NCBI GenBank assembly: GCA_009783465.1
Contig: WRDM01000009.1
Span: 1 to 64,000, forward strand
Source: Phycisphaerae bacterium
GTDB lineage: Bacteria; Planctomycetota; Phycisphaerae; SM23-33
Reading direction: 5' to 3'
Length of the DNA stretch: 64,000 nucleotides
Part shown: positions 1 through 64,000 of the stretch, piece by piece
Numbering within the stretch: the first letter of the stretch is position 1
How the letters are laid out: every line of letters starts with the position of its first letter
The notes under the pieces: generated by a model
The model's input: only the letters and a program-made list of their open reading frames with translations
Databases searched by the model: none
What the model was told of the DNA's origin: nothing
Program-made: the position numbers and the translations under genes

Positions 1-1
1 C

Positions 2-565
2 ACGGCCGTGCCCGCCCAGCCGTACTGGTGGCGCATGTGGCGCTGCATGGAGCACGTGGGCATCAAGGTGTACGGCGAATGCACGATGGGCTGGAAGGGC
101 GCCAACGTGATGGTCGGCGGCGACGGCGACGAGCACTATCTGTGGCTGTTCCAGATGGGCTGGTACGTCGGCGCCCACGGCCAGGCGGTGCTGGGCGATC
201 CCGAGCGGACGCACAAGATTTTCCAGTTGTACAACGGCGTCAATTACGTGCGGAATAATCCGAAACTCGCGGAGGTTCGGCGGTACGCGCTGGAGTTCAA
301 CAAGAAGCATCCCGCTCCGGACTGGATCGAGTTTAAGAATCTGCGGCAGCTCGACGAGATCGAGTACGTAGGGCAGATCGGTGAAAGCCCTGTTGCCGCC
401 GGCATCACGCGGACGACGGACGAGAAAACCATGACGATCAAGGTCCGCCCGTGGGTCTGGGATGACGTGGTCTGGCACTATAACGACGGCACCAGCGTCG
501 TCTACCCCGCCTACGACAAGATCGATTGGGAAAAGGAAGCCCCGGCAAAGGAAAAGCAGCCGTAA
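2..565 (+). CDS. C-terminal part of an unrecognised protein (5' end outside window)
   Basis: The reading frame is open to the first base of the window, so the GTG at position 8 in the ORF track is probably internal and only the C-terminal ~187 residues are present. The visible part is rich in aromatic residues (YWWRMWRCM, HYLWLFQMGWYVG) and ends in a charged EAPAKEKQP tail. I see no motif that names a family. The aromatic content and neighbouring secreted and carbohydrate-related genes would fit the end of a large secreted or glycan-acting protein, but that is inference. A large hairpin element follows the stop codon. Confidence 0.6.
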   Translation, partial: TAVPAQPYWWRMWRCMEHVGIKVYGECTMGWKGANVMVGGDGDEHYLWLFQMGWYVGAHGQAVLGDPERTHKIFQLYNGVNYVRNNPKLAEVRRYALEFNKKHPAPDWIEFKNLRQLDEIEYVGQIGESPVAAGITRTTDEKTMTIKVRPWVWDDVVWHYNDGTSVVYPAYDKIDWEKEAPAKEKQP

Positions 566-591
566 ACGAGTGAAAAACGTGCACGAACAAC

Positions 592-698
592 CGTTTTCAC
601 CGGCTTGCCGCTTTGCGCTGTAAACCGTTCCAGCCGCCCGGACAGTGTCCTGGCGGCTGGAGCATTTTACAGCGCAAAACGGCAAGCCGGTGAAAACG
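592..698. repeat. Hairpin element, TGCC-TTTTGCG core family (copy 1)
   Basis: Arms of 33 nt at 592-624 and 666-698 are reverse complements with one mismatch, and contain GGCTTGCCGCTTTGCGCTGT and its complement. A second stem (CCAGCCGCC / GGCGGCTGG, 630-638 and 652-660) is nested inside. It lies between the first gene and the next gene on the same strand, so it could act as a transcription terminator for the first. The same core recurs through the window. Confidence 0.85.
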
Positions 699-851
699 AT
701 TTCACGACCCCCGCTCGCTGAATTGCCCCGGTTTTCGTGTTTGGTTTTCCATGTCCGGTTTTCCGTTGACAGATTGCCGTTTTGGTTTATCCTGAAGCGC
801 GAGGTTTTTCGTAATTTTCGTGCTTTCATTTTGCGCTGAGAGGAGCAACAA

Positions 852-1694
852 ATGAACCGATTCGCAGTGGGTGTGATTGTTGGATTGTTTTCCGTTTCCG
901 CCATGGCGGCGCTGCCGGATGTGTCCGGAACGTTGCTGATTCATCTGGATGCTGCCGATGCGGTGACCAACGGCGACGGGAAGGTCGAATGGATGGCCGA
1001 CGGCAACTATGGCGGCCTGTTCACCGTGCCTTTCGGCAACAGTCCGACGATTGTTGACGACGCGTTGAATGGCCTGCCGGCGGTTTACTTCGACGGCAAC
1101 GCCGGCAACGTGCTGCGAGGGCCGACGCCTACCTCGCATACCCAGATCTCTGGCGCCCAGTACACGTTCTTCTTTGTTCTCGTCGACACGGCGAGCACAA
1201 TGGGGTTGTTTGATTCGGCCCACAACAGATCGGCCCCCCTGCGGTTTTTGACCCCGGACCGTTTGTATATGCACGACGACGCCGCGTTTCCCATTTCGCT
1301 CCCGGAGGACACAAGCAACGGCGTGCTCTTTGGCTTCACGCATTTTGGCGTTGCTGGCAATGACGACAATTGGAATGCCGGCACGGGCAATTCGCGTACC
1401 TGGTACAGCTACATCAACGGCCAGCAGGACCAGTACCTCTTCCAGAAGGGCCAGATCGTAGCCTGGTTCGAACCGCAGTTTGGTGCCATTAACGGCGGCA
1501 ATGACGGCGGCGGTGCACAAAGCTTTTTCACGGGCGGCATCGCGGAAGTGATTATCTTCGACGGCGTGCTGAGTGACGACGACCGCAAGGCTGTCGAGGC
1601 CTATCTCATGGGCAAGTACGGCATTCCCGAGCCGGCGACGATGAGCTTGCTGGCCCTGGGCGGCTTGGCGCTGCTTCGTCGGCGGGTACGGTGA
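852..1694 (+). CDS. PEP-CTERM protein with LamG/lectin-like body
   Basis: 280-residue secreted protein. The N-terminus MNRFAVGVIVGLFSVSAMAAL is a signal peptide with an AMA cleavage site, and the C-terminus is a PEP-CTERM sorting signal: IPEPATMSLLALGG, a short hydrophobic helix and RRRVR. Such tails are normally processed by an exosortase and lead to export and envelope attachment; no exosortase gene lies in this window. The body (LLIHLDAADAVTNGDGKVEW, ISGAQYTFFFVLVD, AEVIIFDGVLSDDDRKAVEAYL, MGKYGI) has the pattern of concanavalin/LamG-type jelly rolls found in planctomycete surface proteins. The start follows GAGAGGAG by a good distance. Next gene is another PEP-CTERM protein 75 nt downstream. 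Confidence 0.8.
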   Translation: MNRFAVGVIVGLFSVSAMAALPDVSGTLLIHLDAADAVTNGDGKVEWMADGNYGGLFTVPFGNSPTIVDDALNGLPAVYFDGNAGNVLRGPTPTSHTQISGAQYTFFFVLVDTASTMGLFDSAHNRSAPLRFLTPDRLYMHDDAAFPISLPEDTSNGVLFGFTHFGVAGNDDNWNAGTGNSRTWYSYINGQQDQYLFQKGQIVAWFEPQFGAINGGNDGGGAQSFFTGGIAEVIIFDGVLSDDDRKAVEAYLMGKYGIPEPATMSLLALGGLALLRRRVR

Positions 1695-1769
1695 GAGGTT
1701 TTCGTTTCGGTTTTCCAGGATGTACGGATTTCCCTGAACACATAATCTCAAGAGATTAAGGAGTGTCAC

Positions 1770-2801
1770 ATGTTCACACGTGGTTTGCTCGTGGCGGCCG
1801 TTTGTGCGGCGGTGTCGCTGCCCGCGGCGGCGGGGATCTCGCCCGGCACGGGGCAATTGAGTGGGATCAATTTCGTCGGCGGCTACCTGAACGCCGATGA
1901 CCGGATCGGGTTTGCCAACGACGGCAAAGCGAGCAGCAGCCTCGATTTCAATCAATGGTGCGCGGTGGTCTGGGCCCAGCCGCAATGGTTCGACCTGATC
2001 ATTGTGGAGCAGTATTACTCGGGCCCGTTCGCTCCGTATGTCATCGAGGTCGCCTACACGGTCCCGAACGGCTGGACGCAGGCGGACGGCGTGGAGGGTT
2101 GGGCGTGGACGCCGTGGGTTGGGGCGGACGGCTCCACGACGTTCAACAGCGCGGGGTTTACGTTCAGCCCTGGCGCGGAAATTGCCGGCGTGCGGTTTGT
2201 GCGGAGCGAGTATTTGTGGCATCTGGAGGATCCAGTAAACAATACGATGACCAACTTCAGCCGGATTCGCGAAATCTGGGCCTTCGAAAAGTACGAAGGC
2301 AACCTGTCGTCGCTGGCCACCTTCTCGGCCGTGGGCTGGACGGGCGGGGGCACGAATGTCACGATGCTGAAGGATATGAACATGATGCAGCAGATCTTCG
2401 CCACCGTGGCGAACGATCTGTGCATCTACGTGGATTTCCGCGGCGCGTTGGATGACGAGGGCGATCCGCTCGCGATTACGATCGACGGGTTCATGATCGC
2501 CGGCGGGTACGCCGGTGAGCTGATGGGAAGCTTTGCGTTGCAGTACAGCCTCGACGACGGCAGCACGTGGACGACCGCGTTTGTGAACACGACCAATGAG
2601 TTCATGATCATTGGCGAGTTCGCGCCGATCACGGCGTCGTATTGGCGGTTCAATTTCACAGCCCCCGAGGAGAACGCGATCGGGTGGAGCGGCAACTACG
2701 TCCGCGTCACCGAAATCATGATGTTCGCTCCCATTCCCGAGCCGGCGACGATGAGCCTGCTGGCCTTGGGAGGCCTGGCGCTGCTGCGGCGACGGCGGTA
2801 A
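1770..2801 (+). CDS. PEP-CTERM protein with discoidin-like segments
   Basis: 343-residue secreted protein. It has a signal peptide (GLLVAAVCAAVSLPAAAG) and the C-terminal signal IPEPATMSLLALGGLALLRRRR, nearly identical to the tail of the preceding gene. The body has two segments resembling F5/8-type C (discoidin) beta-sandwiches: WAQPQWFDLIIVEQ with GVRFVRSEY near residue 150, and SYWRFNFTAPEEN..NYVRVTEIMMFA near the C-terminus. Such domains bind carbohydrates or surfaces; no catalytic residues are recognisable. GGAGTG precedes the ATG. Probably transcribed with the upstream PEP-CTERM gene (75-nt gap). Confidence 0.75.
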   Translation: MFTRGLLVAAVCAAVSLPAAAGISPGTGQLSGINFVGGYLNADDRIGFANDGKASSSLDFNQWCAVVWAQPQWFDLIIVEQYYSGPFAPYVIEVAYTVPNGWTQADGVEGWAWTPWVGADGSTTFNSAGFTFSPGAEIAGVRFVRSEYLWHLEDPVNNTMTNFSRIREIWAFEKYEGNLSSLATFSAVGWTGGGTNVTMLKDMNMMQQIFATVANDLCIYVDFRGALDDEGDPLAITIDGFMIAGGYAGELMGSFALQYSLDDGSTWTTAFVNTTNEFMIIGEFAPITASYWRFNFTAPEENAIGWSGNYVRVTEIMMFAPIPEPATMSLLALGGLALLRRRR

Positions 2802-2811
2802 CAACGTCGCA

Positions 2812-2941
2812 TTTATGCGTCTTCCCGAAGACCGAGCGGGATTGCGTGGATTTACGGAGTAGAGGATTGTCGAACGGAACGTACAATCCTTACATCCTTT
2901 AATCCGTGCAATCCCGCTCGGTCTTCGGGAAGACGCATAAA
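2812..2941. repeat. Inverted repeat with CCGAGCGGGATT core (copy 1)
   Basis: Perfect 34-nt arms at 2812-2845 and 2908-2941 contain GTCTTCCCGAAGACCGAGCG and its complement; the inner parts are also partly complementary (GGATTGT / ACAATCC). It lies between convergent genes, so it could be a bidirectional terminator. Related to 11771-11888 and to the inner stem at 15794-15833. Confidence 0.85.
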
Positions 2942-2969
2942 CAAACACGTACCGACCGGGTCGTCCTGC

Positions 2970-2993
2970 AGCGCAAAGAGGCAAGCCGTCGCG
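2970..2993. repeat. Half copy of the TGCC-TTTTGCG hairpin family
   Basis: A single arm (CAGCGCAAAGAGGCAAGCC) without a matching partner nearby, in the 3' region between convergent genes. It is probably a degraded or half element. Confidence 0.6.
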
Positions 2994-3015
2994 GAAGGTT
3001 TTCCGGTTGCCGACG

Positions 3016-3837
3016 TCATTCCGGCGGGAGGCGTTTGACCAGGTCGTCGTGGTAGAACTTCATGAGTCGGTCGGTCAGGCCTGGGCAGAAGGCGGCGAGG
3101 AGGGTGAGGAATTTCCCGCCTGCCGTCAGGACGATTTCGGGTTTTCGTTTGCCGACGGCGCGGGCGATTTTTTCGCCGACGACGTGGGCGGGCGTGAGGT
3201 GTTTAAATTTCTGAAAGCTCGAACCCGCCGCCCGCGAGCGGGCCGAGGCGACGAAGAAGTCCGTCGCGGTCAAGGCGGGGCAGACGGTTGTCACGCGGAC
3301 GTTGTAGGAGGCCATTTCCACGCGGAGGCTTTCGCCCAGGCCCACCAGGGCGAATTTGCTCGCGCAATACGCCCCGTGAAACGGCGTGCCGCGTTTTCCG
3401 ATCACCGACGAGACGTTGAAAATATGGCCGTGGCGTTGGCGCATCATGATTTCGCCGGCGGCTTGGCAGCCGTAAAAAACGCCGTGAAAATTCACCTGGA
3501 AAATCCGCTCCATGTCTTGCGGCGAGATTTCCACGACGCGCGCGAACAGGCCGTAACCGGCGTTGTTGACCATGACGTCCAGCCGCCCGAATTGTTTTTC
3601 CGTGTCGGCGACCAGCGACCGCACCTGTTCGCGGTCGGCGACATCGGTGACATGCACAACGGCCTCAATCGCATGGCCGCGCTGACTGGCGGCCTGCGTG
3701 CATCGCTCGGCGACCTGGCGAAGTTTCTCCTCTCGCCGCGCGGCGAGCACGACATGATATCCACGCCGCGCCAACGCAACGGCGGTTTCCTCACCAATGC
3801 CCGAAGAGGCGCCCGTGATGATGGCGACATGAGTCAT
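3016..3837 (-). CDS. SDR-family oxidoreductase
   Basis: 273-residue classical short-chain dehydrogenase/reductase. TGASSGIG at residues 8-15 is the dinucleotide-binding glycine motif, NNAG is at 91-94, and the catalytic Ser144, Tyr157 and Lys161 are all present (NVSSVIG..YCASK). Length and motif spacing match classical SDRs of about 250-280 residues. R34/R35 after beta-2 suggest NADP preference. Substrate cannot be inferred. The ATG begins four bases after the stop of the RelE-type toxin gene, so it is very probably the third gene of the antitoxin-toxin transcript, an unusual partner for such a module. The gene ends facing the PEP-CTERM gene. Confidence 0.88.
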   Translation of the reverse strand: MTHVAIITGASSGIGEETAVALARRGYHVVLAARREEKLRQVAERCTQAASQRGHAIEAVVHVTDVADREQVRSLVADTEKQFGRLDVMVNNAGYGLFARVVEISPQDMERIFQVNFHGVFYGCQAAGEIMMRQRHGHIFNVSSVIGKRGTPFHGAYCASKFALVGLGESLRVEMASYNVRVTTVCPALTATDFFVASARSRAAGSSFQKFKHLTPAHVVGEKIARAVGKRKPEIVLTAGGKFLTLLAAFCPGLTDRLMKFYHDDLVKRLPPE

Positions 3838-3840
3838 CGT

Positions 3841-4101
3841 TTAGAGATTGCGGTACACTTCACGGCGATGGTCGACGTCAACGACGAAGACCAGCAACTG
3901 TTTGTCAATGATGGCGTAAATGACGCGCCAGTCGCCGACACGGATGCGATAGGCGTCCTGTCCCGCGAGTTTCAGCGTTCCGTGCGGTCGGGGGTTTTTC
4001 GCGAGCAGTTCAATGCGCGAAACAATCCGCCGCTGGACATCACGGGATAGCCCTTCGATGGCACGGGCGGCTTTCGGTGCGTATTGGATTTGATAGAGCA
4101 C
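3841..4101 (-). CDS. RelE/ParE-family toxin
   Basis: 86-residue basic protein with the RelE/ParE fold signature: YQIQYAPKAARAIEGLSRDVQRRI, then LLAKNPRPHGTLKLAGQDAYRIRVGDWRVIYAI and VDVDHRREVYRNL. This pattern (beta strand, two helices, then YRIRVGDWRVIY strands and an HRREVY end) is typical of ribosome-dependent mRNA interferases of the RelE group. The start lies three bases after the stop of the antitoxin gene. Presumed activity is mRNA cleavage at the ribosomal A site, neutralised by the upstream antitoxin. The DNA-gyrase-targeting ParE branch cannot be excluded, but the RVGDWRVIY and HRREVYR pattern favours RelE. Confidence 0.9.
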   Translation of the reverse strand: MLYQIQYAPKAARAIEGLSRDVQRRIVSRIELLAKNPRPHGTLKLAGQDAYRIRVGDWRVIYAIIDKQLLVFVVDVDHRREVYRNL

Positions 4102-4104
4102 GGC

Positions 4105-4290
4105 TTATAGTCCGAGTTTACGTTTGAGCTGTTCGTGCGAGATGACGCGAAGTTTTCCTTCCTTCCATTTTTTCAACGTGGAAGCTGCCAGAGCGCTATC
4201 GCGCCGATCCTGCGCCGTCAGCCTTCGGAACTCGGCCTTGGGAACGAGGACGAATTCTTCTCCGTTCATTTTGAGTGTGGCATGGGCCAT
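4105..4290 (-). CDS. Antitoxin of the RelE-type module
   Basis: 61-residue acidic/basic small protein (MAHATLKMNGEEFVLVPKAEFRRLTAQDR..). It is placed directly upstream of the RelE-type toxin with a 3-nt gap, the usual antitoxin-first order. Its N-terminal half is like Phd/PHD-type or short RelB-like antitoxins that pair with RelE toxins: EFVLVPKAEFRRL resembles the Phd strand-helix. The C-terminal part (STLKKWKEGKLRVISHEQLKRKLGL) would wrap the toxin. It is the first gene of a probable three-gene transcript with the SDR gene. Identification rests on context more than on its own motifs. Confidence 0.75.
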   Translation of the reverse strand: MAHATLKMNGEEFVLVPKAEFRRLTAQDRRDSALAASTLKKWKEGKLRVISHEQLKRKLGL

Positions 4291-4353
4291 AAAACACCTC
4301 TACGACCATTATAACACAAGCGTGGCGAACAAGGGCAACCGGCCTTCCACATG

Positions 4354-5805
4354 TCAGGTTTTCTCCGTTTCCGCCATCGGCTCGCCGTGGAAGAACGCGA
4401 ACGCGCGGCGGATTTTTTCCGCGCGCTTACCGCCGGTGGGCGGGTCGAAGCGGGTTTCGTCGGTCGCCATTTGTGCCCTGGCCATCCGCGCCCAGCCCTG
4501 GTTCATGCCGTGCACGAACAGCGCCGTCGTCAGTGAGCGGTTGCGCCAGAGCGCTTTGAGCGTCCGCTTCCACACCCATGCCGAGCTGGCGGCCGCCTTG
4601 CGGATTTCGAAAATCGCCTGGTCCAACTCGCGGCCTGTCATTTTCGACGGCGTGTAGACGGTTTCCGTGAAGCTGTATCGTTCCCAGTCGTCGGGATAGT
4701 TGGTCGCCTGCAAACGCCCGGCGGCGTGATAGCGGTCGTACATTCGCGTGCCCGGCAGCAGGGTGAGGTTGGTGACTTGGATGATGTCGATGCCGAGATG
4801 GACGGCCTGCAGCGTGGTGTCGGCGACGGTGTCGGGCGTGTCCTCATCGGCGCCGACGATGAATCCGCCGAAGACGGCCACGCCGGCTTTGTGGAAACCG
4901 TCGACCATTTGTTTGTAGCGGTCCAGCAGTTTGGTGTTGATGCCCTTGCGGTAGGCCTTGAGTGTTTCGGGGTTGAAACTTTCGAATCCGATGAGCATGC
5001 CGCGGCAGCCGGCTTTGTAGGCCAGGCGGAGCGAGTCGACGTCCTGGCCCATGTTCATGGTGGTCTGGCTGAACCACAGCCGCTTTCGGCCGCTCTTGAC
5101 GAGTTCGGTGAGCAGTTCGCGGGCCCAGGCGATGTCGTTGTTCGACAGGCCGAAAAAGTTGTCGTCGACGACGAAGACGAACGGTTTGTCGCAGCGGTTC
5201 CATTCGTCGACGATGTCTTTGATGGGGCGTCGGCGGACGACCGAGCCGTTGAATGTCGTGACGCTACAGTAGTCGCAGCCGACGGGGCAGCCTCGGGAGG
5301 TCTGGATGCAGCCGACGTCGTATTTTCCGTTGACGGGCTGGAGGTCCTGGGCGGCTCCGCCCAGTCCGGCGGAGAGGTCGGCGAGTTGGCCTTCGTACCG
5401 TGTGGCGAGTCGGCCGGCTTCGGCGTCGGAGACGATTTGCGGCCAGCAGTCGTCGCACTCGCCGATGGCGATCGCATTGAATCGCGGCTGGGCTTCGTCG
5501 GGGCGGACGCTCGCGTGCGGTCCGCCCATGACGGTGGTCAGTCCCCGCTCGCGACACAGGGCGGCGATTTCATACGCCCGCGGCGCGGAACTGGTGTAAC
5601 TGGTGATGCCCACCAGGTCGTAGTTGTCCCGCGTCAGCCGGGCGGCGGTCTGCTCCTGGCCAAACACTTCGTCGATGATGTCCACCCGGTGCTGGCCCCG
5701 CACGCGCTCGGCGAGCACGCTCAGCCCCAACTGCGGAATGTACCGACCGATGGTGTGATATCCCTGAGAGCGGCGAGTGATCGGATTGACTAAGGCGATT
5801 CGCAT
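4354..5805 (-). CDS. B12-binding-domain radical SAM protein
   Basis: 483 residues from the chosen ATG (MRIALVNPITRR). The longer ORF start at 5886 would translate the tandem-repeat DNA upstream and is rejected. Residues ~1-140 form a cobalamin-binding Rossmann-like domain (IALVNP, LVGITSYTSSAPRAYEIA, TTVMGGPHAS). The radical SAM motif CPVGCDYC follows, with Cys173, Cys177 and Cys180 to bind the [4Fe-4S] cluster. IGFESFNPETLKAYRKGIN is the usual SAM-barrel segment. Family members perform methylations or ring and tail modifications of lipids and natural products; the substrate here is unknown. It lies upstream of the RelE module and downstream of tyrS on the same strand, separated by a heptamer-repeat element. 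Confidence 0.88.
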   Translation of the reverse strand: MRIALVNPITRRSQGYHTIGRYIPQLGLSVLAERVRGQHRVDIIDEVFGQEQTAARLTRDNYDLVGITSYTSSAPRAYEIAALCRERGLTTVMGGPHASVRPDEAQPRFNAIAIGECDDCWPQIVSDAEAGRLATRYEGQLADLSAGLGGAAQDLQPVNGKYDVGCIQTSRGCPVGCDYCSVTTFNGSVVRRRPIKDIVDEWNRCDKPFVFVVDDNFFGLSNNDIAWARELLTELVKSGRKRLWFSQTTMNMGQDVDSLRLAYKAGCRGMLIGFESFNPETLKAYRKGINTKLLDRYKQMVDGFHKAGVAVFGGFIVGADEDTPDTVADTTLQAVHLGIDIIQVTNLTLLPGTRMYDRYHAAGRLQATNYPDDWERYSFTETVYTPSKMTGRELDQAIFEIRKAAASSAWVWKRTLKALWRNRSLTTALFVHGMNQGWARMARAQMATDETRFDPPTGGKRAEKIRRAFAFFHGEPMAETEKT

Positions 5806-5860
5806 GGTGGTTTTTCGTTGCTTGTTGGTGAAATCGGTCCGTCGATTCGGGGTCGTCAGA

Positions 5861-6007
5861 GCCAGTAGCCAATAGCCAGTAGCCAATAGGTACGGCGAAG
5901 TTTGTCGTAATTCATGCGATCCAGGCGTTGGTGTCGTTTACGCTCCGTCTCGTTTTCGATGTCTTTTCGCCAATGTCGTTCCGTACTTATTGGCTGTTGG
6001 CTACGGG
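5861..6007. repeat. Heptamer-bounded element (GCCAGTA/GCCAATA repeats)
   Basis: Four 7-mers at 5861-5889 (GCCAGTA GCCAATA GCCAGTA GCCAATA) followed by GGTACGG are matched on the other side by TCGTTCCGTACTTATTGGCT and GTTGGCTACGG around 5973-6004. The ~100-nt interior ends like those at 32010-32162 and 39303-39462 (TTTCGCC..CGTTCCGTAC). It separates tyrS from the radical SAM gene, both on the minus strand. Confidence 0.75.
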
Positions 6008-7225
6008 CTAAAGAACAATCCGTCCGAACTTCAGTTTTCCGACCCGCAAGACCTGGCCGGCGTGTAATGGTATGCACGTTTTGGGATCGGTGATTTTTTT
6101 CTCGTCGAGGGAGACAGCGTTTTGTTCGACCAGCCGCCGGGCGGCGTTCTTCGAGTCGGCAAAGCCAGCCTTCAGCACCAGGTCGACGATGTTCATGGTC
6201 TCGGCGGTCGCCTTCACGTCGGGCATGTCGGCGGGGACGGCGTGCTGGCTGAAGACGCGGGCGAACTCGGCGGCGGCTTCGTCGGCGTCGGCCTGGCTGT
6301 GGAACTGCGCGACGATCCGCTTGCCGAGGATCTCCTTCGCCTGCCGCGGGTGCGTCGTGGCGGCGTCGCACAGCGCGGCGATTTCGGCGGGCGGCAGGTC
6401 CGTCAGCAGCGTGAAGTAATTGGTCATCAGGCCATCGGGAATCGACATCACCTTGCCGAACATTTCCTTGGGACTTTCGGTCACGCCGATGTAGTTGCCC
6501 TTGGATTTGCTCATTTTCTGCTCGCCGTCGAGGCCCACGAGGATCGGCATGATGACGACGATCTGCGGCGGCTGATTGTACGCTTTTTGCAAATCGCGCC
6601 CGACGAGGTTGTTGAACGTCTGGTCGCTGCCGCCCAGCTCCACGTCGGCGTGGATCATCACGCTGTCGTAGCCCTGCATGATCGGGTAGAGGAATTCATG
6701 CAGGAACACATCCTGATTTTGCGCCAGCCGCTGTTTGAAACTGTCGCGCTGGATCATTTGTGCGACGGTTTTCCTGGCGGCCATCTGGAGCACCTCCATG
6801 AACGTGAGTTTCTCCAGCCATTCGCTGTTGGACCGGACTTCGAGTTTTTCCGGAGAGAGGTCGAGGATTTTGCCGGCCTGGTCGATATAGGTCTGCGCGT
6901 TGGCGGCGATTTGTTCGGGGCTGAGGATCGGGCGGGTCTTGTTCGCGCCTGACGGGTCGCCGACGCGCGCGGTGTAGTCGCCGATGATCAGCACGGCCTT
7001 GTGTCCGAGGTCCTGAAACTGCCGCATTTTTTGCAGCACGACGGTGTGCCCGAGGTGAATATCCGGCGCGGTCGGGTCCAGCCCGAGTTTCACGCGGAGT
7101 TGCCTGCCCTCGGCGGCGGCCCGTGTCAGCCGCTGCGCCAACTCCTCCCGCGTATACATCGCCTCGACGCCGCGAGAAAGCTCCTCCACCTGTTCCGAAA
7201 CCGGTTTGTCGCTGAATGTAGCCAT
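6008..7225 (-). CDS. tyrS: Tyrosine--tRNA ligase
   Basis: 405-residue class I aminoacyl-tRNA synthetase that charges tRNA-Tyr in the cytoplasm. The HIGH signature is HLGH at residues 57-60 and KMSKS is at 237-241. Between them are the tyrosine-pocket segments (IIGDYTARVGDPSG, HADVELGGSDQTFNN). The C-terminal ~60 residues (VDLVLKAGFADSKNAARRLVEQNAVSLDEKKI) are an S4-type RNA-binding domain. Full-length for the KMSKS-type (TyrZ-like) subgroup. The last codon overlaps the end of the heptamer-repeat element downstream. Confidence 0.96.
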   Translation of the reverse strand: MATFSDKPVSEQVEELSRGVEAMYTREELAQRLTRAAAEGRQLRVKLGLDPTAPDIHLGHTVVLQKMRQFQDLGHKAVLIIGDYTARVGDPSGANKTRPILSPEQIAANAQTYIDQAGKILDLSPEKLEVRSNSEWLEKLTFMEVLQMAARKTVAQMIQRDSFKQRLAQNQDVFLHEFLYPIMQGYDSVMIHADVELGGSDQTFNNLVGRDLQKAYNQPPQIVVIMPILVGLDGEQKMSKSKGNYIGVTESPKEMFGKVMSIPDGLMTNYFTLLTDLPPAEIAALCDAATTHPRQAKEILGKRIVAQFHSQADADEAAAEFARVFSQHAVPADMPDVKATAETMNIVDLVLKAGFADSKNAARRLVEQNAVSLDEKKITDPKTCIPLHAGQVLRVGKLKFGRIVL

Positions 7226-7275
7226 AGAATGCGATTATATGAAAATAAACGGCGAATAACAAGAAACGGACGAAA

Positions 7276-7460
7276 TGTGACGAGTGACGAGTAACGAGTG
7301 ATGAGTGACGAGGATTTCCGCGTTTTGGTGAGACGATAGCATCGTGCATGTGTGGATTCGACGTGGGAGGCCGATCCATTCGTATTCATGTACGACGGTA
7401 TCGTTTCGTTTGGCTGAAATTTCGAAGTCCTCATCACTCGTCACTCATCACTCGTTACTG
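7276..7460. repeat. Heptamer-bounded element (ACGAGTG repeats)
   Basis: Tandem ACGAGTG/ACGAGTA units at ~7276-7315 face inverted units (CACTCGTCACTCATCACTCG) at ~7433-7456. The second array contains the stop codon and last residues of the ubiE-like gene. It fills the gap between that gene and tyrS, which are both on the minus strand. Confidence 0.75.
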
Positions 7461-8149
7461 TTCTGGTCGCGTTCGCCGCGAATTGCCGCCACGTTGCCCA
7501 AGCCCATGGTGCGTGTGGTTGTGTTGGCAAATCCCGCGTCGCGCAGGGTGGCGGTGAGTGTTTCGGCGTGGAGGAATGACTGCACGGATGCGTGCAGGTA
7601 ACGATAGGCGACCGGTTGGCCGGAGATGGCACCGGCTGTGCGTGGCATGATCGCTTGGGTGAACCACCGCAGCATCGTGCCGCCGGGGCCTGTCGCGCGG
7701 CAGAATTCCAGCACGACAAGCCGTCCGCCGGGGCGAAGGACGCGGTGGAATTCGCGGAGGGAGGCCCGCGGGTCGGCGAGGTTCCGCAGGCCGAACGCGA
7801 TGGTGACGACGTCGAACGCCTCGTCGGGCATGGGCAGCGCGTGGGCGTCGGCGTGGAGGTATTCGATGTCCGCCGACCGGGCCCGCGCGATCCGCAGCAT
7901 CGCCTCGCAGAAATCCGCGCCGACGACGTTTGCCCCAGCCGCCCGCAACAGCCTGGCCACGTCGCCGGTGCCGCACGCGACATCCAACGCCCGCTCCCCC
8001 GCCCGCACGTCCGCCATCCGCACGGCCGCCCGCCGCCAGGCCTGATCCCGCCACAACGTATGCAGCCGATTGTTCACGTCGTACCGCGCCGCAATGCTCG
8101 CAAACATCGCCTGAATGCGAGCAGGATCTTTTGATGGACTTGCGGGCAT
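7448..8149 (-). CDS. ubiE: UbiE/MenG-type quinone C-methyltransferase
   Basis: 233-residue SAM-dependent methyltransferase of the UbiE/COQ5 family, which adds the ring methyl group late in menaquinone or ubiquinone synthesis. Motif I is LDVACGTGDVARL (residues 55-67). The family-specific segments FASIAARYDVNNRLHTLWRDQAWR near the N-terminus, FDVVTIAFGLRNLADPRASLREFHRVLRPGG, and the Y-rich LHASVQSF region are all present. It is encoded close to ubiX and ubiA on the opposite strand, which supports a menaquinone role. The C-terminal residues RDQNSNE and the stop are supplied by the ACGAGTG-type tandem repeat. Because ubiquinone is not expected in planctomycetes, menaquinone is the likelier product. 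Confidence 0.9.
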   Translation of the reverse strand: MPASPSKDPARIQAMFASIAARYDVNNRLHTLWRDQAWRRAAVRMADVRAGERALDVACGTGDVARLLRAAGANVVGADFCEAMLRIARARSADIEYLHADAHALPMPDEAFDVVTIAFGLRNLADPRASLREFHRVLRPGGRLVVLEFCRATGPGGTMLRWFTQAIMPRTAGAISGQPVAYRYLHASVQSFLHAETLTATLRDAGFANTTTRTMGLGNVAAIRGERDQNSNE

Positions 8150-8205
8150 GAGACAGTGTAGGCGTCTGTGGTAAAAAAACGTCCGCGCGGTATGATGGTT
8201 TCGTC

Positions 8206-9993
8206 ATGAAGATGTTTCCGTCCATGCGTGGGCCTGGGGGCGTCGAGCCGTATGATCATCATCGCGGCAAGTTGCCGTTGCTGCGCCCGACGAGCCGGGG
8301 GCGGGTATCGATTTTCCTGACGATCAATTTTATCGGCTTTGTGTTCGCCAGTTGTTTCTGGCTGTTCATTACCCGCGGGCAGTGGGTGGATTTTGATCTG
8401 GCCAGTTACTGGGCGTCGATCGTCACGCCGCTGGGGGTGAGTTTTCTTCGGCCGATGTCGGTGCTGGATCAACACTGGATGATTTTCGTGTTCGGGCTGA
8501 CGTTGTCGGCGTTGCTGCTGGTGCCGATCATGACGGCGGTGATGTATCGGCTGATGTACGCGATCGCGCAGGCGGGGATCGTGTTTGTGCTGGGGCATTC
8601 GCCGGGATTGGCGATTTCGTTGGCGGTTGGCAGTTTCCTGGCCGCCCGCACGCCGCTGCGGAGCGACATGCCGTTTCTGGCGTTTTTGTTGGGGTTGGTG
8701 CCGTCGGCGGTGTACCTGGCGGTGATGACGTTTATCGGCATCGAGCCGGCGGCGCTGCCGTTCGAGCGGTTGCTGGTGAAGGCGCCGGTGTTGCTGGCGT
8801 TCGTGGCGGCGGTGGCGGCGGCGGGTGTTGTGCTGACGCTGGCCCGGCTGGCGGGGTATCGGCCCGGCATGCTGTGGCCGGTGGCGGCGGTGTTGTGGAT
8901 TGTGCCGTTGGCCTTGTTTTACGCCCACGAAGGGCCCGCGCGGGTGCGGTTCAATCTGCTGGCGCAGTCGCCGGCGATGTCGTTGTTCGGCGCGCAGACG
9001 TCGCTGGAGTCGTGGCGTGCGGCGCGGGACGACGCGGAGGCGTTGGATTCGCCCGAGGCCATCGACGAGGCGTTTCGTGAAAGCGGTCGACGCGAGATGT
9101 TGCGGCTGTGGCGGCGGTTTCTCGACAGCCACGGCGGCTCGGCGTCCGCCCCCGCGGCGGCGTATTTGTACGCGCAGGCGGCAGGGTTGCAGTTGGATCG
9201 CGACGCCTATGATATGGGCGTGGTGCGATTTCGTGTCGGGCGTGCGGTGGAGGCGTCGAGGCCGATGTGGGAGCGTCTGGCGACGCAGTACAAGGAGGCG
9301 CCGCAGTCGGCGTTGGCGCGGTTGCGTCTGGCGGAGTTGGACATGGCCGATGGAGCGATGGAGCAGGGGCTGGCGAATCTGGCGGAGGCGTATCGGAAGT
9401 TGCAGGCGGCGTTGCCGGCGCACGGCAAGGAGCGGCGGCGTCCCGCGGCGGTGGTGGAATTGCAGTGGCCCGAGCGGGAGGCGTACCAGACCGCGTTGGC
9501 GAGGGTGGAGTGGCTGCTCTGGTTGACGCGGCGTGACGGCGTGACGAACGACGTCGAGACGGCGGCGGTGTTGGCGGCGTGGATGTCGTTGGACGAAGTG
9601 GCGATGGGCACGTCGCGGTATGTGGCCGAGTTGGAGCGGTTGATCGAACAGGATCCCGGCGGGGCGTTGTCGGACGATTTGCGATTGGCGTTGGCGTTGC
9701 GTGGGCCCGCGTCGTCGCGGGCGGAGGCGTTGCTGGCGTTGGCGGATCGGCGCGGGAGCGAGACGTGGGTGGCTGCGACGTATGAATTGGGGCTGTTGTC
9801 GTTGACGGTTCGGGCGGCGGCTGCGTTGCCGACGACCAGGCCCGCGGCGGAGACCGCCGACGCCCCCGTGTCGGACAGGCCCGCGTTGGAGGAGCCGGCT
9901 GTGTATTTCCGCCGCGTCCGCGATGTGGGCGACACGCCGTGGCGGGCGCGGGCGGTGTATTGGCTGACGGGGTTGGAAACAGGCGAGGAGTGA
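8206..9993 (+). CDS. Membrane protein with C-terminal helical-repeat domain
   Basis: 595 residues, no named family recognised. The first ~250 residues hold about six hydrophobic segments, including FLTINFIGFVFASCFWLFIT, MIFVFGLTLSALLLVPIMTAV, and ALVAFVAAVAAAGVVLTLA-like stretches. The remaining ~340 residues are soluble, with tetratricopeptide-like helices such as LARLRLAELDMADGAMEQGLANLAEAYRKL and AYQTALARVEWLLWLTRRDG. It precedes ubiX by 24 nt on the same strand and is probably co-transcribed with ubiX and ubiA. Two in-frame ATGs near the start (8206 and 8212) are equally possible. A scaffold role at the inner membrane is only a guess. Confidence 0.75.
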   Translation: MKMFPSMRGPGGVEPYDHHRGKLPLLRPTSRGRVSIFLTINFIGFVFASCFWLFITRGQWVDFDLASYWASIVTPLGVSFLRPMSVLDQHWMIFVFGLTLSALLLVPIMTAVMYRLMYAIAQAGIVFVLGHSPGLAISLAVGSFLAARTPLRSDMPFLAFLLGLVPSAVYLAVMTFIGIEPAALPFERLLVKAPVLLAFVAAVAAAGVVLTLARLAGYRPGMLWPVAAVLWIVPLALFYAHEGPARVRFNLLAQSPAMSLFGAQTSLESWRAARDDAEALDSPEAIDEAFRESGRREMLRLWRRFLDSHGGSASAPAAAYLYAQAAGLQLDRDAYDMGVVRFRVGRAVEASRPMWERLATQYKEAPQSALARLRLAELDMADGAMEQGLANLAEAYRKLQAALPAHGKERRRPAAVVELQWPEREAYQTALARVEWLLWLTRRDGVTNDVETAAVLAAWMSLDEVAMGTSRYVAELERLIEQDPGGALSDDLRLALALRGPASSRAEALLALADRRGSETWVAATYELGLLSLTVRAAAALPTTRPAAETADAPVSDRPALEEPAVYFRRVRDVGDTPWRARAVYWLTGLETGEE

Positions 9994-10017
9994 GCAAAAA
10001 CGCGACAGGGGGCGGCG

Positions 10018-10692
10018 ATGGCGCGGGCGATTGTGTTGGCGGTCACGGGGGCCAGCGGGGCGGCGTATGCTCGGGCGCTGGGGCGGATTCTTGTCACCGC
10101 CGGGGCGCGCGTGCATTGGATCGTCTCGCCGCACGGTGAGGCGCTGTTGCGGCGTGAACTGGGCGTGACGGATTGCTCGCCGCGCGGCGTGCTGGGTGGT
10201 GATTACAACGTGGGATTGGCCGCGTGCGAATGGCATGAGTTCGCCGACCTGGCCGACCCGCTCGCGTGCGGATCGACGTTCACCGACGCAATGGCCATTT
10301 GCCCGTGTAGTGCCCACACGCTGGCGGCCGTGGCGGCGGGGTTGGCGGACAACCTCATCACGCGGGCCGCCCACGTGCATCTCAAGCAGCGGCGCCCGCT
10401 CGTGCTCGTGCCTCGAGAGATGCCGCTGACCGTCATCGACCTGGAAAATCAACTCCGCCTCGCCCGCGCCGGCGGCGTCATCGCGCCGGCCTGTCCGGGC
10501 TTCTACAACGCCCCGAAAACCGCCGCCGACGTAGTCCATTTCGTCGCATCCCGCGTTGCCGACCTGCTCGGCGTGCGCGAGGCGGTGGTGGAGTACAAAA
10601 AGAAATCCGAAATTCAAAATCCGAAATATGAAACAAGTTCCCAAACCCCAAAAAGAAAAACTCCAAACGCTCACGTTTCGCCAACGTCGTGA
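10018..10692 (+). CDS. ubiX: UbiX-family flavin prenyltransferase
   Basis: 224 residues. It makes prenylated FMN, the cofactor of UbiD-type decarboxylases, in the cytoplasm. The flavin-binding motif TGASG is at residues 10-14, CPCSAHTLAAVAAGLADNLITRAA is the conserved middle, and PREMPL near residue 137 is the family signature. The body ends at about residue 193; the last ~30 residues (KKKSEIQNPKYE..) are translated from AT-rich tandem repeat DNA and probably add nothing functional. With ubiA directly downstream it fits the UbiX-like/UbiA-like steps of the futalosine menaquinone route; the UbiD partner is not in the window. Confidence 0.93.
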   Translation: MARAIVLAVTGASGAAYARALGRILVTAGARVHWIVSPHGEALLRRELGVTDCSPRGVLGGDYNVGLAACEWHEFADLADPLACGSTFTDAMAICPCSAHTLAAVAAGLADNLITRAAHVHLKQRRPLVLVPREMPLTVIDLENQLRLARAGGVIAPACPGFYNAPKTAADVVHFVASRVADLLGVREAVVEYKKKSEIQNPKYETSSQTPKRKTPNAHVSPTS

Positions 10693-10785
10693 TGGGCGGC
10701 ATACCTGTTTGGAATTTTTTGCGTTGAGGTTTGGGGATTTGTTTCGGATTTTGTGCTTCGAGTTTCGGATTTTCAACGCGTCACG
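10600..10785. repeat. AT-rich tandem/inverted repeat (AAATCCGAAATTC type)
   Basis: AAATCCGAAATTCAAAATCC and following units are mirrored downstream by GGTTTGGGGATTTGTTTCGG and TTTCGGATTTTC. The array is strikingly AT-rich against GC-rich neighbours. The 5' part encodes the C-terminal tail and stop of ubiX, and the 3' part ends just before ubiA. It could form a long hairpin between two co-directional genes. Confidence 0.7.
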
Positions 10786-10813
10786 GCGGGGCTGGAGCAT
10801 CGAGGAAAAAACC

Positions 10814-11740
10814 ATGCGGCTCGTGATACTCCAGAACTACGCTCGTTTTGTCACATGGTCGCACAGCGTGTTCGCGTTGCCGTTTGCGCTGCTGGGGGCG
10901 TTTTTGGCCGAGACGGCCAGGGCGGCGGAGGCTTCACGGGCCGCGTCGCCGGTGTCGGCGTGGCGGTTTGTGGCGGAGTTGGCGATGGTGGTGTTGGCGA
11001 TGGTGGCGGCGCGGTCGGCGGCGATGGCGTTTAACCGGATTGTCGATGTTCGTTTCGATGCATCCAATCCGCGGACGGCGGGCAGGCCGTTGGTGACGGG
11101 GCAGGTCGCCGTGCGGGGGGCGTGGTTTTTTTTCGCCGCAAGTGCGGCCTGTTTTTTCGCGTCGTCGTCGGCGTTTCTGGTGTTCGGCAATCCCTGGCCG
11201 ATCGCGCTGGCGGCGCCCGTGCTGGGTGTGTTGTGCGGATACAGTTTGGCCAAGCGGTTTACCGCGTGGTGCCACATCTGGCTGGGCGTGTCGCTGGGGA
11301 TGTCGCCGCTGGCGGCGTGGGTGGCGATATCGCCGGGGACGTTCGGCCTGCTGCCGGTGATGCTCGGCGCGGCGGTGACGTGCTGGGTGGCGGGCTTCGA
11401 CATGATCTATGCGTTGCAGGACGTCACCGTGGATCGCCGACTGGGCTTGCGGTCGATCCCCGTCGCCGTCGGGCCTGTGCGTGCGTTACGAATCAGCCGG
11501 GCGCTGCACGTCGCGGCCATCGCCGGCCTGCTGACGGTCGGCCTGCTCGCGCCGCCACTGGGCAGGCTGTATTACATCGCCGTCGCGTTGGCGGCCGTCC
11601 TGGTATGGATCCAACAATCCAGAGTCCGCCCGAATGACGTTTCCCGCGTCCACAGCACGTTCTTTCTCTACAACGGCGTGGTCAGTCTGCTGATCGGCGC
11701 CGCCGGAATCGCGGATATGGCTTGCCGGTTTGCGCTGTAG
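10814..11740 (+). CDS. ubiA: UbiA-family prenyltransferase
   Basis: 308-residue integral membrane prenyltransferase. The two Asp-rich Mg-pyrophosphate motifs are present: N74RIVDVRFD82 and D196MIYALQDVTVD207. There are about eight hydrophobic helices. It attaches the polyprenyl tail to an aromatic ring; with ubiX and the ubiE-like gene nearby the likeliest product is a menaquinone precursor (MqnP-like). The ATG at 10814 is chosen because translation from 10556 would run through repeat DNA. The last residues (MACRFAL) and the stop are part of a half copy of the TGCC-TTTTGCG element. Confidence 0.92.
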   Translation: MRLVILQNYARFVTWSHSVFALPFALLGAFLAETARAAEASRAASPVSAWRFVAELAMVVLAMVAARSAAMAFNRIVDVRFDASNPRTAGRPLVTGQVAVRGAWFFFAASAACFFASSSAFLVFGNPWPIALAAPVLGVLCGYSLAKRFTAWCHIWLGVSLGMSPLAAWVAISPGTFGLLPVMLGAAVTCWVAGFDMIYALQDVTVDRRLGLRSIPVAVGPVRALRISRALHVAAIAGLLTVGLLAPPLGRLYYIAVALAAVLVWIQQSRVRPNDVSRVHSTFFLYNGVVSLLIGAAGIADMACRFAL

Positions 11741-11744
11741 GATG
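11722..11744. repeat. Half copy of the TGCC-TTTTGCG hairpin family
   Basis: GGCTTGCCGGTTTGCGCTGT at the very end of ubiA. The stop codon TAG lies in the conserved CTGTAG part of the element. No opposing arm is found close by. Confidence 0.7.
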
Positions 11745-11770
11745 CTCCTGCCGGCGCATGGTTGTTTATG

Positions 11771-11888
11771 CGTCTTCGCTAAGACCGAGCGGGATTACAC
11801 GGATTAAAGGATTAACAGATTGTTGTATTGGAACACCAGTCCGCTAATCCTTTAATCCGTGTAATCCCGCTCGGTCTTAGCGAAGACG
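11771..11888. repeat. Perfect 44-bp inverted repeat with CCGAGCGGGATT core (copy 2)
   Basis: Arms at 11771-11814 and 11845-11888 are perfect reverse complements over 44 nt with a 30-nt loop. Outer part CGTCTTCGCTAAGACCGAGC, inner part GGATTAAAGGATTA. It lies between ubiA and the GH78 gene on the same strand and could terminate the ubi transcript. It lacks the clean T-run of a standard terminator. Confidence 0.88.
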
Positions 11889-11964
11889 GGAGGACAACGT
11901 TTCTCTCGCCAATTGACCATGCCGGCCAATGTTGGCAGAATGTGGCCAAACCAAAGGAGTTTCG

Positions 11965-14625
11965 ATGAACGCCCTACGTCCCTTTGCCGCGCGGGTGAGT
12001 TGGATCTGGTCGGACGAGAATGTTTCCGGCGTCAGCCCGGTCAATCGCGATCCGGTCGTCACGCGGTATTTTCGCCGTACGTTCGATGCTTTCGCGGGGC
12101 AGCGGCTGGTGGTCTACATTTCCGCCGACAGCCGATACAAGTTGTTCTGCAACGGCGTGCTCGTCGCGCGCGGCCCGGCGAAGGGCGACATCGCGCATCA
12201 TTTTTACGAGACGGTCGATCTCACGGCGCATCTGCGGGCTGGGCGGAACGTGTTGGCCGCGCAGGTGCAGTTTTATGGGCAGGCCGCCCCGAATTATTAC
12301 ACCGGCGGGCCTCTCGTCAGCGTGATGACGCACGCGCCGGGGCTTGTAGTGCAGGCCCGGCTGAGCGACGCGGCCGGCTTCGAGTCGCAGTCCCTCGACA
12401 GCGACGAGCGCTGGCGCGTGCTCGCCGACACCGCCTGCCGACATCACGGCGACGGGCCCAACTGCCCCTGCGCGGGCTGGCTGGAAGATTTCGACGCCGC
12501 ACAGTTCCCCTGGGGTTGGACGGGGCTGGAGTTTGACGACTCCGCCTGGCCGGCCGCCACGCCGATCGATTTGGCCACCATGATCAACGACGGCAGGCAG
12601 AGCGTCATGCCGCATCAGCTCCTGCCTCGCATGATCGCGATGCTGGACGAGCAGGCCCCGCGCGGCTTCGCCCGCGCGTACGGCGCGACGGGCGCCGCCG
12701 ACCTGGCCGCGTGGCAGACGCTGCTACGTGGCGCGGGCGTCTCGCCCGCGTTGTGCGATCCATTGGCCTGTTCAACGGAAAACGGTCAATCGCCTTCGCC
12801 GTCGGGCGCGGGCAAGATGCCCGCGAGACACGAGGGCGAGACGCCCTCGTCACGTGAAACCGGCGTGACGATTCCTGCCGGGCAGTCCGCCAGCGTCTGG
12901 TTCGACGCCGGCGCGAACACGACGGGCTATCCGCGTCTGCAATTCGCCGGGCGCGGCGAGGTGACGCTGACGTACATGGAGTCGCCCATCGCCCCCGATG
13001 GCACAAAACCCAACCGCAACGCCGAGGGCGACTGGCAGCCGACGGGCCAATCCGACCGCGTCCTCTGTGACGGCAGCCACACCTACGAGCCGTTCTGGTG
13101 GCGGACGTTCCGTTTTGTCCACGTGCGAGTGCAGGCCGGCGAAACGCCGCTGACTATCGCGGGCCTGCGGTACGCGTTCACGGCCTATCCGCTCGCGCCG
13201 CGGGCGGCGTTCGAGTGCAGCGACGCTGCCGCCACGGCCGTCTGGGAAAACTGCTGGCGGACGCAGGTGCTCTGTTCGCACGAAACGTACGAGGACTGCC
13301 CGTACTACGAGCAGCTTCAATACGGCGGCGACACGCAGGTCCAGTGCATGAACACGTACGCCGCCGCCGGCGACGCCACGCTCGCACGGCAGTTTTTGTA
13401 TCAGTTCGATTGGTCACGTCAACCCAGCGGCCTGACGCGAAGCCGCTACCCCTCGCGAATCCCGCAGACGATTCCGTACTGGTCGCACCATTGGGTGATG
13501 ACGTTGGCGGAGTATTGGCAGTACACCGCCGACCGCGCGACGGTGGCGGACCTGCTGCCGGGTGTGTTGAATTTCGCCGATTATCTCGAGCGTCGCGTGA
13601 CGCCCGCGGGCGTGATCGGGCGGCTTGACGGCTGGCTGGTCGCGGACTGGTCTCCGGACTGGGGCTGGATGAATCGGCAGCACGGCGCGCCTCCGGGCGC
13701 GTCGCAGGGGCAGGGGGCGTACGACAGTTTGATTTCGATTGCCGCGTTGTCGTCGGCGGCGACGGTGGTGGAGGCGGTGGGGGGGGCGTGTTTGGGCGAT
13801 CGCGCCGAGGCCGTCGCGCGGGAGTTGCGCGGGCGGCTCGAACGGCTGCGGCAGGCCGTCGTTCGCGTGTATTACGACGCGGCGGAGGACGTGTATCTCG
13901 ACAGGCCTCGGGGCGACCTGACGGACATGGAGCATTCCGGCGGGCGGCGGGCCAGCGCGTTCACGAACGCCTGGGCGATTCTGACCGACATGCCGATCGC
14001 CGATCCAGGCCGGCTTGCGGAGCGGATGATTCGCGACACGACGGGCCTGTGCCGGCTGACGCCGTTCAGTGGCTACTTTGCCGCGCGGGCGCTGTCGCAT
14101 GCCCGGCGGTATGACTTGTTCCCCATGCTCATCGCGCCGTGGCGGTCGATGATCGACTGGGGCTTGACGACCTGCCCGGAGTTCCCCGATTTCGCGACCA
14201 GCCGCAGCGACTGCCACGCGTGGTCCGCCGGACCGCTCGTCGAATTCACGCGGGAAATCCTCGGCGTCCGCCCGAGCAGGCCCGGCTGGGCGGAAATCAC
14301 GATCCAGCCGCGCCCCGCGGGCCTGTCGCACGCCAAAGGCAGAGTGCCCCTGACGCGATGCTTCCGCTTCGACGGCCGGGCGGCCTCCTGCGGCAACCAG
14401 GCCGACCTGACCGCCCCAGGCAGCCCCCACGAACACGTCACCGCCGCCCAGCAGGCCATGACCACGCCCTGGGAATTCGTCGAAGTGGATTGGCGTATTA
14501 TCGCCGGGAGATTCGCCATTGTTGTGGATGTTCCACGAGGTATTCCCACGCGATTGATTTTGCCCGATGGCACGACGCGGGAGTATCCCACCGGTGGAAA
14601 AATCGAAACGAGTTGTGAGGTGTGA
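11965..14625 (+). CDS. Alpha-L-rhamnosidase (GH78-like)
   Basis: 886 residues from the ATG preceded by AAAGGAG. The N-terminal ~220 residues are a beta-sandwich (YISADSRYKLFCNGVLVARGPAKGD is typical of the GH78 jelly-roll). The catalytic (alpha/alpha)6 barrel includes ETYEDCPYYEQLQYGGDTQVQ, with acidic residues in the position of the GH78 general acid, and PYWSHHWVMTLAEYW. A beta C-terminal domain with IQPRPAGLSHAKGRVP follows. It should release rhamnose from plant or algal polysaccharides. No signal peptide is seen, so it would act in the cytoplasm. Residues ~254-298 are an in-frame palindromic cassette (AGVSPAL..GKMPA..GETPS) at the junction of domains. Confidence 0.85.
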   Translation: MNALRPFAARVSWIWSDENVSGVSPVNRDPVVTRYFRRTFDAFAGQRLVVYISADSRYKLFCNGVLVARGPAKGDIAHHFYETVDLTAHLRAGRNVLAAQVQFYGQAAPNYYTGGPLVSVMTHAPGLVVQARLSDAAGFESQSLDSDERWRVLADTACRHHGDGPNCPCAGWLEDFDAAQFPWGWTGLEFDDSAWPAATPIDLATMINDGRQSVMPHQLLPRMIAMLDEQAPRGFARAYGATGAADLAAWQTLLRGAGVSPALCDPLACSTENGQSPSPSGAGKMPARHEGETPSSRETGVTIPAGQSASVWFDAGANTTGYPRLQFAGRGEVTLTYMESPIAPDGTKPNRNAEGDWQPTGQSDRVLCDGSHTYEPFWWRTFRFVHVRVQAGETPLTIAGLRYAFTAYPLAPRAAFECSDAAATAVWENCWRTQVLCSHETYEDCPYYEQLQYGGDTQVQCMNTYAAAGDATLARQFLYQFDWSRQPSGLTRSRYPSRIPQTIPYWSHHWVMTLAEYWQYTADRATVADLLPGVLNFADYLERRVTPAGVIGRLDGWLVADWSPDWGWMNRQHGAPPGASQGQGAYDSLISIAALSSAATVVEAVGGACLGDRAEAVARELRGRLERLRQAVVRVYYDAAEDVYLDRPRGDLTDMEHSGGRRASAFTNAWAILTDMPIADPGRLAERMIRDTTGLCRLTPFSGYFAARALSHARRYDLFPMLIAPWRSMIDWGLTTCPEFPDFATSRSDCHAWSAGPLVEFTREILGVRPSRPGWAEITIQPRPAGLSHAKGRVPLTRCFRFDGRAASCGNQADLTAPGSPHEHVTAAQQAMTTPWEFVEVDWRIIAGRFAIVVDVPRGIPTRLILPDGTTREYPTGGKIETSCEV
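12726..12858. repeat. In-frame GGGC(N)5GCCC palindrome cassette in GH78 gene
   Basis: Contains GGGCGTCTCGCCC, GGGCAAGATGCCC and GGGCGAGACGCCC, each a short GC palindrome, bounded by ACGTGG-like and CACGTG-like ends. The gene reads through it without a stop. The peptide matches those in metXW and both ABC genes. Confidence 0.85.
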
Positions 14626-14635
14626 ATTTGTCGTA

Positions 14636-15694
14636 CTATTCCAGTTTCAGCACTCTGCACACTTGGCGGAAGATCATGCGGTTGAGTTCGCAGAGGAGGC
14701 GGTCGGGTTTGGCGCCGTCGCCGGTGCGGACGACGTTGCTGCATCGGCAGAAGGTGTTACAGGCGTGGCGGATGGTGCATTCGGCGCATTGCGGTTCGGC
14801 GCGGGCGGGCGTCGGGGCGAAGCCCAGGAAATCGCCGCCGTCCATGACGTGGCCGTGGAGGCGGTGCGGGTTATCGTCGCCGTCTTGGCCGATCAGCCGC
14901 TCGCAGGGGTAGAGGTTGCCTGCGGGGGAGACGGCGATTTGTCCTGCCCCGAACGCGCAGCGGGCACAGGGGGCGATGTTCAGCCCGGCCAGGCGGGAGG
15001 CCATGTCGTCGAACCAGCCAATGCCGAATCCGTTGGCGGGCCGCCAGATGTTCGCGGAGGCCTCGACGGCGGCGGAGAGGTTGTCCATGTCATCGTCGTT
15101 CCAGCGGCACCACAGGTCCAGCGACGGATGGGCGAAGCCCACGCCCAGGTCGCGGATCGCCTCCAGGCCCGCGGGCAGGTCCGCCACCGTGTCGGGCCTG
15201 GTGACCATGACGGCCGTCGGCGGTCGGCCTTCACGCAGCAGGCGAGCGAGCGTTGCCGTGGCGAGAGTGTGGCTGCCTGCCCCCGACGCCAGTTTGCGGT
15301 GGCGGTCGTGCGTGGCGGCGGCCCCGTCGCAACTGACGGCCATGCGAACACCCGCGTCGAGCATGATGTCCCATGCCGCCGGCGTGTCGACCACGCCGTT
15401 GGTCGTGATGGAGACGTCCACCTTGCCGCCGCCAGCCGACACGCCCGCGCGGGCGTAGTCGAGCAACTCACGAATGAGCGGCGCCTCCAGCAGCGGCTCG
15501 CCGCCGAAAAAGCCCAACTCCAGCCTCCCGCCCGGCTGCATCGACGCGACCGCCCGATCAATCCCCCGCCGCCCGGCGGCCACGTCCATCGTTGCCGCCC
15601 GGCGAGGCCCGTTGTAACAATACGTGCACCGCAACGGACACTCCGCCGTCACCATCAGCGTCAGCTCAAACACGTTGTAGGGCAGGGCAGGCAT
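14636..15694 (-). CDS. Radical SAM/SPASM-type protein
   Basis: 352 residues. The radical SAM motif CPLRCTYC provides Cys19, Cys23 and Cys26. GFFGGEPLLE is the usual GGEP segment that contacts the SAM methionine, and ITTNGVV and VSCDG follow as in anaerobic sulfatase maturase (anSME)-like proteins. The C-terminal part has additional cysteines (PCARCAFGAG, LYPCE, CAECTIRHACNTFCRC), as expected for SPASM auxiliary Fe-S clusters. Members mature sulfatases or modify peptides. No sulfatase or obvious precursor peptide is adjacent, so the target is unknown. It ends 11 nt from the end of the convergent rhamnosidase gene. Confidence 0.87.
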   Translation of the reverse strand: MPALPYNVFELTLMVTAECPLRCTYCYNGPRRAATMDVAAGRRGIDRAVASMQPGGRLELGFFGGEPLLEAPLIRELLDYARAGVSAGGGKVDVSITTNGVVDTPAAWDIMLDAGVRMAVSCDGAAATHDRHRKLASGAGSHTLATATLARLLREGRPPTAVMVTRPDTVADLPAGLEAIRDLGVGFAHPSLDLWCRWNDDDMDNLSAAVEASANIWRPANGFGIGWFDDMASRLAGLNIAPCARCAFGAGQIAVSPAGNLYPCERLIGQDGDDNPHRLHGHVMDGGDFLGFAPTPARAEPQCAECTIRHACNTFCRCSNVVRTGDGAKPDRLLCELNRMIFRQVCRVLKLE

Positions 15695-15747
15695 GGGTGT
15701 TTTTTACCACAGAGACACAGAGAATGCGGAGAGAAAACATTTTCAGC

Positions 15748-15874
15748 GGCTTGCCGTTTTGCGCTGTAGAACGAACCCATCAACAAAAACACAAATCCCG
15801 CTCGGTCTCGCAAAAGACCGAGCGGGATTTGTGTTTTGTCGACAGGTTCGTTCTACAGCGCAAAACGGCAAGCC
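15748..15874. repeat. Composite nested hairpin: TGCC-TTTTGCG arms around a CCGAGCGGGATT stem
   Basis: Outer 30-nt arms at 15748-15777 and 15845-15874 (GGCTTGCCGTTTTGCGCTGT and complement) are perfect. Inside, AAATCCCGCTCGGTCT and AGACCGAGCGGGATTT form a second perfect stem. The two parts belong to two repeat families found separately elsewhere. It lies between the PEP-CTERM gene and the radical SAM gene, both minus. Confidence 0.88.
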
Positions 15875-15889
15875 AACTCCGCGTCGTTG

Positions 15890-16993
15890 TTATTTCCGCC
15901 GACGCAGCAGCGCCAGGCCGCCCAGGGCCAGCAGCGTCATCGTCGCCGGTTCGGGAATGACGCCAAAGGCCTGGAACTCGACCACGCCGAAATTCTGGTC
16001 GCCGTTAAGCCACCAGTTGGCCGCGTCCGCCGAGGTGCCGTCTGACGGCGGGAAGGTCAGCTTCAGCCAATCGACGTCCTCGAACACCGTCGGCAGGTCG
16101 TATCGGCCGTACTGAATCAACAAGGCCAGCGTGGGATTGTCCTCGACGTCGAAGTCGATCCGCTCGCTGTACAAGGTGTCGGTTGTGCTGTTGTAGCCGC
16201 TGATGACGACCCACCTGGGTATGTCGCGGCCCTTGTCGCCGGCAAACGCGATTCCGACGCTGGCGACCGTTTGGGCGGCATCGTACGCGATGGTCAGCGC
16301 GTGTTCCTTCTCGGCCTGTCCCGCGTCGAAGTGGACGAACTCGCCCCGCTGCCAGAACACGTTGCTGGTGTCAGCGGCCAGCAGTTTGCCGTCCGTCAAG
16401 GTCTCTCTGGCGGCGGCGCCGTTATAGGCACCGGTGAGCGTGTTGACCACGGTAATGTTGCTGGCTTTGATGCCCGCGTTGAGGTTGCGGTATACATCAT
16501 TGCTCGGGTCGGCCGATACATAGGCCGTGCCGCCGAACGAGAAGCCCGCCGGCCCGCCGTTCGGGTCGCCATTGCCGTGCAGACTGCCAGTGACATTCGG
16601 AACCACCAGGGTCAGCCAGGTGGCCTGAAGATTCTCGATCCCGAAGTCCGCGAAGTACACCGTCTGGGCCGCGCACGTGTCGGTCAACTCGATCTGACCG
16701 ATGTATTGGCCGTCAGCGTACACGTCCAGCAGCGCGATCCGCCGCCGGCCACCCTCGTCGACCTGCGCGATCGTGAAGGACTCCACCAGCGTCGGCCCGG
16801 CGAATTCGATGCCAAGCCGCCCGCCCGAGGCATCGCCCGCCTTCGCGGCACCATTAATCAGTCCTGGATTCCCCTGTCCGGCCCAGCCGGGATTGTTATA
16901 CCCGCCCGTCAGATTACCCGTCAGCGTCGCCGCGTGCGCCGAAAAACCAATCGCCGCGACCGCGACCGCCATCAATGTTTTGCCGCAACTCAT
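15890..16993 (-). CDS. PEP-CTERM protein
   Basis: 367-residue secreted protein from the ATG preceded by AAGGAG (start MSCGKTLMAVAVAAIGFSAHA, a signal peptide with AHA cleavage site). It ends in IPEPATMTLLALGGLALLRRRK, the PEP-CTERM sorting tail. The body has two similar halves beginning TLTGNLTGGYNNPGWAGQG and NTLTGAYNGAAARETL. Each leads into beta-rich galactose-binding-like sequence (ARVGQ-like FTIAQVDEGGRRRIALLDVYADGQYI, ALTIAYDAAQTVASVGIAFAG). No enzymatic motif. Likely a surface-exposed binding or matrix protein. A composite hairpin follows the stop. Confidence 0.78.
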   Translation of the reverse strand: MSCGKTLMAVAVAAIGFSAHAATLTGNLTGGYNNPGWAGQGNPGLINGAAKAGDASGGRLGIEFAGPTLVESFTIAQVDEGGRRRIALLDVYADGQYIGQIELTDTCAAQTVYFADFGIENLQATWLTLVVPNVTGSLHGNGDPNGGPAGFSFGGTAYVSADPSNDVYRNLNAGIKASNITVVNTLTGAYNGAAARETLTDGKLLAADTSNVFWQRGEFVHFDAGQAEKEHALTIAYDAAQTVASVGIAFAGDKGRDIPRWVVISGYNSTTDTLYSERIDFDVEDNPTLALLIQYGRYDLPTVFEDVDWLKLTFPPSDGTSADAANWWLNGDQNFGVVEFQAFGVIPEPATMTLLALGGLALLRRRK

Positions 16994-17077
16994 GACATCT
17001 CCTTGATATGGATGAGCAGACCCTTCTATGGTATCACAGTTGTGTGGATCGTCAATCGTTTTTCCCATTTACCCTGG

Positions 17078-17232
17078 GGCGAACGCATGGTACGTGACGC
17101 GGGCATCTTGCCCGCGTGTCTCGCGGCCGTCTTGGCCGCGTCCGGCGATGAAACGCCAAGATTTTTTGCGATGTACGTTGTATGGAGCGGCCCGCGAGGG
17201 CAAGATGCCCTCCCACGTACCATGCGTTCGCC
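17078..17232. repeat. Intergenic GGGC(N)5GCCC palindrome cassette
   Basis: Outer arms GGCGAACGCATGGTACGTG and its complement enclose CGCGGGCATCTTGCCCGCG and GAGGGCAAGATGCCCTC. This is the non-coding counterpart of the cassettes found inside genes. It lies between the FkbM gene and the PEP-CTERM gene, both minus. Confidence 0.8.
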
Positions 17233-17239
17233 CAGCCAT

Positions 17240-18136
17240 TTACCCCGGCGGGACGAACAGTACGTTGGTGGCTTCGAAATCGTCGTTGACGGCCTCGATT
17301 CGCCTGCCGACGCCGCGTCGAGTCAGGCGGTGGATGCGGTAGCCCAGGCCGGTGAACATGTCACAATACTGCCGGCTCGTGATGCCGCCCGCCGACAGGT
17401 CCGCCGCCGAGATCTCTGACACAATCCGAGGCCGAAATCTCCGGATCGTCTCCAGCCCGCCTCGAACCAGCAGCGGCTCGGCGCCCTGGATGTCTAATTT
17501 CACGAAATCCAGCCGCTCCAGGCGATGCTCCACGACGAACTGGTCCAGTGTCTGCGCCGTCACGTCGACCGTCGCGTAGCCGCTCGGCGCAGCCGATACG
17601 ATGCTGCCAAGCCCCTGATTCTCCGCCTCCTCGGTCGGCGTGGCCATGCGGATCGTCCCGCCACGGTCCGACAGCGCCACCGGATAACACCGCACGCATC
17701 CGCCGTGGTGGCGGGCGTTTCGCTCGACATGCCGCGATAGCCTCGTAAACGGCAGCACCGCCGGTTCGAACGCGTGAACGGCCCCCCCAGACCCGACCAG
17801 CCGGGCCATGTGCAGTGTCACCTCGCCGAAATTGGCCCCGACGTCAAGGCAGACCATGCCCGGCTCAAGCAGACGTTCCAGTGCGAAATGCAGGTCGGGA
17901 TCGTAGCACCCGAACGCCAGCACGCACCGGTCGAGGTGCCGATGCGGCGACAGCCACAACTCGTCCCCCCAACGGTTCCGGTGCCACCGATACGCCTCCC
18001 CCGGCCAACCCGCCCGGCCGATTACGTCATACAGCCGCCTCGGCCTTACCCCGCCCACAGGCCTGCCCAACGCCGCCAACGCATAAAACGCCCCCCTGGC
18101 CATCGCCGCACACACCGCTTTGCCCTTGCCGCTCAT
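17240..18136 (-). CDS. FkbM-family methyltransferase
   Basis: 298 residues from ATG 18136 (MSGKGKAVCAAMARG). The longer ORF begins inside a repeat element. SAM-binding motif I is CLDVGANFGEVTLHMARLVG, followed by GGAVHAFEPAV (acidic end of beta-2) and LDFVKLDIQGAEPLLVRGG, the FkbM hallmark DIQGAE segment. FkbM-type enzymes methylate hydroxyls of sugars or natural products; in planctomycetes they often sit near glycan genes. No glycosyltransferase is adjacent, so the substrate is not predictable. The N-terminal ~90 residues are basic and of unknown role. Confidence 0.87.
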   Translation of the reverse strand: MSGKGKAVCAAMARGAFYALAALGRPVGGVRPRRLYDVIGRAGWPGEAYRWHRNRWGDELWLSPHRHLDRCVLAFGCYDPDLHFALERLLEPGMVCLDVGANFGEVTLHMARLVGSGGAVHAFEPAVLPFTRLSRHVERNARHHGGCVRCYPVALSDRGGTIRMATPTEEAENQGLGSIVSAAPSGYATVDVTAQTLDQFVVEHRLERLDFVKLDIQGAEPLLVRGGLETIRRFRPRIVSEISAADLSAGGITSRQYCDMFTGLGYRIHRLTRRGVGRRIEAVNDDFEATNVLFVPPG

Positions 18137-18237
18137 GGGGTCCCTGTCCTGTTGGAATTGTCGATAAATATACCACAGAATAACGTTCCGTCGCCACACA
18201 GACACCAGGACGCACGTCACACGTGTGGATAGCCTAT

Positions 18238-18337
18238 GGCCACAGGCCCTGCCATTTTGCGTTGTAGATCGTTGTGTCAACCGAAGCGTTCCGTCGCCCA
18301 CACCGTCTTACAACGCAAAATGGCAGGGCCTGTGGCC
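18238..18337. repeat. TGCC-TTTTGCG hairpin element (copy, GGCCACAGG subtype)
   Basis: Perfect 29-nt arms at 18238-18266 and 18309-18337 (CCACAGGCCCTGCCATTTTG and complement), 42-nt loop with CCGAAGCGTTCCGTCGC. It lies between divergent genes, so here it cannot be a terminator of either. Confidence 0.88.
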
Positions 18338-18491
18338 AGGTGCGCCTAAACACGAAGGTCGCGCGAAAAAACAAAAATGCACATACGTCTGCCCTGAAGG
18401 TCACAGAGAAGAACATTGACAGTTCGCATCCCCGCGCGATACGATGCTGACCTATTGGGACGTCATTTGGCCGATTTGGAAGGATGGATTT

Positions 18492-18875
18492 ATGGAAGGT
18501 GAATTGTCCGGCAAGAAGGTGCTGCTGGTGGACGACGACAGGGATATCCTGGCCGCCATGGAGGCGGCGTTGGCGGATCTCGGACCGGAAATCCTCACCG
18601 CCCTCGACGGCGACGGGGCCGTCAAGCTGGCCCAGAGCGCCCAGCCGGACGTGGTCGTGCTCGACATGATGCTGCCCAAACGCAGCGGCTTCCTGGTGAT
18701 GGAAAACCTCAAAAAGGGCAAAAAGAAATCCGACCCGCCGCGCGTCATCATGATCACCGGCAACCAGGGCAGCCGACACAAGGTATATGCCGAAAGCCTC
18801 GGCGTGGATATCTATCTCAACAAACCGTTCCGCATGGAAAAACTCATCGAGGCCGTCAAAAAACTGCTGGGATAG
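18492..18875 (+). CDS. Stand-alone response-regulator receiver domain
   Basis: 127 residues from ATG 18492 (MEGELSGKKVLLVDDD), preceded by GGAAGGAT. An in-frame ATG at 18444 would add 16 residues and cannot be excluded. It is a single CheY-like receiver: acidic pair in LVDDDRD, phosphoacceptor Asp in VVVLDMMLPK, Thr in VIMITGN, and Lys in YLNKPF. There is no output domain, so it presumably passes a phosphoryl signal to another protein. A histidine kinase gene lies about 4 kb downstream on the same strand but nothing links them directly. Confidence 0.9.
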   Translation: MEGELSGKKVLLVDDDRDILAAMEAALADLGPEILTALDGDGAVKLAQSAQPDVVVLDMMLPKRSGFLVMENLKKGKKKSDPPRVIMITGNQGSRHKVYAESLGVDIYLNKPFRMEKLIEAVKKLLG

Positions 18876-18879
18876 CCTC

Positions 18880-19022
18880 AGCGACAAGCGACAAGTAACA
18901 AGCGACAAGAGTGGGCAGCGCGACAGTGTTATTCCGCGTTTTCACGTAGTGCAGCCGTTTTGAACGACAACATGTTCCTTCTCCAGTCGCTTGTCGCGGG
19001 TCACTTGTCGCCAGTTGTGTGT
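18880..19022. repeat. Heptamer-bounded element (GCGACAA repeats)
   Basis: GCGACAAGCGACAAGTAACA units at ~18888-18910 face inverted CGCTTGTCGCGGGTCACTTG at ~18981-19014. Interior end GTTCCTTCTCCAGTCGC matches the element at 19457-19590. Lies upstream of rpsO. Confidence 0.75.
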
Positions 19023-19065
19023 CGCTGGTTTTTACGCGACACAACATTTTTTTCGACATTTGTAG

Positions 19066-19095
19066 TTGATAGTTGCGTGGGGGCGCGAGTAAAGT
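19066..19095 (+). promoter_or_regulatory. Candidate sigma-70-like promoter of rpsO
   Basis: TTGATA at 19066-19071, 18-nt spacer, TAAAGT at 19090-19095, about 85 nt before the rpsO ATG. The intervening leader has small hairpins (GAGTA..TACTC and ACCGCC..GGCGG) that could serve S15 autoregulation, as known for rpsO in other bacteria. The match is only partial and planctomycete promoters are not well defined. Confidence 0.4.
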
Positions 19096-19180
19096 ACTCA
19101 AACCGCCATGTTAGGCGGAGTTTAGGACGGCAGGCTGGCTGACGCGGTGTCGGCTGGGCTGACCGTGACATAGGTGTGGT

Positions 19181-19450
19181 ATGACGATTCCCGTTGACAG
19201 CAAGAAGAAGATTGTTCAGGAACACAGCCGCCACGAAGGCGACACCGGATCGGCCGAGGTGCAGATTGCCCTCCTGACGGCCCGGATCAACTATCTGACC
19301 GAGCATCTGAAGCTCCACAAAAAGGACCACGCGTCCCGCCGCGGGCTGCTCATGATGGTCAGCAAGCGCAACGGCCTGCTGAAGTACCTGTCGCTCAACG
19401 CCGCCGACCGGTATCGCGCGATTATCGCCAAGCTGGGGCTTCGTAAGTAA
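19181..19450 (+). CDS. rpsO: 30S ribosomal protein S15
   Basis: 89 residues, exactly the usual S15 length. The family pattern is complete: [44 protein letters not shown] and [29 protein letters not shown]15 binds 16S rRNA helices 20-22 early in small-subunit assembly. It is followed 229 nt later by pnp, the classic rpsO-pnp order. A heptamer-repeat element lies between the two genes. Confidence 0.98.
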
Positions 19451-19456
19451 GAGGCG

Positions 19457-19590
19457 ATAGCGCAGCGACCAGTGACAAGCGACAAGAGCAGGACAATCTT
19501 GTCGTTCAAAAGGGTCGTTCTGTGCGAGAACGACGAGGACGAACAGACATTGTCTTCTCTAGTCGCTTGTCGCGGGCCACTTGTCGCTCC
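19457..19590. repeat. Heptamer-bounded element (GCGACAA repeats), second copy
   Basis: GCGACCAGTGACAAGCGACA at ~19461 is matched by inverted AGTCGCTTGTCGCGGGCCAC at ~19561. Inside is a further stem (CGTTCT..AGAACG). It is homologous to 18880-19022 and sits between rpsO and pnp, where RNase III or terminator-type processing signals lie in other bacteria. Confidence 0.75.
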
Positions 19591-19679
19591 CGGCAGGAAT
19601 TGAGATTGTAGGAACAGAAAACCGCGCCGTCCCGGTGGGCGGCGTATGACGGCATGTCAGGAAAAGAGAAAAGAAAACG

Positions 19680-21908
19680 ATGGCTATTTATCGGGTTGCA
19701 AGGGATATTGGTGGGCGGACGCTGACGATCGAAACGGGGAAGATGGCCAAGCAGTCTCACGGGGCTGTGACGGTTCAATACGGCGAAACGGTCGTGCTGG
19801 CGACGGTGCTGTCGGCGCCCTCCTCGCGGGATCTGGATTTCTTCCCGCTCTACGTGGACTATCGCGAAAACACATACGCGGCGGGCAAGATTCCCGGCGG
19901 GTTTTTCAAGCGGGAAGGCCGACCGACTACCAAGGAAATTCTCACGATGCGGCTGATCGACCGCCCGATCCGTCCGCTGTTTCCCGAGGATTTTTTCAAC
20001 GAAGTGCAGGTTCAGTGCATGGCGTTGTCCTACGACAAGGAGAACGACCCGGATCTGCTGGCCTTGATCGGTTCGTCGGCGGCGTTGGCGATCAGTCACG
20101 CGCCGTTTGACGGCCCGGTGGGCGCCGCCCGCGTCGGCTTTGTCGACGGCAAACACGTGATCAATCCGACGCACAGCCAGTTGGCCGAGAGCGACATGGA
20201 TCTGCTGGTCGCCGGCCCCGCCGAAGCCGTCAACATGCTCGAAATGGGCGGCAGCGAAGTCTCCGAAGCCGTCGCCGCCGAGGGCATCCGCCTGGGCTTC
20301 GATGTCTGCCGGCAGATCATCGACATGATTAATGAGCTGGCCGCCAAGGTCGGGCCGGTCAAGGAATACGAACCCACGCCCTTCCCCGACGATCTCATCG
20401 GCAAGGTGACGTCCACATTCGGCGCCCGCATGAAGCAGGCCAAGCAAATCGCCGCCAAGGCCGAACGCGGCGACGCGATGTCCGCCATCCGCGACGAAGC
20501 CATCGCCGTATTCTGCCCCGAAGGCGAGGAAGAACCCAAGTACACGCCCGCGCAGGTCAAGGAAGCCTTCTACAAAACCGAAGGCAACGTGCAGCGCGAG
20601 CTGATTCTCGGCGGCACGCGACCCGACGGCCGATCCGCCGACCAGGTCCGCCCGCTGGGCTTCGAACTGGGCGTGCTGCCCCGCACCCACGGCTCAGCCG
20701 TCTTCAGCCGCGGCGAAACGCAAACACTCGCCGTCACGACGCTCGGCACACCGCGCGACCAGCAGATCATCGACGGACTCAACGAGGAAGTCCACAAAAC
20801 CTTCATGCTGCACTACAACTTCCCGCCCTTCAGCGTCGGCGAGATTCGTCCGATCCGCGGGCCTGGCCGACGCGAAATCGGCCACGGCGCGCTGGCGGAA
20901 AAGAGCCTCGAAGCCGTCATGCCCACCACGGAGCAGTTCCCGTACACGGTGCGCGTGGTGTCGGACATCATGGAGTCCAACGGCTCGACGTCGATGGCGT
21001 CGGTGGTCGGCGGGACGCTGGCGCTGATGGACGCTGGCGTGCCGATTGCCGCGCCGGTGGCGGGCATCAGCATCGGCATGGTCAGCGACGCGAAGAACGA
21101 AAAATACGTCCTGCTGACGGACATCGTCGGCGAGGAAGATTTTCATGGCGACATGGACTTCAAAGTCGCCGGCACGGCCAGGGGCATCACGGGCATTCAA
21201 CTGGACATGAAGGCCCGCGGCATCGCCCAGGACCGCATCGTGCAGACGTTCGCCAAGGCCAAGGCCGCCCGCGAACTCATCCTCGCCGAACTGGCGAAAG
21301 TGATCACCGCCCCGCGTTCGCAAATCAGCCCGTTCGCTCCGCGCATGATCACGATCAAGATCAACCCGGAGAAAATCGGCAAGGTGATCGGGCCGGGCGG
21401 CAAGATGATCAACAAAATCCAGGACGAGACGAAGGCGACGATCGACATCGAGGAAGACGGCACGATCTTCATCGCGTCGACCGAGGGCGACGGCGCCGAG
21501 CGTGCCCGCATGGCCATCGAGGCCTTGACGGAGGAAGTTTCCGTCGGGCGGGTGTACACGGGCAAGGTCGTCAGCATCCGTGAATTCGGCGCGTTCGTCG
21601 AGATCCTTCCGGGCCAGGACGGGCTTTGCCACGTCAGCGAGTTGGATGTGGCGTACATCAAGAACGTGACCGACGTCGTGCAGGTAGGCGACGAGGTGAA
21701 GGTGAAGGTCATCGCGATCGACGACCAGGGCCGCGTGAAGCTCTCTCGCAAGGCCGTGATGAAGGACGAAGGCGTATCGGAAGGTCAGGGCGACGAATCG
21801 TCAGGCCAGCCGTCGCCGGAGAATGATTCGGGTTCGCGTGGCGGCGGTCGCAGCCGCGGCGGCCGGCCACGACGTGGTGGATCCGGCGGCCGTCGCGATG
21901 AGGAGTAA
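19680..21908 (+). CDS. pnp: Polyribonucleotide nucleotidyltransferase (PNPase)
   Basis: 742-residue 3'-5' phosphorolytic exoribonuclease. Order: first RNase PH domain ([32 protein letters not shown]), all-alpha linker, second RNase PH domain ([50 protein letters not shown]), KH domain with GPGG loop ([18 protein letters not shown]), and S1 domain ([18 protein letters not shown]). The C-terminal ~35 residues are an RGG-rich disordered tail ([19 protein letters not shown]), an RNA-binding type extension. It is paired with rpsO upstream. Confidence 0.98.
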
Positions 21909-22135
21909 TCGTCGCGACGGGGGTTGACGCTCGCTCGCCGCCTGCCTGAACGAAAGGCATAGGCCAAATGGGTGGCGAACGTCTGTGAGGTACTGTTTAT
22001 CCGTGCGGCTGCATGTTGCAGCCGCCATATATGTGTCTCCGCTGTCCGTTATGTGTGGGGCGCGGGAATGTCAGATGCTTTAGGCATGTCCGTTGGTACG
22101 GACTCCCGATGTATCGGGATATACGGAGCCATTTT
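21909..22135 (+). promoter_or_regulatory. Structured leader upstream of the cold-shock gene
   Basis: The 227-nt gap between pnp and the cold-shock gene has no ORF of note. It holds two hairpins: CGGCTGCATGTTGCAGCCG near 22002 and TCCCGATGTATCGGGA near 22104, the latter ~20 nt before the ribosome-binding region. Cold-shock genes often have long structured leaders, so a thermosensing role is possible but unproven. No clear promoter hexamers were recognised. Confidence 0.35.
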
Positions 22136-22405
22136 ATGCCCACCGGCAAGGTCAAATGGTTTGACCCCAAGAAAGGGTATGGTTTCATCGTCGGCGAAGA
22201 AGGTCGTGACGTGTTTGTGCATTATACGTCGATCGTCGGCGATGGATTTCGTGCGTTGCGGGACGAGGAACTGGTTGAGTACGAGTTCTCCCAAGGCCCC
22301 AAAGGCGACCAGGCCACGCGAGTCGTGCGTCAACAGCATGGCTTGCATCCGCAGTCGTACAGCAGGAAAAATTCCCCGGACAATCCGCCCGCCGATGGCG
22401 GATGA
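22136..22405 (+). CDS. Cold-shock-domain protein
   Basis: 89 residues from ATG 22136 (MPTGKVKWFDPKKGYGFIVGEEG). The OB-fold RNA-binding motifs are clear: RNP1 KGYGFIV and RNP2 DVFVHYTSI. The CSD is about 67 residues; the last ~20 (HPQSYSRKNSPDNPPADGG) are an unstructured extension, longer than in CspA. Presumed role is single-stranded nucleic-acid binding or RNA chaperone activity. The ORF-track start at 22013 is rejected because it reads through the structured leader. Confidence 0.93.
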   Translation: MPTGKVKWFDPKKGYGFIVGEEGRDVFVHYTSIVGDGFRALRDEELVEYEFSQGPKGDQATRVVRQQHGLHPQSYSRKNSPDNPPADGG

Positions 22406-22423
22406 GCGGATGGAACACCGGGG

Positions 22424-22552
22424 CGGCCGTACGTGGCGCGGGTATCCCGCCCGCGTTGGATTCGCGGGCACCTTGTAGGTTCTTGTTGCATTGGATTCAT
22501 GGTACGATCAGCGAGGGCAAGATGCCCGCGTCACGTACCATGCAACCGCCCC
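22424..22552. repeat. GGGC(N)5GCCC palindrome cassette before the histidine kinase
   Basis: Contains CGCGGGTATCCCGCCCGCG and GAGGGCAAGATGCCCGCG with outer arms CCGTACGTGG / TCACGTACCATGC. The ORF-track start of the kinase (22491) lies inside it. Intergenic version of the in-frame cassettes. Confidence 0.75.
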
Positions 22553-22562
22553 GAGGTGCGCC

Positions 22563-23447
22563 TTGAGCGACATCACATGGCTGGTGATTGGAATCGCGTT
22601 GTCAGGCCCGCTGTGGGTGTTGGGCACGCTGTACGTCACGCGCCGCGCCCGGCAACGGGCCGTCCGGCGGGCGGCCAGGCGGGTTCATGACCACGCGCAC
22701 GCCCGCGCCGAAAACCGGCAGGTCCACGTCCAGGAACAACTGATCGAACTGGGGCAACTCGCCGGCGGACTGGCCCACGAAATCAAAAACCCACTCTCCA
22801 CCATTCACGTGAACCTCACGCTGCTGGCCGAGGACCTCTCGCGAGGCCCGCAGCCGCCCGACGCCCGCATGCTGCGCCGCCTCGGGGCCGTGCAAACGGA
22901 GGCCGCCCGGCTCAAGGACATCCTCGACGACTTTCTCCGCTTCGCCGGGCGAATGGAACTCACACGAGAAACCGTCGACCTCCGCCGCGCCGTGCAGGAA
23001 CTGACCGACTTCTTCGCCCCCCAGGCCGACGCCGCACGCGTCGTCCTCCGCACCCAATTGCCCGAACAACCCGTTCGCGTCAGCGTCGACGTCAATCTCA
23101 TCAAGCAGGCCCTGCTGAACCTGATGATCAACGCCCTCCAGGCCATGCCCGAAGGCGGCGAACTCATGCTGAAAATCTCCACCTCGCCGGCCGCCTCGCG
23201 CGACGATTGCTGTGTCGAAGTCATCGACACCGGCACGGGCATCGCCCCGGAAAACCTCCCGCGAATCTTCCAGGTATACTACAGCACGAAAACCCAGGGC
23301 ACAGGCCTGGGCCTGGCGACCACCCAACGCATCCTCCGCGAACACGGCGGCACGATCACCGTCCAGAGCGAGCCGGACAAAGGCACACGCTTCCTCGTCC
23401 AACTGCCGCTGGTGGAGGCAGACAAGCCAGTAGCCAACAGCCAGTAG
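22563..23447 (+). CDS. Sensor histidine kinase
   Basis: 294 residues if started at the TTG at 22563, preceded by GAGG. The ATG at 22491 would translate a repeat cassette. One N-terminal membrane helix (WLVIGIALSGPLWVLGTLYV), then a short coiled coil and the H box GLAHEIKNPLSTIHVNL (His72). The HATPase_c domain has the N box (LLNLMINALQAM), G1 (VIDTGTGIAPENL) and G2 (GTGLGLATTQRI) motifs. No sensory domain fits in the space, so the signal is probably membrane- or partner-derived. No cognate regulator is adjacent. The last residues KPVANSQ and the stop come from GCCAGTA-type heptamer repeats. Confidence 0.88.
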   Translation: MSDITWLVIGIALSGPLWVLGTLYVTRRARQRAVRRAARRVHDHAHARAENRQVHVQEQLIELGQLAGGLAHEIKNPLSTIHVNLTLLAEDLSRGPQPPDARMLRRLGAVQTEAARLKDILDDFLRFAGRMELTRETVDLRRAVQELTDFFAPQADAARVVLRTQLPEQPVRVSVDVNLIKQALLNLMINALQAMPEGGELMLKISTSPAASRDDCCVEVIDTGTGIAPENLPRIFQVYYSTKTQGTGLGLATTQRILREHGGTITVQSEPDKGTRFLVQLPLVEADKPVANSQ

Positions 23448-23474
23448 GTATGGCATGCTTTTTCATACGGGATT

Positions 23475-23608
23475 CGTTTTCAGGCGCCACTGGCCGCAGG
23501 CCCTGCCATTTTGCGTCGTAAATCGTTGTGACAGTCGAAGCGTTCCGTCGCTCACACCGTCTTACGACGCAAAATGGCAGGGCCTGCGGCCAGTGGCGCC
23601 TGAAAACG
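23475..23608. repeat. TGCC-TTTTGCG hairpin element, long-arm copy
   Basis: Perfect 47-nt arms at 23475-23521 and 23562-23608: an outer CGTTTTCAGGCGCCACTGG segment joined to the family core CCCTGCCATTTTGCG. Between kinase and lipoprotein genes on the same strand. Confidence 0.9.
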
Positions 23609-23704
23609 AGAATCACACGAAAAACCGGTGAGTGAACACGTGTTTTCCCTGCTCAAACCAACAGCACCGTGGACGTCGAACCGTCCTTTTGCTATCGTAC
23701 ACCC

Positions 23705-25213
23705 ATGCGAATCCTCGCTCCATGCGTATTGCTGTTTTGTGCTGTTTTGTGCGGGTGTAAGCCCGCCGTGCCGGCAGGGCCTGCGAAACTGTATATCGCG
23801 CCGCTGGCGGTGCAGCAGGCGCAAACCTACCCCGAGACCGTCACTCGCCGCTTCGTTTCGCTGACGGATTTCGAGGGTGGGCCTGACGGCGCGAGGCGGC
23901 AGGTCGAGCAGTTCACCTTCAGCGAGCGGTCCAACGGCACGCGGCGGTTCATCGTCAGCGATTCGCGCACCGGCGTCGGCGCCATGGAGGTCGTCCTGCC
24001 CGCCAGGGTGCAACTGATCTACAAACCACAATTGCGCGACTTCAGCGGCTACTGTCTGCTCTCGATGGCCGTCCACAGCGAACAGGTCCGCGACGACCTG
24101 CGCGTCACCATCACCACCGACGACGCCACCTGGACCAGTCCGCCCACGCTGCTCTATCCCGGCTGGAACACCGTCCTGTACGACATCCGCCGGCTCGGCC
24201 GCATCGGGGATTTCGACATCCGCCGCATCCGCGACGTGAGGCTGGAATTCGCCGACGCCGCCGAACCCGTCACCTTCCGCCTTGACGACATCATGCTCAT
24301 TGACAACCGCCGCGACCTCACCGCCCCCGCCGGTGTCACGCTGCGGAAAGACGCCCTGGACTACGCCCTCGCCCTGCCAGGCCTCGACTCGCCACGAAAC
24401 CTCGCCCAGGACGAGGACGGGCTGTGGCGGTGGGGCGAGGATCAGCCGCTGCTCTACCTCGCGGGCCGCAACGAGGATCTGACCGACGCCACGTACGAAC
24501 GGCTTGCCCCGATGGGCGAGCGCCGTGTCGGCATGGTCGAGATCGTCGAGAACAATCCCATCCGCGTGCGATGGACCAACACGTGGTATTTCCCGTCGCG
24601 TGCGGGGCAGTGGGTTTCGCTCGGCGTGCGGCGGGTGCGATGGGAGCAGACGCTCTACGGCGATGGCCGCGTGGTGACGTTCCTGGAGTACAACAATTCC
24701 GGTGGCCCGCACGTGACGGCGCTGCGGGTGGGCTTCCCGCACGAGGTCGCGGTGGCCGGCCTGGGCATGATGAGTGAGCTGCGCGTGCCGCGACTGGTGA
24801 CGGACGTGCGGCGATGGTGTTATCTCGACGTCTCGCCCGTGCCGCAACGACTGACGTTGCAGCGAAATTATCTTTCGCCGCCGCCGCTGACGGTGACGGT
24901 CGGCGATATCGTCATCGCGCCCGGCGACCTCGACCGCGACGGGTACGACGAGTCGCAAGGCTGTTACGTGCTGACCGCCAGGGCGGGCCATTGCCGTTTC
25001 ACGCTCACCCCGCCGGCCGAGGGCGTCAGTGGCCCGGTCTTCCGCGTACAAGGTCCGTGGCGAGACCTGCCCACCATCAACTGCGACGGCGTCGCCATCA
25101 CCACCGCCGTCCACCTCCCCGCCGACCGTAGCGTCCTCTTCCAACTCCCAGGCCGAATCACACGGGAAACCTCCATCGAAGTCGAAGGTGTCATCGCACG
25201 GTACGAGGAATAG
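23705..25213 (+). CDS. Lipoprotein of unknown function
   Basis: 502 residues from ATG 23705. The N-terminus MRILAPCVLLFCAVLCGCKP is a lipoprotein signal peptide with an LCGC lipobox. The body is beta-rich. The first ~200 residues (FVSLTDFEGGPDGARRQVEQFTF, GYCLLSMAVHSEQVRDDLRVTI, GWNTVLYDIRRLGRIGDFDIRRIRDVRLEF, FRLDDIMLIDN) look like a carbohydrate-binding CIA30/CBM-type jelly roll. Near residue 405, GDLDRDGYDESQGCYVL resembles a single dockerin-like calcium loop. No catalytic site is recognised. It is probably an envelope carbohydrate-binding protein, but I cannot name a family. Confidence 0.7.
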   Translation: MRILAPCVLLFCAVLCGCKPAVPAGPAKLYIAPLAVQQAQTYPETVTRRFVSLTDFEGGPDGARRQVEQFTFSERSNGTRRFIVSDSRTGVGAMEVVLPARVQLIYKPQLRDFSGYCLLSMAVHSEQVRDDLRVTITTDDATWTSPPTLLYPGWNTVLYDIRRLGRIGDFDIRRIRDVRLEFADAAEPVTFRLDDIMLIDNRRDLTAPAGVTLRKDALDYALALPGLDSPRNLAQDEDGLWRWGEDQPLLYLAGRNEDLTDATYERLAPMGERRVGMVEIVENNPIRVRWTNTWYFPSRAGQWVSLGVRRVRWEQTLYGDGRVVTFLEYNNSGGPHVTALRVGFPHEVAVAGLGMMSELRVPRLVTDVRRWCYLDVSPVPQRLTLQRNYLSPPPLTVTVGDIVIAPGDLDRDGYDESQGCYVLTARAGHCRFTLTPPAEGVSGPVFRVQGPWRDLPTINCDGVAITTAVHLPADRSVLFQLPGRITRETSIEVEGVIARYEE

Positions 25214-25274
25214 GGCCACAGGACAAACGTATGACACTCTTCTTTTCCGCACGACATTCGTGTTCGGCGCCACT

Positions 25275-25374
25275 GGCCACAGGCCCTGCCAGTTTGCGTT
25301 GTCGATCGTCGTGACAACCGAAGCGTTCAGTCGCTCACACCGTTTTGCAACGCAAACTGGCAGGGCCTGTGGCC
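25275..25374. repeat. TGCC-TTTTGCG hairpin element (variant TGCCAGTTTGCG)
   Basis: Perfect 27-nt arms at 25275-25301 and 25348-25374, with imperfect extension (GTTCGGCGCC / GCGCCGAAC). The variant G at the core is matched by its complement in the other arm, so the two arms changed together. Confidence 0.88.
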
Positions 25375-25480
25375 AGTCGCGCCGAACGGCTGTTTTGTCG
25401 CGACGCCCGGCCGGGAATTTTGAAACTTTTTTGCCCGCTGCCGCGTCAGTATAGTGTGGTCAAAACGATCGAGGTGATCC

Positions 25481-26047
25481 ATGGTGGTGCGAAATCGGCG
25501 CGACAAGCGGGATGAACATGCAGGTGCAAATACCAACGCGAACAATTCCTCCGACGGTCTGGAACCGTGCCGGCAGTCGCTGGACGCGCGGGACGTGAAG
25601 AAGGCGTTGAAGGCGTTCATTGCCGCGTGCGGCAAGACGGCCGCCGTCGCGACGGTCGCGGTGGCGATCAGCAGCGCGAACGTGTCGTGCCGATCCCATC
25701 CGGGGACACCGGGACCGAGGCAGGTCACTACCCAACCGGCGGACGAAGATGGAACCGAGATGATGCGGACGGGAGGGGTTGTCGCGGTACCACGAATCAT
25801 CACGCAACCGGCGGGGAATGGCGACACGGAAACGGTGGATCCGCCGGGCGGGATCGGGGCGGCCATGATCACGCTGGAAGGCGAGTCGCCGGCTGTGCAG
25901 ATCACCACGCAGCCGGCGAAGGAGGGGGACATTGAGGCGACGGAGGAGGAAGAAGAGGAGGGGGAACTGGGGACGGAGATCATGGAGCTTGAGGGCGATA
26001 TTCTTGGCGTGCGAATCATCGTCAAGCCGGCGGCGACGGAAGCGTAG
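25481..26047 (+). CDS. Hypothetical protein with four ITQPA-type repeats
   Basis: 188 residues, start ATG after GAGGTG. No family recognised. The N-terminal third is basic, then a helix (KKALKAFIAACGKTAAVATVAVAISSANVSC) that is weakly hydrophobic and could be a late signal or anchor segment. After it come four repeats of about 35-50 residues, each with a short motif: QVTTQPADEDGTEM, RIITQPAGNGDTETV, QITTQPAKEGDIEAT, RIIVKPAATEA. A polyacidic stretch (EEEEEEGE) lies before the last. The pattern suggests an exported or surface low-complexity protein, but coding status rests mainly on the conserved in-frame repeats and start context. Confidence 0.6.
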   Translation: MVVRNRRDKRDEHAGANTNANNSSDGLEPCRQSLDARDVKKALKAFIAACGKTAAVATVAVAISSANVSCRSHPGTPGPRQVTTQPADEDGTEMMRTGGVVAVPRIITQPAGNGDTETVDPPGGIGAAMITLEGESPAVQITTQPAKEGDIEATEEEEEEGELGTEIMELEGDILGVRIIVKPAATEA

Positions 26048-26070
26048 ATGACGCCATTGTGCGTGGATCC

Positions 26071-26154
26071 GGCTTTGCCTGTTTGCGCTGTAGGATGTTG
26101 TGGAAAGCGAACGTTTCGTTTGGCACAGCGTTCTGCAGCGCAAAACGGCAAGCC
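26071..26154. repeat. Degenerate TGCC-TTTTGCG hairpin element
   Basis: GGCTTTGCCTGTTTGCGCTG opposite CAGCGCAAAACGGCAAGCC with an AACGTTTCG loop typical of the family. Some mismatches. Upstream of recQ; the ORF-track start of recQ (26059) would translate it. Confidence 0.7.
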
Positions 26155-26214
26155 ATTGCGAAACGTCTCACGACTCCCTCGTTACTCGTTACTTTTTTCG
26201 GTATACTCGTCGCG

Positions 26215-28110
26215 ATGTTTGACGAACCGGAAAATTCCCCGCATGAACCGCCATCCGCGTTGAACGACGTGTTGCATCGGTTGTTCGGTTTTTCATCCTT
26301 TCGGCCGAATCAGGAGGGGATTGTGCGGGCGATTCTTGGCGGGCAGGACGTGTTTGCCGTCATGCCCACCGGGGGCGGGAAAAGTTTGTGTTACATTTTG
26401 CCCGCCCATCTCATGCCAGGCGTGTGCGTGGTGGTCAGTCCGCTGATTTCGCTGATGAAGGACCAGGTGGACTCAGCCCGTTCGTTCGGCCTGCGGGCGG
26501 CGTATTGGAACAGTTCGCAAACCGCCGCCGAACGCCGCCGCGTCGCGCTGGCGTTGGAACACGGCGAGCTGGACCTGCTCTACGTCAGCCCCGAGCGGCT
26601 GGGGGTCGAGGGGTTTATCGAGCGGCTGCTGTCGGTGCGCGTCTGCCTGATCGCTATCGACGAAGCCCACTGCATCAGCGAATGGGGTCACGATTTCAGG
26701 CCGGATTATCTCCAGCTTTCCACGCTGGTCGATCAGTTCCCGCACGTGCCGATCGCGGCCTTCACCGCCACCGCGACGCTTCGCGTGCAGCGGGACATTC
26801 TCGACCGCCTCCGCCTCCGCTCGCCGCACGTCGTGCGTGCGTCCTTCGACCGGCCTAACCTGTTCTATCAGGTCGAGCCGAAAACCGACGACTTTCAGCA
26901 GTTGCTCGAATTCGCCCGCAGCCGCTCCGGGCAGGCGGGCATCATTTATCGTTCCACGCGGAAAAACGTGGACGAGACAGCCGAGTTTCTCAACGAGCGC
27001 GGCATCAAAACGTTGGGGTATCACGCGGGCATGGACGCGGGGACGCGGCAGGCGAATCAGGAGGCGTTCAATCGCGACGAGGTGGACGTGATGGTCGCGA
27101 CGATCGCGTTCGGCATGGGGATCGACAAGTCGAACGTGCGGTTTGTCGTCCACGCGGATTTACCGCGGAACATCGAGGGATATTACCAGGAGACAGGCCG
27201 TGGCGGGCGCGACGGTGCGTTGTCGCACTGCCTGTTGCTGTTTGGCATGGGGGACGTGCCGACGCAGCGGTTTTTCATCAACCAGATGACCGACGATCGC
27301 GAGCGGACGCTGGCGAGCGAGAAGTTGTCGCAGATGATCGGCTTTGGCCAGGTGTACCGCTGCCGACGATCGCAGTTGCTGGCGTATTTCGGCGAGCGGT
27401 ACGAGCGGGACAATTGCGGCGCGTGCGACGTGTGCCTCGGGCAAGCCCAGCCGGTGGACGCGACGGTGGATGCGCAGAAACTGATGTCGGCGATTGTCCG
27501 CACGGGCGAGCGATTCGGCATCAACCACGTCATCGAGGTGGTCACGGGCGCGCAGACGGAGCGGATCCGCCAGTACGGCCATGATCAGTTGAAAACGTAC
27601 GGTGTGGGCAAGGAGAAGTCCCGCCCGCACTGGCGTCAGGTGGTGGAGAATCTGCTGGGGCAAGGCCTGGTCGTGCAGAGCGACAGCCAGTACCCGACGC
27701 TGGGGTTGACGGACAAGGGGCGCGACGTGCTGTTCGGGCGGTCGCGGTTTTCGATGCTCAAGGCGATGCAGAAGCGTCCGTCGTCGGGCGGCGGCGCGGG
27801 CGGCGGTGCAGGCGGTCGGGCGGCGTCTGTCAGCGGCGGGCCTTTCGATGCCGAACTGTTCGAGCGGCTGCGGGCGCTGCGGCGACGCGTCGCCAAACGC
27901 GAAAACCTGCCGCCGTTCATCGTGTTTTCCGACCGCACGCTCGAAGACATGGCCCGCCGGCTGCCGACGACGCTCGCGGCCATGTCGCACGTCCACGGCG
28001 TGGGCGACACCAAACTGGCCCTCTACGGACAGGAGTTCACGGAAGAAATCGCGATCTGGCAGGCGGCCACGGGCAAATCGCCGCCGTTGGCGCGCGGCGG
28101 CGCGGAATGA
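26215..28110 (+). CDS. recQ: ATP-dependent DNA helicase RecQ
   Basis: 631 residues from ATG 26215 (MFDEPENSPHEPPSALNDVL). Superfamily 2 helicase: motif 0/I FRPNQEGIVRAILGG and PTGGGKS (Walker A ~51-57), motif II DEAH (149-152) within IDEAHCISEWGHDFRPDY, motif III AFTATAT, motif V/VI MVATIAFGMGIDKSNVRFVVHADLP and QETGRGGRDG. The RQC zinc-binding cysteines (YRCRR, CGACDVC) and winged helix follow. The C-terminal HRDC domain is FERLRALRRRVAKRENLPPFIVFSDRTLEDMA. Glycine-rich linker GGGAGGGAGG before HRDC. Works in recombination and replication-fork repair. Confidence 0.97.
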   Translation: MFDEPENSPHEPPSALNDVLHRLFGFSSFRPNQEGIVRAILGGQDVFAVMPTGGGKSLCYILPAHLMPGVCVVVSPLISLMKDQVDSARSFGLRAAYWNSSQTAAERRRVALALEHGELDLLYVSPERLGVEGFIERLLSVRVCLIAIDEAHCISEWGHDFRPDYLQLSTLVDQFPHVPIAAFTATATLRVQRDILDRLRLRSPHVVRASFDRPNLFYQVEPKTDDFQQLLEFARSRSGQAGIIYRSTRKNVDETAEFLNERGIKTLGYHAGMDAGTRQANQEAFNRDEVDVMVATIAFGMGIDKSNVRFVVHADLPRNIEGYYQETGRGGRDGALSHCLLLFGMGDVPTQRFFINQMTDDRERTLASEKLSQMIGFGQVYRCRRSQLLAYFGERYERDNCGACDVCLGQAQPVDATVDAQKLMSAIVRTGERFGINHVIEVVTGAQTERIRQYGHDQLKTYGVGKEKSRPHWRQVVENLLGQGLVVQSDSQYPTLGLTDKGRDVLFGRSRFSMLKAMQKRPSSGGGAGGGAGGRAASVSGGPFDAELFERLRALRRRVAKRENLPPFIVFSDRTLEDMARRLPTTLAAMSHVHGVGDTKLALYGQEFTEEIAIWQAATGKSPPLARGGAE

Positions 28111-28132
28111 TGCAATCGTTTTTCACTGCCCG

Positions 28133-28975
28133 TTACTTGTTTCTTTCCGGTAGCGGTTGTACTAGACCGAAGACGTTGTGTTGGTTAAAAGAGAAGGATA
28201 TGCGGAGGTGATGCGTTTTATTCGCCAGCGTCGTGACGGCCAGTTCGCGGACAACGTCGTCCGCGAAGTCTCGGCCTGGTACCGTCAACTCCTCGATTAC
28301 GTCCGCGGGCGCCTCGCCTGTGAATTGGCAGAAATAACGGGTGCAAAATTCGACCGAGGTGATGAAGTAGCGAGTTGCCCAGCGGGTGGGTCTGGACGGG
28401 TCAATCATCTCGCCGCCTGACACCCGGTTGAACACCAGCAGACCGCACGCCCGTGCGTTTCGTTCCACAAACCGTCGCGCCGTGGCTTCGAATGAGGCGT
28501 CGTACTGCTGTTTTAACACCTTGATGCTTTCGGGTGTTATGGTATAGTCGTTGGCTTGCCGCGTGAACTGATCCCCCTTGAAAAGCAACTCGGCCGCGAA
28601 TGCGTTCGCCTCGCTTTCCGCCGTGATTTTCGCCTCAGGCGACAGGTCTCCTTTGTTGCAGAGGTACAGATCATCCTGATGGCGGGGCAGTACATAGTGG
28701 CCCATTTCGTGCATGATTGTGAATCGCGCCCGGGGAGGATAATCAAGCGACTGGTCCACGCCCACGATGCGGTCCGCGTAGGACAATACGCCTCTAGGCT
28801 GTTTCTTCTGTCCCGGAAACAGTGCTTCCAGATCTACCCTCACAAACCGGAGGTTCAGGTAGTCCAGCAACGTTTGGGGGTTTGTAGGCGACTCGCCTGT
28901 TTGTTCCGTTTCGCGGAGAAGATACGCCACCAGTTCGGGCATCTCCAGTTCCAAAAAATCCGCGCGTAGCACCAT
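28133..28975 (-). CDS. ImmA/IrrE-family metallopeptidase
   Basis: 280 residues from ATG 28975, seven nt after the stop of the antitoxin gene; the ORF-track start at 29014 would overlap it. The zinc-peptidase motif is HEMGHY (His89, Glu90, His93) and the third ligand region is ESEANAFAAELL (Glu120). The domain is typical of ImmA/IrrE proteases, which cleave XRE-type regulators or antitoxins. The C-terminal ~110 residues (FEATARRFVERNARACGLLVFNR.., WATRYFITSVEFCTRYF) are as in phage- and TA-associated members. It is the third gene of a compact operon with an MqsR-like toxin and MqsA-like antitoxin, and could degrade the antitoxin. Confidence 0.88.
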   Translation of the reverse strand: MVLRADFLELEMPELVAYLLRETEQTGESPTNPQTLLDYLNLRFVRVDLEALFPGQKKQPRGVLSYADRIVGVDQSLDYPPRARFTIMHEMGHYVLPRHQDDLYLCNKGDLSPEAKITAESEANAFAAELLFKGDQFTRQANDYTITPESIKVLKQQYDASFEATARRFVERNARACGLLVFNRVSGGEMIDPSRPTRWATRYFITSVEFCTRYFCQFTGEAPADVIEELTVPGRDFADDVVRELAVTTLANKTHHLRISFSFNQHNVFGLVQPLPERNK

Positions 28976-28982
28976 GAGGCAC

Positions 28983-29558
28983 CTACTCTCCGCTTTGCCG
29001 TTTTGCGGCTTCACGCAACGCCTCGCAAGCCTTGTCCATGTTGTGGAGATTCAATTCCGTGTCGTGTGCCGCCATGGCCAGGGGATTTTGGCCCCGCTGG
29101 CCAGGCTGTCTGATGCAGCCAAAGTACCCAGCGATTAATCTGGGACGCTCAGGATCTCGCTGGGCCTCAATCATCGCAAGCTCCTTGGGAGAGCGGTCCA
29201 TTGCGCGAATCAAGTTGTCGCTGGATTGGTTCTGCATGGACCGGCCTGACTCCCAGCGGGTGTATGTCTTGTCGCCCACGCGCAAGCGCTCGGCCATCTC
29301 CGACTGCGTCAATCCAAGTTTTTCGCGGATCGCCTTGATCTGTGCTGGCAGCAACAGACCCTGGCGGCGCGTAGTTTCTTCCGTCAGGCGGCAATCCAAC
29401 TCCGCCGAAAGCAACTGTTCGCCGCAGTTCTCGCACTCGAACCATGTCGTATCGGGGATAACGATGGTTCCCCCGGGGATATCGGGCGGCGGGGCGAAAT
29501 GGAAATCCCCGCGTTTCTCTATCATTTGCGCGTCACATTCATAACATTGCCTGGCCAT
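28983..29558 (-). CDS. MqsA-like antitoxin (zinc finger + XRE helix-turn-helix)
   Basis: 191 residues. The N-terminal YgiT-type zinc site has Cys5, Cys8, Cys42 and Cys45 (CYEC..CENC). The HTH at ~70-115 (IKAIREKLGLTQSEMAERLRVGDKTYTRWESGR) is an XRE/MqsA-type DNA-binding domain. The C-terminal ~70 residues are longer than in E. coli MqsA (131 residues) and have no recognised domain. It is the second gene, 17 nt after the toxin gene. Toxin-first order is the MqsRA arrangement. It should bind the palindromic operator upstream and neutralise the toxin; the adjoining ImmA/IrrE peptidase is a candidate to relieve this. Confidence 0.87.
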   Translation of the reverse strand: MARQCYECDAQMIEKRGDFHFAPPPDIPGGTIVIPDTTWFECENCGEQLLSAELDCRLTEETTRRQGLLLPAQIKAIREKLGLTQSEMAERLRVGDKTYTRWESGRSMQNQSSDNLIRAMDRSPKELAMIEAQRDPERPRLIAGYFGCIRQPGQRGQNPLAMAAHDTELNLHNMDKACEALREAAKRQSGE

Positions 29559-29575
29559 AGTCAGTCCTCCGCCTG

Positions 29576-29899
29576 TTAACGGTCAAGGTGAACAGATATA
29601 ATCAAAAGCTCCTCCGGGACGCCACGGTCCTCGATGGTCACTTTTACATAGAATATTAGCCCGTGGATAACCGGTTTTATCACCCAGGCCGGACGCCCCA
29701 CATGTCCCTTGTTACGGTTTTGAATTATTTGCGTTACCTCTTTACCCGCGTCGATCCAGTCGATGATCTCATCACACACGTCCGGTATGGTGAGACGACG
29801 AACCTGCATGTCGGAGAACGCTTGCGGGGACCTCCGCGCAGCCTCTGGTTTTTCGGCCAGACGCCGTAGTCTGGCGATTGTGTCTGGTTTTGCATTCAT
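29576..29899 (-). CDS. MqsR-like toxin
   Basis: 107 residues. The C-terminal half (CDEIIDWIDAGKEVTQIIQNRNKG..AWVIKPVIHGLIFYVKVTIED..ELLIISVHLDR) follows the MqsR pattern: a helix with CxxII, then YVKVTI and LIISVH strands like the IYIKLTV and LIVSFK strands of E. coli MqsR. MqsR is a RelE-like ribosome-independent mRNA interferase that cuts at GCU. The call rests on this resemblance plus position directly before an MqsA-like antitoxin; overall identity to MqsR appears low. First gene of the three-gene operon, ~65 nt downstream of a good promoter. Confidence 0.75.
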   Translation of the reverse strand: MNAKPDTIARLRRLAEKPEAARRSPQAFSDMQVRRLTIPDVCDEIIDWIDAGKEVTQIIQNRNKGHVGRPAWVIKPVIHGLIFYVKVTIEDRGVPEELLIISVHLDR

Positions 29900-29956
29900 T
29901 GGAGTTGTAAGGTATGGCTAAATAGTACGTTAATTTTATATAAAAGCAACTTTTGT

Positions 29957-29991
29957 GTATCATATGATACTCTATCGGCCAGTTTTGTCAA
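29957..29991 (-). promoter_or_regulatory. Promoter with overlapping palindromic operator of the MqsR/MqsA-like operon
   Basis: On the minus strand TTGACA (29986-29991), 16-nt spacer, TATCAT (29964-29969). The -10 box lies inside a perfect 14-nt palindrome GTATCATATGATAC (29957-29970). A dyad over the -10 box is the usual arrangement for autorepression by the antitoxin-toxin complex. Surrounding DNA is markedly AT-rich compared with the rest of the window. Confidence 0.7.
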
Positions 29992-30042
29992 GAGGATTAC
30001 AGAATTTTGTGGTTTATGGCGAGTCGAACGCAAGGCATCCGC

Positions 30043-31971
30043 CTACACCCGCAGCAACTGTTGTTTCTTTTCTTCGACGAACTGGTGGGTGTAGAGTTCG
30101 TGGTATCGGCCTTGGAGGCGGAGGAGGTCGTGGTGGGTGCCTTGTTCGGTGATTCGGCCATGTTCGATCACGAGGATGTGGTCGGCGTTTCGGATCGTCG
30201 AGAGGCGGTGGGCGATGACGAAGCTGGTTCGGCCTTTGAGCAGTTGTTCCACGCCGCGTTGGATGAGGCGTTCGGTGTGGGTGTCGACGGAGGAGGTGGC
30301 TTCGTCCATGACGAAGATCTGCGGGTCGGCGAGCACCGCGCGGGCGAAGGAGATCAGTTGCTTCTGCCCCGTGGAGAGCCGGTTGCCGCCCTGGCCGACT
30401 TCGGTGTCGTAGCCGTGTTCGAGGCGGAGGATGAATTCTTCGGCGTTGACCAGCCGGGCGGCGGCGGCGACCTCGTCGTCGGAGGCGGTCAGTCGCCCGT
30501 AGCGGATGTTCTCGCGCACCGACCCGCCGAACAGGTGCGGCGTCTGGAGCACAATGCCCAGCCGGCTTTGCAGCCACAACAGGCTGCGGCGGCGATAATC
30601 CACGCCGTTGATGAGGACCTGCCCGGCGGTGGGTTCGTAGAAGCGGCACAGCAGGCTGACGATGGTGCTCTTGCCCCCGCCGGTGTGCCCGACCAGCGCG
30701 ATCGTCTTCCCTGCCGACACGGTGAGATTGAAGCCCGTCAGCACGGGTTGGCCTTCCTTGTAGGCGAAATCCACGTCGCGGAATTCGATGGTGTCGATGC
30801 GGTCGTCGCAACGTGGCGCGGGCGTCTCGCCCGCGCTATGCGCTCCATAGGCCGGAACGGTGGAGGACGGCGAAACCGGTTGGCCGTTTGCCAACGATCC
30901 GTCACAGGGCGTGGTTAACGCGGGCGAGACGCCCGCGTCACGTTGCGACGCCTGTTTGACCTCCTCGCTGTCCCGGATGGCCGGCTCGGTCGCCAGCAGC
31001 GTCAGCACGCGTTCCACCGACGCCTGCGACGCATACACTTCCGTCAGCACGCGGGCCATCTCGTTGACCGGATCGAAAAACATGCCCGCGCAGGTGATGA
31101 ACAACACCAGATCGCCCAGCGTCATCCCCGTGTCCATCATCCGAAGCCCGCCGTACCACAGCGCCAGGCCCGCCCCCGTCGCGCCAACCGCCGTCACGAT
31201 CGGCATGTACAAGGCCGACTGCAACGCGTTCCGCATGCTGCTGCCGTACATCTCGTCCGTCTGCTTGGTGAATTCCCCGAGGCTCTCCGCCTCGCGGGCC
31301 AACGCCTTGGTCGTCCGAACCGCCTGGAGCGACTCGTTATACGACGCCGTGATCTGCGAGTTGACCTTTCGCATCGCGCGCGAACTGTGGAGCAGCCTCC
31401 GCTGAAGGATCGCGCACGCCACCGCCAGCGGAGGCAACACCGCGAACACCACCAACGCCATCTGCCATTGGACGTAGAGCATCACGCCCGCCATCACGAA
31501 CATCAACACCACGCCCCAGGCGAAGTCCATCAGCCCCCAGCTCAGCAGGCCGGAGATGCGTCCGCAGTCGCCGGTCGCGCGGGCGATCAGCCAGCCGACG
31601 GGGCGGCGGTCGTAGTAGGCGAACTCCAACTCCTGCAACCGCCCGAACACGTCGCGGCGGATGTCGTGCGCGACGTGATTGGAAATGTGCCCGGCCTGCT
31701 GAATGTACTGCCAGAGAAACACCGTCTGAAAGCAGATCGACACGATCAAGCCAGCGCCGTGCCACAGCACCGCGCCGCGGTCGCCTCCGTCGGCGCCGTT
31801 GATCAGCCCGCGCAGCAGCAGCGTGTACACCATGTGCAGCGCCGCCAGCCCCGCCGTCGCCACGCCCAGCAGCACCAGCGCCCGTGTGTAAGGCCGAACA
31901 TACCGCAGCGCCTTAGCCCACTGCCGCAAGTTCAAATCGCCGGAAAATTCTTCTTCCTGGAAACCACGCAT
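30043..31971 (-). CDS. ABC transporter permease/ATP-binding subunit (consensus site)
   Basis: 642-residue half transporter. The N-terminal ~320 residues are the six-helix exporter domain (LVLLGVATAGLAALHMVYTLLL, WGVVLMFVMAGVMLYVQWQMALVVFAVL). The ATPase domain has Walker A GHTGGGKST, signature LSTGQ, and Walker B FVMDEATS with the catalytic Glu intact. Between them, residues ~343-387 are an in-frame palindromic cassette (RDAGVSPAL..GETPAPR). It follows the second half-transporter gene with a repeat-filled gap of 166 nt. Together they form a heterodimeric exporter of the TM287/288 or BmrCD type; substrate unknown, probably lipid- or drug-like. Confidence 0.92.
   Translation of the reverse strand: MRGFQEEEFSGDLNLRQWAKALRYVRPYTRALVLLGVATAGLAALHMVYTLLLRGLINGADGGDRGAVLWHGAGLIVSICFQTVFLWQYIQQAGHISNHVAHDIRRDVFGRLQELEFAYYDRRPVGWLIARATGDCGRISGLLSWGLMDFAWGVVLMFVMAGVMLYVQWQMALVVFAVLPPLAVACAILQRRLLHSSRAMRKVNSQITASYNESLQAVRTTKALAREAESLGEFTKQTDEMYGSSMRNALQSALYMPIVTAVGATGAGLALWYGGLRMMDTGMTLGDLVLFITCAGMFFDPVNEMARVLTEVYASQASVERVLTLLATEPAIRDSEEVKQASQRDAGVSPALTTPCDGSLANGQPVSPSSTVPAYGAHSAGETPAPRCDDRIDTIEFRDVDFAYKEGQPVLTGFNLTVSAGKTIALVGHTGGGKSTIVSLLCRFYEPTAGQVLINGVDYRRRSLLWLQSRLGIVLQTPHLFGGSVRENIRYGRLTASDDEVAAAARLVNAEEFILRLEHGYDTEVGQGGNRLSTGQKQLISFARAVLADPQIFVMDEATSSVDTHTERLIQRGVEQLLKGRTSFVIAHRLSTIRNADHILVIEHGRITEQGTHHDLLRLQGRYHELYTHQFVEEKKQQLLRV
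30810..30945. repeat. In-frame palindrome cassette in ABC gene 2 of the pair
   Basis: GCGGGCGTCTCGCCCGC and its near-copies on both ends, translated as RDAGVSPAL..GETPAPR in the linker between membrane and ATPase domains. Same linker position as in the partner gene. Confidence 0.85.
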
Positions 31972-32009
31972 GGCTTATTTTCGTTTGTTCGAGGGAATCA
32001 GAGCCACTA

Positions 32010-32162
32010 GCCACTAGCCACAAGGTATTCGTAGTTCGATTGTGGCATCACACGATGTTGATCGGGCATCATTTGTTTATCTACTCCCGCTGTCACTGCC
32101 GTTTCGCCCAGGGCGTTCCGTACCTTGTGGCTAGTGGCTAGTGGCTTGTGGCTAGTGGCTTC
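32010..32162. repeat. Heptamer-bounded element (GCCACTA repeats)
   Basis: GCCACTAGCCACTAGCCACA then GGTATTCG at ~32010-32037, mirrored by CGTTCCGTACCTTGTGGCTA and GTGGCTAGTGGC at ~32114-32162. The inner part CTCCCGCTGTCACTGCCGTT matches the element at 39303-39462. The second array encodes the last residues (PLATSH) and stop of the upstream ABC gene. Confidence 0.8.
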
Positions 32163-34108
32163 TCGTCTTTCTGTAGATCATCCTCCAAACTATTCTGTAT
32201 CCGCCACAGGCTTGCGTAGAGGCCTTCCTGGGTGAGCAGTTCGTCGTGCGTGCCCTGCTGGGCCACTTTGCCGCGGTCGAGCACGAGAATCCGGTCCGCC
32301 TGCCGCAGCGCGGAGAGGCGGTGCGATGTCACCAGCGTTGTCCGATGGGCGTGCCGCGTCCGCAAGGCCGACAGGATCCGCGTCTCCGTCCGCGTGTCGA
32401 CGGCGGAGAGGCAGTCGTCCAGCAGCAGGATCGTGCCATCGCGAACCATCGCCCGTGCCAACGCAACCCGCTGCCGCTGCCCGCCCGAAAGCGTCACGCC
32501 ACGCTCGCCCACCAGCGTGTCGTACTTCTCGTCGAACGCCATGATCGACTCGTGCACGCACGCCGCGTGGGCGGCCGACTCGATCTGATCCTGAACGGCG
32601 ACGTTGTGGCCGAGGCGGATGTTGTCCCGCAACGTTTTGGAATACAGGAACGGCTCCTGGAGTACCACGGCGAACTGCTTCCGCACCGCCTGGCGGTCCA
32701 GGTCGCGCAATTCCTGCCCGTCCACATGGATCGAGCCGTGCTGGTAATCGTAAAACCGCAACAGCAGATGCAGCAGCACGCTCTTGCCCGACCCGCTGGG
32801 GCCGAGGATCGCCAGCGTCTGGCCTGGCGCGACGTCGAAGGAAACATCCTCCAACACGTTGGCCTGCCCGTCGAACGAAAACGTCAAGTTCCGCACGGCG
32901 ATCGCGCCCGTAGCACGGGTATCCAAACGTGACGCGGGCGTCTCGCCCGCGTTGTGTGTTCCATAGGCCTGACCGTTAAAGGACGGCGAAACCGGCTTGG
33001 TGTCTTCCGACAGTCCGTCACATGGCATGGCTAACGCGGACGAGACGCCCGCGTCACGTTCAGACGCGTCCGTCGTCTCGGGTTGCTCTTCGAGAATCTC
33101 CTCCAGACGTTCCAGCGACACCGTCGCCTTGCCCAGATTCGTCAGCAGTCTGCCCAGGCCTCGCAGCGGCCAAATGATCATGTTCCCATACGCGATGAAC
33201 GTGAACAGCACGCCCACCGTCAGCGAGCCGCCCATCACCCAGTATCCTCCGACCAGGAGAATCAGCACGTTTTGCAGATGGCAGAGCAGGTCGGTGCCCG
33301 ACCAGTACCAGGCCATCAGATTCCGCAGCCGCAGATACTCGTCGCGCTGGGCGGCGTTTTTGACGGCAAATTTGTCCCGCTCGTACGCCTGTCTGGCGAA
33401 CGCCCGCACCACGCGGATGCCCGTGAGATTCTCCTGGAGCACCGCGGTCATGGCGCCTTCGGCTTCGTCGGCCTTACGGAACGTCCGGCGGATCTTCCCG
33501 AAAAAAAACGTGGACGCCACCAGCACGATCGGCATGAGCGACATGGCCACGAGCGTCAGCCTGCCGTCGAGGGCCATCATGAACGGCAGCATGGTCAGCA
33601 GAATGATGCCCATGCGGGCAACCTCGATGGTCTGTCCGCCGACGAAGCCCTTGACGGTCTCGACGTCGCTGGTGCACCGCTGCACGAGGTCGCCGGTAGG
33701 GCGGTTGTCGTGGAACGCGCACGGCAGCCGCTGGAGGTGGTCGTACAGGCGGTTCCGCAGTCGGCGGGCGATGGTTTCGCACGCCAGGGCAGCCCAGCGA
33801 TCCTTGAGAAACGACGCCGCGCCCGCCAGCACCGCGAAGCCCGCAATGGCGATCACGCACACCCAGAGATGCCCGCCAAGCCAGCCTCGCCCGCCGAGTG
33901 ACTCGACCGCGCCCACCAGCCACGCGGGGGCGATGAGCGGCTCGTTCTTCAGCGCATAGTCGATCGTTTGCCCGATGATCCACGGCGGGACGAGCATCGC
34001 CAGCGATGCCGCCGCCATCGCCACGACGGCGGCAAGATACCGCCACTTCTGGTCGGTCATCAACCGCCAGAGCGCGACGTATTTCGACGCTTTTTTACGC
34101 GCAGTCAT
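32138..34108 (-). CDS. ABC transporter permease/ATP-binding subunit (degenerate site)
   Basis: 656-residue half transporter, probably first gene of the pair. Six-helix domain (YLAAVVAMAAASLAMLVPPWIIGQTIDY..). ATPase domain: Walker A GPSGSGKS, signature LSGGQ, Walker B ILLLDDCLSAVDTRTE. The residue after the Walker B Asp is Asp, not the catalytic Glu; this substitution marks the degenerate subunit in heterodimeric exporters such as BmrC and TM287. Residues ~349-394 are an in-frame palindromic cassette (RDAGVSSAL..GETPASR) in the linker. The C-terminal KPLATSH comes from tandem repeats. Start overlaps nothing; the UROD-like gene ends 13 nt away in the same orientation upstream. Confidence 0.93.
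   Translation of the reverse strand: MTARKKASKYVALWRLMTDQKWRYLAAVVAMAAASLAMLVPPWIIGQTIDYALKNEPLIAPAWLVGAVESLGGRGWLGGHLWVCVIAIAGFAVLAGAASFLKDRWAALACETIARRLRNRLYDHLQRLPCAFHDNRPTGDLVQRCTSDVETVKGFVGGQTIEVARMGIILLTMLPFMMALDGRLTLVAMSLMPIVLVASTFFFGKIRRTFRKADEAEGAMTAVLQENLTGIRVVRAFARQAYERDKFAVKNAAQRDEYLRLRNLMAWYWSGTDLLCHLQNVLILLVGGYWVMGGSLTVGVLFTFIAYGNMIIWPLRGLGRLLTNLGKATVSLERLEEILEEQPETTDASERDAGVSSALAMPCDGLSEDTKPVSPSFNGQAYGTHNAGETPASRLDTRATGAIAVRNLTFSFDGQANVLEDVSFDVAPGQTLAILGPSGSGKSVLLHLLLRFYDYQHGSIHVDGQELRDLDRQAVRKQFAVVLQEPFLYSKTLRDNIRLGHNVAVQDQIESAAHAACVHESIMAFDEKYDTLVGERGVTLSGGQRQRVALARAMVRDGTILLLDDCLSAVDTRTETRILSALRTRHAHRTTLVTSHRLSALRQADRILVLDRGKVAQQGTHDELLTQEGLYASLWRIQNSLEDDLQKDEKPLATSH
32927..33065. 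repeat. In-frame palindrome cassette in ABC gene 1 of the pair
   Basis: GACGCGGGCGTCTCGCCCGC and a matching inverted end around CCTGACCGTTAAAGG-type centre. Translated RDAGVSSAL..GETPASR. Clearly homologous to the cassette at 30810-30945, including PCDG and PVSPS. Confidence 0.85.
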
Positions 34109-34121
34109 CCCCGAGGCGCCC

Positions 34122-35207
34122 TCACGTATTTTTCTCGAACCACGCCAGCAGATCGTCGGCTTCTTTGACGCTGTCGGCCCCGGTGCAGTACATGGTTTTG
34201 GCGGGGGCCAGTTCTCGGTGGGCCTGCTTGCATTCGTCGATCGTGCCGATGAACTGCACCGCCTTGCCAGCCTTCTGGACGCGTCGCAGGAGCGGCAGGT
34301 GGTCGATGTGCTTGATGCGCCCGCCGATGCTCACGGTGGGGACGTAGCCGAACGTGTGGAAGCCCTCGATGGTGACGAGGTCGGCTTCGTGCTTGAGGGC
34401 GTCGGGGCCGTCCCAGTGGTGGAAGGCGTTTTTGACGATCGACGCCTCCTCGACGTAGGCGGGGCGGATCCATCGGCGGAACATCTCCGGGCTGATCATG
34501 CAGCAGAAGTCGCAGGAGATGACGGCGGCGCCTTCCATGGAATACAGGCCCTGGCAGTGACCACGTTCGTCCATTTTGGCGGCCTCGACGACGCGGTTCC
34601 AGATCTGCGGGAAGATGGCCCGCGCGCTGTCCATGGCGCGGTCGATCATTTCGGGCTGGTCGACGAGGTCCATGCACAGCCGGTCGGGGCTTCGGGCTGC
34701 GACGAGGAGGTCGCCGTTGGTGTGCAGGTCGAGGTGGGAAATCAGCATTTTTCCTTCGAGTTTGGCCGCGGCGCGGCGGCAGAGTTCGAGCATCCGCTGC
34801 CAGAGCGGGTTTTCCTCGTGGATGCGGAAGGGCAGGGCGGTTTCCCAGTCGTCGACGAAGGGTTTGGACCAGTTGGTCCAGCCGCTGTCGTCGTTGAAGT
34901 GGAATTCGCCGTCGCTACAGAAAACGGCGACTTCGTCGGCGCCGAAGCTGATTCCCATGGCCGGTATGGACTCGCCGCCGTAGTAGTTGCAGGAGGCGGC
35001 TTCGAGGTTGGTGTCGATGATCTTGTCGAGGTCGCCGAAGTTGTAGTCGCGATATCCCACGCCCGGCGGGGGCTTCTTGCCTTCCAGCGGCGCGCCAACG
35101 CACACGAGCGGCCTTTTGTACAACTCGCCGGCCAGGTAGGCCTCCCACCGCTTGGCGGCTTCGTCGAGGTCGGGTTTGAGCGACAGAGGGTACGGTTTTT
35201 TCTTCAT
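34122..35207 (-). CDS. Uroporphyrinogen decarboxylase (URO-D)-like protein
   Basis: 361 residues from ATG 35207 preceded by AAGGAA. A TIM-barrel of the URO-D superfamily: HLDLHTNGDLLVAARSPDRLCMDLVDQPE, the CCMISPEMFRRWIRPAYVEE segment, and HKHID-like GGRIKHIDHLPLLRRVQKAGKAVQF. This group includes true HemE and many corrinoid methyltransferases or glycan-associated members in Planctomycetes. The N-terminal RGFRPP-like catalytic arginine motif of HemE is not seen, so porphyrin decarboxylation is unlikely. It is divergent from the GH38 gene across a shared 320-nt region, which suggests co-regulation. Confidence 0.75.
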   Translation of the reverse strand: MKKKPYPLSLKPDLDEAAKRWEAYLAGELYKRPLVCVGAPLEGKKPPPGVGYRDYNFGDLDKIIDTNLEAASCNYYGGESIPAMGISFGADEVAVFCSDGEFHFNDDSGWTNWSKPFVDDWETALPFRIHEENPLWQRMLELCRRAAAKLEGKMLISHLDLHTNGDLLVAARSPDRLCMDLVDQPEMIDRAMDSARAIFPQIWNRVVEAAKMDERGHCQGLYSMEGAAVISCDFCCMISPEMFRRWIRPAYVEEASIVKNAFHHWDGPDALKHEADLVTIEGFHTFGYVPTVSIGGRIKHIDHLPLLRRVQKAGKAVQFIGTIDECKQAHRELAPAKTMYCTGADSVKEADDLLAWFEKNT

Positions 35208-35527
35208 GTTGGATTTCCTTTGGTCGGTGGTGGAATTGTACCGTGGATTCGAGGGAACGGAAGCGACAAGTGACAAGCGACAAGGGAGGTGCCCAGATTT
35301 TCTGGTACGGCGGTTTCGATGTTGAATACGAACGATTGGCCTCCCACGCGAGACCGGGGAGGCCAATCGGTTCGCTTCAACGGAAAATCAAGCAATGCCT
35401 CCCATGCCAACAATTCAACCATGTCCGAGTCGACATGACCAAAGAACGAAAGGTATGGCAACGTATCCGCCCTGCACCGTATACTGCCCAATACGTTGCG
35501 ATAACTTTTCAACATAAGGATATCACC
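35208..35527. promoter_or_regulatory. Divergent intergenic region between UROD-like and GH38 genes
   Basis: The 320-nt gap holds a short GCGACAA heptamer array (35262-35285) and a hairpin, GATTGGCCTCCC / GGGAGGCCAATC at 35334-35368 with extended CGAAC / GTTCG ends. AAAGGTATGGCAACG at ~35450 resembles the ends of the heptamer-bounded elements. AAGGATAT lies before the GH38 start. Promoters for both genes should be here, but no convincing hexamers were identified. Confidence 0.5.
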
Positions 35528-37948
35528 ATGGCCAAGGAAGTTTTGTTTTCGTTTTATCTCCACATGGATCCGACGTGGCGGCGGTGTTTTGATCGTGTTG
35601 CCGTGCGCGACGGGGTGACGCTTCAACCGTATTCCGTTGTCGAAGGGCTGCAAATCGACGCGTTTCTGAAACTCGCCGACCGCAAGCATGTGTTCACGCA
35701 AGGCCAGATGGCCGTGTGGCGGAAGTACCTCGAGCGGCGCGGCTTTGCGCGGCACGGCGACCACCCCGACGGTATCCTGGCCGACATCCGCCGGCGAGTC
35801 GCTGACGGCACGCTCACCATTCCCTTCGCGGGCGAGACCGTGCAGGACAACTCCATGCCCGCCGCCGAAGGCCTCGTGCGAAACTACCTCGCCGCCTGGC
35901 CGCTCTATCGCCAACTCGCCGGCGACGACCACGCGGGCATGAAAATCGCCTGGTTGGCGGACGTCTTCGGCAACAACCCCAATCTGCCGCAGATTCTGCG
36001 AGGCATCGGCTGCGAGATGACCAGTTGGGTCAGTTACCGCCAACTGGGCGAGGACACGTGGGTGGGCATCGACGGCAGCATGGTGCTCACGCCCAGCGCG
36101 TTGCCCAATTATTCGTTGGGCGTGTACGTGAAGAATCCGCCGTGCACCGCCTGTGCGGGCGTCGGCTGCGACGTCTGCGGCGGCGCGGGCATGGACGTGC
36201 CGCAGGCGTTTAACTTCGATGCGATGCGTGACGCGATCCGCAAGGCCGCCGCCGATCCCGCCGACACCGGCTACGTGTTCCTCCTGTCCGAGGAGGCGTT
36301 GCCCGACGGCCGGCTGTGCGACATGATCGAGCAGATGGACGCCGAACTCGCCCCGGCAGGCTGTCGCGTCCGCTGGTCGCCGTACTGGGAATTCATCGGC
36401 CGCTACCGCCCGACGATGGAGCAGGCCGCCGCCGTGCGCGACCGGACGAAACCGAGCGTCGACCTCAATCCGGCGATGTCCGGCTGTTACGTCACGCGAA
36501 TTCAATGCAAGCAGCGCACGCGGACCGTCGCGTACGAACTGCTCCAGGCCGAGGCGAAGCTCGCGTCGGCAGGCTGGGCGGCGAACACGCCGACGAAACC
36601 GGCGGAGGAATTCCAGCAGGCATGGCGGGACGTGACGTTCAATCACTTCCATGACGCGATCACGGGCACGCACATCGACACCGCGTACACGGAGTTGATG
36701 GAGATGCTCGACGCCGCCCAGGCCGTCGCGAGACGGCACGTCAAGCCGTTCCGCCCCGCGCGCCTCGGCGGATTCGAAGTGTTGGAACAGGGCGACGGCA
36801 CCGCCGTCAGTGACGCGCCCACGACGACCGCGAGCCAAACCATCCGCGTGCGGCCTGGCGATTCGCTGGCGACGTTCACACGGCGACTTGGCGCGCTGGA
36901 CGTGACGTTCGACCGGCTTGGCATCGTGTCGATTCTGCGGGACGGCGTGGACGTGTTCGGCGCGGATCGGCCGATGAGTCCGACGCGGCGGAACATGCGG
37001 ATCGGCGAGTTGATGCTGGAGCAGGACGTCGGCGACGCGTGGGGGCAGCGGATCGAGCCGATTTTCGGCCCCGCCAGTACGGAGTCGGCCATTCCGATGG
37101 GCGATTACAATATCCGCGTGGAGGCGAGCGAAACGGCGATCCGCTGGAAGGGCGTCTATCGCGGCGGCGATCCGATGGTGAAGAAATTGTCGTGGACGGT
37201 GACGGCGACCGCCAGCGGTGACGGGCGGCGGGTCGATTTCACCGCGGACGTTCAGTGGGACGCTGCCAGCCGTCGGCTGATGGTCAACGTGCCCGTCGCC
37301 AGCCAGGATCCCGCCGCCCAGTTCGAGTGCCCGTTCGGTTTCGTCGAGCGGGCGTACGACGCCTCCAAGCTCAACTACACGCTGTGGGGCATGAACGATC
37401 AGAACTTCCCCGTGCAGCACTGGATGCGGGCGAAGATCGACGACCGCCGCGGGCTGGCCGTGCTGAACAAGGGCATCCCGTGCGGGCGGCACGTGCCGGG
37501 CGGATTCCACCTGTCGCTGTTGCGAAGCCCGCAGGCGTACTTCTGCATCGTCGAGCCGGGAACGTACGAGTTCTGGGACAACGACGGCCAACGCGACGCG
37601 GGCAAACACCGCTTCGAGTATTCGCTGTTGCCGTACACCGCGGGCCTGAGCGAAGCCGAGTTGACGCGGATCGGCTACGATTACAACGGGGCGTCGCCGG
37701 CGGTGCCGTTCGCGATCGCCGGCGACGTTGTCGTGACCGCGTGGAAATTCGCCGAAGACGGCCAGGGGTGGATCGTCCGCTGCTTCGACGCTACCGGCCA
37801 GGGCACGACGGCGGCCTTCACCTTCGACACCCCGCGCCACGTCGTCCCGACGGACTTGCTCGAACGCCCCCAAGGCGACCCCGTGCACACCCCGCGCTTC
37901 GAAACCCGCGTGCACAAACACGGGATTTTGACGGTGAAGATCTGGTGA
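35528..37948 (+). CDS. Alpha-mannosidase-like glycoside hydrolase (GH38)
   Basis: 806 residues from ATG 35528 (MAKEVLFSFYLHMDPTW). GH38 features: the early Zn-ligand-like HMD, AWLADVFGNNPNLPQILRGIG with Asp145 in the position of the catalytic nucleophile, and FNHFHDAITGTHIDTAY, equivalent to the conserved HNQFHD..GTS region with zinc-binding histidine. The C-terminal half is beta-rich as in retaining alpha-mannosidases. Cytoplasmic (no signal peptide). It probably removes mannose from imported oligosaccharides. Odd feature: two CXXCXGXG motifs (Cys206/209 and Cys214/217), as in DnaJ zinc fingers. Confidence 0.83.
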   Translation: MAKEVLFSFYLHMDPTWRRCFDRVAVRDGVTLQPYSVVEGLQIDAFLKLADRKHVFTQGQMAVWRKYLERRGFARHGDHPDGILADIRRRVADGTLTIPFAGETVQDNSMPAAEGLVRNYLAAWPLYRQLAGDDHAGMKIAWLADVFGNNPNLPQILRGIGCEMTSWVSYRQLGEDTWVGIDGSMVLTPSALPNYSLGVYVKNPPCTACAGVGCDVCGGAGMDVPQAFNFDAMRDAIRKAAADPADTGYVFLLSEEALPDGRLCDMIEQMDAELAPAGCRVRWSPYWEFIGRYRPTMEQAAAVRDRTKPSVDLNPAMSGCYVTRIQCKQRTRTVAYELLQAEAKLASAGWAANTPTKPAEEFQQAWRDVTFNHFHDAITGTHIDTAYTELMEMLDAAQAVARRHVKPFRPARLGGFEVLEQGDGTAVSDAPTTTASQTIRVRPGDSLATFTRRLGALDVTFDRLGIVSILRDGVDVFGADRPMSPTRRNMRIGELMLEQDVGDAWGQRIEPIFGPASTESAIPMGDYNIRVEASETAIRWKGVYRGGDPMVKKLSWTVTATASGDGRRVDFTADVQWDAASRRLMVNVPVASQDPAAQFECPFGFVERAYDASKLNYTLWGMNDQNFPVQHWMRAKIDDRRGLAVLNKGIPCGRHVPGGFHLSLLRSPQAYFCIVEPGTYEFWDNDGQRDAGKHRFEYSLLPYTAGLSEAELTRIGYDYNGASPAVPFAIAGDVVVTAWKFAEDGQGWIVRCFDATGQGTTAAFTFDTPRHVVPTDLLERPQGDPVHTPRFETRVHKHGILTVKIW

Positions 37949-38015
37949 ACGAAAGGCTGTAGGCTCAGGGCGAACGCGTGTGCGTTTCTCGTTTTCGCCC
38001 GGGATTCCTGTTCAG

Positions 38016-38131
38016 GTGCCACTGGCCGCAGGCCCTGCCATTTTGCGTTGTAAAACGTTATGGGCGACAGAACGTTTCGCCTGGCACAACGATCTGCAAC
38101 GCAAAATGGCAGGGCCTGCGGCCAGTGGCGC
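38016..38131. repeat. TGCC-TTTTGCG hairpin element between convergent genes
   Basis: 30-nt perfect arms at 38021-38050 and 38097-38126 (CTGGCCGCAGGCCCTGCCAT and complement) with GGTGCC/GGCGCC extension. The loop has ACAGAACGTTTCGCCTGGCA, shared with other copies. It could serve as terminator for both convergent genes. Confidence 0.88.
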
Positions 38132-38144
38132 CAAACCAAGATAT

Positions 38145-38180
38145 TGCGCCTACAGCCTACGGTCTACAGCCTACAGCCTT
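38145..38180. repeat. CTACAGC-type heptamer repeats
   Basis: CTACAGCCTACGGTCTACAG and further units, with a partner AGGCTGTAGGCTC at ~37954. The array provides the last residues (KAVGCRP) and stop of the EamA-type gene. Confidence 0.7.
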
Positions 38181-39167
38181 TTTGTCCTCCCGCCGCCGCA
38201 CCAGGCCGCTGCCGAGTAAAATTGCCGCCGTCGCCAGGACCATCGTGACGACCCACAGGGCGTTGGCGGCTTCGCCGAGGGCGAGCACGGAGATCACCGA
38301 CGCCGCCACGATGCTCGCGATGCCGTTGAGCGTAAACACCACCGCCGCCGGCGCGGAGACGCAGGCCGTCAACAACAGCACGCCGACGATCGACCCCGCC
38401 GACGCGATCACGCCAAGCCCAAGCGACGGCCACGTCGGCGACAGGCCGTGGACCGTGCAATACCCCACCGTGCCGACCGTCAGGAACGCGTACATCAGCA
38501 GCATGTACAACTCCCTGCCCCGCTGCATCAGCGTCTGCTCGCCGACCCGCCGCATGCCCAGTTCCTTCATGACCACCTGTGTGGTGGCGTTGCACAGGAC
38601 AACGCCCACCAGCAGTCCCGCCACCAGCAAGGCGCCGCCGACGGCGGGGGCCGTGCCCGCCCCGGCGGCGGGATCTTGCGGCGCGTTGAGCGTGGAGGCG
38701 ACCATGCACCCAGCCGCCGCCGCCAACGCGAGAAACTTTGCCCAGTCCAGCCGCTCGCCGAACACCACGCGCGAGTAAACGATCACCACCACGAAGCTCA
38801 GCGACAACGCGCACCAGACGGGCGTCAGCGGCAGGTTGGATTGCAGGCCGGCGTTGATCAACGCCGCGGCCAGGAATTGCCCGACGCCCGTGATGCTGCC
38901 GCCGATCCACACGCCGCGCGACCCCGGCCCGGCCACCACACCCCGCCAGTCGGGGCGGCGAAGCAAGCGAAGCAAGAACGTAAAAAATCCCATCACCGAC
39001 AGCACGGCCATCACCTGCATCGGCACCACCGGCTCGGCGAACGTCTTGCCCACATCGTACATCACACCAATAATCGAAATGCATACGCCCGACAGGATCA
39101 CCATCGCGATCATTCTGCCGCTCGCAACCGACTCGCCACGTGTACCGCCGCTCACACTGCCGTCCAT
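38157..39167 (-). CDS. EamA/DMT-type multi-helix transporter
   Basis: 336 residues from ATG 39167 (MDGSVSGGTRGES); upstream in-frame codons translate repeat DNA. About ten hydrophobic helices in two sets of five (MIAMVILSGVCISIIGVMYDVG, GGSITGVGQFLAAALINAGLQ, LALAAAAGCMVASTL, GALLVAGLLVGVVLC, ASIVAASVISVLALGE, ALWVVTMVLATAAILLG), as in drug/metabolite transporter proteins. The pattern GVxxG..AxP-like turn and TP-VW are consistent. Related to sugar-transport DMT members such as RhaT, but no sequence feature proves this. GH38 and GH78 genes nearby make a sugar substrate plausible. Confidence 0.78.
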   Translation of the reverse strand: MDGSVSGGTRGESVASGRMIAMVILSGVCISIIGVMYDVGKTFAEPVVPMQVMAVLSVMGFFTFLLRLLRRPDWRGVVAGPGSRGVWIGGSITGVGQFLAAALINAGLQSNLPLTPVWCALSLSFVVVIVYSRVVFGERLDWAKFLALAAAAGCMVASTLNAPQDPAAGAGTAPAVGGALLVAGLLVGVVLCNATTQVVMKELGMRRVGEQTLMQRGRELYMLLMYAFLTVGTVGYCTVHGLSPTWPSLGLGVIASAGSIVGVLLLTACVSAPAAVVFTLNGIASIVAASVISVLALGEAANALWVVTMVLATAAILLGSGLVRRREDKKAVGCRP

Positions 39168-39302
39168 ACAAAAACCTCGCGCCGCCCGAACGCACTGCCA
39201 TGTCGTTCCACGGCGGCGACACCATACCACGAGGCTACGGCGAAAGCACGGGTTCCGATACAATATTCTCGTGGCGCAGGCGAGAGATTCGTTCGAGGGA
39301 AA

Positions 39303-39462
39303 CAAGCCAGTAGCCAATAGCCAGTAGCCAATAGGTATGGCGGAACCTGCTACAACTCACACGATCGAAGATTTTCGCCGCATCTCCGCCCGCTCCCGCT
39401 TTCATTGCCATTTCCGCCCTTGTCGTTCCATACCTATTGGCTACTGGCTATTGGCTTGCTTC
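39303..39462. repeat. Heptamer-bounded element (GCCAGTA/GCCAATA repeats)
   Basis: GCCAGTAGCCAATAGCCAGT at ~39307 followed by AGGTATGGCGG; mirrored by GTTCCATACCTATTGGCTAC around 39425-39445 and further. Interior CTCCCGCTTTCATTGCCATT is homologous to that at 32010-32162. Between divergent genes. Confidence 0.8.
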
Positions 39463-39559
39463 CCTCGAACGAATCGCCTGTCCGTGCCGCGAGATTGGCA
39501 ACACCATCCCCTTGCATCGCCGGCGTGGGGTTCTACAATGGCGAGCAAAGGAAAAACCA

Positions 39560-40003
39560 ATGGCCGACGACACGCCGAAGATTATTGTGGATGACGATTG
39601 GAAAGCCCAGGCCCAGGCGGAGAAGGAGCGGCTGGCGCAGCAAGTGGAGAAAAAGCCCGCCGCCAGCGCCGTGCCGGCTACACCAGGCGACGCAGCCGCC
39701 GGCACCGAACCGGGCACCGACGCCGAAGGCGGCGAACGCGAACTGCCGCCGGCAAGCCTGACCACGCTCATCAGCTCGCTCGTGACGCAGATTTACTACG
39801 CCCTCGGCGGTTACGAGGATCCGCAGACCGGGCGGCGGTTTCTCGACCCGGGCCTGGCCAAGCACCACATCGACACGCTGGCCGTCCTGGAGCAGAAAAC
39901 CAAGGGCAACCTCACCGACGAGGAACGCAAACTCCTCGACCACGCCCTCTACGAAACCCGCATGCACTACGTCCAGATTTGCGAGCGGCTCAGCCAGATG
40001 TAA
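39560..40003 (+). CDS. DUF1844 domain protein
   Basis: 147 residues from ATG 39560, preceded by AAAGGAA. The N-terminal ~60 residues are acidic and low complexity (QVEKKPAASAVPATPGDAAAG). The C-terminal ~85 residues match DUF1844: PPASLTTLISSLVTQIYYALG, DPGLAKHHIDTLAVLEQKTKGNLTDEERKLLDHALYETRMHYVQI. The function of this small helical domain is unknown; it is common in planctomycetes and deltaproteobacteria. It converges on rsmA with only 12 nt between the stop codons. Confidence 0.88.
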   Translation: MADDTPKIIVDDDWKAQAQAEKERLAQQVEKKPAASAVPATPGDAAAGTEPGTDAEGGERELPPASLTTLISSLVTQIYYALGGYEDPQTGRRFLDPGLAKHHIDTLAVLEQKTKGNLTDEERKLLDHALYETRMHYVQICERLSQM

Positions 40004-40015
40004 AAAGAACGGTGC

Positions 40016-41053
40016 CTACTCCAACTCCACCGGACTCACGCCGCCGATGGGTCGTGCTTTGCCGGCAAGCCGGTTGGCGACCTGGAGGAACTGTGCGGGC
40101 CCGACGTCTTCGGCGCGGAGGGTGTGGTCGATGTGGGCGGCGTCGAGGGCGGCCAGCAGTTCGTCGGGCTCGAACGCGGAATGTTTCCGCCGTGCGACGG
40201 AGGCCAGTTGCTTGCGACGCTGGTTGAAGCTGATGGACAGCAGGGCCTTGAGGGCGGGCACGTCGAGGACGCCGGCGGCGCGGTCGGCGTCGAAATCCAC
40301 GCGGACGATTCGGCTGACGACCTGAGGCCGGGGCCAAAACGACGTGTTGGGCACGGTCGGCCCCAGGTGGGTCCGACCCAGCAGCGACACGAGAATGCTG
40401 ATCGGCCCATACTGCGGCGTGCCCGGTTCGGCGAGGAACCGATCGGCGACTTCGGCCTGCACGGTGAAGATCAGCCGCGAGAAGAGCGTGGCACGGGCGT
40501 CCCGCCCGTGAGTCCCACGGGCATCTTGCCCGTGGTGATCTGGCTTGGATGTGGACGTTTCCTCCACTGGCTGCGCTGACATGGGCGAGACGCCCATGCG
40601 ACGCACGGGCAAGATGCCCGTGCTACTGCGCCAGGAGGTCACCAGGCATTGCGCCACCAGCGGCGTGGCGATGTTGTACGGCAGGTTGCTCACGAGGACG
40701 GCCCGGTCGCCCAGGGCGGCCAGCACGGCCGGCGAAATTTCATGCTTGCCCGCCAGCACGTCCTCGTGGAGCAGCGTGAGATTCGCCCGCCCGCCGAGGC
40801 GGCTTTCGAGAAGTCGGTGCAGCCCCTTGTCGATCTCCACGGCCACCACCCGCCCGGCCAGGACGAGCAGCTCCTCCGTCATACTCCCGGTGCCAGGCCC
40901 GACCTCCAGCACCGTCTCGACCGGCGAAAGCTCCGCCAACTCCAACACCTTGGCGAGCAGATTCTGGTCGAACAGAAAATTCTGCCCAAACCGCTTCTGC
41001 GGCGCCAGGCCGAAGTCGTCGAGGAGGCGTTTGATTTCGTTGAGGCTTTGCAT
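40016..41053 (-). CDS. rsmA: 16S rRNA dimethyladenosine transferase
   Basis: 345 residues, longer than the usual ~270-290 because of an insertion. Dimethylates two adjacent adenines near the 3' end of 16S rRNA. Features: QKRFGQNFLFD (19-29), motif I VLEVGPGTGSMTEELL (48-63), acidic VAVEID, and the catalytic NLPY at 123-126. Residues ~142-190 (SSTGILPVRRMGVSP..HGQDARGTHGRDARAT) are an in-frame palindromic cassette; normal sequence resumes at LIFTVQAEVADRFLAEPGTPQYGPIS. C-terminal RNA-binding domain intact. Last gene of the ribosomal cluster. Confidence 0.95.
   Translation of the reverse strand: MQSLNEIKRLLDDFGLAPQKRFGQNFLFDQNLLAKVLELAELSPVETVLEVGPGTGSMTEELLVLAGRVVAVEIDKGLHRLLESRLGGRANLTLLHEDVLAGKHEISPAVLAALGDRAVLVSNLPYNIATPLVAQCLVTSWRSSTGILPVRRMGVSPMSAQPVEETSTSKPDHHGQDARGTHGRDARATLFSRLIFTVQAEVADRFLAEPGTPQYGPISILVSLLGRTHLGPTVPNTSFWPRPQVVSRIVRVDFDADRAAGVLDVPALKALLSISFNQRRKQLASVARRKHSAFEPDELLAALDAAHIDHTLRAEDVGPAQFLQVANRLAGKARPIGGVSPVELE
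40484..40630. repeat. In-frame palindrome cassette in rsmA
   Basis: GCACGGGCGTCCCGCCCGTG, CCCACGGGCATCTTGCCCGTG-type, ATGGGCGAGACGCCCAT and GCACGGGCAAGATGCCCGTG, four small palindromes arranged so that the outer pairs are mutual complements. About 147 nt, a multiple of three, no stop in the rsmA frame. Confidence 0.88.
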
Positions 41054-41069
41054 GGGGGAGGTTTCGTTT

Positions 41070-41277
41070 TACCACAGAGGCACAGAGAAACACAGAGAGT
41101 GGCACTGGGTATTCGAGTAATCGTTCGCGATGGCTTGCCTCTTTGCGCTGTAAAATGTTGTACATCAGAGAACGTTTCGCAGCACACAACATTTTACAGC
41201 GCAAAGAGGCAAGCCATCGCGAACGATTACTCGAATACCCAGTGCCACTCTCTGTGTTTCTCTGTGCCTCTGTGGTA
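41070..41277. repeat. Perfect 92-bp inverted repeat (composite hairpin)
   Basis: Arms 41070-41161 and 41186-41277 are identical reverse complements over all 92 nt, with a 24-nt loop. From outside in: TACCACAGAGGCACAGAGAA-type heptamer repeat, an unclassified segment (CACTGGGTATTCGAG), and a TGCC-TTTTGCG family core. Located between rplI and rsmA (both minus). Confidence 0.97.
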
Positions 41278-41302
41278 GAAATAATCGCGAAACTCGCGAA
41301 TG

Positions 41303-41800
41303 TTATTCCTGGTCGTCGGCCGTTTCGTCGGCTTCGCCTTCGTCGTCGCCTTCTTCGCGGATGGGGACGACCCAGACGTGGATGGTGGCCGTCACGTCTT
41401 CACCGAAGCGGACGCGGACGTCGTATTTGTCCAGCGTGCGGATCGGGTCGCCGAGGATGACGTTGGCGGGCTCGATGAAGATGCCCTCCGCCGCCAGCAT
41501 GGCGACGATCTGCGCCGGGCCGACCGAACCGTAGAGGTGCCCGTCGGCGTTTGCGCGGGCGGAGATGGTGATCTCTTTGCCCTCGAGGACGGCGGCCTTG
41601 GCTTCCAGTTGCGACTTGACGCGGGCGAGTTCCTTGAGATACTCTTCCTTCTCCGCCTCGACGCGCTTGAGGTTGCCCTCGGTGGGCGCGACGCCCAACT
41701 GCTGCGGAATCAGGTAATTCCGCGCATATCCATCCTTGACCTCGACCACTTCGCCGATCCGGCCCAAATTCACGACATTTCGTCTTAACAGCACTTTCAT
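41303..41800 (-). CDS. rplI: 50S ribosomal protein L9
   Basis: 165 residues from ATG 41800 (MKVLLRRNVVNLGRIGEVVEVKDGYARNYLIPQQLG), the canonical L9 N-terminal 23S-binding domain. The long central helix (NLKRVEAEKEEYLKELARVKSQLEAKAAVLEGKEI) and C-terminal domain (GSVGPAQIVAMLAAEGIFIEPANVIL) are present. A 15-residue acidic tail (EEGDDEGEADETADDQE) extends beyond the usual end. Fourth gene of the rpsF-ssb-rpsR-rplI group. Confidence 0.97.
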   Translation of the reverse strand: MKVLLRRNVVNLGRIGEVVEVKDGYARNYLIPQQLGVAPTEGNLKRVEAEKEEYLKELARVKSQLEAKAAVLEGKEITISARANADGHLYGSVGPAQIVAMLAAEGIFIEPANVILGDPIRTLDKYDVRVRFGEDVTATIHVWVVPIREEGDDEGEADETADDQE

Positions 41801-41811
41801 GCTCGTACCTC

Positions 41812-41938
41812 GTTTATTCGTTGATTCGTTCATTCGTTAACTCGTTAACTGGCTAACCGGTTACTCCTTACCTTGTGGACTCGAGTCAACGAGTCAACAA
41901 ATTAACGAGTCAACGAATTAACGAGTTAACGTCGTCGG
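41812..41938. repeat. Octamer tandem repeats (GTTAACTC / GAGTTAAC)
   Basis: CGTTAACTCGTTAACTGGCT on one side and GAGTCAACGAGTCAACAAAT, GAATTAACGAGTTAACG on the other form an inverted pair between rpsR and rplI. CCTTACCTTGTGG in the middle resembles the ends of heptamer-bounded elements. Similar arrays flank pth and lie near tRNA-Gln. Confidence 0.75.
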
Positions 41939-41940
41939 CG

Positions 41941-42213
41941 TTAGCCGACGAACGGCATCAGGGCCAGGAATCGCGCCCGCTTGATCGCCAGCTTGGTGCT
42001 GCGCTGGTGGGCAGCGCAGTTGCCACTGCGTTTGCGGGAGAAGAGCTTGCCCTGCTGCGTGACCAGCTTGGACAGGCCCGCGAGGTCCTTGTAATCCACC
42101 TCGGCGATTTTTTCGCGACAGTACCGGCATTTGGCCTGCTCGTGGAAGCGGGCTCTTTTTTTCCGCTTGGCGGCCGCTCCGCCCTTGGCGCCGAACGTCT
42201 TTCGCTTCATCAT
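41941..42213 (-). CDS. rpsR: 30S ribosomal protein S18
   Basis: 90 residues. S18 core is complete: AEVDYKDLAGLSKLVTQQGKLFSRKRSGNCAAHQRSTKLAIKRARFLALMPFVG. The N-terminal region has a CRYC pair and FHEQAKCRYC, giving with the later Cys a zinc-type S18. S18 binds S6 on the 30S platform; its gene order with rpsF is preserved, separated by ssb. Two adjacent ATGs (42213 and 42210) are equally possible starts. Confidence 0.97.
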   Translation of the reverse strand: MMKRKTFGAKGGAAAKRKKRARFHEQAKCRYCREKIAEVDYKDLAGLSKLVTQQGKLFSRKRSGNCAAHQRSTKLAIKRARFLALMPFVG

Positions 42214-42288
42214 TGTTGTTATTCCTTACGTTTCCTTGGCCGATTTTACGTCAGCCGTTTTTCACTGTTTTTCGAACAAAAAAGCCAT

Positions 42289-42876
42289 TTAGAACGGAAT
42301 TTCCTCGCCCTGGGGCGGGGCAGGCTCGTCGTAGTTCGGTCCCGGCGGCGCGTCGTCGGCCTGCTGAGGCGGCGGGGCCGCCGGCGGAGGCGCCTGCCGC
42401 GGCGCCTGACGATACTGCCCCTGCTGGCCCTGCTGTTGATACCCGCCACCCTGTTGCGGATACCCACCCTGCTGGCCTTGCTGCGGATAGCCACCCTGCT
42501 GTTGGTAGCCGCCTTGCTGCTGCTGGTAACCGCCGCCCTGGCCTTGCGGGCCTCCAAGAAGCTGGAAGTTCTCCACCATCACGCGGTGCTTGGACCGCTT
42601 TTGCCCGTCCTTGCCTTCCCACTGATCGAAGACCAGGTGGCCCTCGATCATCAGCGGCTTGCCTTTGGCGCAATACTGCTGAATTACTTCGGCCTGCTTG
42701 CCGTACGCGCGGCAGTCGATGAAGCACACTTCCTCGCGCTGCTGCCCATCCTGGCCTCGCCATTTGCGGTTGGTCGCCAGGCCGAACTCCACCACCGGCG
42801 TCTGCGACGGCAGGAAGGTCGTCTGCGGATCCCGCGTGAGGTTGCCCAGCAGGATGACTTTATTAAAGCTCGCCAT
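42289..42876 (-). CDS. ssb: Single-stranded DNA-binding protein
   Basis: 195 residues. OB fold at 1-~108 (MASFNKVILLGNLTRDPQTTFLPSQTPVVEFGLATNRKW, FIDCRAYGKQAEVIQQYCAKGKPLMIEGHL). The linker is glutamine/glycine-rich (GGYQQQQGGYQQQGGYPQQG), low-complexity and disordered. The C-terminal acidic tip is PPQGEEIPF, the conserved partner-binding peptide of SSB. It protects single-stranded DNA and recruits repair proteins, RecQ among them in other bacteria. Classic position between rpsF and rpsR. Confidence 0.97.
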   Translation of the reverse strand: MASFNKVILLGNLTRDPQTTFLPSQTPVVEFGLATNRKWRGQDGQQREEVCFIDCRAYGKQAEVIQQYCAKGKPLMIEGHLVFDQWEGKDGQKRSKHRVMVENFQLLGGPQGQGGGYQQQQGGYQQQGGYPQQGQQGGYPQQGGGYQQQGQQGQYRQAPRQAPPPAAPPPQQADDAPPGPNYDEPAPPQGEEIPF

Positions 42877-42913
42877 GGGACCTTTCCTTTCGCCGCCTCG
42901 CGGGCGGGGTTAC

Positions 42914-43048
42914 ACGTAGCACGGGCGTCTCGCCCGTGAGTCGCATGGGCATCTCGCCCATGCAACGGTTCCAGAACGACCTTCTTGCCTATGCCGCCAC
43001 GGGCGGGACGCCCGTGGGACTCATGGGCGAGACGCCCATGCTACGGCA
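42914..43048. repeat. Intergenic palindrome cassette between rpsF and ssb
   Basis: AGCACGGGCGTCTCGCCCGT, CATGGGCATCTCGCCCATG, CACGGGCGGGACGCCCGTG and CATGGGCGAGACGCCCATG: four small palindromes that pair outside-in (first with third, second with fourth in complement). Same cassette type as in rsmA, here in the gap between two essential co-transcribed genes. Confidence 0.85.
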
Positions 43049-43056
43049 GCCGACGG

Positions 43057-43458
43057 TTAGTTGTCGTCGTCGCGGCGTTCCGCGTGGTCGGCGTAGTCTT
43101 CCGGGGCCGGCGCTTCGGGTTCCGGCTCGCGGCGCGGCGCGGTGGCCGGCGTGTCGGCGTTGATCACGTCCTCGCTGACCTTGTCCTTGCGGAGAATCAG
43201 CGCACGGAGGATCCGCTCTTCGAGGCGGCAGTCGTGCTCGATTTCGGTGAGCACGCCCGGCTCGGCCTGGAAGTAGGTCAGCACGTACAGGCCGCGTTTG
43301 CGTCCGGAAATTTCGAACGCCAGCCGCCGCTCTTCCCACGGCTTCATCGACAGCACCTGGGCCTGATAACGCCCCAGGATCGTTCGGACCGGTTCGCAGG
43401 CGGCCTGGAAATCCGGGTTGCCCGCGTCCAACAAGAACATGCCTTCGTACGTTTTCAT
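43057..43458 (-). CDS. rpsF: 30S ribosomal protein S6
   Basis: 133 residues. S6 ferredoxin-like fold: MKTYEGMFLLDAGNPDFQAACEPVRTIL, VLSMKPWEERRLAFEISGRKRGLYVLTYFQAEPGVLTEIEHDCRLEERILRALILRK. The usual length is ~95-105; the last ~30 residues (TPATAPRREPEPEAPAPEDYADHAERRDDDN) are an acidic proline-rich tail. S6 pairs with S18 on the platform. First gene of the rpsF-ssb-rpsR-rplI group. Confidence 0.96.
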   Translation of the reverse strand: MKTYEGMFLLDAGNPDFQAACEPVRTILGRYQAQVLSMKPWEERRLAFEISGRKRGLYVLTYFQAEPGVLTEIEHDCRLEERILRALILRKDKVSEDVINADTPATAPRREPEPEAPAPEDYADHAERRDDDN

Positions 43459-43464
43459 AATCCT

Positions 43465-43562
43465 CTTTCTCGTTAACTCGTTGATTCGTTAACTCGTTGA
43501 CTCGTTCATTCGGACACCAATCCACCAGTTAACGAGTTAACGAATTAACGAGTTAACGAATG
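43465..43562. repeat. Octamer tandem repeats between pth and rpsF
   Basis: GTTAACTCGTTGATTCGTTA and following GTTGACTC, GTTCATTC units are mirrored by AACGAGTTAACGAATTAACG at 43535-43560. Forms an imperfect hairpin. Confidence 0.75.
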
Positions 43563-43591
43563 AATCTGTCCGCCGAACAACGGGGTCGTAT

Positions 43592-44191
43592 TTACTCTCG
43601 CGATTCGTCGCCTGACGACGAGCGGTTGTATTTTTCCATCGCAAACGCCATGCCGTGGCGGACCCAATCTTCGACGGCCTGCGCCGCCAACACCAGCGCC
43701 GGGGCCATCCGTTCCATTTCCGTCGGCCCGAACGTGCCGAGCACATAGTCGCTGCCGGCGACCGGCGGAGGCGGCGAGCCGATCCCGATCCGAAGCCGGG
43801 GCACCGCCGGCGTGCCAAGCCGCCGCAAAATGTCGGCCAGGCCTTTCTGTCCGCCGCTGGACCCGTCGGCTCGAAACCGCAGCCGGGCCGTCGGCAGGGC
43901 CATGTCGTCCAGCACCACCAGCACGTCGGCAGGCTCGGCTTTGTAAAACGCCAGCATCGCCTGCACCGACTGGCCCGACAGATTCATGTATGTCTGCGGG
44001 GCCAGCAGAATCACCTTCGTCTCGCCAAGCCGGGCTTCGCACGTCTCGCCGTCGAACGCCCGTCGGACCGGCGAGAGGCTCCAGCGTTTGGCCAACTCCG
44101 CCAGCACCATGTACCCGACGTTATGCCGCGTCCGCTGGTACTGTCGGCCTGGGTTGCCAAGGCCCACGATGAACTTGTTCGCCTGGTCCAT
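43592..44191 (-). CDS. pth: Peptidyl-tRNA hydrolase
   Basis: 199 residues. Releases tRNA from peptidyl-tRNA that drops off ribosomes. Catalytic and substrate residues are in place: Asn13 (VGLGNPG), His23 (TRHNVGY), Asn70 (TYMNLSG), and Asp95 (VLDDMALP); GSSGGQKGLADI is the conserved GHNG-like segment with Q replacing the usual HN/N. Standard length. Located between rplY and rpsF in a cluster whose order (glmU-prs-rplY-pth) is widespread in bacteria. Confidence 0.95.
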   Translation of the reverse strand: MDQANKFIVGLGNPGRQYQRTRHNVGYMVLAELAKRWSLSPVRRAFDGETCEARLGETKVILLAPQTYMNLSGQSVQAMLAFYKAEPADVLVVLDDMALPTARLRFRADGSSGGQKGLADILRRLGTPAVPRLRIGIGSPPPPVAGSDYVLGTFGPTEMERMAPALVLAAQAVEDWVRHGMAFAMEKYNRSSSGDESRE

Positions 44192-44276
44192 TCGTTAACT
44201 CGGTAATTCGTTAACTCGGTAATTCGTTGATTGTTCTGCCGAGTCAACGAGTTCACGAATCAACGAGTCAACCGGT
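44192..44276. repeat. GTTAACTCGGTAATTC repeats between rplY and pth
   Basis: CGTTAACTCGGTAATTCGTT in two units at the 5' side; CGAGTCAACGAGTTCACGAA, AACGAGTCAACCGG on the other. Inverted pair around GATTGTTCTGC. It fills nearly all of the 85-nt gap between the genes. Confidence 0.7.
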
Positions 44277-44906
44277 TCATTTCGTGTCGCCACCGTCAGC
44301 GGGCTTGCGCTCGGTGATGACTTCCGGCTGGGTGAGCTCCTCGCCGGCGGGTTTTTCGGTTTCTTCGGCCACCACGCTCACTGTCGCGATGATTTCTTCG
44401 GCGTCGTCCAGCATTTTCGCGCCGGCAGGCAGCGGCAGATCCTTCGCCAGCAGCCGGTCGCCGACCTTCATTTCGGCGACGGACACGCGGATGTCGTCGG
44501 GCAGGTCGCGCACCGTCACCGAGATGGTGACTTCGGCCTGCAACTGCTGAAGCACGCCGCCCTCGACCGCGCCGGCCGGCACGCCGCGGAGAACCACGGG
44601 CACCGTCACTTCGACCACTTCGTCGAGGTTCACGCGCGTCAGGTCGATGTGCAGAATCTTCTCGCCGAACGTGTCGTACTGCACGTCCTTGATCAGCACG
44701 TTTTCGCTTTGACCTTCCAACTGGATTTCCAGCAGGCGTTCGTGGTGCTTCAACGCCGACGCCACGTCCATCATGTCCAGCGTGACGGCCGTCGTCGCGA
44801 GCTGGTGGCCGTAAATGACGCCCGGAACTTTGCCCGCGCGGCGGAGGTACGTGGCCTTTCGGCTGCCACGGTCGTCGCGCTTCGTTGCCTTCAACACTGC
44901 TGCCAT
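44277..44906 (-). CDS. rplY: 50S ribosomal protein L25 / general stress protein Ctc
   Basis: 209 residues, the long CTC form. N-terminal L25 domain binds 5S rRNA (KATKRDDRGSRKATYLRRAGKVPGVIYGH, LEGQSENVLIKDVQYDTFGEKILHIDLTRV). C-terminal TL5/CTC beta domain (VTVPVVLRGVPAGAVEGGVLQQLQAEVTISVTVRDLPDDIRVSVAEMKVGD, LPLPAGAKMLDDAEEIIATVSV). The acidic tail is EETEKPAGEELTQPEVITERKP. Follows prs by 34 nt. Confidence 0.95.
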   Translation of the reverse strand: MAAVLKATKRDDRGSRKATYLRRAGKVPGVIYGHQLATTAVTLDMMDVASALKHHERLLEIQLEGQSENVLIKDVQYDTFGEKILHIDLTRVNLDEVVEVTVPVVLRGVPAGAVEGGVLQQLQAEVTISVTVRDLPDDIRVSVAEMKVGDRLLAKDLPLPAGAKMLDDAEEIIATVSVVAEETEKPAGEELTQPEVITERKPADGGDTK

Positions 44907-44940
44907 CGCATGTCTCCTGAGGGGCTGTTTCGCCCCGTTT

Positions 44941-45936
44941 TCAGTGTAACGCTATGCGTCGTAACCAATGTCCGCCTTCGCGGCCGTTGTCGATCGTAAA
45001 CAAGTTGCTGACCGATTCGTTATTGTGGATGCGGTGAATCGCCTCGCCGATCAACTCGGCCACGCTGAGCACGCGGAGGTTCGGCAGGGCGTCGAGTTTT
45101 TCCTGCTCCACCGCGATCGTGTCGGTGACGACCAGTTCGTCGATGGGCGCTTCCCGAAGCCGCTCGATCGCCGGGCCGCACAATACCGGGTGCGTCGCGC
45201 CGACGAAAATCTGTTTGGCGCCCTGCTCGTGGCAAAGCCTGGCCGCGTTGGCGATCGTGCCCGCGGTGGAGATCATGTCGTCCATCATCAGCACGGTTCG
45301 GCCTCGGACCTCGCCGATCATCTGCCCGACCTCGACGTCCTCGCCGGTGAGGCGACGCTTGTTGATAATCGCCAACTCGCCGCCGAGCCGCTCGGAATAT
45401 TTCCGCGCCCGCTTGGTGTTGCCGATGTCCGGGCTGACCAGCACCAGGTCGGACAGGTTCATGCTTCGCCAGTAGCGGCTCAGGACCGGCTCGGCCAGCA
45501 GGTTGTCCACCGGGATGTCGAAGAAGCCTTGAATCTGGGCGGCATGGAGGTCGAGCGTCAGCACGCGGTCCGCGCCGGCCGTCGCGATCAGGTTGGCCGT
45601 CAGCTTGGCGGTGATGGGCACGCGGCCTTCGTCTTTGCGGTCCTGCCGGGCGTAGCCGAAGTACGGGATGACGGCGGTGATCCGCTGGGCCGACGCGCGG
45701 CGGGCGCAGTCGATGAAGATCAGCAGCTCCATCAGGTATTCGTTGACGGGGCTGCACGTCGACTGGACGACGAAGACGTCGCGGCCTCGGACGTCCTCTT
45801 CGAACTTGACCAGCAATTCGCCGTCGGGGAAGCTTTGGATTTTCGCCCGGCCCAGTTGGATGCCGAGGTATTCGCTGACTTTTTTCGTCAGCGTCGGGTT
45901 GGCCCGGCCGCTGAATAATTTCAGGTTGCCCATCAT
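44941..45936 (-). CDS. prs: Ribose-phosphate pyrophosphokinase
   Basis: 331 residues. Makes PRPP from ribose 5-phosphate and ATP for nucleotide, His and Trp synthesis. Motifs: FPDGELLVKFEEDVRGRDVFVVQSTC, YFGYARQDRKDEGRVPITAKL (catalytic flexible loop), DLHAAQIQGFFDIPVDNL, and the PRPP loop VLMMDDMISTAGTI. The ATG overlaps the TGA of the upstream nucleotidyltransferase (ATGA), so the two are translationally coupled, as for glmU-prs in many bacteria. Confidence 0.97.
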   Translation of the reverse strand: MMGNLKLFSGRANPTLTKKVSEYLGIQLGRAKIQSFPDGELLVKFEEDVRGRDVFVVQSTCSPVNEYLMELLIFIDCARRASAQRITAVIPYFGYARQDRKDEGRVPITAKLTANLIATAGADRVLTLDLHAAQIQGFFDIPVDNLLAEPVLSRYWRSMNLSDLVLVSPDIGNTKRARKYSERLGGELAIINKRRLTGEDVEVGQMIGEVRGRTVLMMDDMISTAGTIANAARLCHEQGAKQIFVGATHPVLCGPAIERLREAPIDELVVTDTIAVEQEKLDALPNLRVLSVAELIGEAIHRIHNNESVSNLFTIDNGREGGHWLRRIALH

Positions 45937-46703
45937 GAGCGGCTCCTCGCGTCGCGATCGGCCCCAGTACGGGAGATCATCATGCGGCTGACCAGGTCCA
46001 GTTCGTCGATGGTGTTGATGCTCATGACGTCTTCGGGCGGCACGGCGGCGACGGCGGCGAGTTTCTGTCCGTCGGCCCGCAGCAGACCCAGGGCGTCGGT
46101 GAGGTAGTATTCGTTTTTATTGTTGTTGTTCGTCAGGCGGGGCAGGACGCTCCGCAGGGCGGCCGCGTCGAAGCAGTAGACCGACACGTTGACTTCCTTG
46201 ACGGCCAATTGTTCGGGCGTCGCGTCGACGAATTCGACGATGCTTGCCAGCTCGCCGCGTTCGTCACGCAGGATTCGGCCATATTTTGCGGGGTCGGGCA
46301 GGATGCTGGTTGCCAGCGTGCAGGCGGCGTTGGTTTGCGTGTGCACCGCGAGCAGTTCCCGCAGCGTGTGCGACTGGATCAGCGGGCCGTCGCCGGCCAC
46401 CACGAGCACGGGGCCTTCCAGCCAGGCCAGTTCGTCCTGGCAGACCATCACGGCGTGGCCAGTGCCCTGTTGGGGCTCCTGCATGACGTAGGCGACGTTG
46501 CCGTCGAGCGAGGCGTAGGTTTCGCGAACCCATTCGTGCCGGTGCCCGACGACGAGGATGAGGCGGTCGCACCCCGCGCCGCGGCAGGCGTTGATCACGT
46601 ACGTCAGCATCGGCTGGCCGCACACCGGATGCAGCACCTTCGGGAGGTCGCTCTTCATGCGGGTGCCTTTGCCCGCCGCCAGAATGATTGCCGCTGCCGT
46701 CAT
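45933..46703 (-). CDS. GlmU-type uridylyltransferase domain protein (no acetyltransferase domain)
   Basis: 256 residues. Nucleotidyltransferase signature AAAIILAAGKGTRMKSDLPKVLHPVCGQPML, then QEPQQGTGHAV and VVAGDGPLIQSHTL: the N-terminal uridylyltransferase half of GlmU, which makes UDP-GlcNAc. Bacterial GlmU is ~450 residues; the left-handed beta-helix acetyltransferase half is absent and the frame stops at 46703/45933 with no helical repeats following. The Asn-rich stretch NNNNKNEYYLTD replaces the usual NAQGEYYLTD. Another protein must supply acetyl transfer. It begins 28 nt after tRNA-Gln and overlaps prs. Confidence 0.9.
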   Translation of the reverse strand: MTAAAIILAAGKGTRMKSDLPKVLHPVCGQPMLTYVINACRGAGCDRLILVVGHRHEWVRETYASLDGNVAYVMQEPQQGTGHAVMVCQDELAWLEGPVLVVAGDGPLIQSHTLRELLAVHTQTNAACTLATSILPDPAKYGRILRDERGELASIVEFVDATPEQLAVKEVNVSVYCFDAAALRSVLPRLTNNNNKNEYYLTDALGLLRADGQKLAAVAAVPPEDVMSINTIDELDLVSRMMISRTGADRDARSRS

Positions 46704-46731
46704 ATACCTTCGTGTTACCGTATAAAAATTT

Positions 46732-46802
46732 CTACCCGGCCTGGACTCGAACCAGGAATAGAGGTACCAAAAACCTCTGTGTTACCATTACACCACCGGG
46801 TA
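46732..46802 (-). tRNA. tRNA-Gln (anticodon TTG)
   Basis: 71 nt. Acceptor stem TACCCGG / CCGGGTA (7 bp), D arm GTGT..ACAC with AATGGTA, anticodon stem GAGGT / ACCTC around TTTTGGT (anticodon TTG), T arm CCTGG TTCGAGT CCAGG, discriminator G. CCA is not encoded. It lies just upstream of the GlmU-like gene on the same strand and may share its transcript. Confidence 0.93.
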
Positions 46803-46803
46803 A

Positions 46804-46862
46804 TTGGTTACTGGTTGACTCGTTAATTCGTTGCCCCGTTAACGGGTTATTTCGTTAACAGG
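46804..46862. repeat. Octamer repeats upstream of tRNA-Gln
   Basis: GGTTACTGGTTGACTCGTTA, ATTCGTTGCCCCGTTAACGG, GTTATTTCGTTAAC: members of the GTTAACTC octamer family, with CCCCGTTAACGGG palindrome. It occupies the place where a promoter for the tRNA-Gln/prs cluster would be expected. Confidence 0.6.
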
Positions 46863-47122
46863 GTGCGATGCGACACCAATCAACGGTCACGCACATCCCG
46901 CCGTGCCGACGTTTGAAGCACGAGGAGACCACACTGCATGTCGCGGCAGGGGACCTGTTCGGAGGCCTGAACCGGCGGCCGCGACTGGCCGGTCCATTGT
47001 CCCGCGACACAACATCGCGAGACGCGCCCCGTGCGAACGGGTAACGTCAAGTTCGGAGATTCTACGGCCAATCCGCCGACGGGTCAATGAGAATGTTGGA
47101 AATTTTCCATCGTCGGAAACGA
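46863..47122. other. Intergenic region between divergent tRNA genes
   Basis: About 260 nt without a convincing gene. ORFs of 63-95 codons run in both directions but have no recognisable product or ribosome-binding site. No repeat family was recognised here. Promoters for the tRNA-Gln cluster are expected in this stretch or at its left end. Confidence 0.5.
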
Positions 47123-47151
47123 TTGACATTCGCCCGGCCTGCTGCTATGGT
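47123..47151 (+). promoter_or_regulatory. Promoter of tRNA-His
   Basis: TTGACA (47123-47128), 17-nt spacer, TATGGT (47146-47151), ~29 nt before the tRNA. Good match to a housekeeping sigma promoter. Confidence 0.7.
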
Positions 47152-47179
47152 AGTGCAACTCCCGCCATCGCGGGCGTAT

Positions 47180-47254
47180 GGTGGCTGTAGCTCAATTGGT
47201 TAGAGCACCGGGTTGTGGTCCCGGGGGTTATGGGTTCGAGTCCCACCAGTCACC
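47180..47254 (+). tRNA. tRNA-His (anticodon GTG)
   Basis: Acceptor GTGGCTG / CAGTCAC (one G-T pair), D arm GCTC..GAGC, anticodon stem CCGGG / CCCGG with loop TTGTGGT (anticodon GTG), T arm ATGGG TTCGAGT CCCAC. The extra G-1 identity base is encoded at 47180 and faces C73 at 47254, as required for histidyl-tRNA synthetase. CCA not encoded. Confidence 0.95.
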
Positions 47255-47270
47255 CGTTTTTGCAGGAAAA

Positions 47271-47315
47271 ACAAAACGCGGCATGGGTCAACACCCGTGC
47301 CGCGTTTTGTTTTGT
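47271..47315 (+). terminator. Rho-independent terminator after tRNA-His
   Basis: ACAAAACGCGGCATGGGT / ACCCGTGCCGCGTTTTGT with a 4-nt loop and one G-T pair, followed by TTTGT. The A-rich side (AAAAACAAAA) makes it potentially bidirectional. Confidence 0.85.
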
Positions 47316-47328
47316 GACATATCAAAAC

Positions 47329-47836
47329 GAATTTGCCGCGAATTTCGCGAATGATCTAACCTGTGGCCGTATTGCACGGAAAACAACCGAACGGCCTCCA
47401 CGGCCTCGTATCGAAACGCCGGCCCACAGCCCCAACGGGGCATCTTGGGTAGCCCAGGGTGAGCGGTACGCCGCGAACCCTGGGGACATGTGTTTTTCGG
47501 AATTCTCCCATCGTGCCTGACGTCACTGGCCGAAGGCATACCGTCGTGCGAATACGGCAGCGAACGACCCGCACGTTCCCGTGTGTGCGTCGTTCGAAGC
47601 CGTACAGGCCCGCGTGGGCGACCTCGGCCAGTGGCGTCAGGCATGATAAAGAGAGGAAAAAAGCTCCGTTTCCCAGGGTTCGCGGCGTACCGCTCACCCT
47701 GGGCTACCCAAGACGCCCCGTTGGGGCTGTGGGCCGGCGTTTCGATACGAGGCCGTGGAGGCCGCTCTGCTCTTATCCATGCATTGATGCTACCGTCTCA
47801 ATACTCTAGAAAAATTCGCGAAATTCGCGGCAAAAA
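47329..47836. repeat. Long nested inverted repeat (copy 1)
   Basis: Three concentric levels. Outermost: TTTGCCGCGAATTTCGCGAA near 47331 and its complement near 47817. Middle: 92-nt arms 47393-47484 and 47672-47763, one mismatch, with CACAGCCCCAACGGGGCATC and GTGAGCGGTACGCCGCGAAC. Inner: TGCCTGACGTCACTGGCCGA and complement at ~47514 and ~47624. Between tRNA-His and ilvE. No ORF of known function inside. A second copy is at 57165-57620. Confidence 0.85.
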
Positions 47837-47845
47837 AGATGCCCT

Positions 47846-48697
47846 CTACAGCCGGATGAACTCGTGGAACGCGGTGATCAGCCGTTGCGAGATCGGGCCT
47901 ACCGTGCCGGCGGCGATGTCGCGGTGGTCGATTTTCGTCACGGGGATGACCTCGGCGGCGGTGCCGGTGAGGAAGCACTCGTCGGCGGCGAAGAGGTCGG
48001 CGGGCGTCATCGTCTGTTCGCGGCAGGGGATGGCCGCGGCGGCGCAGAGCTCCATCACGACGCGTCGCGTGATGCCCTGGAGGATGCCCGCGCTGACGGG
48101 CGGCGTCAGCACCGCGCCGTCCTTGACGATGAAGATGTTGTCGCCGGTGGCTTCGGAAACCTCGCCGCGATCGTTGAGCATGATCGCCTCGCCGACGCCA
48201 GCGTCGGTGGCCTCGATTTTCGCCATGATATTGTTGAGGTAATTGAGGCTTTTCACGGACGGATCGAGCATCGCCGGGCTGGTGCGGCGGGTCTTGGCGA
48301 TAATCACCGGCATGCCGCGCTCGTACATTTCGCGCGGGTAGAGTTCGATCTGGCCGGCGATCACGAACACGCTGCCGCGCGGGCAGCGATTGGGATTCAG
48401 CCCCAGCGTGCCCACGCCGCGAGTGACCACCAGCCGAATATACCCGTCCGCCATGCCGTTGGCGACGAGCGTCTGCGCCATCGCCGCGACGATCTGCTCC
48501 TGCGTGTACGGAATGGTCAGCCGGATTTTGGAGGCCGACGCAAACAGCCGATCCATGTGGGCCTGACACTCGAAAATCTTCCCGCCGTACACGCGAATGC
48601 CTTCAAACACGCCGTCGCCATACAACGTGCCATGATCAAACATACTCAGCTTGGCGTCCGCCTTGTCCACCAGTTGCCCATCAAGCCAGACTTTCAT
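47846..48697 (-). CDS. ilvE: Branched-chain amino-acid aminotransferase
   Basis: 283 residues from ATG 48697, preceded by AGGAGATG. Class IV PLP aminotransferase: HGTLYGDGVFEGIRVYGGKIF, DGYIRLVVTRGVG, PLP Lys149 in SVKSLNYLNNIMAK, and NDRGEVSEATGDNIFIV, TPPVSAGILQGITR, ECFLTGTAAEVIPV. Transfers amino groups to make Val, Leu and Ile; the fold is shared with D-amino acid aminotransferase and ADC lyase, but the EGIR and GTAAEV motifs favour IlvE. The ORF-track start at 48838 adds a non-conserved N-terminus and is rejected. Confidence 0.92.
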   Translation of the reverse strand: MKVWLDGQLVDKADAKLSMFDHGTLYGDGVFEGIRVYGGKIFECQAHMDRLFASASKIRLTIPYTQEQIVAAMAQTLVANGMADGYIRLVVTRGVGTLGLNPNRCPRGSVFVIAGQIELYPREMYERGMPVIIAKTRRTSPAMLDPSVKSLNYLNNIMAKIEATDAGVGEAIMLNDRGEVSEATGDNIFIVKDGAVLTPPVSAGILQGITRRVVMELCAAAAIPCREQTMTPADLFAADECFLTGTAAEVIPVTKIDHRDIAAGTVGPISQRLITAFHEFIRL

Positions 48698-48925
48698 GTC
48701 ATCATCTCCTGCCGAAAGACCCAAAAAATGTTCCGCTATCATACGATGACTCGACGCGGGCGACAAGAGACAGACACGCAAACGCAGGGCAAACGCGAGA
48801 ACCGGTGTGCACGCGAACATACCTAGAACTCGCGCCAAGCCCGATTCCCGCGCGGAAAATTGGAAAAAATTCGATGCGTTTGTCCTGTTTTTCCACGTGT
48901 TTTTTTGGGGGGCAGTTTTTTTCGC
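48698..48925. other. Intergenic region upstream of ilvE
   Basis: About 230 nt with no gene. It holds the ilvE ribosome-binding site at its left edge. T-runs and a GGGGGG tract near 48905-48915 precede the promoter of the next gene. No repeat of the known families recognised. Confidence 0.5.
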
Positions 48926-48954
48926 TTGACAAATATCGCCAAATTCTGCATAAC
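48926..48954 (+). promoter_or_regulatory. Candidate promoter of the tetranucleotide-repeat PEP-CTERM gene
   Basis: TTGACA (48926-48931), 17-nt spacer, CATAAC (48949-48954). The -35 box is perfect and the -10 box matches at four of six. It predicts a ~220-nt untranslated leader. Confidence 0.5.
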
Positions 48955-49035
48955 TACGGGTGGAGAATTTGCCTTACCCCACAACAACCTCGGCATGCAG
49001 AAAGACCTGAACGCTCTTTCTGTGCGTTGTTAGAA

Positions 49036-49176
49036 TTCCTCCTTTGCACCATAGGTTATGTTGCCATTGGCCGCGTTTGTTTCGCGCTGGTGGATGCCGG
49101 AGCTCTTCCATTGCGCGAAAGGCCGTATGTGCGGTCTTTGTTAGCGTCGTACCCGTGGTTTTTCCTAAAGGAGGAA
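49036..49176 (+). promoter_or_regulatory. Leader with anti-Shine-Dalgarno pairing
   Basis: TTCCTCCTTT (49036-49045) is fully complementary to AAAGGAGGAA (49167-49176), the ribosome-binding site of the next gene. Locally TTTTCCT / AGGAAAA can also enclose the site. The leader could therefore switch the site between open and closed forms. Purely from base-pairing; no experimental support. Confidence 0.4.
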
Positions 49177-49181
49177 AACAT

Positions 49182-50201
49182 ATGAAATCTGCCTGTCTGC
49201 CTGTCTGCCTGTCTGCCTGTCTGTCTGTCTGTCTGACGGCTGAAGCGGCCCCGCTCATGTACATGGGCACTCATGCCCAACATATTGCGAAGAACGACCA
49301 TAATGACCTTGCGGCCATCCTGTTGTTTGATGTGGTAGCGGAGAATGGTCACAATTACCTGACGATTCAGCTAATCAATGCTTCCGCGGTGCCCTGTGGT
49401 AGCGACATGGACATTCTGACGTCCGTGTTCTTCGGTCTGAAGTCATACCAGGAGAAGGGCGTGGTGGGTCCAATGGGTCAGATGGGTTACCCGGAGTTGA
49501 TACCGGTTTCAGCGAAGCTGGCGTCGGCCAACCCGGACCTGGCGGATGATGTGTACGCGATGTGGATAGGGACCGAGTTCGAGGCTCAAGCGGCGGCAGC
49601 GAGTGCGCTGCTGCGGGAAAACAGCGTGCTCAAGATGTACGACAAAGGCACCGAAACGGTCATCGCTTCCGCGCCGGCCAGCCTTAATGACAAGTGGGGG
49701 TTCGCGAATGGTCTGACGGACGAAAATGCCTTGAGCTACTTTCCGACCACGCCAACCCCGTATTACGGCATCAGTTCGAGTTCGCTTGAAGGGGCCTTCA
49801 AGGACCTGGGGCAGCGGTTCGACGGCGATTCTTTCGGCACGCTTACCGGAGACGCCGGTCACGGCCTGCTGAGCAAGGACACTATCATTGGTAAAGAGTT
49901 TGACGCCCCCAAGGATTGGTTTGTCGTCGGCAGTATGATCTTCACGTTCCTGCTGCCCGATGAGTACATTCTCGATCTCGAACACGATATCATTCTCGAG
50001 AATGAAGAGGATGAATACGGAAACGCCACACGATCAAGCGTGTGGTTCGCGTACCGCAAAACCCTGAACGGCGACAGCAAAGATCCGATCATCCGTGGTC
50101 AGGATATGGGCTATGTCCCCGACAGCCGCATCCCCGAGCCGGTGTCGATGAGCCTGCTGGCCCTGGGCGGCCTGGCGTTGATCCGTCGCCGAAGCCGCTA
50201 G
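49182..50201 (+). CDS. PEP-CTERM protein with a repeat-encoded signal peptide
   Basis: 339 residues from ATG 49182 after a strong AAAGGAGG. The signal peptide MKSACLPVCLSACLSVCLTAEAA is encoded by 11 tetranucleotide units (GCCT/GTCT), so a change of one unit would shift the frame. The mature part has no recognised enzyme motif (YLTIQLINASAVPCGSDMDIL, DWFVVGSMIFTFLLPDEYILDLEHDIILENEEDE). It resembles small PEP-CTERM exported proteins with one beta-sandwich (DWFVVGSMIFTFLLP). The tail is IPEPVSMSLLALGGLALIRRRSR. Exported and surface-attached by an exosortase encoded elsewhere. Expression may be phase-variable. Confidence 0.85.
   Translation: MKSACLPVCLSACLSVCLTAEAAPLMYMGTHAQHIAKNDHNDLAAILLFDVVAENGHNYLTIQLINASAVPCGSDMDILTSVFFGLKSYQEKGVVGPMGQMGYPELIPVSAKLASANPDLADDVYAMWIGTEFEAQAAAASALLRENSVLKMYDKGTETVIASAPASLNDKWGFANGLTDENALSYFPTTPTPYYGISSSSLEGAFKDLGQRFDGDSFGTLTGDAGHGLLSKDTIIGKEFDAPKDWFVVGSMIFTFLLPDEYILDLEHDIILENEEDEYGNATRSSVWFAYRKTLNGDSKDPIIRGQDMGYVPDSRIPEPVSMSLLALGGLALIRRRSR
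49191..49234 (+). repeat. (GCCT/GTCT)11 simple sequence repeat inside a signal peptide
   Basis: Eleven uninterrupted tetramers over 44 bp: four GCCT-GTCT pairs, then three GTCT. It starts ten bases after the start codon. Unit length is not a multiple of three, so slippage would truncate the protein: the classic arrangement of a phase-variable contingency locus. Confidence 0.95.
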
Positions 50202-50256
50202 GCCCGACGAGACGCCCGGCCCATTCGCCTGATTGTGGATAGGGCTTGCCCGTCTT

Positions 50257-50312
50257 AGCCCCGGAGGGGTGCCTTGGAGGTATATCGCCTCCAAGACGCC
50301 CCTGCCGGGGCT
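50257..50312. terminator. Strong GC-rich hairpin after the PEP-CTERM gene
   Basis: AGCCCCGGAGGGGTGCCTTG / CAAGACGCCCCTGCCGGGGCT pairing across 50257-50312, with TGGAGG / CCTCCA next to the short TATATCG loop. No long T-run. GGGGCGTCTTGG also resembles the sequence of the long nested inverted repeats. Probable terminator or member of that family. Confidence 0.6.
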
Positions 50313-50553
50313 TGGACATTACATAATGCCTATTCCCAGGGCTCGCCCGAGTACGGGCGGCCCTGAGCTACCCAACGCGGCCCCTGCCGGGGCCAAGAGG
50401 CAAGCCATCCCGAAACGTTTTTCGGACACCCGAGTCTGTCTCTGTGTTCTCTACTGTGTCTCTGTGGTAAAAAAACTCTTGCCCTCGCGTTTGAACGTCG
50501 TTGTCTCCATCTCCTCTCTTCACGAACCGCTCCTGTCATGGTACATTCTCCCC
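50313..50553. other. Repeat-rich gap before metXW
   Basis: Holds a hairpin related to the long nested repeats (GCCCAGGGCTCGCCCGAGTA, GGCCCCTGCCGGGGCC), a half TGCC-TTTTGCG element (GAGGCAAGCCATCCCGAAAC), and a CTGTGTCTCTGTGGT heptamer tail as at 41280. No riboswitch-like structure or promoter was recognised before metXW. Confidence 0.55.
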
Positions 50554-52509
50554 ATGGCAGAAGGTTTTCAAAGTTCTGATAGTCTGCGAAGCGGCAAGCC
50601 GCTCATGTACGCTCAGTACGCCCAGCTTGAGCCTGTGTCGCTGGAGATGGGCGCGACGCTGAGCGATGTCACCGTGTGTTACGAAACGTACGGCACGCTC
50701 AACGTGGCCCGCGACAACGCCGTGTTGATCTGCCACGCGCTGTCGGGCGACAGCCACGTCGCGCGGCATGACGCCGATGACGACGCCGGGTGGTGGGATC
50801 TCATCATCGGGCCCGGCAAGCCGATCGACACCAACAAATACTTCGTCATCTGCCCGAACATCCTGGGCGGCTGTCGCGGCACGACCGGGCCCAACAGCAT
50901 CAACCCCGCCACGGGCCGACGCTACGGGCGCGATTTTCCGACCATCACGATTCACGACATGGCCGACGTGCAGGCGATGCTCGTGCGCCACCTGGGCATT
51001 GATTCACTGCTGGCCGTGGTGGGCGGTTCGATGGGCGGCATGCTCGCGCAGAGCCTGGCCGTGCGGCACGCGGCGATGGTGCGGGGCGCCGTCGCCGTCG
51101 CCACCGCGCCGCGATTCTCCAGCCAGTCGCTCGCCTTCGACGTCATCGGGCGAAACGTCATCCTCCGCGACCCCAACTTCTTCGGCGGCGATTACTACGA
51201 CCACGACACCGTCCCCAGCGTCGGGCTGGCCATCGCACGCATGATCGCTCACATCACCTACCTCTCGCCCGAGGCGATGCAGGAAAAATTCGAAGCCGAC
51301 CGCCACCGCCCCCGTGACGTGGCCACCGAATTCGAGAAAAAATTCTCCATCGGTTCGTATCTCGGCTACCAGGGCGACAAATTCGTCGAGCGGTTCGACG
51401 CGAACAGTTACGTTGCCATCACGACGGCGATTGACCTGTTCGACCTCGGCGCGACGCGCGAGCAGTTGCGGCAGCGGCTGGGCGAATCGGCCTGCCGCTG
51501 GCTGGTGGTGAGTTTTTCGAGCGACTGGCTGTTCCCGCCAAGCCAGTCACAGGATCTCGTCGCGGCGCTGCTGGCGAGCGGCCGATCGGTGAGCTACTGC
51601 AACGTCAAAAGCGCGTGCGGCCACGACGCGTTTTTACTGCCCAACGAAGTGCAGAGCTACGGCACGATGATCGGGTCGTTTTTGGCGAATCTGGACGGCC
51701 CAAAATCGGCGGCGAAAACGCAGGCGGCCAAGCCCGCGGCGGAAATGGCCGCCGCCGACAGTCCGACGAGCATTTTCACCGCGCGGCGGCTGGATTACGA
51801 ACGGATCATGGAGCAGATTCCGTCCGGCAGCAGCGTGCTGGATCTTGGCTGCGGCGCGGGCGGGCTGCTGGCGAGGCTGGCGCGTCGCGAGGGCAGCCCA
51901 CGTGACGCGGGCGTCTCGCCCGCGTTGTGTGATCCATTGGCCGGGACGCCCCCCTCCCCCCAATCGTCTTCGCCAACCGACGCGGGCAAGATGCCCGCGG
52001 GACACGAGGGCGAGACGCCCTCGTCACGTCATACACGACTAATGGGCGTCGAGTTGGACGAGCGGGCGATTGTCGCGTGCGTGCATCGCGGGCTGGACGT
52101 GGTGCAGGCCGACCTGAATCAGCCGCTGCCGCAATTCGGCGACGGACAATTCGACACGGTCGTGCTGAGTCAAACGCTCCAGGCCGTGCGGGACGTCGAG
52201 GGTGTCATCGCCGAGATGCTCCGCATCGGCAAACGGTGTGTGGTGAGTTTCCCGAACTTCGGCTATCGCAAGCTGCGGCAGATGCTCTTCGACGCCGGCC
52301 GCGCGCCGGAATCCTCCGGTATCCTGCGATACAAGTGGTACAACACGCCGAATATCCGCTTCTTCTCCATCGCCGATTTTGAAGAATTTTGCCGCGAAAA
52401 AACCATCCGCATCCAACGACGAATCGCCCTGGACACCGAAGCAGGCCAGGAAATCCACGACGACCCCAACCTCAACGCGGACCTGGCGATTTTCGCGATC
52501 TCGCGGTGA
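50554..52509 (+). CDS. metX: Homoserine O-acetyltransferase fused to MetW
   Basis: 651 residues from ATG 50554. Residues ~10-375 are MetX: YETYGTLNVARDNAVLICHALSGDSHVAR, nucleophile Ser159 in VVGGSMGGMLAQ, and the Asp and His of the triad in SFSSDWLFPP and GHDAFLL. It acetylates homoserine for methionine synthesis. Residues ~415-651 are MetW, a SAM-methyltransferase-like partner often encoded next to metX: VLDLGCGAGGLLARL, VVLSQTLQAVRDVEGVIAEMLRIGKRCVVSFPNFGYR. The two are fused here. Residues ~449-494 are an in-frame palindromic cassette (RDAGVSPAL..GKMPA..GETPS) between MetW motifs I and II. Confidence 0.94.
   Translation: MAEGFQSSDSLRSGKPLMYAQYAQLEPVSLEMGATLSDVTVCYETYGTLNVARDNAVLICHALSGDSHVARHDADDDAGWWDLIIGPGKPIDTNKYFVICPNILGGCRGTTGPNSINPATGRRYGRDFPTITIHDMADVQAMLVRHLGIDSLLAVVGGSMGGMLAQSLAVRHAAMVRGAVAVATAPRFSSQSLAFDVIGRNVILRDPNFFGGDYYDHDTVPSVGLAIARMIAHITYLSPEAMQEKFEADRHRPRDVATEFEKKFSIGSYLGYQGDKFVERFDANSYVAITTAIDLFDLGATREQLRQRLGESACRWLVVSFSSDWLFPPSQSQDLVAALLASGRSVSYCNVKSACGHDAFLLPNEVQSYGTMIGSFLANLDGPKSAAKTQAAKPAAEMAAADSPTSIFTARRLDYERIMEQIPSGSSVLDLGCGAGGLLARLARREGSPRDAGVSPALCDPLAGTPPSPQSSSPTDAGKMPAGHEGETPSSRHTRLMGVELDERAIVACVHRGLDVVQADLNQPLPQFGDGQFDTVVLSQTLQAVRDVEGVIAEMLRIGKRCVVSFPNFGYRKLRQMLFDAGRAPESSGILRYKWYNTPNIRFFSIADFEEFCREKTIRIQRRIALDTEAGQEIHDDPNLNADLAIFAISR
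51898..52035. repeat. In-frame palindrome cassette in metXW
   Basis: GACGCGGGCGTCTCGCCCGC, CGCGGGCAAGATGCCCGCG, GAGGGCGAGACGCCCTC between CACGTGA and TCACGT ends. The peptide is nearly the same as in the GH78 gene (DAGVSPALCDPLA..GKMPA.HEGETPSSR). Confidence 0.88.
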
Positions 52510-52538
52510 AGACCAAGATTTGCCGTTGACTTTCGTAT

Positions 52539-52586
52539 TCCACAAGACTACGCTCAAGCGGTTACAACGGTCTTGTGGACTTTTTC
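52539..52586 (+). terminator. Probable terminator of metXW
   Basis: TCCACAAGAC (52539-52548) pairs with GTCTTGTGGA (52570-52579), followed by CTTTTTCGG. The loop is 21 nt. It lies ~30 nt after the metXW stop and ~25 nt before the next start codon. Confidence 0.65.
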
Positions 52587-52610
52587 GGCCCTTTGCCAAG
52601 GAGTAAGGCC

Positions 52611-53279
52611 ATGAAATATCGTTTGGCCGCACTGGTGTCGGCGGCGGTTGTCGTGGGCGCGTTGGTTGTGCCCGCCTGGACGGCCTCCGATTCCTCCGAC
52701 GCGTTGAATGAGTGGGAACTGACGATCGACCTCGAACCGCTGGCTTCCATTCGAGTCGCGGTGCCGGGCGAGAAAACCCCGCAACTGTTCTGGTTCCTCC
52801 GCTACACCGTGAGCAACCACACGGGCGACGACCAGATCTTCGCGCCCGACGTCTTCCTTTACACCGATACCGGCGACATCGTCCGGTCCGGCAAGGACGT
52901 CCCGCCGGTCGTGTTCGCGCGGATCAAGTCCAGTTACAACGACCCGCTGCTGAAGGACCAGATTTCCATCGGCGGCAAACTTCTCCAGGGCGAGGACAAC
53001 GCCAAGAACGGCGTGGCGATTTTCTCGAACTTCGACCCCAAAGCCGGCACGGTCGAGATTTTCTTCGGCGGCCTGAGCAGCTACGCCGAAACCCTCACGC
53101 TGCCCGTGCCCGTTACCGTGACGGAGTTCGACATCCGGGGCAGGGCCCGCGAGGTCGAAAAAACCGAAATCCAGCTCAACCGCACGCTACGCCTGAAATA
53201 CCGCCACCCGCTCGACCCCAACGGCAAACCCCGCGACAACGAACTCAAACTCGTCTCGCAGGAATGGGTGATGCGGTAA
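52611..53279 (+). CDS. Secreted protein of unknown function
   Basis: 222 residues from ATG 52611, preceded by AAGGAG. Signal peptide KYRLAALVSAAVVVGALVVPAWTA. The mature protein is beta-rich (WELTIDLEPLASIRVAVPGEKTPQLFWFLRYTVSNHTGDDQIFAPDVFLYTDTGDIV, GVAIFSNFDPKAGTVEIFFGGLSSYAETLTLPV). The YTVSNHTGDD and VEIFFGGLS pattern suggests one immunoglobulin-like domain. No family is recognised. Separated from metXW by a terminator, so it is probably transcribed alone. Converges with the SDR gene, 9 nt apart. Confidence 0.75.
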   Translation: MKYRLAALVSAAVVVGALVVPAWTASDSSDALNEWELTIDLEPLASIRVAVPGEKTPQLFWFLRYTVSNHTGDDQIFAPDVFLYTDTGDIVRSGKDVPPVVFARIKSSYNDPLLKDQISIGGKLLQGEDNAKNGVAIFSNFDPKAGTVEIFFGGLSSYAETLTLPVPVTVTEFDIRGRAREVEKTEIQLNRTLRLKYRHPLDPNGKPRDNELKLVSQEWVMR

Positions 53280-53288
53280 CGATTCAAA

Positions 53289-54050
53289 TCAGATCGTCGG
53301 CATCACGTTCCCGCCGCAGACGGGCAGGTAGACGCCGCTGATGAATTTCGCCAGGTCGCTGGCCAGGAAGGCCACCGCGTTGGCGATGTCCTGGTCCTCG
53401 CCGCGACGGCGAAGCGGCACGTGTTTGTCGTAGTCCGGCTGACGCTCGCTGCCGGCGTCGCGGTCGCGGTCGCTGATCGTCCAGCCGGGCGCGACCTGAT
53501 TCACCGTGACGTTCGCATGCCCGATCTCTTTCGCCAGCACGCGAAGCACGCCGTCCATGCCGCGTTTGCCGCTGACGTACGCCCCCTGCGAAGGTCCGCA
53601 CTGCATCGCGCATTCGGTGTTGATGGCGATTACGCGTCCCCAGCCCCGCGCCGCCATCGACGGCACGAACGCCTGCGCCATCAGCACGTTTTGCAACACG
53701 CAGGAGCGGAACTGGCTTTCGAAATCTTCGACGCCCTGGTCCAGCACCGCCTTCCATGGATACTGCGCGACGGCGTTGTTGACGACGATGTCCACCTCGC
53801 CCAACTCCCGCGACACGGTGTCGCGCATGGCGGCGACGGCTTCGCGGCTGCCGATATCCGCCGACACCGCCAGCGACCGCCGCCCCATGGCCCGAACTTC
53901 CGCCGCCAATTCGGCTGCCTTGTCGGCGCTGCGGTGATAGTGCACGGCCACATCGGCCCCACACCGCGCCAACGTCCGCACCATCACACGCCCAAGCTGC
54001 CCCGCGCCGCCCGTCACAATCGCCAACCGGCCTGATAAATCAATGTGCAT
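53289..54050 (-). CDS. SDR-family oxidoreductase (FabG-like, Thr in place of catalytic Ser)
   Basis: 253 residues. NAD(P)-binding motif TGGAGQLG near residue 13, NNA in VVNNAVAQ, and YVSGK catalytic Tyr-Lys. The residue 13 before the Tyr, normally Ser, is Thr (INTECAMQCGPSQGAY). A few SDRs use Thr, but the change is notable. The C-terminal segment VAFLASDLAKFISGVYLPVCGGN is typical of FabG-like and 7-alpha-HSDH-like SDRs. The substrate is unknown. Divergent from the large secreted protein gene, with a hairpin element in the gap. Confidence 0.85.
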   Translation of the reverse strand: MHIDLSGRLAIVTGGAGQLGRVMVRTLARCGADVAVHYHRSADKAAELAAEVRAMGRRSLAVSADIGSREAVAAMRDTVSRELGEVDIVVNNAVAQYPWKAVLDQGVEDFESQFRSCVLQNVLMAQAFVPSMAARGWGRVIAINTECAMQCGPSQGAYVSGKRGMDGVLRVLAKEIGHANVTVNQVAPGWTISDRDRDAGSERQPDYDKHVPLRRRGEDQDIANAVAFLASDLAKFISGVYLPVCGGNVMPTI

Positions 54051-54179
54051 TATTCGCTCCTTTGGAAAATTCTATGAGCCCCGAGGATTATCCACGCCCG
54101 TCACGCGAAAAACAAGCGAGCGGACGCATGCAGCAGGGCGAACGCATGTCATCCCTCCTTTTCGCACGAGATTCGTGTT

Positions 54180-54302
54180 TAGGCGTCACTGGCCGCAGGC
54201 CCTGCCATTTTGCGTTGTAAAACGTGATGTGCGACAAAACGCTTCGCCTGCCACAACGATCGACAACGCAACATGGCAGGGCCTGCGGCCTCGTCACGCC
54301 TG
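54180..54302. repeat. TGCC-TTTTGCG hairpin element between divergent genes
   Basis: 28-nt arms at 54191-54218 and 54263-54290 with one mismatch, plus AGGCGT / ACGCC extension. Loop ACAAAACGCTTCGCC is family-like. In a divergent gap, so not a terminator for either gene. The rest of the 386-nt gap shows CTCTGTGCTCTCTATGGT near 54375, a relic of the heptamer tail. Confidence 0.85.
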
Positions 54303-54436
54303 AACATGAACCCCGTGCGAAAAGAGGAATGTACATGCGTTTTTCCTGTTATTTCGACCGCGAACACTTTTTTCTCTGTGCTCTCTATGGTAAAAAACGA
54401 ATGTCTCGACCCTTGCACATTTCCAGGAGATTCGCG

Positions 54437-57115
54437 ATGAAACGATTGCGTTTTGCGTTGGCGTTGTTGGCGGTGGTTGTCAGTGCCTCGTCGCTCCGCG
54501 CCGAACCACCGGCTGCCCCGACCGTTTCGATTGTCTCGCCCAAATCCGGCGACGTCGCCGGACCTGTCGCGATGGAAGCCAAGCTCGACGGCGCGTTGCC
54601 CGAAGGCGGCGGCGTGCAGTTTCTTCTCGACGGCCTGCCGCTGTGCGGGCCGATCCTTCAGCCGCCGTTTACGCTGGCGTGGCACACCGCGCACGTGTGG
54701 GGTTGCGAGGCCGCGTTGGAGGCCGTCGTCGTTAACGGCAAAGGCGAAACCGTCGCCAAAAGCAGGCCCGTCCGGCTGCGGATCGACAGCGGCTTCGGCG
54801 GCAGCATCACGCTGGAAGGCGGCGGTCTGTCCCGGCCGCTCTCGGGCACCGTCACGATGAAAATTCAGACCCACATCGACCGCAGCCCGGTCACCAGCGC
54901 GCCGCCGGACCGGTCCGTCGAGGCCATCCTCGTCTTCATCGACGGCGTGCAGCAGGCGCTGGAATTCCGCGACAGCGTCGAACTCAAGCTCGACACCACG
55001 CGACTGCCCGACGGCCCGCACGAACTGTTCGCCTGGGCCGTTCTCCGCCGACCCGACCGTAACGCGCCGCAATACTGCACCATGATCCGCCGGCAGTTCG
55101 TCACGGAAAACAAAACGCCCGCCGTGTACGCCGAGCCGAAATTCAACCGCGTTTACCTCGCGCCCGGCGAGACCATCGACCTGAACCCGGTGTATGCGGG
55201 CAGCCCCACCGGAGCGGCCCTGCCCAGCTCCGTCAGTTGCGGCCCTGTGGCTGACACCGCCGTCGCCACCGTCGACGACAAGGGTGTCGTCAAGGCCGTC
55301 GCGCCGGGCGTCACGACCGTCACCGTCAAAGGCCCGTTCCGCGACGGCTCGTCCGAGAAAAAAATCCTGGTCATCGTGGACACGCCGCACGGCTTCCCGC
55401 ACTTCGGCAAGGACGGCTCGATGTTGAGCGAGTACGACCCGAGAAAATCACTATGGGTGCGTGCGGTGTTCGGCCTGGGCGGGCGCGAACTCGACAGCGT
55501 GGAAGGCCTGCCCGCCGCGGTCAAGGCTTCCGGCGTCAACGTGCTCACCGAGGGGTTCTACACGAATCCCGTCCACAGTGGCAACACGACGGATTTCGAC
55601 GCGTGGCACAAAAGCTGGACGACCAACTGGGCGCGGACCGTCGCCTGGAGCGAAAAATACGACATGCCCATGCTGCTGACCGGCGACGACGTCGCGCGAA
55701 CCACGCCCGAACTCGATAGCAGCGTCAACATGGCCTGGGGGCCGCGGGCCGTCAAAACCGCCTTCGAAGCCGCCGTCGCGTCCAAACGCGTCGTCGCCAT
55801 CGAAATGATCGACGAGGTCAGCTTCTGCTGGGGCGACACGCCCGTGCCCACCGACGGCCGATGGAAAGAACGCACGCCCTCCATCGACGACGATGCCTTC
55901 GTCAAACTCATGGAGTCCATCAACGCCGTCAAGGGCAGGCCTGGAATCACCTGGCCGATCGGCGGCATCAGCTCTCACCAGGCCTCCACCGCGTGGATGG
56001 GCGACAAGCGATTCAGCGACTACGCGACGATCTACTGGGATTTCCTCGCCTGGCGCCGCGCCTATCCCGACGGCCCGAGTTTCCCGCAGTACGTCGACGC
56101 ATTCAAACGCTGCGTCGACGACCGCCTCTATGGCCTCCAGCGCGACAAGCCTATGCTCCTGTTGGCCAGCGGAAACGGCTGGTTCTACATCAAGCAGGCC
56201 GACGAGGGCGAACAGTTCACCATCGGCCGCGACAAGCCCCACGGCGAGCCGTCCATCCCCATCAGGCCGCAAACCGCCTCCGTGCTGATGTACGCCCCTG
56301 CCGTCGGCATGTCCGGCGTGCGAATCTACAACTTCGACACGCTGATGTGGAAACGCCAGCGGGCCCAGGCCAAGGCGGGCAAATCCCATTTGCAGACCGG
56401 CGCCGAACCGTTCGAGGTCGGCACCGACCGCTGGGCCGCCATCACCGCCGCCTTCCGGCTGATCGAACAGTTGGAGCCGTTCATGCTCCAGCCGCTCACG
56501 CACGCGCCGTATCTCGGCGAAGGCATCTTCACCGGCGCGCGAAAAGGCAAAGATGGCGAAATGACCATCGCCATCAACTTCGTCCAAGGCGAGCGGACGA
56601 TTCCCAACCTGCCGCTGCCGTTTGATAAGGCTTCTGATTCCTCCGATACCGCCGTCAGGCGCCTCCGCGCCTCCGACGTGGTGTATCGCGTACACGGCAT
56701 GACCCTGCGGACCGAGCCGTACGATGGCGGACCTCTCACGCTCAAACCGGGTGAAGCCGTTGTGCGTGTCGCGCCGAAAAAGGATGACAAGCATGTGTTC
56801 GTTAACGGCGTGACGTGCGCGTTCGCCGCGCCACTGACCGACGCACATGTCCACGGCAAGGTGACGGTGGTGGTTAAGGCCCGCAACATCAGCGGCGGCG
56901 ACGTGAAGGTCGAAATCTTCGCCGACCGCGTCGCCTTGGACGGCGTGAAAAAAACCGACCGCGGCTACGAGGTCGAATGGGATGCGTCCAAAGCCAAACC
57001 CAATGTCTGGCATATACTCAGCGCCGTCGCCACCGACGCCGACGGCAATAAATCCGAAGCCCGCACCGCCGTGTTTGTACGAGAACAACCGAAAGAAGAA
57101 CCGAAAAAAGAGTGA
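54437..57115 (+). CDS. Large secreted protein with Ig-like and TIM-barrel-like parts
   Basis: 892 residues from ATG 54437, preceded by AGGAGA. Signal peptide MKRLRFALALLAVVVSASSLRA. N-terminal Ig-like segment (TVSIVSPKSGDVAGPVAMEAKL..), then a BIG2-like bacterial Ig domain near 270-330 (VYLAPGETIDLNPVYAG.., TVDDKGVVKAVAPGVTTVTVKG). Residues ~345-720 look like a TIM barrel (LWVRAVFGLGGRELDSVEG, GVNVLTEGFYTNPV, AIEMIDEVSFCWGD, DYATIYWDFLAWRRAYPDG, MYAPAVGMSGVRIYNFD). The beta-rich C-terminus is probably Ig-like. The E/D-rich strand ends fit a glycoside hydrolase, but the family is not recognised. Confidence 0.72.
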   Translation: MKRLRFALALLAVVVSASSLRAEPPAAPTVSIVSPKSGDVAGPVAMEAKLDGALPEGGGVQFLLDGLPLCGPILQPPFTLAWHTAHVWGCEAALEAVVVNGKGETVAKSRPVRLRIDSGFGGSITLEGGGLSRPLSGTVTMKIQTHIDRSPVTSAPPDRSVEAILVFIDGVQQALEFRDSVELKLDTTRLPDGPHELFAWAVLRRPDRNAPQYCTMIRRQFVTENKTPAVYAEPKFNRVYLAPGETIDLNPVYAGSPTGAALPSSVSCGPVADTAVATVDDKGVVKAVAPGVTTVTVKGPFRDGSSEKKILVIVDTPHGFPHFGKDGSMLSEYDPRKSLWVRAVFGLGGRELDSVEGLPAAVKASGVNVLTEGFYTNPVHSGNTTDFDAWHKSWTTNWARTVAWSEKYDMPMLLTGDDVARTTPELDSSVNMAWGPRAVKTAFEAAVASKRVVAIEMIDEVSFCWGDTPVPTDGRWKERTPSIDDDAFVKLMESINAVKGRPGITWPIGGISSHQASTAWMGDKRFSDYATIYWDFLAWRRAYPDGPSFPQYVDAFKRCVDDRLYGLQRDKPMLLLASGNGWFYIKQADEGEQFTIGRDKPHGEPSIPIRPQTASVLMYAPAVGMSGVRIYNFDTLMWKRQRAQAKAGKSHLQTGAEPFEVGTDRWAAITAAFRLIEQLEPFMLQPLTHAPYLGEGIFTGARKGKDGEMTIAINFVQGERTIPNLPLPFDKASDSSDTAVRRLRASDVVYRVHGMTLRTEPYDGGPLTLKPGEAVVRVAPKKDDKHVFVNGVTCAFAAPLTDAHVHGKVTVVVKARNISGGDVKVEIFADRVALDGVKKTDRGYEVEWDASKAKPNVWHILSAVATDADGNKSEARTAVFVREQPKEEPKKE

Positions 57116-57122
57116 CGAGGAT

Positions 57123-57147
57123 ATGGCTTGCCGGTTTGCGCTGTAGA
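57123..57147. repeat. Half copy of the TGCC-TTTTGCG hairpin family
   Basis: ATGGCTTGCCGGTTTGCGCT just after the stop of the large secreted protein; same spelling as at the end of ubiA. No opposing arm close by. Confidence 0.7.
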
Positions 57148-57164
57148 ACGCGGAATAAACAAAC

Positions 57165-57620
57165 ATCGCCTCCCCAGCCCCACGTTGAATCGCCGGACCA
57201 CAGCCCCGGCAGGGGCGTCTTGGGTAGCAGGGTGAGCCGTACTCGGCGAACCCTGGGAACAGGGCATTTTTTCCTCTTTTCGTCGTGCCTGACGCCACTG
57301 GCTGAGGTCAGGCACGCGGGCCTGACGGCATCGAACGACGCGAACAGGGGAATGTGCGAGTCGTTCGAGGCCGTATCCACGTGACGGTGCGACCTCGGCC
57401 AGTGGCGTCAGACACGAGGAAAGAATTCCGCAAACACCGCACCCAGGGTTTGCGGCGTACCGCTCACCCTGCGTAGCTCGCAGAGCGAAGCAGGGGGCTA
57501 TCCAACGCCGCCCCGTCGCGGCTACGTGCCGGCACTCCCACGCGAGGCCGGGGAAGCCATCCGTGCGGTTTCATGATACACGGCTATTGTGTCCGTAATT
57601 CGCGGCATTCGCGGCGAAAA
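57165..57620. repeat. Long nested inverted repeat (copy 2)
   Basis: CACAGCCCCGGCAGGGGCGT and GGGTGAGCCGTACTCGGCGA on the left, GTTTGCGGCGTACCGCTCAC on the right, with inner arms CTGACGCCACTGGCTGAGG and CCTCGGCCAGTGGCGTCAG. TTCGCGGCATTCGCGGCGAA closes it at ~57598. More degenerate than copy 1 at 47329-47836. It fills most of the 532-nt gap between convergent genes. Confidence 0.8.
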
Positions 57621-57647
57621 TACAGCGTTTCATCCTTGAATTGCCTT

Positions 57648-60600
57648 TTACTCCTTCAACACAAACGGTGACGAGCGGGTGGGGTCGCTGAACATCATGC
57701 TGTTGGGCCAGGCGACTTTGTAGTCTTGGCTTCGGCCCCAGGTCATGTTGCCGCCGAAGGCGACGGCGATGCGAAGCACCTCGCCGCCCTTGCCGGTCAT
57801 GTTCAGAATCTGCTGGCCGCCTCGGCCTGCGATGCCGCCGACGAGCTTGACCTCTTCCATCGGGATTTTGCCCATGGCCATGTAGCCCTTGCGGCCCTTG
57901 AGCGAGACGCCGACGATGTCGCCGAGTTGTTTGCCTAGCGGATGGCCGCCGACGTCGGAGAGTTTCACCGCGTAGACATTGGCCTGTTCGAGCTCGTAGT
58001 TGGCGGCCCACTCATGACCTTCGCGATTGTGGTAGCGGTACTTGAACAGGTGCGGCTGTTCGTCCTTGGTCATGCTCAGGCCGAACTGGTCCTGCTCCAG
58101 CCAGAGTTCGACGCCGGCGGCTTCGAACATGTTGCTGGGTCGTGTGACGTCGAAGACTTGCGGCTCGTCGGTGACGACGAAGTAGCAGTAGAGGTTTTTT
58201 CCGTCGTGGGCAAGGGCTCCGATGGCGGTGCCGATGCTCATGGTCTGCCAGAGGTCGTCGGGCAGGGTGCAGTGCTTGTAGTTCATCGTCGGCAGCGCGA
58301 TGATCTGCGGCACGACGCCGGCCTTTTCCCAGGCCGCCCAATCGCCGCCCACCGGCAGCGAGGCGACCTTCGGAATTTCCTGCACCTTTTCCAGGCCCTT
58401 GGCTTTGACCTCGGACGCCAGCGGCGCTTCACCCGCGGCGGCGCCGGTGGGCTTCCAGTCGAACGCTTTGGCGTTGCGTTTGATGGTCTCCGTGCCGTCC
58501 AGCCGCAGCCGGGCGAACCGGCCGATGGCGTCGTCCTCGACGTACGCGCCCACCTTGCCGTCGGGACGGATGTACGGACTCACGCCGTATCGCAAATCCA
58601 CGAAGCCGATCGTGTAATGTGTCGGGAACGACCAGTTGCCCGTGCCCAGACGCAGGCCGTCGGGATCGAAGACGTCGGTCTGGCCGCCGAAGCTCTTGCC
58701 GGCAAGGATGAACGTCTGCTTGCCGTCGTTGATGGCCGCGACGGACATGTAGTTGCCGCCGCTGGAGAGGGCAAACCACAACGGCCTGCCGTCGGGCGTG
58801 GTTTTGGCGACGCCGGTCGCGTCGGCGCCCCAGGCAGGCACCATCTTGTTGTGCAGCGCGGTGATCGCGCCGTAATAGATGTCGTCGTTGGAGCGGTCCA
58901 CCGTGACGATCAGCTTGCTCGACACCGCGCCGAGGACATCGTCGGTCGCTCCGCCGATCTGGACGAGGTTCTCCAAGTCGTAAATCGGATCGTTGTTCGC
59001 GTCAAGCCCTTTGAACTGGACGCGGTTGGAGATCAGGGACGGCGCCCAGTTGTCTCTCGCGCCGGCGCACATCAAGCTGCCGTCTTTGGTGAAGGCGACC
59101 GTGAAATACGGAAGCGGCGCGATAGCCTGATGCCGGATGAACGACGAAATGCGAGGTTTGTCCGGGTCGGTGACGTCAAGGAACTGCACCGATCCGTCGC
59201 TGTTGAAGTACGCGATAAACGGCCGGCCGCCCAGCACCGCGCTCGCCGACGGCGAACCGATCGAATGAATCTGCTGCACTTCCTTCTCGTCCCGGACGAC
59301 CGTGGCGACGTAACGCGGCTCTTCCACCAGCCAGTCCCACGAACCGGTCCTGGTGTCCACGCGGAAGACGCCCAGGCCGCAATAGACGTACTCGGGTTTC
59401 GTCGGATGCGCGACGGCCTGGTCCATGAAATTGCTCAGCAGGTCCTGTAAAATCGTGCCGCTGTCGGCGTCGAGAATTCGCGTGCGCTGCGCCTCGCTGA
59501 TGACCAGCCTGCCGTCGACGAGGAAACACATGCCCCGCGGGCCACGCATCACGTTGGGATCGACGGGCGTGAACTGCTTCGGCACGCGGACCGAACCGAG
59601 TTTCTTGATGAGCTTGCCCTGGGTGTCCATCACGACCAGGCCGGACTCCATGCCATAGTAGCTGCCGAGCGGCTCCGAACTGCCATTGACGGCCACGCGG
59701 TCCTTCGACGCGGCAATGTACTTCGCATTGGCCAGCCCGGTGTCGAACTCCCTGTCCTTCTTGCCGTCGAGGGTCAGGCGAATGACCTTGTTGCCGCTGA
59801 GCACCCACAGCCCGCCGTGGGGGTCGGCCGCGATGTCGCTGACGTCGGCAACGGGCCAGTCGGCAACCTTTTTGCCGTTGGTCAGGTCGATCACGCGGAC
59901 CACGTTCATCTTGCCAAGCGTGACGTACGCCCGCTCGCCGATCACCGCCAGGCCGATGCCCTGGGCATCCGTTTCCTCGGCGGTGGTGATTTCGTACTGC
60001 TCCGACCCGTCGAGCATGTGGGCGCGGTCGCCCGGCAGGGTCATCCGGACCAGCTTGGGATGCGGCATGTAGCCCGCGCCGCCGAAATTCAGCCCGACGA
60101 TGCCGTACACGTCGTCGTCGCCCATCGTGGCGATCGCGCTGAAGCTGTTGCCCGCCAGGCCGATCGCCGCCGTCGGCTGACCCGTGGCGGAAATCTGCCG
60201 CACCGGATACGCCGCCTCGTCGTAATACGTGACCATGAGGAACCCGCCGTCGGTCAGCGGGGCAACGCGGCTGGCGTTGTCGCAGTGGTACGCGCCCATC
60301 GGATTGCCGTTGTCGCCGAACGCGCCGTCGTCGACCACGCGCATGTCGCTGGCGACCATCTTGGCAATGTACTTGCCCGCCGGCGCGACTTGGCCGAGAT
60401 CGTCCAGGCCGTCCCAGTACAGGTCCACCACACCCGACGCATCCGCCAGCAGCGTGCGGACCAGTTCGCCGTTTTCCTTGAACACGCCGGCTGACTGCCT
60501 GCTGCCAGCGCCTTCGATTTTGGCGTCCAGCTTCACCCAGCCCTTGGCGAGCTTGGCTTCGGGATATTCATACGCACCGGCGGCGATTTTTCCGTTCGCC

Positions 60601-61577
60601 ACGGCGAAGGCTTTGCCGTCGCGGTCGAGCACCGGCGCCGGCTTGCCGTCCTTCGTCTGTGCCTTGCCGACCCACCGGCCCGGCAGCCCGCCGGCCCACG
60701 TCACCTCCGGCGAAATCCGCAGGTCGTACGTGTCCGGGTTCGCGAAGGCAGGCACCACGAACACGCTGCGGTAATCCTGCCCGCTCGCCGCGGGCCATTC
60801 GTGCGTCTGCGAGACGGTCGGCACGTCGCCCCACCCGCCGGTCGTTCCCACCAGCACGTTGTGATCGCTCGACCAGCCTCGGCTGCTCAAGCCGTCAAGA
60901 ATCCAATTCGTATTGTTCGCCGTCAGGATCGAATTGCGAATCTCGCCCACCCCGTTCGTCAACGCCAACAGCCCCACGCTCGTCGAACCGGCGATTGTCA
61001 CGTGATGCACGCGCGTCCCCGTCGATCCCGACGACAACAGGCCGATGATGTTCCGCGCGAACACGCTGCTCTCGATGAGCGTGTTATCGGAGTTGCTCAC
61101 GACCAGCCCGCGCGACAGGCCGTCGAACGTGCACCGCTGCACGGCGGCGTTGCGGCACTTGTCGAACTTCAGTCCCTGCCCAGGCCCTTTGAACGTCAAT
61201 CCGCTGACGACCAGTCCATCCATGCGATGGAACGTCAACGCCAAATCCTTCGGCCTCGCCGCCATCAGCACCACAGGCCCCGCCGGGTCGCCCGTGAGCT
61301 TGCCGCTCTCGTCGCCCGTGACGGCCATCATCGCGCCGTCGGCACTGAACCGTTCGGCGATCAACACCGTTTCCTTGTACTCACCGGGCCCGATGACGAT
61401 CGAATCGCCATGATTCAACATCCCCGCCGCCCGCGTGATCGTCTGAAACGCCGTGGCCGCGGTCTTGCCGTCGGCGAGATCATTCCCGCCTTTACGAACA
61501 AACCACGTCTGGGCCTGAACCGAAACCGGCACTACCAAGCAAACCGCGATAACCATCGTCAACAAGAAACGAGCCAT
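57648..61577 (-). CDS. Very large secreted multidomain protein (beta-helix, FlgD-like, propeller, CBM9-like)
   Basis: 1309 residues. Signal peptide MARFLLTMVIAVCLVVPVSVQA. Residues ~25-350: right-handed parallel beta-helix (TWFVRKGGNDLADGKTAATAFQTI, GLVVSNSDNTLIESSVFARNIIGL). Residues ~365-415: FlgD-like Ig segment (ELVRTLLADASGVVDLYWDGLDDLGQVAPAGKY). Residues ~430-1080: repeated propeller-type strands (GGLWVLSGNKVIRLTLDGKK, GRLVISEAQRTRILDADSGTI). C-terminal ~190 residues: CBM9/DOMON-like (LYCYFVVTDEPQVFDVTRPSNMFEAAGVELWLEQDQF). Probably binds or processes polysaccharide; catalytic residues cannot be assigned. Confidence 0.78.
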   Translation of the reverse strand: MARFLLTMVIAVCLVVPVSVQAQTWFVRKGGNDLADGKTAATAFQTITRAAGMLNHGDSIVIGPGEYKETVLIAERFSADGAMMAVTGDESGKLTGDPAGPVVLMAARPKDLALTFHRMDGLVVSGLTFKGPGQGLKFDKCRNAAVQRCTFDGLSRGLVVSNSDNTLIESSVFARNIIGLLSSGSTGTRVHHVTIAGSTSVGLLALTNGVGEIRNSILTANNTNWILDGLSSRGWSSDHNVLVGTTGGWGDVPTVSQTHEWPAASGQDYRSVFVVPAFANPDTYDLRISPEVTWAGGLPGRWVGKAQTKDGKPAPVLDRDGKAFAVANGKIAAGAYEYPEAKLAKGWVKLDAKIEGAGSRQSAGVFKENGELVRTLLADASGVVDLYWDGLDDLGQVAPAGKYIAKMVASDMRVVDDGAFGDNGNPMGAYHCDNASRVAPLTDGGFLMVTYYDEAAYPVRQISATGQPTAAIGLAGNSFSAIATMGDDDVYGIVGLNFGGAGYMPHPKLVRMTLPGDRAHMLDGSEQYEITTAEETDAQGIGLAVIGERAYVTLGKMNVVRVIDLTNGKKVADWPVADVSDIAADPHGGLWVLSGNKVIRLTLDGKKDREFDTGLANAKYIAASKDRVAVNGSSEPLGSYYGMESGLVVMDTQGKLIKKLGSVRVPKQFTPVDPNVMRGPRGMCFLVDGRLVISEAQRTRILDADSGTILQDLLSNFMDQAVAHPTKPEYVYCGLGVFRVDTRTGSWDWLVEEPRYVATVVRDEKEVQQIHSIGSPSASAVLGGRPFIAYFNSDGSVQFLDVTDPDKPRISSFIRHQAIAPLPYFTVAFTKDGSLMCAGARDNWAPSLISNRVQFKGLDANNDPIYDLENLVQIGGATDDVLGAVSSKLIVTVDRSNDDIYYGAITALHNKMVPAWGADATGVAKTTPDGRPLWFALSSGGNYMSVAAINDGKQTFILAGKSFGGQTDVFDPDGLRLGTGNWSFPTHYTIGFVDLRYGVSPYIRPDGKVGAYVEDDAIGRFARLRLDGTETIKRNAKAFDWKPTGAAAGEAPLASEVKAKGLEKVQEIPKVASLPVGGDWAAWEKAGVVPQIIALPTMNYKHCTLPDDLWQTMSIGTAIGALAHDGKNLYCYFVVTDEPQVFDVTRPSNMFEAAGVELWLEQDQFGLSMTKDEQPHLFKYRYHNREGHEWAANYELEQANVYAVKLSDVGGHPLGKQLGDIVGVSLKGRKGYMAMGKIPMEEVKLVGGIAGRGGQQILNMTGKGGEVLRIAVAFGGNMTWGRSQDYKVAWPNSMMFSDPTRSSPFVLKE

Positions 61578-61697
61578 GACATCCCTTTCTAAAGGAACAG
61601 ACGGGCTAACAGGAATCCTTGATCAGTCGACAATCACTACAAGGTATTAACACGCGAGATCGCGCAATGTTTTGCGACCGCCGAAGCCTTCGCTGTT

Positions 61698-62075
61698 CTA
61701 TTGGGGCCTGCGGCGGAAATTCAGGACATTTCCGTCCGGGTCCTTGAACTGGAACGATCGCGCCCCCCACGGATGTGTGGTCGGCTGATTCAGCATCTCC
61801 GTTCCCAGTGACAACAGCCGTTGGTATTCGGCATCCACGTTGTCGACGCCGAAGCTGAAAATGACGTTATTGGCGCCGCCAGATGACACATAATGAAACG
61901 CGGAGCTTTCCCGTAGTGCCGCGACATCAACAAACGTGAAATGTGTGCCGCCCACGGCCAATCCGCCGTGATAGTCATCGCCTTCCGCCCTGCCGCCGAA
62001 AACGGCTTCATAAAAAGCGCGAAGCCGCGGGACATTCGCCGTGACAAAGCTGATGTCTCCGAATTGAATGGGCAT
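61698..62075 (-). CDS. VOC/glyoxalase-fold protein
   Basis: 125 residues, one vicinal-oxygen-chelate domain: two beta-alpha-beta-beta-beta modules beginning ISFVTANVPRLRAFYEAVFG and VIFSFGVDNVDAEYQRLLSLG, ending PWGARSFQFKDPDGNVLNFRRR, the typical C-terminal metal-Glu/Asn region. Family functions include glyoxalase, dioxygenase and antibiotic resistance. The metal ligands are incomplete, so binding rather than catalysis is possible. It lies 14 nt downstream of the smc stop on the same strand, so it may be co-transcribed. Confidence 0.87.
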   Translation of the reverse strand: MPIQFGDISFVTANVPRLRAFYEAVFGGRAEGDDYHGGLAVGGTHFTFVDVAALRESSAFHYVSSGGANNVIFSFGVDNVDAEYQRLLSLGTEMLNQPTTHPWGARSFQFKDPDGNVLNFRRRPQ

Positions 62076-62089
62076 TATTCAGTTCTCTT

Positions 62090-64000
62090 TCACTCTGCCC
62101 CAACCGCCTCGGCCATCTGTTCGGCCTTTTTGCTTTCGTCGAAGCGGACCGCGATGCGTTTGCTGACGCCCGGTTCCTGCATCGTCACGCCGTAGAGGAC
62201 GCCCGCCATGCTCATCGTGCGTTTGGAATGGCTGATGATGATGAACTGGCTGGTTTCGATGAACTCGGTCACCAGGCGGTTGAAGCGTTGGTTGTTGGCT
62301 TCGTCCAGGGCGGCGTCGACTTCGTCCAGCAGGCAGAACGGGCTGGGTTTGCTTTTGAAGATCGAGAACAGCAGGGCCAGGGCGGTCATGGTTTTTTCGC
62401 CGCCCGAGAGCAGGCTGAGGCTTCGCGTTTCCTTGCCGGGCGGGCGGGCGACGATGTCGATGCCGCTTTCCAGCACGTCGTCGGGGTTGGAGAGCAGGAT
62501 GTCCGCCTTGCCGCCGCCGAAGAGTTTGCGGAAGAGTTCCTGGAAGTTTCCGCGAACGGTTTCGAACATCTGGACGAACAGTTCGTGGCTTTCCTTGTTG
62601 ATGGTCAGGATCAGTTCTTCCAGTTGCGATTTGGACGCGGTGATGTCGGCGAGTTGTTCGCTGAGGAAGGTTTCGCGTTGTTCGAGCTCTTCCTGTTCGG
62701 CGATGGCGTCCATGTTGACGTTGCCCAGCCGCTCGATCTTTTCGCGAAGCTGCTTGATGTCTTCCTCGACGGCGGCCCAGTCGCGTGCGTCGTCGTGCTG
62801 GTACGTTTGGGAGGCTTCGAGCAGGTCCATGTGCAGCTCGTCGCCGGCCCGGCCGATCAGGTTTTCGATGCGGACGTCGGCTTCGCCGAGTTCGACACGG
62901 AGTTTATTGGCGGCGGCGACGGCTTCGTCCTGCGACGCGCGGTGTTGCCCCAGCAGCGTGCGGATTTGCTCCAGTCGGCCGGCCAGGCCTCGACGCGATT
63001 CGGCGATATCCTCGGCCTCGGCTTTGAGCGTTTCCTGTTGTTCCCGCAGGCGGAGGAGTTCCTCGGTTGTGCGTGCGATGCCGGTTTCGGCGTCGGCGCG
63101 ACGTTGGTGGGCCAGGTCGATGTCGTTTCGGCCGGCCTGTAGATCGCCGGCCATCTGCTCGCGCTGCCGGGCCAGGCTTGCCAGCGCGTCGCGCAGCGCG
63201 AGTTTGCGTTGTTCGGCCTGGGCGAGCGCGACTTTCACTTCGGTCAACTGGGCGGAGAGTTCCTGGAGCGTTTTTCGCGCGTCGGCGATGGCGGTTTCCA
63301 GATCGGCGGTGGCTTTCTGACGTTCCGCCGACAGCCGCTCCATCTCGCCGGCCTTGGTGCGGGCGTCGTGTTCCTGCTCGACGGCGGCTTCGATTTCCGC
63401 GGCCAGGTTGTCCACTTCGCTGGCCAGGAGCGGCTTTTCGCGTTCCAGTTGGGCCACGCGCTCGTTGAGCCGCTTGAGGTTGCTCTCGCATTCCACGCGG
63501 GAAGTGTTGGCTTCGTAAATGGCGGTGCGGAGTTTCTGCTGAAGTTCTTCGAGGTGCTGCCGCTCGTTGCGGGTGGACGCTTGCCGGGACTGCAACTGTT
63601 CGATCAGCGCGTCGAGTTGGCGGTTTCGCGATTCCAGTTCGGCCAATTCCGTGCGTCGGCTGATGATGCCGCTGCCTCGGTTTCCCGCGCCGATTCGCAC
63701 GCAGCCGTCGGCTTCCAGCACGTCGCCGCGACGCGTGACGAAGCGATAGCCCGCCGGGCAGCGATCGGCGGCTGCCGCCGCGTCCGCCAGCGTCTCCACC
63801 ACGAGCGTCCGCCCCAGCAGCCGCCACAACGCCGGGGCCAGCCAGCCTTCGCAGTGGGCGTAGTCCATCACGCGGCCCTGGATGCCCGGCACCGCCGACG
63901 CGTCGAAATCCTCACGCAACGGCGACAGCCGGTCCAGGCAGATCGCCTCCACGTTCGACGAATCGCCCACGATCGTCGCCAGCTCGTCCGCGCAGGCCTG
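62090..64000 (-). CDS. smc: Chromosome segregation protein SMC, C-terminal part (5' end outside window)
   Basis: At least 637 residues in frame, open to the edge, so the GTG at 63970 is internal. It begins in the hinge (GRVMDYAHCEGWLAPALWRLLGRTLVVETLADA.., RFVTRRGDVLEADGCVRIGAGNRGSGIISRR). It continues through the second coiled-coil arm (~130-470) and ends in the C-terminal ATPase lobe: signature LLSGGEKTMTALALLF, Walker B PFCLLDEVDAALDEANN, and HSKRTMSMAGVLYGVTMQEPGVSK. SMC dimers with ScpAB organise and segregate chromosomes. The first half would lie beyond 64000. Confidence 0.95.
   Translation of the reverse strand, partial: QACADELATIVGDSSNVEAICLDRLSPLREDFDASAVPGIQGRVMDYAHCEGWLAPALWRLLGRTLVVETLADAAAAADRCPAGYRFVTRRGDVLEADGCVRIGAGNRGSGIISRRTELAELESRNRQLDALIEQLQSRQASTRNERQHLEELQQKLRTAIYEANTSRVECESNLKRLNERVAQLEREKPLLASEVDNLAAEIEAAVEQEHDARTKAGEMERLSAERQKATADLETAIADARKTLQELSAQLTEVKVALAQAEQRKLALRDALASLARQREQMAGDLQAGRNDIDLAHQRRADAETGIARTTEELLRLREQQETLKAEAEDIAESRRGLAGRLEQIRTLLGQHRASQDEAVAAANKLRVELGEADVRIENLIGRAGDELHMDLLEASQTYQHDDARDWAAVEEDIKQLREKIERLGNVNMDAIAEQEELEQRETFLSEQLADITASKSQLEELILTINKESHELFVQMFETVRGNFQELFRKLFGGGKADILLSNPDDVLESGIDIVARPPGKETRSLSLLSGGEKTMTALALLFSIFKSKPSPFCLLDEVDAALDEANNQRFNRLVTEFIETSQFIIISHSKRTMSMAGVLYGVTMQEPGVSKRIAVRFDESKKAEQMAEAVGAE

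Follow-up and report, generated by a model that had tools for sequence, protein, structure and literature searches.

An in-frame REP/REPIN-like cassette in rsmA and RAYT transposases apparently embedded in conserved enzymes of Phycisphaerae and other bacteria

The rsmA (ksgA) gene is located on the minus strand of the window, the whole stretch of 64,000 nucleotides of a Phycisphaerae draft genome analysed here, and its reading frame contains a palindromic cassette adjacent to the region encoding the catalytic motif. The features of the gene and of the cassette, in window coordinates, are as follows.

40016–41053, minus strand: rsmA/ksgA, 345 aa, 16S rRNA adenine dimethyltransferase with the cassette (Pfam, AlphaFold, structure match)
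40676–40687, minus strand: NLPY catalytic motif of RsmA, which precedes the cassette by about 16 codons in the reading direction (aligned with relatives)
40488–40626, minus strand: REP/REPIN-type cassette, 139 bp, two inverted double-hairpin REP units, in frame as residues 143–189
40488–40491, plus strand: GTGG tag (GTAG variant) at one cassette end (sequence, compared with the GTAG ends of other copies)
40492–40510, plus strand: hairpin 1, CACGGGC-GTCCC-GCCCGTG (sequence)
40515–40535, plus strand: hairpin 2, CCACGGGC-ATCTT-GCCCGTGG (sequence)
40536–40579, plus strand: spacer between the REP units, where autonomous relatives have the RAYT gene (comparison with locus L177)
40580–40598, plus strand: hairpin 3, CATGGGC-GAGAC-GCCCATG (sequence)
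40604–40622, plus strand: hairpin 4, CACGGGC-AAGAT-GCCCGTG (sequence)
40623–40626, minus strand: GTAG tag (CTAC on the plus strand) at the other cassette end (sequence)

The host protein is identified as RsmA by its RrnaAD domain (Pfam, E 1.6e-42, profile positions 5–262 matching residues 19–330), its NLPY motif and its KsgA fold. In the AlphaFold model of the cassette-bearing protein (mean pLDDT 82, core about 90–95) this fold is kept, and a structure search with the model returned B. subtilis KsgA as the top PDB match and KsgA crystal structures as the leading matches. The cassette occupies a loop after the NLPY helix and before the next strand; helix 126–145 and strand 190–199 on either side are predicted with confidence, while residues 152–185 form an unstructured loop with pLDDT below 50. 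An alignment with 28 relatives, as the initial annotation had proposed, confirmed the extra segment: all except two (G005 and G025) have a short linker at this site, so the net insertion is estimated at about 40 residues. G005, from a genus related to that of the window genome, has a moderately longer loop, and G025, from a different genus within the window genome's family, has a REP cassette of its own that differs from this one and lies at most 2–3 residues from the same point. The earlier description of an in-frame palindromic insert in a loop beside NLPY, flanked by normal sequence, is thus borne out by alignment and model, and its estimate of about 49 residues is corrected to about 47 for the REP-coded part (STGILPVRRMGVSPM...HHGQDARGTHGRDARAT). 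The label "essential-type" given to the enzyme was too strong, as ksgA is dispensable in E. coli, though elements of this kind also occupy ValS genes that are single copy. The stretch separating rsmA from the next gene holds a perfect 91-bp inverted repeat, a long hairpin, at 41070–41277; the motif CACAGAGGCACAGAGA at its end occurs in 6 copies in 785 kb and probably belongs to another repeat family.

The cassette contains four GGGC(N5)GCCC palindromes, starting at 40495, 40519, 40583 and 40607, with hairpin loops of five bases each (GTCCC, ATCTT, GAGAC and AAGAT), and it folds far better than shuffled sequences (z −7.5 as DNA and −7.3 as RNA). Its two units form an inverted pair with the tags outermost at both ends, GTGG on one side and CTAC on the other, and GTAG ends are present in nearly all 29 full copies. 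Chance does not account for these palindromes, since their core GGGCATCTTGCCC has 194 exact copies in the 2.48-Mb genome and the reversed-word control has 0. Sampling of 785 kb of the genome in stretches yielded 116 REP clusters, a copy number in keeping with REPs and REPINs, which fall into two related families: family A (GTAG-CACGGGC-N5-GCCCGTG-AGTC...), in which two double-hairpin units usually stand head to head, and family B (GTGA-CGCGGGC-N5-GCCCGCG-TGTC...).

Known REPINs are, to our knowledge, extragenic, and a mainly extragenic placement is not what was found here. When coding status was judged by the codon score on both flanks rather than by annotation, a search for core clusters within reading frames, also proposed in the initial annotation, placed 52 of the 108 tested clusters (48%) in frame and open within coding sequence, a figure that includes one doubtful case with an ORF of only 46 aa (L040 8939) and that is biased toward in-frame copies because REP-peptide matches had guided the choice of half of the sampled stretches. 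Random 139-bp stretches scored in the same way gave 45%, which indicates that genes are not avoided. In-frame clusters outnumber frame-broken or stopped ones by 52 to 23, where one third would be expected in frame (P 2e-10), and none of the 52 in-frame elements has a length of 2 modulo 3, compared with 11 of the 56 others. Stretches not picked for REP matches have 17 of 42 clusters in frame (40%) at a ratio of 17 to 12 (P 0.005); the excess therefore stands but is smaller.

Seven further cassettes occur in the window, four of them in frame within genes.

12728–12853, plus strand: family-B cassette, in frame in an alpha-L-rhamnosidase ORF (11917–14622) (cluster frame analysis, Pfam)
17094–17217, plus strand: family-B cassette, probably intergenic (frame analysis)
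22433–22534, plus strand: family-B cassette between opposite-strand genes (frame analysis)
30813–30941, minus strand: family-B cassette, in frame in an ABC transporter ORF (30046–31974), in the linker between membrane and ATPase domains (Pfam)
32929–33057, minus strand: family-B cassette, in frame in a second ABC transporter ORF (32141–34330), in the same linker (Pfam)
42916–43044, plus strand: family-A (GTAG) cassette with a stop in the flanking coding frame, probably intergenic or at a gene end (frame analysis)
51902–52027, plus strand: family-B cassette, in frame in a hydrolase-MetW ORF (50233–52506), within the methyltransferase part (Pfam)

The similar cassettes in the linker of the two neighbouring ABC transporters could reflect either duplication or repeated insertion. 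Pfam names most of the ORFs that host in-frame cassettes in the sampled genome, including RsmA, TilS, a Mur ligase, RibD, HemD, threonine synthase (ThrC) and YjeF, PurL, CCA-adding enzyme, RNase R and FeoB (the last four with two cassettes each), and furthermore a radical-SAM methylthiotransferase, ABC transporters, MetW and ValS. Several domain matches extend across the insert: Peptidase_U32 (219–484) spans a cassette at 346–392, RNB (291–654) one at 429–461, and RibD_C (161–368) one at 261–287. At three clusters (L054 18282–18455 and window 17094–17217 and 22433–22534), flanking inverted repeats run on from the tags, for example GTTCGGAAC-GTAG...CTAC-GTTCCGAAC, which suggests insertion into palindromes or template-switching repair. 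A second small hairpin repeat, CCGTCTTTGCTTCGCTCTGTCGTGG, is nested in a REP hairpin loop at L039 7863–8018 and at L037 from 19702.

RAYT (TnpA-REP) is an HUH single-strand transposase, and a search of the window's own genome returned two Y1_Tnp matches, one of them in the valyl-tRNA synthetase gene ValS. There, a single 942-aa frame runs from the N-terminal part of the synthetase through a REP pair, the RAYT with its HUH motif and tyrosine, and a second REP pair to the editing-domain motif TTRPETMLGD, with no stop anywhere along this path; the flanking REPs belong to family B. This locus (L032/L033 on contig C1, ORF L033 2–2827, minus strand) has a second REP cassette in frame, and the remainder of the gene sits on contig C30. 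An AlphaFold model of a RAYT-bearing ValS (917 aa, 12 sequences) had a mean pLDDT of 48.5 and was set aside. No RAYT with family-A (GTAG) REPs was found among the two Y1_Tnp matches of this approximately 70%-complete assembly. A RAYT on contig C23 (L031) has its own 182-aa frame between unrelated repeats of the AGCCCCGAAGGGGCG type and resembles the TIRtrons described previously (PMC3733652); in view of these flanks it was set aside.

When 397 genomes of the class, Phycisphaerae to judge from named relatives, were searched with the RAYT in the ValS of the window's own genome and the ValS sequence on either side of it, the same arrangement was found to recur in several families. Of the 32 closest RAYTs in these genomes, 31 occupy open frames of 450 aa or more, and at 66 of the 70 loci examined at least 60 aa are open on both sides (medians 450 and 552). 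Host names, assigned from conserved motifs and for nine loci from Pfam, include ValS (three sites), LeuS, IleS (two sites), PurH, GcvP, DinG-type helicases, restriction-methylation enzymes and others; ValS, LeuS and IleS, which are paralogous, are all hit at the hinge that precedes the editing domain. A different RAYT subfamily occupies LeuS, at a site paralogous to that in ValS, in eight loci (L103, L148, L149, L155, L157, L163, L171 and L172). In named genomes, 45 of 80 loci are embedded by the same measure of open frame on both sides, with MetH (Akkermansiaceae/Verrucomicrobiaceae), AlaS, FabZ, Sua5 and NadE as additional hosts. Genomes with embedded RAYTs come from PVC bacteria and others, and include the isolates Roseibacillus persicicus KCTC 12988 (L238, in a MetH of about 1,180 aa) and Lamprocystis purpurea DSM 4197 (in a methyltransferase-type gene). 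The embedded proteins have the Y1_Tnp domain (Pfam PF01797), and across 107 RAYTs the HUH motif is intact in all 107 and the catalytic tyrosine in 106.

As the window genome is a draft and most loci come from metagenome-assembled genomes, decayed genes or assembly errors might be suspected; this is hardly credible, however, because the same anatomy is seen in the R. persicicus isolate and at over 100 loci of independently assembled genomes, the host genes are single copy with their domains and motifs retained, and dN/dS is low for both RAYT and flanks in most measurable pairs (dS being often near saturation). Removal of the inserts after transcription or translation, as an intron, an intein or by translational bypass, would instead leave the enzymes unmodified; the hairpins are strong, and inteins and IStrons likewise reside in conserved genes. 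Against this, no Rfam intron or ribozyme matched in four loci, and Pfam scans gave no intein splicing (Hint) domain, nor is there an Asn-Cys/Ser/Thr junction (the rsmA junction reads ARAT-LFS), which makes splicing unlikely. Moreover, more than 100 loci keep an open frame over as many as 250 codons, which removal at the RNA level or bypass would not need, and such removal is considered very unlikely overall.

The cassette in rsmA is connected to these transposases through the related genus represented by G005, in which a RAYT within ValS (L177) is bounded by GTGGCACGGGCGTCCCGCCCGTG...CCCATGGGC... and ...ACGGGCGGGACGCCCGTGCCAC, with the end peptides GTGVPPVCPMGVSPM and HGQDAHGTHGRDARAT. The ends and peptides of the rsmA cassette are nearly identical to these, with a 44-bp spacer standing where L177 has its RAYT gene; on this anatomy, the best interpretation is a non-autonomous copy belonging to the same class of elements. 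A matching RAYT for the GTAG-type REPs exists in G005; in the window's own genome only a family-B RAYT was found. The initial annotation had likened the insert to the Rickettsia palindromic elements (RPEs), with which it shares coding palindromes lying in frame in a housekeeping gene. RPEs carry a CGTC tag, whereas the ends here are GTAG/GTGG and the element is RAYT-associated (PMC3733652); membership was therefore rejected and is exceedingly improbable, the cassette being instead a GTAG-type REP pair whose RAYT-encoding autonomous relatives are themselves in frame in housekeeping genes.

In one genus (g145), ValS genes with flanking protein 94–99% identical occur as empty alleles (G190 and G335), a solo-REP allele (G338, RGEGVSPLCSV) and a full REP-RAYT-REP allele (G219). 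Of 15 genomes checked, 14 have ValS in one copy, and G143 has a second partial match. For MetH, 6 of 6 cases have one copy of the activation domain, always interrupted at the same place in the profile (about 116/117), with the unsplit MetH of Lamprocystis as a control; RAYTs at this fixed site were recorded at L236, L238, L240, L241, L244, L249–L251 and L256 in Akkermansiaceae/Verrucomicrobiaceae. A tree of 107 RAYTs is mostly grouped by host site, with L123 (third ValS site) and L188 (NadE) nested in the main ValS clade and the ValS copy L117 outside it. Mosaics with sharp borders are found in MetH: L240 and L241 share 94–100% of the RAYT DNA and about 88% of the flanks, while L236 and L241 are about 90% identical in the flanks and only 54% in the RAYT protein. 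Site-wise grouping, nested copies and mosaics together indicate that the elements persist, are exchanged at a site and reach new genes; gene conversion could be a partial cause of the exchange pattern. It is also conceivable that the embedded RAYTs and REPs have been domesticated, acquiring a new function for the enzyme or its mRNA (such as regulation or RNA binding) that makes retention adaptive for the host, as sites common to several genera, the conserved HUH motif and tyrosine, and the recurrence at the editing-domain hinge of ValS, LeuS and IleS might suggest. The patchy occurrence, the empty alleles within one genus, the exchange at fixed sites and the very many unrelated hosts, however, render this unlikely.

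We therefore favour, with a probability of roughly 85%, the explanation that the rsmA cassette is a REPIN/BIME-like, non-autonomous copy of a GTAG-tagged REP family with RAYT-bearing full-length members that has adapted to life within proteins. This draws on the observed in-frame anatomy, copy number, full, solo-REP and empty alleles, catalytic residues and RAYT turnover at fixed sites. Full-length members consist of a RAYT gene between two REP units, and the REP ends contain no stop in the frame that is read (xGT AGC ACG GGC ...); GTAG contains TAG, yet the frame is open because it is read as xGT AGC. As the RAYT frame has no stop of its own and is open at both ends, insertion into a tolerant surface loop leaves one continuous frame. 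RAYT would act at the GTAG ends and move the cassette in single-stranded form; gene-breaking insertions would be purged and in-frame insertions in tolerant loops would survive, where residence in indispensable genes may shield the element from deletion. The host would then make an enzyme with a disordered REP peptide of about 10–65 residues or a whole RAYT domain of about 190 residues, and this fusion would be translated whole and would work. A broader proposal, held with moderate confidence, is that PVC and neighbouring phyla harbour a large class of transposable elements that live embedded in proteins. In this view, RAYTs would be produced solely as in-frame domains of conserved enzymes, many of them single copy (ValS, LeuS, IleS, MetH and others); they would be kept and swapped at fixed sites much as homing inteins are, but without splicing, and would give rise to hundreds of small in-frame cassettes such as that in rsmA.

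REPs and their transposases are thought to live between genes, and the elements described here lie inside conserved enzymes and are apparently translated, with the transposase forming an in-frame segment of methionine synthase and of tRNA synthetases. Provided that the fusions are made whole, they would represent a new route for a selfish element to expression and to protection from deletion, would provide a natural catalogue of loops in essential enzymes that tolerate insertions of 10 to 250 residues, and would explain the GTGFQPV/HGQDARAT peptides in predicted proteins of these phyla; the GILPV/GQDAR-type peptides that the first reading of the sequence had suggested for other planctomycetes are indeed widespread there. 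We know of no demonstration of RAYT transposition in vivo; RAYT mobility has long been inferred, and natural empty, solo-REP and full alleles within one genus are now available for tests.

GTAG-tagged and intragenic REPs were described by Di Nocera et al. 2013 (PMC3733652), with GTAG families reported in Rhodopirellula baltica and Opitutus terrae, so that the rsmA cassette alone belongs to a known kind. Those REPs share with the present ones the GTAG tag, short GC-rich palindromes, head-to-head dimers and some placement in ORFs, but are mostly intergenic and have no in-frame RAYT described, whereas the REPs examined here fall within genes at roughly the rate of random DNA, and the transposase is itself embedded. 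A search of the open-access literature found no report of RAYTs embedded in frame in synthetases or essential enzymes, and no REP peptides as letter strings; such transposases inside conserved enzymes seem not to have been described before, and a 2018 survey discarded unexpectedly long proteins as fusions or annotation errors. REPINs (PMC3116915) are likewise non-autonomous, RAYT-dependent mobile units of two inverted REPs, but here the REP unit is usually a double hairpin and the whole unit is protein-coding. REPtrons and RAYT/TnpA-REP systems (PMC6006769, PMC8266576) share the HUH and tyrosine transposase with REPs in inverse orientation, and cleavage and recombination of single-stranded REP DNA are established in vitro for other RAYTs (PMC8266576); unlike in REPtrons, the transposase frame here is without its own stop and continues into the host enzyme at both ends. 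RPEs are also in-frame palindromic repeats in housekeeping proteins, differing in their CGTC tag, their sequence and their lack of a transposase. Inteins with homing endonucleases offer an analogy rather than a membership, being parasitic ORFs in frame in conserved genes with turnover at fixed sites; the present elements differ in having no splicing domain, in an insert that apparently stays in the protein, and in an HUH transposase that takes the place of the homing endonuclease.
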